Positions 1-33,086 of a stretch of DNA of 33,086 nucleotides are shown here, piece by piece (the stretch's first letter is position 1; each line of letters starts with the position of its first letter). Origin of the DNA: Nitrospirales bacterium (GTDB lineage: Bacteria > Nitrospirota > Nitrospiria > Nitrospirales > UBA8639); NCBI GenBank assembly GCA_012270585.1, contig JAAXIB010000048.1, forward strand, positions 1 through 33,086, in the 5' to 3' direction. The notes under the pieces were generated by a model that saw only the letters and a program-made list of their open reading frames with translations, did not search any database and had not been told where the DNA came from. The position numbers were made by a program, and so were the translations under genes.

Positions 1-78
1 CTCGACATTTTTAATCGAGGATCCAGCGTTTTTGTTCCAGGCGGGTTCGCATAAATGGAGGGGCCGAAGAGAAAGCCC

Positions 79-111
79 CTGGATTCCAGATTACTAACGT
101 CGGGAATGACA
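79..111. repeat. REP-like element, 'GGAATGACA' type
   Basis: The segment reads, on the minus strand, TGTCATTCCCGACG followed by a short spacer and GGAATCCAG. This is the same short imperfect inverted-repeat design as at 10962-10991, so it is a dispersed intergenic repeat and not a coding sequence. A role in transcription termination or as a nuclease or transposase target is only inference. Confidence 0.55.
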
Positions 112-128
112 ACAGGAGGTTATTTTCA

Positions 129-413
129 TACCAATGACAGGCAAGGCAATCGAGGAACCAGGGGTTGTGCTTTTGCCTTCTCTTTACAAGGAGACCGCCC
201 CGGGATTCCGGCTTCCGCCGGAATGCCAGCTTACAGCTCTTTTCCTCCCAAGGCCAACAGGAAGGCAGCAACCCGTTCCAGCCCCTGGCTCAACCCCACC
301 AAAGCACAGAAACGATCTTCTCAAGCGCAACGAGCGTCATAGGTTGTGGAATGATTCCCCACTTTAGGTTGTTGACTCTCCGTCTACAATGTCAGGTTCA
401 ACACATAATTCCC
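129..413 (-). pseudogene. Decayed inverted copy of the right-edge ORF
   Basis: Read on the minus strand, this segment aligns with the 5' region and first codons of the ORF starting at 32910. The leader (about 368-413) is well conserved, including the GACGGAGAGTCAACAAC block. The start codon position (365-367) reads CTA, a base is lost in the region matching codons 17-20, a stop follows, and a hairpin repeat (201-230) lies inside it. The last shared block is CTGTCATTGGTATG at the far end. It is clearly non-coding now. The parent family is not recognised. Confidence 0.7.
201..230. repeat. Hairpin repeat, ATTCCGGC stem
   Basis: A perfect 8-bp inverted repeat (ATTCCGGC at 205-212, GCCGGAAT at 217-224) encloses a TTCC loop. 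This is a common form of dispersed REP-like element. It interrupts the relic of the right-edge ORF, so it probably arrived after that copy had started to decay. Confidence 0.55.
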
Positions 414-545
414 TGGGCGTGAGCGGCATGTCGTTTCGCAAAATATCCTGTTTGCATACTTTCACACCGTTTCGGAATCATGAATTCAGTGAGTAATAGC
501 TGCAACAATATCCTTGCAATACGAATATCTACATTTTAATATTCG

Positions 546-1721
546 ATGATGATTCAAAGGCGCGCATACATGGCTGTCATGGAGGCCTTGAACAGGCAGG
601 CAGCCGTGGCTTTGATCGGGCCGCGTCAAGTCGGCAAGACGACGCTCGCACACATGATCGCCGAAAACCACGAGGTTCTTTATCTCGACCTCGAATCCCG
701 CGCGGACCGTGCGAAGATTGCCGACCCCGTGCTGTTTCTCCAGCAATACGAGGATCGTCTCGTCATTCTGGACGAAATTCATCGGACGCCTGAATTATTT
801 CAGGAACTGCGCAGCCTGATCGACAGGGCGCGTCGGCGGGGAAGGCGGACGGGGCATTTCCTGATTTTGGGATCAGCTTCAGTCGATCTGCTCAGGCAGT
901 CGGGAGAAAGCCTGGCTGGACGGATCGAATATGTGAATCTGAATCCGTTCGACGTGCTGGAAGCCGCTCCCGATACGGCAGCCACGACGAAGCTTTGGGT
1001 GCGCGGCGGCTTCCCTGGCGGCTTCCTCGCTGCAAGCGACGCCGACAGCCTCGTCTTCAGCCAGAACTTCATCCGCACCTATCTGGAACGCGACGTTCCG
1101 CAATTCGGACGCCGCGTTCCTGCGGAGATGCTGGAACGGCTCTGGACCATGCTGGCGCACGGCCAGGGAACGCTGCTGAACGCCTCAAAGCTGGCGTCCG
1201 GCCTTTCGGTCAGCGCGCCGACGGTGGTTGGCTATATTGATCTGCTGGTTGATCTGCTATTAGTGCGGCGTTTGCGGCCGTTTCATGCGAACACCGGGAA
1301 ACGTCTGGTGAAATCGCCAAAGGTCTACGTGCGGGATAGTGGGATCGTCCATGCTCTGCTTGGGATCGAGAACCATAACGCGCTGGCCGGCCATCCGGTG
1401 GTCGGAGCGAGTTGGGAAGGCTTCGTCATAGAAAATCTGCTAGCGGTAGCCCCACCGCGAACCATGGCGAGTTTCTACCGCACCGCCGCCGGTGCTGAGA
1501 TCGACTTGGTACTTGAACTCCCTGGTGGACGCGGCCTCTGGGCGGTCGAGATCAAGCGGAGTCTGACGGTGCGCCCTGGCAAGGGATTCCATAATGCCCG
1601 AGCGGATTTGAAGCCGACGAGATCTTTCATCGTCCATGCTGGCGACGAACGGTATCCGATCACGGTTGGCGTCGAAGCGATCGGCCTCAAGAACATGGCC
1701 GCCCTCCTGGCAAGCGGATGA
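546..1721 (+). CDS. DUF4143 AAA ATPase with nuclease-like C-terminal domain
   Basis: This 391-residue protein is a member of the AAA_14/DUF4143 ATPase family. The Walker A motif GPRQVGKTT is at residues 25-33 and the Walker B motif LVILDE at 72-77, followed by the family pattern IHR. A sensor-like strand (FLILGSAS) is near 107-114. The C-terminal half has the DUF4143 pattern SWEGFVIENLL and then AEIDLVLE...AVEIKRS, which has the E-x-D...ExK layout of restriction-endonuclease-like folds. Whether it cuts DNA is not known. Such genes are mobile, often solitary, and common in accessory regions. The start could be 546 or the next codon at 549 (MIQRRAY, as in relatives). A third ATG at 570 is preceded by AAAGG. 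It is monocistronic or loosely followed by the YdeI-like gene 38 bases downstream. Confidence 0.85.
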   Translation: MMIQRRAYMAVMEALNRQAAVALIGPRQVGKTTLAHMIAENHEVLYLDLESRADRAKIADPVLFLQQYEDRLVILDEIHRTPELFQELRSLIDRARRRGRRTGHFLILGSASVDLLRQSGESLAGRIEYVNLNPFDVLEAAPDTAATTKLWVRGGFPGGFLAASDADSLVFSQNFIRTYLERDVPQFGRRVPAEMLERLWTMLAHGQGTLLNASKLASGLSVSAPTVVGYIDLLVDLLLVRRLRPFHANTGKRLVKSPKVYVRDSGIVHALLGIENHNALAGHPVVGASWEGFVIENLLAVAPPRTMASFYRTAAGAEIDLVLELPGGRGLWAVEIKRSLTVRPGKGFHNARADLKPTRSFIVHAGDERYPITVGVEAIGLKNMAALLASG

Positions 1722-1759
1722 TCCGAGTCAGAATGTATGGCGTTGGTTTTCAATAACAG

Positions 1760-2008
1760 ATGGGTAGAGACTTTTCCAAACTGAAGCGTCCACGATACCC
1801 CATGCCGGATTTTGTCAGACAGGCTCTGGATGCAAGGGGCTTGATGGAAGCGTATCGCAAGCGCCCCGCGTATCAACAGAATGATTATATCGGTTGGATA
1901 AACCGCGCCAAGCGCCGGGAGACAAAAGAAAAACGACTGCGCCAGATGCTTGAAGAACTTGAAAGAGGCGGCGTATACATGAAGATGAAGCATCCGGCAT
2001 CGGCATAG
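1760..2008 (+). CDS. Small YdeI/OmpD-associated family protein
   Basis: The 82-residue product matches the YdeI/OmpD-associated domain, with the pattern RPAYQQNDYIGWINRAKRRETKEKRL in the middle and an LEELERGG tail. Members are small cytoplasmic proteins of uncertain function, some linked to peptide or bacteriocin resistance in enterics. It is shorter than the full YdeI (about 190 residues) and carries only the C-terminal helical module, but short stand-alone versions exist. It is highly charged with no signal peptide or membrane segment. No strong ribosome binding site is visible before the ATG. Confidence 0.7.
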   Translation: MGRDFSKLKRPRYPMPDFVRQALDARGLMEAYRKRPAYQQNDYIGWINRAKRRETKEKRLRQMLEELERGGVYMKMKHPASA

Positions 2009-2156
2009 AAGTGCATGTGCTCCATCTACGCGTATCGCAACCTTAACAAGCGCTTGACCTCGAACTGACTTTGAGTATCTTGCGTGATGAATCGGGTGTC
2101 GCGTGGAAAGAAGAATGGGCATTCGTGAATAAGCCCCAGCAACAAGAATAACGCTT

Positions 2157-2795
2157 ATGAAACAGTTACAAGCAGACTTATGGCAAAGCACGATCCATAG
2201 CATGGGCACGTTAAATACCCATGCGTACTTCCTCCGGCGACCGGAAGGAAACGTGCTTATTTACAACATCGGCAACGATGGTGATCTTGAGAAAATAGCC
2301 GAGTTAGGAGGTATCCAGTTCCAACTTCTCAGCCACTGCGATGAAGCGGGTCCGTCATTGAACCGCATAAGAGATCGATTCGGTTCCAAGTTGTGTTGCA
2401 GTGCCCTGGAAGCCCCGATTATCGGCAACGATGCGCGGGTTGATATAACCTTTCAGGTAAGCGACCATCACTTGGGCGATATTGAGATCATCCATACCCC
2501 CGGTCATACCGACGGCAGCATTTGCTTTTTCTACAAGTCGCCTTACGGGAAGTCCTACCTTTTTACCGGTGATACAATCTTTCAGTGGGATGCGAAGTGG
2601 GCGACTTTGGTAATCCCCAGGGCAGGTGCCAGCGAAGCGTCGCTTGCCGAAAGCCTGTTACGGCTGCGAGACCTCAATCCCGACATTGTCATGAGCAGTG
2701 CTTTCGTCGGTGACGTGTCGTTCGTGGAAGTCAGCGGCGACGAATGGGCTCAAGCCATTGATGACAATGTCAGCCGATTGAGGAAAGAGTCCTAA
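2157..2795 (+). CDS. MBL-fold metallo-hydrolase-like protein, partly degenerate metal site
   Basis: The 212-residue protein has the layout of the metallo-beta-lactamase fold: a first metal motif reading LLSHCDEAG at residues 57-65 (H60, D62), then HTPGHTDGS at 113-121 (H113, H117) and FTGDTIF at 136-142 (D139). The usual HxHxDH is reduced to H-x-D, with no His after the Asp, and no final His ligand is evident in the C-terminal part, where SSAFVGD occurs. It may bind one metal or have lost hydrolase activity. The substrate cannot be deduced. The ATG has no good Shine-Dalgarno sequence. The 148 bases upstream contain a short open stretch (2047-2151) with no start codon that may be the tail of a lost gene. 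Confidence 0.75.
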   Translation: MKQLQADLWQSTIHSMGTLNTHAYFLRRPEGNVLIYNIGNDGDLEKIAELGGIQFQLLSHCDEAGPSLNRIRDRFGSKLCCSALEAPIIGNDARVDITFQVSDHHLGDIEIIHTPGHTDGSICFFYKSPYGKSYLFTGDTIFQWDAKWATLVIPRAGASEASLAESLLRLRDLNPDIVMSSAFVGDVSFVEVSGDEWAQAIDDNVSRLRKES

Positions 2796-2835
2796 CCACC
2801 AAATTCAGCCACCGCTTAGTGCGAGAGAAGTATGG

Positions 2836-3246
2836 CTATGCGACCTCGACGGGTGAGAGACCTTCGGCCTTGGCGGCTCGAACGAGCGCAGCGTCGAGGC
2901 TGGCGAGTGCTGCATCCTGCCGTTTGGCCAACTCCAGGTAAACGGCGTCGTAGAAAGACAGGCCGTGCGTTTGGGCGCGGGAAAAAGCCGCTGAGAGGTT
3001 AAGTTCCGTATCGGTTTGTATGGGAAGCCACTTCAAGGCTTCCAAACATTCAGTCACACGTTTCGTGGAGATGTGACCGCGGCGCTGGGCCACGATCAAG
3101 CAGTTGTGGACTTCCAAGTGCCACAATTGCGGTACAAGTGTCTTGTCCTTTGTAAGACGGGACTGCGCAACCTCGGCTCGAGGATCCGTTTCATCGTCGA
3201 GGAACCACGACATGGTGACCGAGGCATCAAGGACCAAGGCGCTCAA
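2836..3246 (-). CDS. vapC: PIN-domain toxin, VapC family
   Basis: The 136-residue protein is a PIN-domain ribonuclease of the VapC type. The acidic catalytic residues are D7 in LVLDAS, E45 in LWHLEVHN, D100 in SFYDAVYLELA and D118 in LASLDAAL. Members of the family cleave tRNA or rRNA and are held in check by a co-encoded antitoxin. The start codon overlaps the stop of the antitoxin gene by an ATGA arrangement (3243-3246), which supports translational coupling. All catalytic positions are intact, so it is probably functional. It is only distantly like the two VapC copies at 12.6 and 22.3 kb. Confidence 0.9.
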   Translation of the reverse strand: MSALVLDASVTMSWFLDDETDPRAEVAQSRLTKDKTLVPQLWHLEVHNCLIVAQRRGHISTKRVTECLEALKWLPIQTDTELNLSAAFSRAQTHGLSFYDAVYLELAKRQDAALASLDAALVRAAKAEGLSPVEVA

Positions 3247-3494
3247 TAGCGATGTCCTTCATGGCGAGCGGCGAGAAGTTCCTCGATGGACATGTCAATG
3301 CCTTTCCATGTTGCGCGCCATGCCTTGAAACGCTCGATGGCCGCCTTGCGAGCGTCGCGGTCCTGCTTCTCAGCCGGAACGAGGTGGGCAATCAGTTTGC
3401 CGTGACGGGTGATAGCGATCGTTTCACCGCGCTCAACCGCGCTCAGGAGTTGTGCGAGATGGGTCTTGGCTTCGGTGGCTTGAACTTCGCGCAT
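3243..3494 (-). CDS. Phd/YefM-type antitoxin
   Basis: The 83-residue protein starts with the Phd/YefM pattern MREVQATEAKTHLAQLLSAVERGETIAITRHGK, an N-terminal DNA-binding and dimerising module. The charged C-terminal part (about residues 45-83) should wrap the toxin. It is the first gene of a two-gene leftward operon with the PIN toxin. A perfect 19-bp palindrome ends eleven bases before its start codon and is the likely autoregulatory operator. No clear Shine-Dalgarno sequence is seen. Confidence 0.88.
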   Translation of the reverse strand: MREVQATEAKTHLAQLLSAVERGETIAITRHGKLIAHLVPAEKQDRDARKAAIERFKAWRATWKGIDMSIEELLAARHEGHRY

Positions 3495-3504
3495 AATTTT
3501 TTAA

Positions 3505-3523
3505 ACCAGTTAATTTAACTGGT
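3505..3523. promoter_or_regulatory. Operator palindrome of the Phd/PIN operon
   Basis: The sequence ACCAGTTAATTTAACTGGT is a perfect 9-bp inverted repeat around a single central base, lying directly upstream of the antitoxin start at 3494. Phd/YefM antitoxins repress their own operon by binding such palindromes. The function is inferred from position and symmetry. Confidence 0.7.
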
Positions 3524-3615
3524 CAATATTAGCATAAGCTTCAAGAACAGATCAATTCTATCTATGGGGCGGGCCAGCCTGACGGCTTTTCCCCCCACCG
3601 GTTCGCCTGCGGGCT

Positions 3616-3668
3616 GGGACGGCACGTAGGCCGTCCCCTACAGCCGACTCCCCCTCAAGGGGGGAGGG
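3616..3668. repeat. Two hairpins downstream of the tusA-like gene
   Basis: The first hairpin has arms GGGACGGC (3616-3623) and GCCGTCCC (3630-3637). The second is CTCCCCC, a TCAA loop and GGGGGGAG (3648-3666). The second lies five bases past the stop of the leftward tusA-like gene and could act as a terminator, but there is no T-run. A similar C-rich hairpin follows the dsrE-like gene (3956-3977), so these may be members of a dispersed family. Confidence 0.5.
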
Positions 3669-3670
3669 AT

Positions 3671-3925
3671 TTACTTGGCTTTTTTTACGTAGGCCTTATA
3701 CACCGTTTTTGGATCAGTCTCTTCTTCTTCGAGACCGACCCATTCGTGGCCGGTGGTTTGGCACCAGGCTGGCATGTCTTTTTTTATTCCTTCGTCGTCG
3801 GAGAGGACTTCGAGGACTTGGCCCGTGGTGAGTTCCTTGATTTTCTTGGAGGTGAGAATAATGGGCATGGGGCAGAAGTACCCCAGTGTATCGAGTGTGA
3901 CGTCGGATTGGATCATGTGATTCAT
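3671..3925 (-). CDS. TusA-family sulfur carrier protein
   Basis: The 84-residue protein has the TusA signature: LDTLGYFCPMP with the active-site Cys18 in the CPxP motif, followed by the helix IILTSKKIKEL and the strand GQVLEVLSDDEG. A second Cys (C55, in AWCQTTGHE) sits near the position found in many sulfur-oxidation-type TusA proteins. TusA proteins carry persulfide sulfur between sulfurtransferases, for tRNA thiolation, cofactor synthesis or sulfur oxidation. It lies downstream of a DsrE2-like gene on the same strand, a pairing known from persulfide trafficking. An AGGGGA stretch precedes the start, and the internal ATG three codons in (3916) is better spaced from it. Confidence 0.88.
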   Translation of the reverse strand: MNHMIQSDVTLDTLGYFCPMPIILTSKKIKELTTGQVLEVLSDDEGIKKDMPAWCQTTGHEWVGLEEEETDPKTVYKAYVKKAK

Positions 3926-3955
3926 TCCCCTGCTTCCCTTTTTCCCCTCACCCTG

Positions 3956-3977
3956 CCCTCTCCCTCAAGGGGGAGGG
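3956..3977. repeat. C-rich hairpin between dsrE-like and tusA-like genes
   Basis: CCCTCTCCCTC and AAGGGGGAGGG form an imperfect hairpin in the 88-base gap. It lies downstream of the leftward dsrE-like gene and resembles the hairpin at 3648-3666. It could attenuate transcription between the two genes, or be a dispersed repeat. Confidence 0.45.
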
Positions 3978-4013
3978 GAAGAATTTTCGAGAGGAGAGGG
4001 AATGCTTTATTGC

Positions 4014-4544
4014 TTAAATAAACAAATTCACCGAGCCGTCTTTGGCTTCCGCGAGGTAGGTGGAGACCCCGGCGAGTTGGTCCACGCCGTCGATCAGGGT
4101 TTCCTTTGAAATGCCCAGCAAACCCAACGTGGTGGTACAGGCGATCATCTTGACGCCGAGATCCTGCGCGGTTTCTATCAGTTCAGGGACCCCTGGCATG
4201 TGATTGTCCCGCATGACCTTTTTCATCATCGTGGTGCCCAGCCCGCCATAGTTGAACTTTGAAAGAGGCAGGCTTGCGGCTCCTCCCCTGTTGAGCCAGC
4301 CGAAGGCCTTGCGCAGCAGGTCTTTGGCGGCGCTGGTCGCCCCGGGCTTGCGAATGACGTTCAGCCCCCAGAAGGTGAAGAACATGGTCACGTGCATGCC
4401 CATGGCTGCGGCGCCAGTGGCGATGATAAAGGCGGCCATGGCTTTATCCATATCTCCGCTCAGGAGCACAATGGTCACCCGTTCCGGTTTGGATTCCTGA
4501 AGTTCGGCAAGAGTCGCAGTTGGTTGGACTTGGGTTATTGTCAT
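4014..4544 (-). CDS. DsrE2-like (DsrE/DsrF/DrsH family) persulfide carrier
   Basis: The 176-residue protein belongs to the DsrE/DsrF/DrsH-like family (COG2210). It has the pattern RVTIVLLSGDMDKAMAAFIIATGAAAMG near the N-terminus, a hydrophobic TMFFTFWGLNVIRK segment and the conserved Cys136 in KMIACTTTLGLLG. That Cys carries persulfide in characterised relatives, and the hydrophobic segments suggest membrane association. The start is set at 4544 because AGGTGA lies five bases before that ATG; a longer frame to 4586 has no such site. It is followed by the TusA-like gene, with which it probably exchanges sulfur. A consensus-like promoter lies at 4601-4627. Confidence 0.88.
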   Translation of the reverse strand: MTITQVQPTATLAELQESKPERVTIVLLSGDMDKAMAAFIIATGAAAMGMHVTMFFTFWGLNVIRKPGATSAAKDLLRKAFGWLNRGGAASLPLSKFNYGGLGTTMMKKVMRDNHMPGVPELIETAQDLGVKMIACTTTLGLLGISKETLIDGVDQLAGVSTYLAEAKDGSVNLFI

Positions 4545-4600
4545 AGGATCACCTGTTCTGATCTGCCAGAGAGTCGATGCTTGCAAGCACTGTTAGAAGT

Positions 4601-4627
4601 TTTATATCACCTTTTTGAGGTTGTCAA
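4601..4627 (-). promoter_or_regulatory. Candidate sigma-70 promoter of the dsrE-like gene
   Basis: On the minus strand TTGACA (complement of 4622-4627) is followed, after 15 bases, by TATAAA (complement of 4601-4606). The spacer is a little short. A 12-bp perfect palindrome TGCTTGCAAGCA (4578-4589) lies just downstream, near the expected transcript start, and could bind a regulator. Confidence 0.45.
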
Positions 4628-4654
4628 CAGAGCACGATTTCAGTAAACAGGGAT

Positions 4655-5566
4655 ATGGCCGGGATCGTTGAGAGCATTCCCAATTTTAGTGAAAGCCGCG
4701 ATCCGGTGGTGATCGAGAAACTCAAAAGCGCCCTGGCCTCGGTCCAAGGGGTTTCCCTGCTCGACCAGCACAGGGACGTGGATCACCACCGATGCGTCCT
4801 GACCGTTGCGGGGTCTGTCGAGTCGATGGAGGAGGCTGTTTTTTCGGTGGTTGCCAAGGCTTCGGAATTGATCAACCTTCAGCATCATGCAGGCCAGCAC
4901 CCTCGTCTCGGAGCCTGTGACGTCTTGCCGTTCGTTCCATTGTCAGGCTCGACGATGGAACAATGCGTCCGGCTCGCGCATCGGGTCGGGGCGCGAATCG
5001 GACGGGAACTGCGGATCCCGGTTTTTCTCTATGAGGAAGCCTGCGAACGACCCTTTCGCAAGCGGTTGGAACAGATCCGGAAAGGAGGGCTGGAAGCCCT
5101 GATGAAGCGAATGGCAACCGACCGGGCGTGGGCTCCGGATTTCGGCCCGGCCGAGCCGCACCCCACGGCCGGCGTGATCGTGGTTGGGGCTCGTTATCCG
5201 CTCATTGCCTTCAACGTGTTGTTGCAGAGTCACGATTTGTCCCTGGCACGGGATATCGCCAGGACCGTTCGGTCGTCGAATGGCGGGCTGCCGGCGGTCA
5301 AGGCCATCGGGCTGGAACTGAAGAGCCAGGGATGCGTACAGGTGTCGATGAATCTGACCAACTATCATCAGACGCCCGTTTACGTGGCGTTTGAAGCCGT
5401 GAAACGAGCCGCGGCCCTCAAAGGCGTCACCGTGGTGAAAAGCGAGTTGGTGGGGCTGATCCCTCAGGAGGCTCTGGCGCAGACCGAGGGGCACGATCTT
5501 CAGTTCGATGCCTTGACACAGGCTCAAACATTGGAGCATCGGCTCGAACAATGCGGGTTGGGGTAG
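4655..5566 (+). CDS. ftcD: Glutamate formimidoyltransferase
   Basis: The 303-residue protein matches the transferase half of FTCD. It transfers the formimino group from N-formimino-L-glutamate to tetrahydrofolate. Visible family blocks are ESIPNFSESRD at 6-16, DQHRDVDHHRCVLTVAG at 37-53, HAGQHPRLGACDVLPFVPL at 78-96, GPAEPHPTAGVIVVGARYPLIAFNV near 168-192 and VQVSMNLTNYHQTP near 229-242. H82 matches the catalytic His of the mammalian enzyme. There is no fused cyclodeaminase domain, as expected for the bacterial transferase. No other histidine-degradation gene is in the window. Bacterial homologues can also act on N-formylglutamate and 5-formyl-THF, so a folate-repair role is possible. An AGGG lies very close to the start codon. 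Confidence 0.93.
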   Translation: MAGIVESIPNFSESRDPVVIEKLKSALASVQGVSLLDQHRDVDHHRCVLTVAGSVESMEEAVFSVVAKASELINLQHHAGQHPRLGACDVLPFVPLSGSTMEQCVRLAHRVGARIGRELRIPVFLYEEACERPFRKRLEQIRKGGLEALMKRMATDRAWAPDFGPAEPHPTAGVIVVGARYPLIAFNVLLQSHDLSLARDIARTVRSSNGGLPAVKAIGLELKSQGCVQVSMNLTNYHQTPVYVAFEAVKRAAALKGVTVVKSELVGLIPQEALAQTEGHDLQFDALTQAQTLEHRLEQCGLG

Positions 5567-5569
5567 TTT

Positions 5570-5597
5570 GTAGGGACCAGCGATCGCTGGTCCCTAC
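5570..5597. terminator. Perfect 28-bp palindrome after ftcD
   Basis: The 14-base arm GTAGGGACCAGCGA is followed directly by its exact complement, starting four bases after the ftcD stop. It could fold into a stable stem and end transcription, but there is no T-run after it. It may equally be a dispersed repeat of the 'GTAGGGACC' kind. It separates ftcD from the ion channel gene. Confidence 0.5.
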
Positions 5598-5636
5598 GGC
5601 CTTCCATTGTACAAGGGTAGGTAAAGGTCACAAACG

Positions 5637-6443
5637 ATGAAACGGTTCGCGCAACGATTGGTCAATGCTCCCGGGTTTGAGTACGTGATTATCGCGCTCA
5701 TTGTCGGGAATGGGGCGTTGTTGGGTATGGAGACGTCTCCCGACCTGGTTCGTCGATACGGAGAATGGATGCACCTGGGGAACCAATTCGTCTTGGAAGT
5801 GTTCATTCTCGAAGCCCTGCTGAAGATGGTTGCCGTGGCCCCGCAAGTCGACCGGTATTTTCGGGACGGGTGGAACGTCTTTGATTTTTCAGTGATTGTG
5901 TTCTCGCTGCTTCCCGCGACCGGGGAGTATGCCATGATCGCCCGGCTCGCCAGGCTATTGCGGGTCCTGCGGTTGATTTCCACGATTCAGGAACTGCGCT
6001 TGATCGTCTCGACGCTCGTGCGCTCGATCCCGAGTATGGGACACGTCATGCTCCTGATGAGCATCATCTTCTATATTTATGCGATTACGGGCTACCAACT
6101 GTTTCACGAACACGATCCCGTCCATTGGCGAAACCTGGGCATTTCCCTTTTGTCGTTGTTTCGGGTCGTGACGCTGGAGGATTGGACGGACATCATGTAT
6201 ACCGCCATGGAACTGCACCCGCTGGCCTGGATGTATTTCGTCAGCTTCGTGGTAGTCGGCACGTTCGTCGTGATCAATCTCTTTATCGCGGTGGTGCTCA
6301 ACAATCTCGAAGAAGCCAAGGCCGAGCGCCTTCGAGAACTGGAACAACCCGTATCGCGGGAAGAAATCCTGCGCGACCTTCGCTCGACCCGGAAGGCCTT
6401 GCGACGCCTGGAGGAACGATTGGAACGCCAACGTGAATCCTGA
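5637..6443 (+). CDS. Voltage-gated cation channel, NaChBac-like single domain
   Basis: The 268-residue protein has the six-segment plan of bacterial voltage-gated sodium channels, which work as homotetramers in the inner membrane. S1 is near 16-32, S2 near 49-66, S3 near 80-93, S4 at 101-117 with Arg at 103, 106, 109 and 112, S5 near 135-154 and S6 near 199-222. The selectivity filter is TLEDWTD at 179-185. Classical sodium-selective members read TLESWAS or TLESWSM, so two Ser-type positions are acidic here (D182, D185). The tail from about 224 (LEEAKAERLRELE ... ALRRLEERLERQ) is a charged helix suited to a four-stranded coiled coil. The gene is convergent with the egtE-like gene, with only 15 bases between them. 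Confidence 0.9.
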   Translation: MKRFAQRLVNAPGFEYVIIALIVGNGALLGMETSPDLVRRYGEWMHLGNQFVLEVFILEALLKMVAVAPQVDRYFRDGWNVFDFSVIVFSLLPATGEYAMIARLARLLRVLRLISTIQELRLIVSTLVRSIPSMGHVMLLMSIIFYIYAITGYQLFHEHDPVHWRNLGISLLSLFRVVTLEDWTDIMYTAMELHPLAWMYFVSFVVVGTFVVINLFIAVVLNNLEEAKAERLRELEQPVSREEILRDLRSTRKALRRLEERLERQRES

Positions 6444-6458
6444 CGTCGTTCCGTACGG

Positions 6459-7550
6459 TCATGATCCAAGCCGTTGCGCAATCTTCGAAACGCCCGCCTG
6501 GAGATCCCGTGGGTTCATGGTCGAAGACCATGACAGCCGAATCGCAGGTGCATCGCCTTCAGGATACTCCACAAAGGATTTCACGATAATCTCCGCTTCG
6601 GAGGCAAGCCGTTTGGCGAATTCTCCATGATCCAGGGTATCCGCTCCTTTGAACGTGAGGATGCCGGGCGCGTGGGGCCCCTGCCATTCCATGAAACGGC
6701 AATTCGGATGCCCGCCCAGCAGTTCCTTGGCCGTTTCTCTGAAGATCCGCTGTGGTGCTGAGTTGATGCCCCGTAGATGTCGTTGTTCGCAGGCCTTGGC
6801 GAGTCCCGCAATGAGCCCGATGTTGTGCGTCCCGATTTCAAATCGGGCCGCCGGCGACTCACCGTGTTGTTCTCCTCCTTCTATCGCGCGATAGCGGGGA
6901 TGCGTCAAAAAACTCTCACGCAGCACCATCGCCCCCGTGCCCAGAGGGCCTTCACACCACTTGTGCCCGGCAAAAAAGTAGCTGTCGAAATCGAGCGCGT
7001 TCAGATCAATGGGGATGTGCCCGACGGCTTGTGCGCCGTCGATAATGACCAGACACTGCCGTGCCCTGGCCAACGAAGCCACTTCATGGATCGGGAAGAC
7101 ACGCCCGTCAACGTGCGATACGTGGCTCATGACGATGGCTTTGACGCCGGGCTCGTTGAATCGTTCTTCCAGCGTATTCAGAAACGTCTGAAGGGACGCA
7201 GGCCTGACCGCATGTACGTGGACGTCTTCCTGTTCGAGCGCGTGAAGCTGGCTCGTGATGGAAGGGTTTTCGTGCGTGGTGGTGAGAATGGTATCACCCG
7301 GCTCCCATTTCAAAGAAGAGAGCGTGAGATAGTGCGCGGTGGACGCGTTCGTGGTGAACGCGATGCTCGAGGGATCACTCACGTGCAACAGGGCGCCGAC
7401 TTGTTGCCGGCACTCGCGAATCTTTCGGAGATACCACTCGATGCCGGCGTCCGAATACAGATAGCGTTTGAATTCGGTCAGCGTCCGCTCAACTTCCGCT
7501 TCAGCCTCTGCAAGCGTCGGGCACAGGGCTGCATAATTCAGATAGGTCAT
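6459..7550 (-). CDS. egtE: Class V PLP enzyme, EgtE-like
   Basis: The 363-residue protein is a class V aminotransferase-fold PLP enzyme of the cysteine desulfurase/isopenicillin-N-epimerase/EgtE group. The PLP lysine is K197 in SYFFAGHKWCEG, the pyridine-nitrogen Asp is D171 in VIIDGAQAVGH, and the N-terminus begins with the family pattern YLNYAALCPT. In ergothioneine synthesis EgtE cleaves the hercynylcysteine sulfoxide C-S bond. The assignment to that step rests on position directly behind egtD. The chosen ATG lies ten bases past the egtD stop; a TTG at 7559 immediately after that stop is an alternative. Because many class V lyases look alike, the gene symbol is given with moderate confidence. 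Confidence 0.75.
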   Translation of the reverse strand: MTYLNYAALCPTLAEAEAEVERTLTEFKRYLYSDAGIEWYLRKIRECRQQVGALLHVSDPSSIAFTTNASTAHYLTLSSLKWEPGDTILTTTHENPSITSQLHALEQEDVHVHAVRPASLQTFLNTLEERFNEPGVKAIVMSHVSHVDGRVFPIHEVASLARARQCLVIIDGAQAVGHIPIDLNALDFDSYFFAGHKWCEGPLGTGAMVLRESFLTHPRYRAIEGGEQHGESPAARFEIGTHNIGLIAGLAKACEQRHLRGINSAPQRIFRETAKELLGGHPNCRFMEWQGPHAPGILTFKGADTLDHGEFAKRLASEAEIIVKSFVEYPEGDAPAIRLSWSSTMNPRDLQAGVSKIAQRLGS

Positions 7551-7559
7551 GGGAACCAA

Positions 7560-8543
7560 TCAGCCGGAAGGCTTTTGAGCCAAGGCGAGACCGTGCAGGT
7601 GGGCCGGATCGGCATACCAGGCAACGGGGCTGAATCCCGCTTGGGTCAACAGGGCTTCCACGTGGGGCCCCGTATATTTCGTGCTGATTTCCGTGAGGAT
7701 TTCTTCCCCTTCTTCGAGGCGAAGGGTTAACTCCAATTCGGGAACAGGAATCACTTGCTCTCGAACCGATCGAAGGTGCATTTCAATTCGATGTTCGGAT
7801 CGATTGAACCGTGCCACGTGGTCAAAGGCTTCAGGATCGAACGCGGCTCCAATCACGGGCTGTAACGCGTGCAATATATTCTTGTTGAAGGCGGCGGAGA
7901 GCCCGGCTGGATCATTATACGCCGCTTCCAGGCGATTCACGTCGGTGATGAGTTGAACCCCGAGGAGAAAAGAATCTCCTTGTTTCATTTCATGAAAGAC
8001 CGACGACAGAAATGCCGGAACGGCTTCAGGTCCAAAGTTGCCGATGGTCCCACCCAAAAACATGACCAGGCGTCTCCCGCCCTGCGGAATGTGTTCCAGA
8101 TGTGCCAGGAAATCTCCCACGACGCCGTGGACCTGTAATCCGTCGTATTCCTCGACAAGCTCTTGCGCAACCCGTCGCACGATGCCTTCGCTGACGTCAA
8201 ACGGGACGTAACAGCGGAGTTGTTGTGCCCGAGCCATGGCGTCCAACACGACCCGGGTTTTGGTCGCGGCTCCCGAGCCCAATTCCACCAGTTCATCGGC
8301 GTCGGTTCGGGTCACGACGTCATCGGCTACGGTTTTCAGCAATTCGTGTTCGGTACGGGTCGGGTAGTATTCCTGGGATTTGCAGATTCGTTCAAAAATT
8401 TCAGAACCGTGATCATCGTAAAAATACCTGGTCGGAAGCGTCCGTGGAGTCGAAAGCAGTCCCGCGCGAATTTCTTCCTTGACGGCATCGGGATCCCGGT
8501 TGTTCAGGTGTACGTCGATAATGATATTGGATTGCTCAAGCAT
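7560..8543 (-). CDS. egtD: L-histidine N-alpha-methyltransferase EgtD
   Basis: The 327-residue protein matches EgtD, which trimethylates histidine to hercynine with three SAM, the first committed step to ergothioneine. Visible blocks are LPTRYFYDDHGSEIFERI at 36-53, SQEYYPTRTE at 56-65, the SAM loop VELGSGAATKTR at 86-97, VMFLGGTIGNF near 160-170 and YNDPAGLSAAFNKN near 209-222. The C-terminal EISTKY corresponds to the Glu/Ser segment that holds histidine in the mycobacterial enzyme. The length is typical. It is the third gene of a leftward run (ABC ATPase, binding protein-permease, egtD, egtE-like). A weak promoter candidate of its own lies at 8616-8644. Confidence 0.93.
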   Translation of the reverse strand: MLEQSNIIIDVHLNNRDPDAVKEEIRAGLLSTPRTLPTRYFYDDHGSEIFERICKSQEYYPTRTEHELLKTVADDVVTRTDADELVELGSGAATKTRVVLDAMARAQQLRCYVPFDVSEGIVRRVAQELVEEYDGLQVHGVVGDFLAHLEHIPQGGRRLVMFLGGTIGNFGPEAVPAFLSSVFHEMKQGDSFLLGVQLITDVNRLEAAYNDPAGLSAAFNKNILHALQPVIGAAFDPEAFDHVARFNRSEHRIEMHLRSVREQVIPVPELELTLRLEEGEEILTEISTKYTGPHVEALLTQAGFSPVAWYADPAHLHGLALAQKPSG

Positions 8544-8615
8544 GAAAACGCATCTTTATCGTGATGAAAAGATGACGGATAACGTCGTTGAGAGGAGTGG
8601 AATCGTGGAATCTGC

Positions 8616-8644
8616 ACTGTAACGAGTCACTCCCATTTGTGCAA
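8616..8644 (-). promoter_or_regulatory. Candidate promoter of egtD
   Basis: On the minus strand TTGCAC (complement of 8639-8644) and TACAGT (complement of 8616-8621) are separated by 17 bases. The match to sigma-70 boxes is moderate. It would let egtD and the egtE-like gene be expressed apart from the transporter genes. Confidence 0.35.
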
Positions 8645-8648
8645 GGAG

Positions 8649-10202
8649 TCATACGCCACGTGGTCTGATCCACGTTTCCACCCTGCCGAGAAACCCGTCG
8701 ATCACCAATGCCAAGGCCGCTGCGGGCAATGCCCCGGAAAGGATCACGGTGGTGTTGGCCATTTGTAATCCCGCGACAATCGGTACGCCCAAGCCGCCCG
8801 CGCCGATGAACGCGGCCAGTGTGGTCGTGCCCACGGTGATGACGCCGGCCGTTCGGACGCCGGCCATGATGACGGGCGCAGCCAACGGCAATCGTACCCA
8901 ATGGAGTATTTGCCATTCCGTCATGCCGAGTGCGCGGGCTGCTTCCACGGCCTGGGGCGCCGCATCGCGGAGACCTGAATAGGTGTTTCTCACGATCGGA
9001 AACAGGGAATAAATCCATAAGGCGATCACGGCCGGCAGCATACCGATACCGAATACGGGGATCATAAAGGCGAGTAACGCGATGGACGGGATCGTTTGCG
9101 TGAGGCCGATTCCTCGAATGACGGGTTCGGCAACCGTTTGGTGCCGTTCGAGAAGCAATCCCAATGGAACAGCCACCAGGACCCCCAACCCCAAAGCCAG
9201 CCCTGCCAGGCTCAGATGTTCGGCCGTTCGACGCATCAGAGTCGTTCGCTTCGACCACACATGGGCAAAAAGCCCTTCCTGATGAGGAACCGGTTGAGGG
9301 GCGTCATCGCCGGCAAACAGGTGCAGGGCGGCCAAGGCATCGCGTGCTACGACCTCCGGCGGTTCCCCATCTTCCTGCAAACGATAATTCAATTGCCGCA
9401 TGGTCTTCGCGTTGAACGCGTTGGTCAGCAATCCCAGGATCGATCCCAACTGGGGGTGCTGCGCAAGCGTGGAGCCTCGAATGAGTCCGGACGCTTCATA
9501 GGGCGGGAAAAAATGTCGATCGTCTTCCAGCACCACGAAGTCATACACGGCAAGCCGTCCATCGGTGGTATACACGTCGAGCACGTCAATCTCTCCGGCA
9601 GCGGCTGCCTGATATTTCAGAGTTTGTTGCATGGCCTGTACGCGTTGAAAGGTGAGGCCGTACCGTGTTTCAAGACCGGGTAATCCATCGGGCCGGTTGA
9701 TGAATTCATACCCGAACCCTCCCGTCAGAGAAGGCGCAATCCTGGTGAGATCCGAAATGGTTCGCAGGGGCGGGCCGGTCGTTCGAGAACGAGGAACCGC
9801 GAGCGCATAGGCATTCTCAAACCCCAAAGGATTCAGCCACCACAAATCCCAACGCTTTAAAAATTCCGCGCGAACGACGTTGAGCGCCGTTCTTGAATCT
9901 CCGGTCGGCGGTTGCTGAAGAATGCTGACGAGCCCGGTGCCCGTATATTCGGGGTAGAGGTCGATGGCGCCGGTACGAAGTGCTTCGAAGCAAACCTGCG
10001 TGCCCGCCAGGCCCAATCGCCGTTCCACGGAAAGGTCCGTGTGGGCTTCAATGAGTTGAGCGAAGATCTCAGCCAGGAGTTTGTTTTCCATAAAGTTTTT
10101 CGAACCGACGACGATGCGGTTGTCCTGCGAGAAGGCCGGCAAGGGAAGCAGCGCGAAGAAGACCAGCGCCACCAAACAAATCAATTGAAGGGGCTTGGTC
10201 AT
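8649..10202 (-). CDS. Quaternary-amine ABC importer, fused substrate-binding protein and permease
   Basis: The 517-residue protein joins two parts of an OpuC/ProXW-type importer. Residues 1-25 are a signal peptide ending LPAFS. Residues about 29-300 are an OpuAC-type binding domain (VVGSKNFMENKLLAEIFAQL, then AIDLYPEYTGTGLV). Residues about 330-512 are the permease, with the EAA loop EAARALGMTEWQILHWVRLPLAAP and a typical GTTTLAAFIGAGGLG segment. Known substrates of the family are betaines, choline and carnitine. The ergothioneine importer EgtU is also a permease-binding protein fusion, but with the permease first, whereas here the binding domain is first. The gene overlaps the ATPase gene by four bases and precedes egtD by 105 bases, so a trimethylammonium compound such as hercynine or ergothioneine is a plausible substrate. 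This is inference. Confidence 0.88.
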   Translation of the reverse strand: MTKPLQLICLVALVFFALLPLPAFSQDNRIVVGSKNFMENKLLAEIFAQLIEAHTDLSVERRLGLAGTQVCFEALRTGAIDLYPEYTGTGLVSILQQPPTGDSRTALNVVRAEFLKRWDLWWLNPLGFENAYALAVPRSRTTGPPLRTISDLTRIAPSLTGGFGYEFINRPDGLPGLETRYGLTFQRVQAMQQTLKYQAAAAGEIDVLDVYTTDGRLAVYDFVVLEDDRHFFPPYEASGLIRGSTLAQHPQLGSILGLLTNAFNAKTMRQLNYRLQEDGEPPEVVARDALAALHLFAGDDAPQPVPHQEGLFAHVWSKRTTLMRRTAEHLSLAGLALGLGVLVAVPLGLLLERHQTVAEPVIRGIGLTQTIPSIALLAFMIPVFGIGMLPAVIALWIYSLFPIVRNTYSGLRDAAPQAVEAARALGMTEWQILHWVRLPLAAPVIMAGVRTAGVITVGTTTLAAFIGAGGLGVPIVAGLQMANTTVILSGALPAAALALVIDGFLGRVETWIRPRGV

Positions 10203-10951
10203 GGGTACACCCCATGAGAGCGATGGTGAAGCAATTGCACAATGTAGTCGTGGGCCGGGTCATTGAGAAGGTCGGTGGGGGTTCCGATCTGCAAGAGGCG
10301 TCCTTCCTTCAACACCGCGATGCGATCGCCGAGTTGCAGCGCCTCATCCACGTCGTGGGTGACCATGACCATGGTTTTTTTCAGGCGTTGCTTAAGGTCC
10401 AGGAATTGACGTTGGAGTTCGTGACGGGTAATTGCGTCGAGTGCGCCAAAGGGTTCATCGAGCAGGACGATCTCGGGATCGGCCGCGAGGGCCCTCGCAA
10501 AGGCCACGCGTTGTCGTTGCCCGCCGGACAGTTCAATGGGATAACGCGCTCGAAACCGTTCCGGCTCAAGATGAACGAGGTCCAGGAGTTCACGCACCCG
10601 GCTCGCTCTTCGTTCGGGCTCCCATCCAAGTAACAGGGGAACGAGGCCGACGTTCTCTTCGACGGTCCAATGCGGCAACAATCCGGCATCCTGCTGCACG
10701 TACCCAACGTGGCGACGGAGATCGATGGGATCCTTGACTCGTATCGGTTCGCCATGAATGCGAACTTCTCCTGAACTGGGATGAGTCAACCCGTTGAACA
10801 TCCGGAGCAGGGTCGTTTTGCCGGACCCGCTTTCCCCGATCAGGACCAGGGTTTCGCCTTGAACAACTTCGAGATCCACGCGATCGAGGACTCGAACGTC
10901 AGAGTCGAACTCCTTGCTCACGTCGCGGATGCTCAGGACGGATGGGTTCAT
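10199..10951 (-). CDS. Quaternary-amine ABC importer ATPase
   Basis: The 250-residue protein is the ATPase of the OpuA/ProV type. Walker A is GESGSGKTT at 38-46, the Q-loop is VGYVQQD near 82-88, the signature is ELSGGQRQR near 139-147, Walker B is IVLLDEPFGALD near 160-171 and the switch His is in VMVTHD. There are no C-terminal CBS domains, which in ProV-type transporters sense ionic strength, so osmotic gating is less likely. It is the first gene of the leftward run. Its stop overlaps the start of the permease gene (ATGA at 10199-10202). GGGGAG lies close to the start codon. Confidence 0.92.
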   Translation of the reverse strand: MNPSVLSIRDVSKEFDSDVRVLDRVDLEVVQGETLVLIGESGSGKTTLLRMFNGLTHPSSGEVRIHGEPIRVKDPIDLRRHVGYVQQDAGLLPHWTVEENVGLVPLLLGWEPERRASRVRELLDLVHLEPERFRARYPIELSGGQRQRVAFARALAADPEIVLLDEPFGALDAITRHELQRQFLDLKQRLKKTMVMVTHDVDEALQLGDRIAVLKEGRLLQIGTPTDLLNDPAHDYIVQLLHHRSHGVYP

Positions 10952-10961
10952 CTCTCCCCAC

Positions 10962-10991
10962 TGTCATTCCCGCAGTTTTTAGGGGGAATCC
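10962..10991. repeat. REP-like element in the egtB/transporter divergent region
   Basis: TGTCATTCCCGC, a T-rich centre and GGGGGAATCC form the same imperfect inverted design as at 79-111. It lies between the two divergent transcription units, close to the start of the ATPase gene. Confidence 0.55.
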
Positions 10992-11002
10992 GATATTTCT
11001 TC

Positions 11003-11031
11003 TTGACAAGACCCGACCATGAATATATTTA
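11003..11031 (+). promoter_or_regulatory. Candidate promoter of egtB
   Basis: TTGACA at 11003-11008 is followed after 17 bases by TATTTA at 11026-11031 (or after 15 bases by TATATT). This leaves a leader of about 90 bases before the egtB start. A consensus -35 box makes it the most convincing rightward promoter in the window. Confidence 0.5.
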
Positions 11032-11124
11032 AAAAAAGTCCCTGAGAGAGAGGCCCTCGACCCTCCCGCGCGGAAATCGGCGTGGAATCGGACGGCGCCT
11101 CACAGTAAAAGGTTCGGTACCTCA

Positions 11125-12339
11125 GTGATTATGCCGCGTTTAGTCGAAATACGAAAGGAATTATCCGCGGCGCGAGCCTGCACCGATTCCATCTTTTCCC
11201 TGTTTCAACCGGAGACGCTCTATGAGCGTCCCATTCCCGAACGCCATCGCGTCGTTTTCTACCTCGGCCATTTGGAGGCCTTTGATTGGAACCAGATTTG
11301 TCGCTGGACGTTGGGACAGCCTTCCTTTCACGACACGTTTGATTCACTGTTCGAGGCAGGCATTGATCCCGAGGTAGGCTCGCAACAGAAAGACGTGCGC
11401 TCGGATTGGCCTTCGCTCGAAGAAATTCGGCACTACAACGTCAGAGCGAGAGAGTCGGTCGATGAAGTACTGGCAGACGCTCCCGAGACCGTCCTGCGCA
11501 TGGCGATTGAGCATCGGTGGATGCACGCCGAAACCACGGCCTACCTGCTGCATCACGTTGCTCGCAACGAAAAAATTGCGCCGCCTTTGTCCCCACCGCC
11601 TGAAGGTCCGTCACCCCATTATGCCATGATCGATGTTCCCCAAGGCGTGGCGACGCTCGGCCGTTGCGACGGGTTTGGCTGGGATAATGAATTTGGCGAA
11701 CATCGGGAAGACGTGCCGGCCTTTGCGATCAGTAAATATAAAATCACCAATCAACAATATAACGAGTTCGTCGAGCAGGGCGGTCCCATCCCTCCGTTTT
11801 GGGTCAAACAGGGAGAGCGCTGGTTCCTGCTGACGATGTTCGAGGAAAGGCCGCTTCCCCCGCATTGGCCCGTCTACGTGTCCCTGAGCCACGCGCAAGC
11901 CTATGCGCAATGGGCCGGTCTTTCACTTCCGACCGAAGCGCAATTTCATCGGGCGGCATACGGGACGCCGGGCGGCGAAGAGCGTGCCTATCCCTGGGGC
12001 AACCGGATCACCAACGGCGTGCACGGGAATTTTCACTTTCGGTTTTGGGATCCCATCCCGGTCACGGCCAATCCGCAAGGTGACAGTGCATTCGGGGTTT
12101 CCCAATTAGTCGGGAACGGATGGGAATGGACCTCGACCCGGTTCCATCCCTTTGAAGGCTTCCAGCCCCATCCCACCTATCCCGGATACTCCTCGCGCTT
12201 CTTCGACGACGATCATTTCATCGTCAAAGGAGGAGCCCCCGCCACGGCCTCCTGCCTGTTGCGTCGTTCGTTCCGGAATTGGTTCCGCCAGGGCTATCCC
12301 CATGCCCACGCCGGCTTCCGGTGTGTCCAAACCACCTGA
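11125..12339 (+). CDS. egtB: EgtB-like non-heme iron sulfoxide synthase
   Basis: The 404-residue protein has an N-terminal DinB-like four-helix domain and a C-terminal FGE-sulfatase (C-type lectin) domain, as in EgtB, which joins hercynine to a thiol with oxygen to give a sulfoxide. The expected three-His iron site is present: H49 in YLGHLEAFDWN, and H130 and H134 in EHRWMHAETTAYLLHH. The C-terminal domain shows GNGWEWTSTRFHPF near 327-340 and ends in RNWFRQGYPHAHAGFRC. No egtA (gamma-glutamylcysteine) or egtC gene is nearby, so it may use free cysteine, as some EgtB types do. It is divergent from the transporter-egtD-egtE run. The frame can start at GTG 11125 or at ATG 11131, two codons later. 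OvoA is excluded because there is no methyltransferase domain. Confidence 0.85.
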   Translation: MIMPRLVEIRKELSAARACTDSIFSLFQPETLYERPIPERHRVVFYLGHLEAFDWNQICRWTLGQPSFHDTFDSLFEAGIDPEVGSQQKDVRSDWPSLEEIRHYNVRARESVDEVLADAPETVLRMAIEHRWMHAETTAYLLHHVARNEKIAPPLSPPPEGPSPHYAMIDVPQGVATLGRCDGFGWDNEFGEHREDVPAFAISKYKITNQQYNEFVEQGGPIPPFWVKQGERWFLLTMFEERPLPPHWPVYVSLSHAQAYAQWAGLSLPTEAQFHRAAYGTPGGEERAYPWGNRITNGVHGNFHFRFWDPIPVTANPQGDSAFGVSQLVGNGWEWTSTRFHPFEGFQPHPTYPGYSSRFFDDDHFIVKGGAPATASCLLRRSFRNWFRQGYPHAHAGFRCVQTT

Positions 12340-12420
12340 CGGACCGTTGCCACCCGTTCGCTTCGCTTCCTTCGACAGGCCCAGGGCAGGCAGGCTTCTT
12401 GATCCGTCACTGCGTTCATG

Positions 12421-12517
12421 ATGCCAAATTAGTGTGCAAAAATGATACAAAAATATGAATAAAATGTGATAAATAGAGCAATTTATATGTAAAATAGAGC
12501 AATTATGGTGAAAAATA
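12421..12517. repeat. AT-rich leader repeat, copy A
   Basis: This roughly 97-base AT-rich stretch aligns along its whole length with 15752-15846. Shared blocks are AATTAGTGT, CAAAAATA, a centre with AATAGAGCAA, and ATGGTG near the end. It lies before the relic vapC-phd-hsdR cluster just as copy B lies before hsdM, which suggests the two mark the left end of the same island. AATAGAGCAA occurs twice inside this copy. Confidence 0.65.
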
Positions 12518-12619
12518 GATGTACGAGCGCTGCTTACGGAGCGCGCCGGGTAGTTTGCTCATGACGCCTGACCAGATGGCAATGTCGGTTGCGTGTAATT
12601 TGACTGGATCGGCTTCTGA

Positions 12620-12998
12620 TCACCAGAGCCGGCGGACGCCATATTGATCGAAGAGCGGTTCAATCGAGATGAGCACCAAGTTGCGGGACAATGCCTGCGC
12701 GATGAGTATTCTGTCGAAGGGGTCGCGAAGGGGAACCGGCGCGGGAGGCTTCGTCCACGGTGATGGCCAACTCGCCGAAGCCTTGGTCGATGATGGCTCC
12801 GGGTATATCTGGCGCGACCGCGTCGGCGCTGGGAAGCTTGCCGAGGCGGTGCTTGGTGGCGATTTCCCAAGCGGACGCGGCGCTGATCAGCACCTCATTG
12901 TTGTCCTTGTCTTCAATGGCTCGCCGAGCGGGTTGTCGTAAGCGTTTGTCGTCCGTAAGCCACCAGAGAAGAGCGTGGGTGTCCAGCAGCAGTCGCAA
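12620..12998 (-). pseudogene. Frameshifted vapC (PIN toxin), relic copy
   Basis: The first part (from 12998) reads MRLLLDTHALLWWL and LISAASAWEIATKHR, and is a close paralogue of the PIN toxin at 22344-22730. Compared with that copy, 11 bases are missing after the codons for ASRAG (near 12740), which throws the rest out of frame. The original ending (RDPFDRILIAQALSRNLVLISIE and so on, up to RRLW and a stop at 12620-12622) is still readable in another frame. The C-terminal catalytic Asp region is therefore lost from the product, and the toxin is expected to be inactive. Confidence 0.85.
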
Positions 12999-13001
12999 GG
13001 C

Positions 13002-13235
13002 TCAACCGCCTTCCCATGCGATCAGTTCCTCCTCGGGGAGCGGGTCGAAGAAGCTGTCGGGGACGGTTATCTTCCCCTTGAGAGTGCCTGGCTGGCGCTT
13101 TCCTCGGGGTTTGCAACGCACGAGTCTGGCCACCGGCGTGCCGTTGCGGGCAATGACGATCTCCTCCCCTGCCTCAACTTGCGCAAGCAGGCGTGACAGG
13201 TTGGTCTTCGCTTCATGGACATTGACTGTTACCAT
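13002..13235 (-). CDS. Phd/YefM-type antitoxin beside the broken vapC
   Basis: The 77-residue protein is intact and matches the antitoxin at 22734-22988, with NVHEAKTNLSRLL, VEAGEEIVIARNGTPVARLVR and the tail SFFDPLPEEELIAWEG. It is seven residues shorter in the middle of the toxin-binding part. With its own toxin broken it is an orphan, but it might still cross-bind the paralogous toxin or operator. It reads leftward, three bases from the vapC relic. The conserved operator-like block at 13258-13277 lies upstream. Confidence 0.85.
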   Translation of the reverse strand: MVTVNVHEAKTNLSRLLAQVEAGEEIVIARNGTPVARLVRCKPRGKRQPGTLKGKITVPDSFFDPLPEEELIAWEGG

Positions 13236-13257
13236 CGTCGGCTCCTTGAGAATGGAA

Positions 13258-13277
13258 TTAGCTAAGAATATGACTAA
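13258..13277. promoter_or_regulatory. Operator-like block upstream of the relic phd
   Basis: TTAGCTAAGAATATGACTAA matches 18 of 20 bases of the block upstream of the second phd gene (23011-23030). It contains the palindrome TTAGCTAA and a second CTAA half. Conservation in otherwise drifting non-coding sequence and position between divergent phd and hsdR starts suggest antitoxin binding. Confidence 0.5.
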
Positions 13278-13286
13278 GAAGAGGAC

Positions 13287-13440
13287 TTGTCAAGCGGGGA
13301 ACTTGTCGTGACCGGTCTCAAGATTACTAAAGCTGCCTCGTCCAGTTCCCCATGGTTCGCCACGCGGCGGAGGTCGGATGGACGCCGCTCCCACCGGAAG
13401 GCGCGATGCACAAGCGCGGTGGTGAGGCGGGGAATTGTCC
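13287..13440 (+). pseudogene. 5' remnant of a second hsdR
   Basis: This stretch is a close match to the first 50 codons of the hsdR gene at 23039. A single base is missing near 13340 (GCCTCGTCC against GCCTCGGTCC), which shifts the frame in the middle of the SEAAS...QFPMVRHA region. The second half ([16 protein letters not shown], then MHKRGGEAG) continues in another frame, and similarity ends near 13440. No further hsdR sequence follows. It is a truncated relic and, with the relic vapC and phd, reproduces the gene order of the intact island. Confidence 0.85.
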
Positions 13441-13503
13441 TGTCAGATTTTCCAAGCCCACCTCATTAATTAATGCATCCAAGTTGATCTTCCGGAATCG
13501 GTG

Positions 13504-15309
13504 TCACGCTTCCGGCAGGCGGATGCGTTCGACTAATGCCCTGATTCTTGCAGGCGGCGGCGCGGTGAAGTATGAGACCGTCAGCGCGACGGTCAGGTTC
13601 AGGACCATGCCGACCGTGCCGATGCCTTCCGGCGAAATGCCGAGAAACCAGTTGGCCGGGACGTTCTCCGCCATGGGATCGATGAACACGCCTTTGAAAT
13701 AAATAATGTATCCCATGGTAAAGATGAGCCCCGTCAGCATACCGGCGACAGCCCCCCACTTGTTCATGCGCGTACTGAAGATGCCAAGCAGGATGACCGG
13801 GAACAGGGACGAGGCGGCCAGCCCGAAGGCGAACGCCACCACCTGGGCCACGAACGCCGGGGGATTGGACCCGAGATACCCTGCGATGGCAATGGACACG
13901 GCCGCGGCGACGCGGCCCGCGGTCAATTCCTGTTTGTCCGAGAGGTTTTTCGCAAAGGTGCTTTTCAGGATGTCGTGGGAAACGGCCACGGAAATGACCA
14001 GTAACAGACCCGCCGCGGTGGACAGCGCCGCGGCAATGCCGCCGGCGGCAATCAAGGCGATCACCCAATCGGGCAGGCCGGCAATTTCCGGGTTGGCCAA
14101 CACCATGATGTCCCGGTCCACGTAGATTTCATTGGCAAAGGGCGCGCCAACGGCCACGTCGCCGCGACTGGGATTCGTGACCAGGCGCCCGCCTGATTCC
14201 CCACGGGCCTCAGGATCAAACACGGGTTTGCCGCCGGTAAAGGCGCTGCCCGCGGCATGCTGGACTTTGCCGTCGTGATTGTGGTCGTGCCAGGCGATCA
14301 GACCCGAGTTCTCCCACGTGCGAAACCAACCCGGCATGGTTTCATAGGGGGTCCCGGTACCGTCAATGCCGTTGACGGTCGTGATGAGATTCAAACGCGC
14401 CAACCCGCCGACGGCAGGGGCGACGGTATAGAGCAGGGCAATAAAGACCAGCGCCCAGGCCGCGGACCGTCGCGCGTCTTCCACGCGGGGCACGGTAAAA
14501 AACCGCACGATCACGTGGGGCAGGCCGGCGGTCCCCGCCATCAGGGCAAACGTAATGGCCAGCACGTTGATCATGGAACTGTCGTTGAAGGGATGCGTAT
14601 AGGCGTTGAAGCCCAGGTCCATGAGGACCTGATCCAGTTTCAGCAGGAGATACCCGGACCCATCTGCCATGGTGGACCCCAGGGCCAACTGCGGGACCGG
14701 GTTGCCGGTCAATTGGATGGAGATAAACACGGCGGGCACGGTATAGGCGAAAATCAACACGCAGTATTGCGCCACCTGCGTGTAGGTGATGCTTTTCATG
14801 CCGCCGAGCACGGCGTAGATAAACACGATCCCCATTCCGACGGCCAGACCCACGTCGATCTCCACTTCGAGGAAGCGGGAAAACACGATGCCGACCCCGC
14901 GCATTTGTCCCGCCACGTAGGTAAAGGAGATGAAGATGAGACACAGGGCGGCCACGAAGCGGGCCAAGTCCGAGTCGTACCGTTCGCCGATAAATTCCGG
15001 GACGGTGAATTTGCCGAACTTGCGCAGATACGGAGCGAGCAGCATGGCCAACAACACGTACCCGCCGGTCCAGCCCATGAGGTACATGCTGCCTTCATAC
15101 CCGAGAAAGGCAATCAGTCCCGCCATGCTGATAAAGGAGGCGGCTGACATCCAGTCGGCCGCGGTGGCCATGCCGTTGGCCACGGGCGGGACGTGCTTGC
15201 CCGCGATGTAAAACTCACTGGTGCTGTTGGCACGGGCCCGGAGGGCAATCCCGATATACACCACGAACGTGAACCCCACGACGAGAGCCGTCAGATCCTG
15301 TAAACTCAT
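13504..15309 (-). CDS. Sodium:solute symporter, VC_2705-like
   Basis: The 601-residue protein is a sodium:solute symporter (SSS family, ActP-related) with about 13 membrane segments. Family blocks include [29 protein letters not shown] at 33-61, [12 protein letters not shown] at 171-182 and [16 protein letters not shown] at 260-275. A long non-membrane insert lies at about 308-412, with HDHNHDGKV at 341-349, whose D-x-N-x-D-G spacing resembles a calcium-binding loop; such inserts occur in the VC_2705 subfamily. Likely substrates are short carboxylates such as acetate, but this cannot be settled from sequence. The gene overlaps its small partner by four bases (ATGA at 15306-15309) and is separated from the hsdR relic by about 60 bases. 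Confidence 0.9.
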
Positions 15310-15575
15310 TTGCCCTCCCGTGTATCACGCCCGGCCCGGTAGCGTTGATCCAGCTTGGTGACTCGCCAATTGTAGAAGAAGATCAGGGCGACAAAAGCAT
15401 ACATGGCACCCTGTTGCGCGAACCAGAAACCCAGTTTATACCCGCCGAGAGAAAAGTGATTGAGTTGTTCGACAAAGAGGATGCCGCAGCCATAGGACAC
15501 CGCACCCCAAAGCGTGAGGCACAGGGCAATAAGCCGCAGATTAGCTTTCCAATAAGCGTTGGAATGATTGCTCAT
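15306..15575 (-). CDS. DUF4212 small subunit of the symporter
   Basis: The 89-residue protein has two membrane helices (about 13-35 and 48-69) and the DUF4212 pattern YWKANLRLIALCLTLWGAVSYGCGILFVEQLN, then LGFWFAQQGAMYAFVALIFFYNWRVTKLDQRY. It is the obligate small partner of VC_2705-type sodium:solute symporters. It is the first gene of a two-gene leftward operon, overlapping the large subunit by four bases. No clear ribosome binding site is visible. Confidence 0.88.
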   Translation of the reverse strand: MSNHSNAYWKANLRLIALCLTLWGAVSYGCGILFVEQLNHFSLGGYKLGFWFAQQGAMYAFVALIFFYNWRVTKLDQRYRAGRDTREGK

Positions 15576-15751
15576 GATATTTCGGGTTCCCGTTGTGTGA
15601 TGGCCGATGAAATCTGCCCTTGCCTCTTTCGCCGAATCATAGAACAGGGGTTGAATCTGACGTATAATGCCAAGTTTATCGACAATTTTACACGGGAGAT
15701 TGGAACGAAAATAGCCTACGATTTCCCGAATTGGTCATTCACTGCGTCCAT

Positions 15752-15846
15752 AATGACAATTAGTGTCAAAAATAGTTCCAAAAATAGTCATAAAAGGTGA
15801 ATAATAGAGCAAAAAATATGCTAAAAAGTGCATTAATGGTGCAAAC
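15752..15846. repeat. AT-rich leader repeat, copy B
   Basis: This stretch aligns with 12421-12517 over its whole length, with scattered substitutions and one-base gaps. It marks the left side of the intact restriction island. It could be an island end or a conserved regulatory leader. There is no coding potential. Confidence 0.65.
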
Positions 15847-15901
15847 TGGCAACTTGGACTGATACGAAAAACAGAAGACCGTAGGCATGGAAGTCGGGTA
15901 G

Positions 15902-15927
15902 GTCGGGTTAGCGTAGCGTAACCCGAC
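15902..15927. repeat. Hairpin repeat GTCGGGTTA...TAACCCGAC
   Basis: Perfect 9-base arms enclose an 8-base loop GCGTAGCG. This is a widespread kind of dispersed intergenic hairpin in bacteria. It lies between the leader repeat and the hsdM operator. Confidence 0.6.
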
Positions 15928-15980
15928 AATCCCAGCGTCACCAGACAGCCTGGTTTGAAGATTTGCAATGAATGGCTGCT

Positions 15981-16019
15981 TTTGATATGTTTGCTATTAA
16001 ATAACTCAAACATATCAAA
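15981..16019. promoter_or_regulatory. Long inverted repeat before HTH-hsdM
   Basis: The arms TTTGATATGTTTG (15981-15993) and CAAACATATCAAA (16007-16019) are perfectly complementary over 13 bases, with a 13-base spacer containing TATTAAATA, which could be a -10 box. The right arm ends four bases before the ATG at 16024, leaving no room for an unobstructed Shine-Dalgarno sequence. The hsdM product has an N-terminal XRE-type HTH, so this is a likely autoregulatory operator. A mRNA hairpin that blocks translation is an alternative. Confidence 0.65.
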
Positions 16020-16023
16020 TTTT

Positions 16024-17845
<1,822 letters not shown>

Positions 17846-17859
<14 letters not shown>

Positions 17860-19153
17860 CGTGAAACTTGCGGGTCACCGCCGGTGGTTGCCGGTAGGCG
17901 ATGCCTATGAAGTTACGAGGAAACCACGTGGGCTTAATACGTCTCAATTGGCAGCGATCCCATTCGCGTCGATGGCTGATCTTCCGCAAGGCGGTGCGTA
18001 CGCACCTGATTACACCATGAAGGTGCCGACCGAGATCAAGAGCGGAACATATTTTGAGCGAGGTGACATTCTTGTAGCGAAAATTACGCCATCTTTTGAG
18101 AACGGCAAGCAGGCGCTCACGGCCGGGTTGCCAAATCCTTTTGGTTTCGCAACTACGGAAGTCATCCCCCTTCGACCGCGTACAGACGGACATGATCGAC
18201 GGTTGCTGTTCTTCTACCTGTTGCATCCAGATGTTCGTCATCATGTAGCCGAGCGCATGGAAGGCACGACTGGCCGACAGCGCGTGCCTGAGGAAGTGCT
18301 CCTCGATCTGCCATTCCCCGAGTTCGAGCCAGAAGAACAAACCGCAATCTCTGACTCCTTGGAGACAATCCAGCGGCTAATAGAGACCGAGATGAAATCT
18401 GCACAGACGGCGATTGGCCTCAAGTACGCCACGATGCGATCGCTCTTCACGCGCGGCCTGCGGGGTGAGCCGCAGAAAGAGACCGAGATCGGCTCTGTGC
18501 CAGAGAGTTGGAGAGTCTCGACTCTGGGAGAAACCGCACAACTCGAACGTGGACGCTTTATGCACCGCCCTCGGAACGAACCACGGTTTTACGGTGGGGC
18601 AACACCGTTTGTCCAAACCGGAGATGTCGTTCGGTCTGGCGGCCGTATCAGCGAATTTGTCCAAACACTTAACGAAGATGGCGTTGCGATAAGTCGCGTT
18701 TTTCCTGCGGGAACGATTCTCATCACGATAGCCGCAAACATAGGATTCACAGGAATTTTGCAGTTCGCCAGCGCTTGTCCCGATAGCCTCGTCGCTATAA
18801 CACCAAATCAGTCACTCAATGTCGAGTTTTTGGAATATTTTCTCCAAACCCAGCAAGGAGAAATGGATAAACTCGCCCCAAAGGGAACGCAGAAGAATAT
18901 CAATATTCAGTTTCTCACACCTTGGCCAATCGTAGTCCCTCCCGACAAAGAAGAGCAGCGCGAAATCGTTTCGATCTTGGAGGCCATCGACCACAAGATC
19001 AACCTGCATCGAAAAAAACTCGCCGTACTCGACGACCTGTTCAAAGCGCTATTGCACAAGCTGATGACCGGCGAAATTCGCGTCGCTGCTCTTGACCTCT
19101 CGGTACTCACCGGCATTGAGGAAAATATGGACACAAACGAGGTATATGCATGA
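17846..19153 (+). CDS. hsdS: Type I restriction-modification specificity subunit
   Basis: The 435-residue protein has the two-TRD layout of HsdS, which sets the split target site for methylation and cleavage. TRD1 is about 12-165, ending [14 protein letters not shown], followed by a helical spacer (about 166-205). TRD2 starts with [14 protein letters not shown] near 216 and ends with [14 protein letters not shown], followed by the second helical spacer ([37 protein letters not shown]). The start at 17846 is supported by AGGGG seven bases upstream and by the 14-base overlap with hsdM. The target sequence cannot be read from the protein. Its stop overlaps the next gene by four bases (ATGA). Confidence 0.93.
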
Positions 19154-20775
19154 AATTCAAGAGTGCCACAATTAAGGACTTCAAACGCTTTACAGATTTG
19201 ACTGTTCAGAGTGTACCCGACACAGCCCGCCTGATCCTGCTTGCCGGCCCGAACGGATGTGGCAAATCTTCATTCTTCGATGCACTCATCGCGTGGCGTA
19301 CGCGGGAGGCGCTGAAAAAGCAACTCGGCTGGAGCGGCTTCCAATGGGACCCGGATTATCATGACAAAGCGAATACAGGACTTGACAATAATTGGCAGTC
19401 AAAAATAAATCTGGAGCCGTTCGGGTCAGCCCCGGCTGAACCCAGAAAGGCCATATACGTTCGGTCCGCGTACAGAAACGACCCCGAGTTTCAAATACAG
19501 AACTTGTCCCGTCTTGGAGATCCGCTGGAGAATCTTCCTGTGGCACGAATGATCAATAATGATGCGGCTGTCTCCAAGAATTTTCAGCGCCTCGTAGGTC
19601 AGTCAATAGAGGGCCTTTTTGTGCCAGATGATGGCTCCATAACGTTGGATGCCTACAAGAAACAAATCCTTGGCGATATCAGAAACGCCCTTTCAGTGCT
19701 CTTTCCGGAATTGAAACTCGATAGCTTGGGCAATCCTCTAGAAGGCGGGACCTTTCGGTTTACGAAGGGCTTGAGCACAGGGTTTTCATTCAAGAACCTC
19801 TCCGGCGGCGAAAAGGCGGCATTCGATCTTATCCTTGATCTGATTGTTGCGCGTCGTTCATACGACGACACGCTCTTTTGCATCGACGAACCAGAATCGC
19901 ACATGAACGCACGGCTTCAGGCTGAGCTTCTATCCGTGCTCTATGATTTAATTCCCAAAAACTGTCAGTTGATGCTGGCGACACATTCCATCGGGATGAT
20001 GCGCCGGGCTCGGGACATCGAAACTAAGAATCCCGGAAGCGTGGTTTTTCTGGATTTCGGAGACCGCGATTTCGATAAACCCCAGATCATCGAACCGGCA
20101 AAACCGGATCGGACATTCTGGGAGAGAGCTCACAAGGTTGCACTCGATGACTTAGCGGCACTGGTGGCACCCAAGCGGGTTGTCATCTGTGAGGGTGAAC
20201 CGATGACGAGTCAGCCTGTTGGGAACCACTCCCATGACGCTAGATGCTACGAGCGCATATTCGAGGATGAGTTCCCGGAGACCCGCTTTGTGTCGATGGG
20301 CAATGACTGGCAGGTTGTTGGGGACAAGCGCGGTCTGGCGGCAACACTTCTTTCATTGATCGATGGACTGGAGGTTGTGCGGCTGATCGATCGTGATGAT
20401 CGAACCGAAGGAAAAATTGCTGAACTGAGATGTGACGGTATCCGGGTTTTATCGAAGCGCAATCTGGAATCGTACTTGTTCGACGATGAGGTTCTCAGAG
20501 CGTTCGCTGAGTCAGTCGGGAAGGCAGACAAGGCCCAAGAACTTCTCACGAGGAAGGAAAGCATCCGTACTGCCAGAACCGGCAACGCCCAAGACGACCT
20601 GAAGCCCGCAAGTGGCCAGATTTATGTAGCGTGCAAGGAAATCTTGGGTCTTACGCAACATGGAAATACGACAGAGGAGTTTATGCAAGAAACGCTTGCC
20701 CCGCTCATCAAACCAGGGTTGAGCGTGTACGACGAACTGAAGCGCGACATCTTCGGCGTACAGACAGATTCATGA
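19150..20775 (+). CDS. OLD-like ATPase with TOPRIM nuclease-type domain
   Basis: The 541-residue protein pairs an ABC/SMC-type ATPase with a TOPRIM-like domain, as in OLD-family nucleases. Walker A is GPNGCGKSS at 33-41, the signature is NLSGGEKAAFDL at 216-227, Walker B is LFCIDEPESH at 242-251 and the switch His is H279 in LATHS. The C-terminal domain has VVICEGE at 344-350, D363 in HDARCYERIF, and IDRDDR at 413-418, i.e. the E...DxD layout of TOPRIM, plus NLESYLFDDEVL at 438-449, which recalls DUF4435. Relatives (OLD, Gabija GajA, PARIS AriA/AriB) act in anti-phage defence. It is inside the hsd operon with a four-base overlap on each side, so it is co-translated with hsdS and the HEPN-like gene. 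Confidence 0.85.
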   Translation: MKFKSATIKDFKRFTDLTVQSVPDTARLILLAGPNGCGKSSFFDALIAWRTREALKKQLGWSGFQWDPDYHDKANTGLDNNWQSKINLEPFGSAPAEPRKAIYVRSAYRNDPEFQIQNLSRLGDPLENLPVARMINNDAAVSKNFQRLVGQSIEGLFVPDDGSITLDAYKKQILGDIRNALSVLFPELKLDSLGNPLEGGTFRFTKGLSTGFSFKNLSGGEKAAFDLILDLIVARRSYDDTLFCIDEPESHMNARLQAELLSVLYDLIPKNCQLMLATHSIGMMRRARDIETKNPGSVVFLDFGDRDFDKPQIIEPAKPDRTFWERAHKVALDDLAALVAPKRVVICEGEPMTSQPVGNHSHDARCYERIFEDEFPETRFVSMGNDWQVVGDKRGLAATLLSLIDGLEVVRLIDRDDRTEGKIAELRCDGIRVLSKRNLESYLFDDEVLRAFAESVGKADKAQELLTRKESIRTARTGNAQDDLKPASGQIYVACKEILGLTQHGNTTEEFMQETLAPLIKPGLSVYDELKRDIFGVQTDS

Positions 20776-21503
20776 TGACAATGGCAGTTTGCCTTGCTCC
20801 TCGCAGTCTATCGTTGATGGTATTCGAGGGTATACATGTAGCCATGTCAAATTCGCAACAATCGGAATTGTATTGGCGTGGAGGACCTTTCCAAGTCAGC
20901 ATAATATCTCCCCCTGATGCTTCGCAGGCCAGCGTATCGCAAGCATTAAAGGTGCTTAAGGGATTCCGCGATGCGTGTCAGAAACAATACGCAGCCTTCT
21001 GTGGAGCAGTAAACGGAAGGCTCTTGGCATATGAACGCTTTCGTCAGGTTATAGAACCTGCTAACGGGGATAAGAGCTTCTTTATAGGAACGGGACCTCC
21101 AGACTCCGAACAATTGCCCGGACAGTCTACGATTGTGCAAATGAGCCAAAAAGATTTTCTCGAATCCTTGAAACAAGGCGGAGCATTTGAACAGCAACAC
21201 GCGAAAGCGTTTGCTGTATTCATCTATACTCTATGGGAAGAAAATTATAGGCAAAGAATTGCTAATGCCATGTCAGTCTCGAAAGACAGCGTGAATTGCG
21301 CATTGATGGGGGATATTCGCCACGTGAGGAATGTGATTATCCATGACAACTCTGTTGTCTCACAGGATTTTCCCGGCAAGCTTAAATTATTGTCACAAAT
21401 ATGGGATCTGAAACCGGGAGAGCTTAGAATCACGGAGAAGATGCTCCATTCCTGTATGGAACAGCTTAACGCTATACGCATACAAATAACCTCTGGCAGG
21501 TGA
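20772..21503 (+). CDS. HEPN-like protein of the restriction island
   Basis: The 243-residue protein is not a known named family member, but its C-terminal half reads MGDIRHVRNVIIHDN (residues 179-193), with R186 and H191 in the R-N-x3-H spacing of HEPN ribonucleases and the flanking helices expected for that fold. Many HEPN proteins cleave RNA during defence, while others have lost activity. The N-terminal half has no recognised domain. The start overlaps the previous stop (ATGA at 20772-20775), which favours coupled translation. An internal ATG at 20844 (MSNSQQSELYWRGG) is an alternative that removes 24 less convincing residues. The neighbour upstream is the OLD-like protein; the two may work together. 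Confidence 0.7.
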   Translation: MMTMAVCLAPRSLSLMVFEGIHVAMSNSQQSELYWRGGPFQVSIISPPDASQASVSQALKVLKGFRDACQKQYAAFCGAVNGRLLAYERFRQVIEPANGDKSFFIGTGPPDSEQLPGQSTIVQMSQKDFLESLKQGGAFEQQHAKAFAVFIYTLWEENYRQRIANAMSVSKDSVNCALMGDIRHVRNVIIHDNSVVSQDFPGKLKLLSQIWDLKPGELRITEKMLHSCMEQLNAIRIQITSGR

Positions 21504-21537
21504 TCGTAGATGTTCTAGGCAGTATAGGAATGTTCAC

Positions 21538-21633
21538 ATGGATAATGGCCAAATAGTAACACTGGCCGAAGTTGTCGAATCCGAGACGCTGGAGTTCAAG
21601 GCAACGGCCGAGACTTGCTGTGAGGTAACTTGA
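21538..21633 (+). pseudogene. Remnant of an AlbA_2/Schlafen-domain protein
   Basis: Thirty-one codons read MDNGQIVTLAEVVESETLEFKATAE in part, and then stop. ESETLEFKAT is the typical opening of the AlbA_2 (Schlafen, divergent AAA_4) domain of putative ATP-dependent regulators that are frequent in type I restriction loci. The rest of the gene (normally several hundred codons) is missing, so this looks like a scar of a deleted cargo gene. Confidence 0.6.
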
Positions 21634-21646
21634 TAAGAGGCAATGC

Positions 21647-21985
21647 TTGAAATTGCCAAATGTGCATCAGGCGCAGATCGAACGGGGAAAGATCACGGAT
21701 TACCTGCTATCATCCGTCAATCCGCGTAGCAGAGCCAAGGCAGATTTTTTTCTGAGCTTCGGGTTCAGCATAGATCGTTGGGAAGAGTTTGCGGAGGCAT
21801 TGAAATTTCATGTCGCATCCCATGAGGTCGCCCGAGTTGTGGAGACCGCATACGGTCAGCGCTATCATGTGGACGGCGTGCTAGAAACACCGGACGGGCG
21901 CAATCCGGTGGTAAGGACCGTTTGGCAAGTCGACCTTGGAAGTGCGTATCCCAGGTTCATTACAGCGCACCCGCGCAGGAGGTGA
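21647..21985 (+). CDS. DUF6883 protein
   Basis: The 112-residue protein matches the DUF6883 pattern, starting KLPNVHQAQIERGKITDYLL and ending VVRTVWQVDLGSAYPRFITAHP. The function is unknown; the domain is found in small stand-alone proteins and in some toxin-like contexts. It starts with TTG at 21647, supported by AAGAGG six bases upstream. It is followed after three bases by a DUF4926 gene with a perfect Shine-Dalgarno sequence. The close pairing and the strong translation signal for the second gene fit a toxin-antitoxin layout. This is inference. Confidence 0.7.
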   Translation: MKLPNVHQAQIERGKITDYLLSSVNPRSRAKADFFLSFGFSIDRWEEFAEALKFHVASHEVARVVETAYGQRYHVDGVLETPDGRNPVVRTVWQVDLGSAYPRFITAHPRRR

Positions 21986-21988
21986 GAA

Positions 21989-22264
21989 GTGTTCAAGGAA
22001 CATGCTCAGATCGTGCTTACCGCTGATGTTCTTGGTGATGAGGGGGGAGAACTGAAACCGGGAGACGTGGGCACCATCATCCATATCCATCCCGATAAAG
22101 AAGCCTTTGTGGTGGAGTTCATGTCTCTGGATGGCGGGACGGTGGCTATCGCGACTGTGTTGCCCTCACAGGTGCGTCCCGTGACGGGCGCTGACCTCAT
22201 GCATGCCCGAACGGTTACGGTGGCTGTCCGTAGCGAACTCGATATCTTCCGTACTGGATCGTGA
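21989..22264 (+). CDS. DUF4926 protein
   Basis: The 91-residue protein matches DUF4926, an SH3-like small barrel: FKEHAQIVLTADV, then ELKPGDVGTIIHIHPDKEAFVVEFMSLDGGTVAIATVLPSQVRPV. It starts with GTG at 21989, with AGGAGG at 21977-21982 six bases before it, the best ribosome binding site of the island. Such proteins are usually encoded next to small partners like DUF6883. The C-terminal 20 residues past QVRPV run on without family resemblance. Function is unknown; an antitoxin or immunity role is a guess from context. Confidence 0.7.
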   Translation: MFKEHAQIVLTADVLGDEGGELKPGDVGTIIHIHPDKEAFVVEFMSLDGGTVAIATVLPSQVRPVTGADLMHARTVTVAVRSELDIFRTGS

Positions 22265-22343
22265 GAATGGCAAGAGTAGATGGAAATGGGCCTGCGTGCA
22301 GCCACTCCCGGAAACCACCGGCGGGACTCAGATCTTTTCCGGA

Positions 22344-22730
22344 TCACCAGAGCCGGCGAACGCCATATTGATCGAAGAGTGTCTCAATCGAGATGAGAAC
22401 GAGGTTGCGCGCAAGTGCCTGGGCTATCAGGATCCGGTCGAAGGGGTCGCGAAGGGGACCCTGCAACGCGCCGGCGCGGGCTGCGTCCTCCACGGTTATT
22501 GGCAGCCCCTCAAAGTTCTCATCGGCTATGTGGCCGGTAATGTCCTCAGCTAGCCCTTCCGCGTCCGGGAGTCTACGTGCCCGGTATTTGGTGGCGATTT
22601 CCCACGCTGACGCCGCGCTGATCAGGACGTCGTTCTCCTCATCCGCTATCGCCTGCCGGGCGGACTCGGATAAGCGTGCGTTTCCGGCAAACCACCAAAT
22701 GAATGTGTGGGTATCAAGCAGAAGGCGCAC
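22344..22730 (-). CDS. vapC: PIN-domain toxin, VapC family (intact copy)
   Basis: The 128-residue protein is a PIN-domain ribonuclease of the type with MRLLLDTHTFIWW at the start (D6), LISAASAWEIATKYR (E in the middle), and RDPFDRILIAQALARNLVLISIE at the end with its two Asp. All catalytic acids are present, in contrast to its frameshifted paralogue at 12620-12998. It reads opposite to the hsd genes. It follows the antitoxin gene with a three-base gap. Its 3' end meets the DUF4926 gene tail to tail at 80 bases. Confidence 0.9.
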   Translation of the reverse strand: MRLLLDTHTFIWWFAGNARLSESARQAIADEENDVLISAASAWEIATKYRARRLPDAEGLAEDITGHIADENFEGLPITVEDAARAGALQGPLRDPFDRILIAQALARNLVLISIETLFDQYGVRRLW

Positions 22731-22733
22731 AGG

Positions 22734-22988
22734 CTACGTCTTCCCCTCCCATGTAGTCAACTCCTCCTCCGGCAGCGGGTCAAAGAAGAAGCTGTCGTCG
22801 AAAATAGCATCGTCCAGCTTGATCCGGCCCTTCCATGAGCCGAATTGCCGCTTGCTCCGTTTTGGGACGCGCACGAGCCGCGCCACCGGCTCGCCGTTGC
22901 GGGCAATGACCACTTCCTCGCCGGCTTCAACTTGCAAGAGAAGGCGCGATAGGTTGGTCTTTGCTTCATGGACGTTCACTTTTGCCAT
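22734..22988 (-). CDS. Phd/YefM-type antitoxin (intact copy)
   Basis: The 84-residue protein reads AKVNVHEAKTNLSRLLLQVEAGEEVVIARNGEPVARLVR in the DNA-binding half and ends FFFDPLPEEELTTWEGK in the toxin-binding half. It is the partner of the PIN toxin downstream. It is divergent from hsdR, with 50 bases between their starts, and the operator-like block at 23011-23030 lies in that gap. Repressor binding there could also affect hsdR expression. AGGGCTCCTT complement (AAGGAGCCCT) lies directly before the start and gives a good Shine-Dalgarno sequence (AAGGAG). Confidence 0.9.
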   Translation of the reverse strand: MAKVNVHEAKTNLSRLLLQVEAGEEVVIARNGEPVARLVRVPKRSKRQFGSWKGRIKLDDAIFDDSFFFDPLPEEELTTWEGKT

Positions 22989-23010
22989 AGAGGGCTCCTT
23001 AATGACAGCC

Positions 23011-23030
23011 TTAGCTAATTATATGACTAA
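23011..23030. promoter_or_regulatory. Operator-like block between phd and hsdR
   Basis: TTAGCTAATTATATGACTAA is shared at 18 of 20 bases with the relic copy at 13258-13277. The half-sites TTAG/CTAA recur in it. It lies 23 bases upstream of the antitoxin start and nine bases before the hsdR TTG codon, so one antitoxin-bound site could control both directions. Confidence 0.5.
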
Positions 23031-23038
23031 TAGGAAAC

Positions 23039-26011
23039 TTGTCAAGCTTGGAACTGGTCGTGAGTGATCTCAAGATTAGCGAGGCTGCCTCGGTCCAGTT
23101 CCCCATGGTTCGTCACGCGGCAGAGGTCGGCTGGACGCCGCTCCCGCCGGAAGTCGCGATGCATAAGCGCGGCGGCGAGGCCGGGATGCTGTTCCGGGAT
23201 GAACTCGAAGAGGCACTCGGGCGGTTCAATTCCTGGATGGCGGACGACGTTATCCGCTCCGTGATCGAGAGGATCGAAGCGGTCCCACCGACTATCGAGG
23301 GCAACCGCGAGATGCTCGCTTGGCTGCACGGCGAGCGGCAATGGTACGACGAGGCCGAGAAGCGTCACCGCCGCATCCGGCTCGTTGATTTTGAGACGCC
23401 GAATGCCAACGTCTACCACGCCACCTGGGAATGGAAGCTCAAGCCCCCTGCCCGCAAGGGCAACCGGGCGGACGTGATGTTCGTGATCAACGGGATGCCG
23501 GTTGCCATCGTCGAGCACAAGAACCCCAAGGACGCCAATGCCATCGAGCGTGGGATCACACAACTGCGCCGCTACGAGGTCGAGACCCCTGAGTTGATAG
23601 CCTCGCCACAACTCTTCAACGTCACGCACCTGGTCGAATACTGGTACGGCGTTACCTGGAACGCATCGCGGCGACACATGGCGCGCTGGAAGGAACGACC
23701 GGAGGAAAGCTATCGGTTTGCCGTCCAATCGTTCTTCGAGCCGGCCGATTTTCTGCGCACGTTGCGGGATTGGATTCTCTTTTACGTCGAGGACGGTGAA
23801 ACGCGAAAATCCGTGCTGCGCCAGCACCAGCGCCGAGCGATTGACCGTATCATTGCGCGTTGCGAGGAGCCGGAGAAGCGGCGCGGACTCATCTGGCATA
23901 CGCAGGGTTCCGGTAAGACCTTTACGTTGCTCACGGCCGCTCGCCTGATCCTGGAGCGCGTGGACCGATTCCGCACGCCGACGGTCGTGGTGGTCGTGGA
24001 CCGGACGGAGCTTGAAGGACAGCTCAAGGGTTGGGTCGAGAGGCTGCTCGGCGAGATGCAGCAGCAGGACATCGCGGTCTGGCGCGCCGGTTCCAAGGCT
24101 GAACTCCGGGATCTGTTCCAAACCGACAAACGCGGCCTGATCCTTTCGATGATCCACAAGTTCGAGGGGATCGAGAAGGATGCCAATGCCCGCGACAACG
24201 TCTACGTATTCATCGATGAGGCGCACCGGTCGGTGGCCAAGGATCTGGGCACGTACCTGATGGCGGCTTTGCCCAACGCGACGATCATCGGGTTCACCGG
24301 CACGCCCATCGACAAGACGTCCCAGGGCGAGGGCACCTTCAGAATTTTCGGTGCCGACGACGAGTTGGGCTATCTCGACAAATACACCATTGCCGAGTCG
24401 ATCGAAGACGAAACGACGCTGCCGATCCGTCACACGATGGCGCCAAGTGAGATGACGGTACCGGCGGAGCGGCTCGACAAGGAGTTCTTCGCCTTGGCCG
24501 AGTTCGAAGGTGTCACCGACGTCGATGAACTCAACAAGGTCCTTGATCGAGCAGTCGGCCTGCGCACGTTCCTCACCGCGGATGATCGGATCGAGAAGGT
24601 CGCGGCGTTTGTGGCCGAGCATTTCAGGGAGAACGTTGACCGGCTTGGCTATAAGGCGTTCCTCGTCGGCGTGAACCGGGAAGCCTGTGCCAAGTATAAG
24701 CGCGCGCTCGACAGGCTGTTGCCTCCTGAATGGACCGCGCCGGTCTACACGGAAAACGTCAACGACGTGGTGGAGCGTCCGCTGGTTGCCGAACTCCAGC
24801 TTTCTCCGGAACACGAGGCGGACGTGCGTCTTATGTTCAAGAGAGCGGATGAGAACCCGAAGATCCTCATTGTCACCGACAAGCTGCTGACTGGCTATGA
24901 CGCGCCACTTCTGTATTGCATGTATCTCGACAAACCGATGCGCGATCACGTGCTCTTACAGGCGATTGCGCGTGTGAACCGCCCTTACGTGGATGCCACC
25001 GGCACCCGCAAACGCATCGGTCTCGTGGTCGATTTTGTCGGTGTGTTACGCGAGTTGAGGAAGGCACTACGGTTCGACTCCGCGGATGTGAGTGGCGTGA
25101 TCGAAGACCTCGACCTGCTGCTGGCGGACTTTTTGGACAAGATCGAGCGGGCGAGAACGGACTACCTTGCCGGAGCAGGGAGCGGCGCAGCCGACGAGCG
25201 CCTCGAAGACATCGTCTACGGACGTTTCCTGGACCCGGAGCCACGCAAGGTGTTCTTTGAGGCGTACAAGGAGATCGAGGCGCTTTGGGAAATTCTCTCA
25301 CCCTCGCCCGAGCTTCGCGATCATATTGGAACGTACAAGCAGCTTGCGCAACTCTACACGGCCGTTCGGAACGCTTACACAACCAGAGTCACTTACGAGA
25401 TAGACCTCGCCAATAAGACGCGCTCGCTGATACAGGATGGTGCAGTTCAGCAAGGTCTCGGTTACCGGACGAAAACCGTGACGTTCGACGTGAACACTCT
25501 TGAATCGCTTCGAGGGGAATCCGGCTCCGATGAGGCCAAGGTGTTCAACCTCGTGCGTGGCCTGCACCGGGAGATCGAGGAGGATCGGGATTCGGCGTCC
25601 GTGCTTCGACCGCTCAAGGAGCGCGCCGAGCAAGTCCTGAAGGACCTGGAGGAGCGCAAGACGACCGGGCTCGCGGCAATGGACCTGCTGGCCGACATTG
25701 CCAGGGAAAAGGAAGCGGCTGCCAAGGCGGCGAAAGAAAGTGGGCTCTCGCCACGCGCGTTCGGCGTGTATTGGACATTAAAGAATGATCCGGGCCTCGG
25801 AACAAGCGGCATCGCGGCCATGGACTTGGCGAAGGAAACGGAAGATCTTCTCACGCGCTTTCCCAATGCTGCCGTCAACCCCGACGAGCAACGGCGCCTG
25901 CGCATGGTTCTCTATCGACTGCTTCTGCGACTGGACAAGGAAGAACGGAGCCGTGTCGTGAAGCTCATCCTCTCAATTCTTCTGGACGAAGGCGCCGATG
26001 CGGACGCGTGA
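23039..26011 (+). CDS. hsdR: Type I restriction endonuclease subunit R
   Basis: The 990-residue protein is a complete HsdR, which translocates and cleaves unmodified DNA. It opens with [25 protein letters not shown]. The PD-(D/E)xK nuclease is at 144-161 (D145, E159 and K161 in [18 protein letters not shown]). The helicase motor has Walker A HTQGSGKT at 287-294, IDEAHRS at 392-398, GFTGTP at 418-423 and the late motif [19 protein letters not shown]...[10 protein letters not shown]. The C-terminal helical region runs to the end. It is separated from hsdS by five intact genes and one relic. The start codon is uncertain: TTG at 23039 has AGGA upstream, GTG at 23060 lies closer to the conserved N-terminus, and ATG at 23105 would cut into it. 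It overlaps the metallopeptidase gene by 14 bases. Confidence 0.95.
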
Positions 26012-26300
26012 CAAACGGCGTGAGGTGATTCGCCACCGCGTTGAATACTGGTCGCGGCGACTGAGCGTCCGTCCGCGGTTGGTTCGCGTTCAGCGCATGA
26101 CGCAGAAGTGGGGTTCATGTTCAACGTCGGGCATCGTGACCCTGGCCTCCGACTTGGCCGACCGGGAATTGAGCTTCCAGAATTTCGTCATCGCGCATGA
26201 ACTGCTGCACCTGCGCGTGCCCAACCACGGCAAACTCTTCAAGGCATTGATGACGGCTCACGTGCCCGGTTGGAAAAGGCACGATGTAAAAAGGCGGTGA
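25998..26300 (+). CDS. YgjP/SprT-like metallopeptidase of the restriction island
   Basis: The 100-residue protein is a small member of the YgjP-like (DUF45, WUxxx-type) zinc metallopeptidases. The metal motif is [19 protein letters not shown], with H67, E68, H71 and H77, preceded by the family block [14 protein letters not shown] (37-50). Full family members are about 230 residues; this short form keeps only the catalytic half. It overlaps the 3' end of hsdR by 14 bases, and such genes often close type I restriction operons. Regulated proteolysis of HsdR is known in type I systems (by ClpXP), so a dedicated protease would make sense, but that role is inference. Confidence 0.85.
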
Positions 26301-26340
26301 CCTTCGACAGCGGAGGTCCTCACTTCTCAAAGTCCCCCCA

Positions 26341-28719
26341 ATGAACAACTCTCTCCCATGCTGGAGTCCGCGGCGGTGGTACGGGGAACTCCGGCACGTC
26401 TGGCAGGATACCCGTCTGCTGGTTCTGTCCGCGCAAATCGCGGCCATTTACGCGGCCGTGCTCATTCCGTTCAAGGTGGGGATTCCGATCATCCCCGGCT
26501 TCGTGGAACTCAGACCGGCCAACGTGATTCCCATCGTCAGTTCGCTGCTCTTTGGCCCGGCCGCGGCGTGGGGGGCCGGAATCGGCAACGTGATCGGGGA
26601 TTGTTTCGGAACGCTGGGCCCGGCCAGTCTCTTCGGGTTTCTGGGAAATTTTCTCTATGGGTACGTGCCCTATCTGTTGTGGGGAAACCTGAGGTGGTTG
26701 TCGTCGGGGCGGGAACCCATGGTGCGTTCCTGGCGGCAGGGCGTGGAATACGTGATCGTTTGTGCCTTCGCGTCCATGGTGTGCGCCGCCACGATCGGAT
26801 GGGGCGTGGAACTGTTGGGGCTCCTCCCGTTTTGGCTGTTGTTCCCCGCCATTTTCTTGAACAACCTGGTGATGGCAACGTTGCTCGGCCCACCGCTGCT
26901 GTTGTTTCTCCATCCGCGGGTCAAGCGATGGAACCTGTATTACGGTGACTTGGCAATCGTGGGCGCGGCCGGAGAGACGCAGGACGCTTCCGGCGATCCT
27001 CTCCACTCAGCGTCGTCGTCACGATCGGCAATCGCCGAGTCCGTTGCCGTCTCCATTCAGGACGTGACGTTTCGACCGATCCATGCGGAGCAGCCTGTGC
27101 TTAAACACGTGTCCCTGGTCGTCCCGCGCGGCGAATTGGTCGTGCTGATGGGCCGGAGCGGGTCCGGGAAGTCGTCCTTGTGTTATGCCTTGAACGGGCT
27201 GGTTCCGCAGTTTATCCAGGGCGAATGGGCAGGCACGGTGACGGTACACGGACAACCCACGACGCAATCTCCGGTGTGGCAGCAGGCGAACCGCGTCGGC
27301 ATGGTGTTTCAGGATTTCGAAACGCAACTGGTCTCGACCAACGTGGAGGCGGAGCTTCGATGCGCCTTGGAGACGCAGGGAGGAACGCACGACTTCGCCG
27401 ACGAAGAGTCCTTCCGCGAGCACGTGCGACGCCTCCTCGATCTGGTCGGATTATCGGGTCTGGAACGGCGTGACCCGTTTTCCTTGTCGGGCGGGCAACG
27501 GCAGCGCCTGGTGGTGGCATCGGTCCTGGTCCGGGAACCGCAGGTGATCGTCATGGACCAACCGCTGACGGATCTCGATCCCGCGGGCAGGCAGCAGTTT
27601 CTCCGTCTCTTGGCAGAACTGAAAGTCAAAGGGATAACCATCGTCATCGCCGGGCATGGAGTCGAAGACCTCATGGAAGCGGACCGGGTGTGCGTGCTGG
27701 ATGCAGGAGCAATGGTGTGGCAGGGCACCCCTCGCGAACTGCTCGGTCAGCCGGATCTGGCCGAACGATACGGCGTGACCCCGTACCCGTTGGCGGCATG
27801 TTTTCAGGGACGGGGTGCTCCAACGTTACCAACGACGGTTGAAGAAGCCTGGCAATTGGCCGATACCCTCGACCTGAACATCGACGCGCCGCAGTTTGAC
27901 GAGCAGGGTTTCCGACCGGAACCTCCGGCAACCGTGCTGGAACTCAGCAACGTGTCGGCGCACTACCAGCCGGGCGTGCCGGCACTCTCCCGGGTTTCCG
28001 TATCGTTTCAGACCGGGGAATTCGTGGCGATTCTCGGGCAGAATGGTTCGGGAAAGAGCACGCTGGCCAAATTATGCAACGGGCTCCTGTTGCCGTCGGA
28101 AGGCCGCGTCCTGGTGCTCGGAAACGATACGCAACAAACCGGGGTCTTGTCGTCCTTCGTCGGGTACGTTTTTCAAAACCCCGACCATCAGATTTTTGCG
28201 GAAACCGTGCGCAAGGAAATCGCCTTCGGCGCGGAGAACGCGGGATGTTCGCCAAGTGAATGCGAAATCCGGGTCACCGAAGCGCTACGAGCGGTCGGGT
28301 TGACCGGGGCCGAAGAGCGGGACCCGTTTTCTCTGACGAAAGGCGAGCGTCAGCGCGTGGCGGTCGCGTCCATCCTTGCCGCCAAACCCCGTATCCTGAT
28401 TGTGGATGAGCCTACCACCGGACTCGACGCGGAGGAATCGGCTCGCATGATGGACATGATGCGCGCGCTGCATCGACAGGGCCACACCATTATCGTGATT
28501 ACCCATGACATGGGGATCGTCGCGAACTACGCGACGCGATGCGTGCTAATGCGACGCGGCGAAATCTTGGCGGATGGCCCGACCCGGGACATTTTCTCGG
28601 ACCCCGAACTCATCCGGTCGGCGGCCTTGGCGTTGCCGACCCTGACCCGGTTCGCCCAGCGGTGGGGTGTGACGTTGCTCACGGTCGAGGAAGTGCGAAA
28701 GGCCTGGCGCGCGTCATGA
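26341..28719 (+). CDS. ECF transporter: S component fused to two ATPase domains
   Basis: The 792-residue protein joins three parts of an energy-coupling-factor importer. Residues about 25-195 are a membrane S component (FKVGIPIIPGFVELRPANVIPIVSSLLFGPAAAWGAGIGNVIGD), of the riboflavin/QueT-like kind. ATPase 1 has Walker A GRSGSGKSS at 271-279, Q324, LSGGQ at 382-386, D406-Q407 in IVMDQP and H439. ATPase 2 has Walker A GQNGSGKST at 566-574, FQNPDHQIF at 611-619, LTKGE at 665-669, D689-E690 in LIVDEP and a VITHD switch. ATPase 1 lacks the catalytic Glu, and ATPase 2 has a degenerate signature; in the dimer these two defects fall in the same site. The substrate is unknown. EcfT follows with a four-base overlap. 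Confidence 0.9.
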   Translation: MNNSLPCWSPRRWYGELRHVWQDTRLLVLSAQIAAIYAAVLIPFKVGIPIIPGFVELRPANVIPIVSSLLFGPAAAWGAGIGNVIGDCFGTLGPASLFGFLGNFLYGYVPYLLWGNLRWLSSGREPMVRSWRQGVEYVIVCAFASMVCAATIGWGVELLGLLPFWLLFPAIFLNNLVMATLLGPPLLLFLHPRVKRWNLYYGDLAIVGAAGETQDASGDPLHSASSSRSAIAESVAVSIQDVTFRPIHAEQPVLKHVSLVVPRGELVVLMGRSGSGKSSLCYALNGLVPQFIQGEWAGTVTVHGQPTTQSPVWQQANRVGMVFQDFETQLVSTNVEAELRCALETQGGTHDFADEESFREHVRRLLDLVGLSGLERRDPFSLSGGQRQRLVVASVLVREPQVIVMDQPLTDLDPAGRQQFLRLLAELKVKGITIVIAGHGVEDLMEADRVCVLDAGAMVWQGTPRELLGQPDLAERYGVTPYPLAACFQGRGAPTLPTTVEEAWQLADTLDLNIDAPQFDEQGFRPEPPATVLELSNVSAHYQPGVPALSRVSVSFQTGEFVAILGQNGSGKSTLAKLCNGLLLPSEGRVLVLGNDTQQTGVLSSFVGYVFQNPDHQIFAETVRKEIAFGAENAGCSPSECEIRVTEALRAVGLTGAEERDPFSLTKGERQRVAVASILAAKPRILIVDEPTTGLDAEESARMMDMMRALHRQGHTIIVITHDMGIVANYATRCVLMRRGEILADGPTRDIFSDPELIRSAALALPTLTRFAQRWGVTLLTVEEVRKAWRAS

Positions 28720-29492
28720 ACCTGTCATTGTACGTGGATGCCCGGACGTGGGTGCACCGGCTGGACGGCCGGACGAAAATCCTCTGCCTGCTCGGGCTCT
28801 TTTCCTTGAGCCTGCTGTTTTCGGACCCGGCGTACTTGCTGGGGCTCTGTGCGGGCGTCCTGGGTTTGGTGCTCTGGGCGCAGAGTCTTCACAATCTGAA
28901 AAAGATTTGGATCCTGCTGGCGTTGTTGTTTGCGTACAGCGTGGCGCTCTGGCCTTTTTTCGTGGAAGGGATCACCCCGTTGTTCACAATCGGCGGGCTG
29001 ACCGTCATGCAGGAAGGCGTGCTGCATGGGATGGGGATGGGCCTGCGGCTGAATGCCATGCTCATCAGCGGCATCGTGCTCTTGTCGACCACAACCATTG
29101 AAGAATTGGGCGAAGCCTCGAACCGACTGGGCGTGCCCCGGCCCCTGGGTTTTTCGTTGTCGCTCGCCTTTCGGTGGGTTCCCACGTTGCTGGGTTCGAT
29201 CGGGGCCGTGATTCAGGCTCAACGGTCTCGAGGGCTGGACGTGCACTCAAAGGGCGTGGCCGGAAAGATCCGCCAATATCCCCCGTTGATCGTGCCCTTA
29301 ATCGGTCATACCCTTCGCCAGACCAATCTGCTCGCTATGGCCCTGGAATCCAAGGGCTTCGGAGCCGGTCAGGTCCGCCGCCCCTTGTTTGTTTCGAAAA
29401 TGCACGGGTCCGATTTCGCGGCGCTCGCGGTGATCGCCGTCCTGGTGATGGGAGGTCTATGGATGAGGCTCAACGGGTATGGTACTATTTGA
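28716..29492 (+). CDS. ecfT: ECF transporter transmembrane subunit EcfT
   Basis: The 258-residue protein is the EcfT (CbiQ-like) coupling subunit with about five membrane helices. It begins LSLYVDARTWVHRLDGRTKILCLL, the family opening, and carries the coupling-helix motifs AQRSRGLDVH near 169-178 and MALESKGFGAG near 205-215, which touch the two ATPases. The start at 28716 overlaps the stop of the S-component/ATPase gene (ATGA at 28716-28719); longer frames upstream lie inside that gene. Together the two genes encode a complete ECF importer. Confidence 0.9.
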   Translation: MNLSLYVDARTWVHRLDGRTKILCLLGLFSLSLLFSDPAYLLGLCAGVLGLVLWAQSLHNLKKIWILLALLFAYSVALWPFFVEGITPLFTIGGLTVMQEGVLHGMGMGLRLNAMLISGIVLLSTTTIEELGEASNRLGVPRPLGFSLSLAFRWVPTLLGSIGAVIQAQRSRGLDVHSKGVAGKIRQYPPLIVPLIGHTLRQTNLLAMALESKGFGAGQVRRPLFVSKMHGSDFAALAVIAVLVMGGLWMRLNGYGTI

Positions 29493-29563
29493 ACGGAACC
29501 GGTGACGTGCCTAAGCACTCGCACGTACAACTTACAGCGTTTAGCAGGAAAGGTGGTGGCGGG

Positions 29564-30493
29564 ATGAAAGGGTCTGTCGCTGTTGTGAAACTTCTGAGTG
29601 CCGTTTGTGTCCTCCTGTTGGTTCAGGGGCAGTCTCTCCTCGCTCAGGAGGGAGGCTCAACCGCACCCACCAAAACGATCATAGGTGATCTGCTGGACGT
29701 GGATCGGGATTTCTACATCGTGCGGGGCGAGCGGGGCGAGATTCAGATCGAAGCCACGTACAAAACCGAGATCACGGAAGAATTCGGATATGGGGACCGC
29801 ATCAAGGCCCTGGTGCTCATGAACAACAAGGCGTTGAAGATCGAACGCGCCGGGCCGGATGACGTGTCGGGGGTCACGGAAAATCTGCCGGCCACCGCGC
29901 AAGCTCCTGAAGCCCAACCAGGCGCCAAGGGGGAAGCCCCTGCGCCGGAGGCGCAGCCCAAGCAACCGGAATCCAAAACCATTGTGGGCGACCTGTTGGA
30001 CGTTGATCGGGATTTCTACATCGTGCGGGGCGAGCGGGGCGAGATTCAGATCGAAGCCACGCATAAAACCGAGATCACGGAAGAATTTGGATATGGGGAT
30101 CGCATCAAGGCCCTGGTACTCATGAACAACAAGGCGTTGAAGATCGAACGCGCCGGGCCGGATGACGTGTCGGGGGTCACGGAAAATCTGCCGGCCACTG
30201 CGCAAGCCCCCGCAGCCCAACCAGGCGCCAAGGGGGAAGCCCCTGCGCCGGAGGCGCAGCCCAAGCAACCGGAATCCAAAACCGTTATTGGCGATCTGCT
30301 GGACGTGGACCGGGACTTCTACATCGTGCGGGGCGAACGGGGCGAGATTCAAATCGAAGCCACGTACAAGACCGAGATTACGGAAGAATTCGGATATGGG
30401 GATCGGATTAAAGCAAAGATCCTCATGAACAATAAGGCGTTGAAGATCGAGCGCGCCGGGCTGGATGACGTGCCGGGGGTCTACACGGAATGA
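29564..30493 (+). CDS. Secreted protein with three tandem 101-residue repeats
   Basis: The 309-residue protein has a signal peptide (about 1-28, hydrophobic core LLSAVCVLLLVQG, likely cleaved after SLLA). The mature part has three copies of a module of about 67 residues (GDLLDVDRDFYIVRGERGE, then ATYKTEITEEFGYGDRIKA) joined by Pro/Ala/Gln/Glu-rich linkers of about 34 residues. The module has a small beta-barrel-like pattern similar to single-domain periplasmic proteins of Nitrospira-type bacteria; its function is unknown. The third copy ends at the module with PGVYTE. The start is chosen at the signal peptide and has GGTGG and GGG upstream. The gene is convergent with the S9 peptidase gene. 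Confidence 0.85.
   Translation: MKGSVAVVKLLSAVCVLLLVQGQSLLAQEGGSTAPTKTIIGDLLDVDRDFYIVRGERGEIQIEATYKTEITEEFGYGDRIKALVLMNNKALKIERAGPDDVSGVTENLPATAQAPEAQPGAKGEAPAPEAQPKQPESKTIVGDLLDVDRDFYIVRGERGEIQIEATHKTEITEEFGYGDRIKALVLMNNKALKIERAGPDDVSGVTENLPATAQAPAAQPGAKGEAPAPEAQPKQPESKTVIGDLLDVDRDFYIVRGERGEIQIEATYKTEITEEFGYGDRIKAKILMNNKALKIERAGLDDVPGVYTE
29672..30493. repeat. Tandem repeats of 303 bp inside the secreted-protein gene
   Basis: Units begin at 29672, 29975 and 30278, exactly 303 bases apart, with a lone final unit that lacks the linker. Units 1 and 2 differ by only a few bases, and unit 3 is somewhat more diverged near its end. Near-identity at DNA level shows recent duplication or ongoing gene conversion. 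Confidence 0.9.
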
Positions 30494-30531
30494 TGTAGCG
30501 ACGGAATGTTGTCTCCCGCAGTTTCTTTTTC

Positions 30532-32478
30532 TCACTCTTCCAGGTTGGTTATGGGGAAGGCGTCCACCGGGTCGTCGGGGACAAAGCCGAAAATCTTCGA
30601 ATAGAAATACAGTTCGTTGTCGAGGACCTGCTTGATGTGCTCGGCTCGTCGAAACCCGTGCTGTTCGCCTTCAAAGGCGATATAGGCGACGGGAAGTCCT
30701 TTCGCTTTCACCGCGTTGAACATGTTTTCCGCCTGGTTCGGCGGGACCACCTTGTCCTCCAATCCCTGAAAGAGGATGAGGGGAGCGGACAGGCGGTCGG
30801 TGAAATGAATCGGCGACCGCTGGTCATAGAGGTTTTTCCGTTCTGGCAGCGGGCCGACGAGGCGGTCCAGGTAGCGTGATTCGAACTTGTGCGTATCCCG
30901 GACGAGCGCCTCGAGGTCCGAGACGCCGTAGTAACTGGACCCGGCCGTAAAGCAATCGCGAAACGTCAGGGCGCACAACGTGGTAAAGCCACCGGCGCTT
31001 CCCCCCGTAATGGTCACGCGAGCCGGATCCACGGCCTCCCGGTCGATGAGCGCCGCGACCGCGCTGACGCAATCATCCACGTCGACAATACCCCACTGGC
31101 CGTTGAGCCGTTCCCGGTAGGTCCGGCCGTATCCCGTGCTTCCGCCGTAGTTCACGTCGAGGACGGCGAATCCCCGGCTGGTCCAAAATTGAATCATCAG
31201 GTTGAACGTCGGGGACGAAGCTCCGGTTGGACCGCCATGGCTTTTGACGAGGAGGGGCGGGCGCTCTGAAAACGGGGCCTGAAAATCCGCATTGGCCGGG
31301 GAATAATAAAACGCGTGCCCGGTTGACCCGTCCCGGGTCGGATAGGTGATGGCCGAGGGTATGGACAGATAACGGGGGTCCGGGGAAAAATCCACCGACC
31401 GGCGGAGGACGGTCACGGCGTGCGAACCCGCGTCGATCCGGATGACCGCCGTAGGCTCTGCCGGGAAACTGGCCGTACACACAATGTGGGATTCCTGCAC
31501 GTGCACGTCGTCGAAGGTCGTGTACGGCAAATCGAATCGTTCGAGAGTTTGTCGTGCCGTGTCCAAACGTGCCAGATACCAGAAGCCGTTCTGCGTATAG
31601 GCGCAGATCAGGTGGTCAGGCGACTCGAATCCATAGAGCCGTTGGCCAAACACCCATTGGGGTGCGCCGAATTCGGCCTCCATGGGATAGAGAGCGGCGA
31701 CCCGCTCGTTGTCCAAGCGACACAGGTTCCACCAGCCGGATTGGTCTGACACGAAATGCAACCGGCCGTCCGGCGACCATTCCGGCTGAAAAATGGAGAC
31801 GTCGGTGCCCCCGGCCACGCATCGCGGCCTCCGGATCGAGCCGTCCTCGCCGAGATCGGCGACCCAGAGTTCCGTGCCGTCCCACGGCATGTTGGGATGA
31901 TTCCAAGCCAGCCAGGCTAACTGTCGTCCATCCGGGCTCAGGCGTGGAGAGGCATAAAAGTCATGGCCCGAAACCAGGATATCGCCGCACGTCAGATCTG
32001 AGTCGTTGTCGAGGGCAATGCTCACGATGGCGTTGTGGGGTTCCCGGTCGGAATGGGTATGATCTTCACGAATGCAAAGAAGCCGGCGGCGTCGCAGGTC
32101 CGGGACCCCATCGGCATAGCACATGGGCGCGTCCGCGGTGACCGGTTCGGGCGCTCCGCCAGGACGTTGTCGGTACAGCCGCTGATCCGCAAAATTGGAA
32201 AAATACACGAGGCCGTCCGCGACACAATACGCCCCGCCCCCGTATTCATGGACTCGCGTGCGCACGTTGAACGGGGCGGGGATAAGGGTTCGTTGGGTCC
32301 CGTCGGCGTCCCTTTGGACAATCGTATATCTACCGCCCTCCTTCGGACGGTTTTCAATCCAGAATACCTGATCTCCATCGAGGGCGATTTGTCCGAGCCT
32401 GATGGATTCTGAAACAATCCGGTCCGAGGTCAAGGGAGACTTCCACGACCCGTAAGGAGCGATAAGCGGATTCGACAT
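30532..32478 (-). CDS. S9-family prolyl oligopeptidase-like peptidase
   Basis: The 648-residue protein is an S9 family peptidase (dipeptidyl aminopeptidase/acylaminoacyl-peptidase type). The N-terminal two-thirds (about 20-370) is a beta-propeller with repeats such as SPRLSPDGRQLAWLAW and QPEWSPDGRLHFVSD. The alpha/beta-hydrolase domain (about 385-630) has the catalytic triad S494 in GGSAGGF, D575 in FQGLEDKVVPP and H607 in EGEQHGFRR. There is no signal peptide, so it acts in the cytoplasm on small peptides. It is a single gene on this strand, with the BFD-like gene 86 bases upstream. Confidence 0.92.
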   Translation of the reverse strand: MSNPLIAPYGSWKSPLTSDRIVSESIRLGQIALDGDQVFWIENRPKEGGRYTIVQRDADGTQRTLIPAPFNVRTRVHEYGGGAYCVADGLVYFSNFADQRLYRQRPGGAPEPVTADAPMCYADGVPDLRRRRLLCIREDHTHSDREPHNAIVSIALDNDSDLTCGDILVSGHDFYASPRLSPDGRQLAWLAWNHPNMPWDGTELWVADLGEDGSIRRPRCVAGGTDVSIFQPEWSPDGRLHFVSDQSGWWNLCRLDNERVAALYPMEAEFGAPQWVFGQRLYGFESPDHLICAYTQNGFWYLARLDTARQTLERFDLPYTTFDDVHVQESHIVCTASFPAEPTAVIRIDAGSHAVTVLRRSVDFSPDPRYLSIPSAITYPTRDGSTGHAFYYSPANADFQAPFSERPPLLVKSHGGPTGASSPTFNLMIQFWTSRGFAVLDVNYGGSTGYGRTYRERLNGQWGIVDVDDCVSAVAALIDREAVDPARVTITGGSAGGFTTLCALTFRDCFTAGSSYYGVSDLEALVRDTHKFESRYLDRLVGPLPERKNLYDQRSPIHFTDRLSAPLILFQGLEDKVVPPNQAENMFNAVKAKGLPVAYIAFEGEQHGFRRAEHIKQVLDNELYFYSKIFGFVPDDPVDAFPITNLEE

Positions 32479-32564
32479 GCTAATCCCCTGATCGTTTACG
32501 CACGAATGAATTCACACAGAATAACCGTGAAGAACGGGGAATGGAAGGGGGGCGACGCGAAGGG

Positions 32565-32777
32565 CTAAGTTTGAATTGGAACGGATGTACAGTGGCGCTT
32601 GTGTTCGCGTGAGGCAATGGTGGCGAGCTCATTGATATTGTTGAGACATCGTCCGCAACAATTATCTTCATCGTCGATTCCCAGCGTGGAGGCCAGCTTG
32701 TTCGGGCAGGTAATCCCGGCGCGACCCAGGCTTTCGACGTCCGATTCCTTAATGCCTTTACAAACACAGATGTACAT
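32565..32777 (-). CDS. BFD-like [2Fe-2S] protein
   Basis: The 70-residue protein matches bacterioferritin-associated ferredoxin-like [2Fe-2S] domains. The four expected cluster ligands are C4 and C6 in YICVCKG, and C41 and C44 in DNCCGRC (C40 is an extra neighbour). In E. coli, Bfd reduces the heme of bacterioferritin to release iron. The start at 32777 has GGTGAG five bases upstream; a GTG three codons earlier is less likely. It could be co-transcribed with the S9 peptidase but the 86-base gap makes this uncertain. No bacterioferritin gene is present in the window. Confidence 0.9.
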   Translation of the reverse strand: MYICVCKGIKESDVESLGRAGITCPNKLASTLGIDDEDNCCGRCLNNINELATIASREHKRHCTSVPIQT

Positions 32778-32909
32778 GACGCTCACCGAATACGATATTG
32801 ATTTCCGTTTTCACATTAAGAAATTCTAGTGAAGTCGTGGCAGGTTGTCAAGTTTTTTTGTTGGGGAATTATGTATTTAACTTGACGTTGTGGACGGAGA
32901 GTCAACAAC

Positions 32910-33086
32910 ATGAAGCGGGGAATCACTCCACAACCCATGACTCCCATTCAGCTTGAGAAGATCTTGTTCTGTGCTTTGGCGGAGTTGAGCAAGGGGCCGG
33001 AACGGTTTGCTGACTTCCTGTTTGCCTTGGTAGGAAAATCGCTGTCATCGATCATTCCTGCACCCCCGAACTGTCATTGGTATGTT
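32910..33086 (+). CDS. Unrecognised ORF, cut by the window edge
   Basis: Fifty-nine codons are open from ATG 32910 to the end of the window (MKRGITPQPMTPIQLEKILF at the start, then ALAELSKGPERFADFLFALVGK). No family is recognised. The same leader and 5' coding sequence, decayed and inverted, is seen at 129-413, so the gene belongs to a repeated element or gene family. It could be part of a mobile element, but no transposase motif is visible in the part present. Confidence 0.5.
   Translation, partial: MKRGITPQPMTPIQLEKILFCALAELSKGPERFADFLFALVGKSLSSIIPAPPNCHWYV

Follow-up and report, generated by a model that had tools for sequence, protein, structure and literature searches.

The PARIS defence system was first found via a phage anti-restriction protein, and it is triggered by Ocr (PMC9122126). 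Its two-gene form consists of the ATPase AriA and of AriB, which acts as a tRNase (PMC12409363). Fused AriAB proteins carry an ABC ATPase and a DUF4435-type TOPRIM domain, in this order, on one chain. A comparable strategy is followed by PrrC (EcoprrI), a HEPN-class anticodon nuclease that is seated in a type I restriction operon and fires upon blocked restriction (PMC12707154). The combination of ATPase and TOPRIM domains on a single chain is also found in OLD and GajA, which are DNA nucleases. Moreover, the interval between hsdS and hsdR has already been described as an embedding site for other genes, harboring DarTG2 (EPEC) and another pair (PMC12255303) as well as TgvAB (V. cholerae VPI-2) and RloF (C. 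jejuni) (PMC11411939).

Here, we analyzed a 33,086-nucleotide stretch of DNA (the window), contig 48 of the 2.5 Mb genome of a Nitrospirales bacterium. It contains a type I restriction operon in which hsdS is directly followed by the gene for a single-chain ATPase-TOPRIM protein (P1) and a gene for a HEPN-like protein (P2). The closest P1-bearing relative of this genome is a Nitrospira MAG. The operon is organized as follows:

15955-26300: type I restriction operon (hsdM, hsdS, P1, P2, DUF6883 gene, PIN gene on the opposite strand, hsdR, YgjP-like gene)
15955..17859, + strand: hsdM, with an N-terminal HTH (N6_Mtase E 3e-74; HTH_31 E 3.6e-8, residues 28-77)
17777..19153, + strand: hsdS, exact start provisional (Methylase_S E 3.2e-23)
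19139..19153, + strand: GAGG ribosome-binding site (19139-19142) and ATGA overlap of hsdS stop and P1 start (from the sequence)
19150..23038, + strand: variable defence slot from hsdS to hsdR (different contents in nine related operons)
19150..20775, + strand: P1, single-chain ABC ATPase with AriB/DUF4435-like TOPRIM domain, 541 aa (ORF, Pfam, PADLOC, hhalign)
20844..21503, + strand: P2, HEPN-like, 219 aa, alternative start at 20772 (Rx4H motif, HepT structure matches)
21647..21985, + strand: DUF6883 protein inside the slot (Pfam DUF6883 E 2.9e-34)
22344..22730, - strand: PIN-domain (VapC-like) protein inside the slot (Pfam PIN E 9.6e-16)
23039..26011, + strand: hsdR (NCBIfam hsdR E 1.2e-128)
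25998..26300, + strand: YgjP-like metallopeptidase at the operon end (Pfam E 5.2e-24)

The YgjP-like gene occupies an equivalent position in six other loci (L007, L011, L058, L060, L062 and L063). No tRNA genes were found within the window, and a search for repeats across 15700-26400 did not reveal the ends of a cassette. The HTH of HsdM is of the XRE type (window 15955-16200), and a similar N-terminal stretch is present in the HsdM protein of L011; a methylase with its own HTH perhaps regulates itself. Outside the operon, an ORF at 29174-30493 contains a repeat of ~100 residues (GDLLDVDRDFYIVRGERGEIQIEAT...) in three near-identical copies.

The earlier note had placed a Walker A motif, an LSGGE signature, a Walker B motif, an EGE...DRDD layout and an NLESYLFDDEV block on one polypeptide, and all of these elements are indeed present in the 541-aa ORF:

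19246..19272, + strand: Walker A GPNGCGKSS, P1 residues 33-41 (nearly invariant in 12 family members)
19798..19812, + strand: ABC signature LSGGE, P1 residues 217-221 (L, S, G220 and E invariant)
19876..19896, + strand: Walker B FCIDEPE, P1 residues 243-249 (C244, D246 and E247 invariant)
20176..20448, + strand: TOPRIM core, P1 residues 343-433 (E348 at 20191-20193; D414/D416 at 20389-20397)
20461..20493, + strand: NLESYLFDDEV block, P1 residues 438-448 (counterpart of the AriAB VENLFL block)

The TOPRIM motifs read CEGEP (containing E348) and LIDRDD (containing D414 and D416). In an alignment of 12 family members that are 37-70% identical to the window protein, L217, S218, G220, E221, D246, E247, H279, E348, D414 and D416 are invariant, and the H-switch, CEG and DRD elements are invariant or nearly so, with three prophage-type relatives showing LIDLDD instead of LIDRDD (DLD for DRD) while retaining the DxD pattern. 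Since this conservation extends down to 37% identity, the motifs are unlikely to have arisen by chance. An AlphaFold2 model of P1 (pLDDT 79.6) predicts strands at residues 343-347, 378-382, 408-413 and 431-433 and helices at 362-371, 386-391, 396-403 and 420-428. Residues 343-433 would thus follow the strand/helix order of a TOPRIM domain, in which E348 follows the first strand and D414 the third, so that a TOPRIM arrangement is predicted within the 340-450 region. P1 is a real, intact gene that probably encodes an active defence protein.

To which family does this protein belong? Its N-terminal half is a clear ATPase (AAA_21 E 1.8e-18, 68.1 bits with a cut-off of 27; AAA_15 43.5 bits with a cut-off of 32.1), and DUF4435 scores 13.7 bits, under the Pfam gathering score of 27, with the best relative reaching 20.0. 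The top PADLOC match of P1 is AriAB (PDLC02981, E 1.1e-23), covering residues 211-461 and thus spanning both domains, followed by a second AriAB model (PDLC02982, E 4.5e-14), both judged by E value. When its C-terminal 211 residues were scanned alone, AriAB was the sole PADLOC match (E 4.8e-7), and the C-terminal half of the relative L044 likewise matched AriAB (E 8.5e-10). For comparison, we used six plasmid proteins, one of them scanned directly (AriAB E 3e-126, DUF4435 55.7 bits) and five gathered by similarity to it, three of which carry a DUF4435 annotation. In hhalign, the P1 family profile aligned with this set at 99.4% over 246 columns in both domains, and the TOPRIM half at 96.9% (E 1.9e-10), with E348, D414, D416 and E440 of P1 pairing with the invariant E290, D342, D344 and E368 of AriAB. 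None of the controls (20 column-shuffled versions, one reversed version and an unrelated family) exceeded 1.6%. A single sequence of two-gene AriB gave no match (1.4%), which makes this a weak comparison. Given that its TOPRIM half matches fused AriAB with aligned catalytic residues, and only AriAB in PADLOC, we conclude that P1 is a divergent single-gene PARIS-like protein. These results bear out both the reading of P1 as a single-chain ATPase-TOPRIM protein and the comparison with PARIS proposed in the earlier note.

P1 thus looks to be built like fused PARIS as a distant relative, although it falls below the strict DUF4435 cut-off. Where they align, the two are only about 21-24% identical, and both families occur as stand-alone genes on mobile elements. 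However, P1 is here embedded behind hsdS, and a tree of 12 P1 members and six AriAB proteins separates the groups by a 99/98 branch, with P1 on a long branch (effectively unrooted, since the GajA outgroup is too long for rooting). By sequence, the P1 family is a separate new branch of PARIS-like proteins with its own clade of 12 members. Two-gene AriA + AriB has the same domain set, which leads us to expect a tRNase effector, whereas the single chain of P1 has no free AriB to release. As a side observation, the 6.4-kb Salmonella and E. coli plasmids represented by L069 carry a lone AriAB-like gene, and the L069 plasmid encodes a ToxN/AbiQ-type toxin besides it.

On balance, we favor the view that P1 is related to PARIS (fused AriA-AriB) as a stand-alone protein of one chain, forms the first cargo behind hsdS and acts by a PARIS-like mechanism, a reading we hold with moderate confidence. 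Its ATPase part would assemble like AriA and keep the attached TOPRIM nuclease inactive. The trigger could be a phage protein that serves to block restriction, or it could be the loss of restriction itself. Once triggered, the TOPRIM part would cleave nucleic acid of the host, with a tRNA, the kind of substrate cut by AriB, as the most likely target, and growth would halt. Because the domains are joined, release would occur by rearrangement and not by the shedding of free AriB. P1 is best read as a stand-alone abortive-infection protein and may plausibly guard type I restriction in the manner of PARIS and PrrC. Like PrrC, it would arrest growth from within a type I operon and work as a restriction guard, with a predicted TOPRIM nuclease in place of the HEPN-class one.

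The alternative that survives best holds that P1 is a mere passenger of the hsd operon, perhaps an active defence gene, with no functional tie to restriction; we give it a considerable chance, if one somewhat short of even. It is favored by the many unrelated defence genes that occupy the hsdS-hsdR gap. Six further genomes of the same genus carry an hsdR 79-93% identical to that of the window, and P1 was not found in any of them. In L059, the gap contains genes for TIR, pAgo (E 6.4e-190) and SIR2 (E 1.5e-121) proteins, in L060 for DSR2 (E 6.3e-226) and AIPR, in L058 for an AAA ATPase and a DNA methylase, in L062 for a HATPase and a methylase, and in L063 an ORF resembling the AIPR protein of L060. 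At L059:4510-10058 and L060:4833-11605, whole defence systems are located inside operons whose hsdR is >91% identical to that of the window. The hsdS-hsdR gap of this operon type is thus a defence slot with changing cargo, of which the DUF6883 gene (window 21647-21985) is also part. P1 shares this placement with DarTG2, TgvAB and RloF, but the embedded gene differs, and here one operon type accommodates many cargoes. In L058, L059, L061, L062 and L011, hsdM and hsdS flank a small gene whose product carries a retropepsin-like DTG(A/S)xDSLVPR motif; the window lacks this gene.

The distribution of P1 relatives bears on this alternative from both sides. The 14 other P1 loci comprise one from the genus and one from the phylum of the window, two of a Dehalococcoidia-genome class, four of a Rhizobium-MAG class, one on a Zymomonas plasmid, four on IMG/VR contigs (three mutually close, at least one within a Mu-like prophage) and one from an unclassed bacterium. 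As stand-alone genes, the relatives are found in a Mu-like prophage, on a plasmid, next to integrases and at chromosomal sites; among 50,697 phage records, there was no relative of P1, L044 or P2. Most lie far from type I operons, with no type I genes detected at ten of the loci by tblastn with the window Hsd proteins and reading of the flanks, a search that distant Hsd proteins would escape. In addition, in-frame stop codons break the gene in two relatives (L030 and L033). It thus decays in some genomes, as might a passenger. On the other hand, P1 and its relatives occur in or at two unrelated type I operons: one hsd operon type carries P1 in two distant groups (L007 and L011), and at L012:5037-13857 a relative adjoins an unrelated type I operon with a gene for PrrC (E 6.9e-134), making this locus a candidate for a site with two restriction guards. 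The Zymomonas plasmid likewise carries both a relative and a type I operon, ~8 kb apart. The earlier proposal that P1 guards the surrounding restriction system thus gains from the relatives in or at unrelated hsd operons, one with PrrC, and loses from the majority without such an operon nearby; the gene neighborhoods are at most suggestive of a functional tie between P1 and type I restriction.

A second alternative, that P1 is an OLD-type (class 1/GajA-like) nuclease cutting phage DNA directly without a guard role, appears unlikely. The domain order, ATPase then TOPRIM, is identical, and GajA and Thermus OLD are among the Foldseek matches of the whole P1 model, but these lists, like those from VIA, are filled by the ATPase half and barely probe the TOPRIM half. 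In hhalign, the TOPRIM half, aligned so well with AriAB, reached just 0.3% against GajA (one sequence), so that it is not detectably related to that of OLD/GajA at the sensitivity used, and its matching of AriAB only in PADLOC was obtained with GajA and Old models included. A UvrD-like GajB helicase gene, as in Gabija, is absent beside P1, where the next genes are P2, DUF6883, PIN and hsdR. The ATPase part matches the AriA-Ocr structure 8v45 (Z 16.2), and, taken alone, it is matched at least as well by PtuA, SMC and Rad50 heads; a BFVD fold search returned nothing noteworthy beyond ATPase-type matches. We rejected an identity as a PtuA/Septu or retron I-A effector: PtuA structures match the ATPase half best, yet neither an HNH PtuB nor a reverse transcriptase is encoded nearby, and AriAB is the sole match of the C-terminal half.

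It is also conceivable that P1 represents a separate branch of single-gene PARIS wired to type I restriction: co-translated with HsdS, it would read the state of HsdMS and respond to the complex being occupied by an anti-restriction protein, as a TOPRIM counterpart to PrrC instead of a free-standing Ocr sensor; this we regard as quite improbable. The conserved neighbor of P1 is indeed hsdS. At the hsdS/P1 junction, a good ribosome-binding site (GAGG) precedes the start at a 7-nt spacing, and the window, L007 and L011, the three hsd operons of this kind in which P1 occurs, all share the ATGA overlap, a point that also counts for the favored reading. In L058, a different first cargo gene likewise overlaps hsdS by ATGA, so the overlap reflects the slot as much as P1.

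That P1 and P2 form a translationally coupled two-gene effector, combining a DNA or tRNA nuclease with an RNase as the earlier note had suggested, is very improbable, since their adjacency on one strand, a possible ATGA overlap and the retained Rx4H motif of P2 are outweighed by the lack of pairing at other loci (0/14 for P1, 0/8 for P2 relatives) and by a following gene that is different each time, with different cargo in the slot of related operons. The module was rejected on this co-occurrence: tblastn and a P2-family profile detected no P2 relative near the other P1 loci, at 13 of which at least 1 kb of downstream sequence was readable, so that neither gene accompanies the other in the 22 loci and the conserved pairs that would have spoken for a module did not emerge. 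Downstream of P1 lie, instead, a 1119-aa protein, a nucleotidyltransferase-like ORF with a TIR gene, or hsdR. The 1119-aa protein (L007:5193-8549) belongs to no Pfam or PADLOC family at a trusted score.

P2 itself does contain the predicted RNVIIH (Rx4H) motif (21327-21344), with R162, I165 and H167 unchanged across an alignment of six members of its family; in the G229 relative, Y replaces the H of the motif. The P2 model is a helical bundle (pLDDT 75), and HepT toxins fill the top three VIA rows as its best solved matches, at Z 6.9-7.0, below the level trusted for helical bundles, and an rmsd of 3.8-3.9 over 108-112 residues. A helical bundle as anticipated is therefore predicted, but its likeness to HEPN toxins is weak. 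Foldseek with the P2 model gave nothing significant, no family was found in Pfam or NCBIfam, and PADLOC returned a weak match to a CARF-HEPN model (E 0.0026); a search of the genome contigs for P2-related loci found none. With its Rx4H motif and weak likeness to HepT, P2 is plausibly a HEPN protein. The proposal that its frame begins in the P1 stop codon holds insofar as the ATG at 20772 overlaps the P1 TGA (ATGA). This ATG is only a putative start, however: no Shine-Dalgarno sequence is visible upstream of 20772, the open frame extends back to a GTG at 20631, and no relative starts further upstream than the ATG at 20844. Taken together, P2 is best read as a neighbor only, a probable separate cargo in the slot it shares with P1.

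The P1/P2 pair thus cautions against taking a neighbor within such a slot for a partner. As a compact one-chain form, P1 bears on a question raised in PMC10568477, namely how the workings of fused AriAB compare with those of the two-gene system. Finally, P1 behind hsdS and its relative at L012 with PrrC would represent naturally occurring examples of a guard that shares one gene cluster with what it guards.
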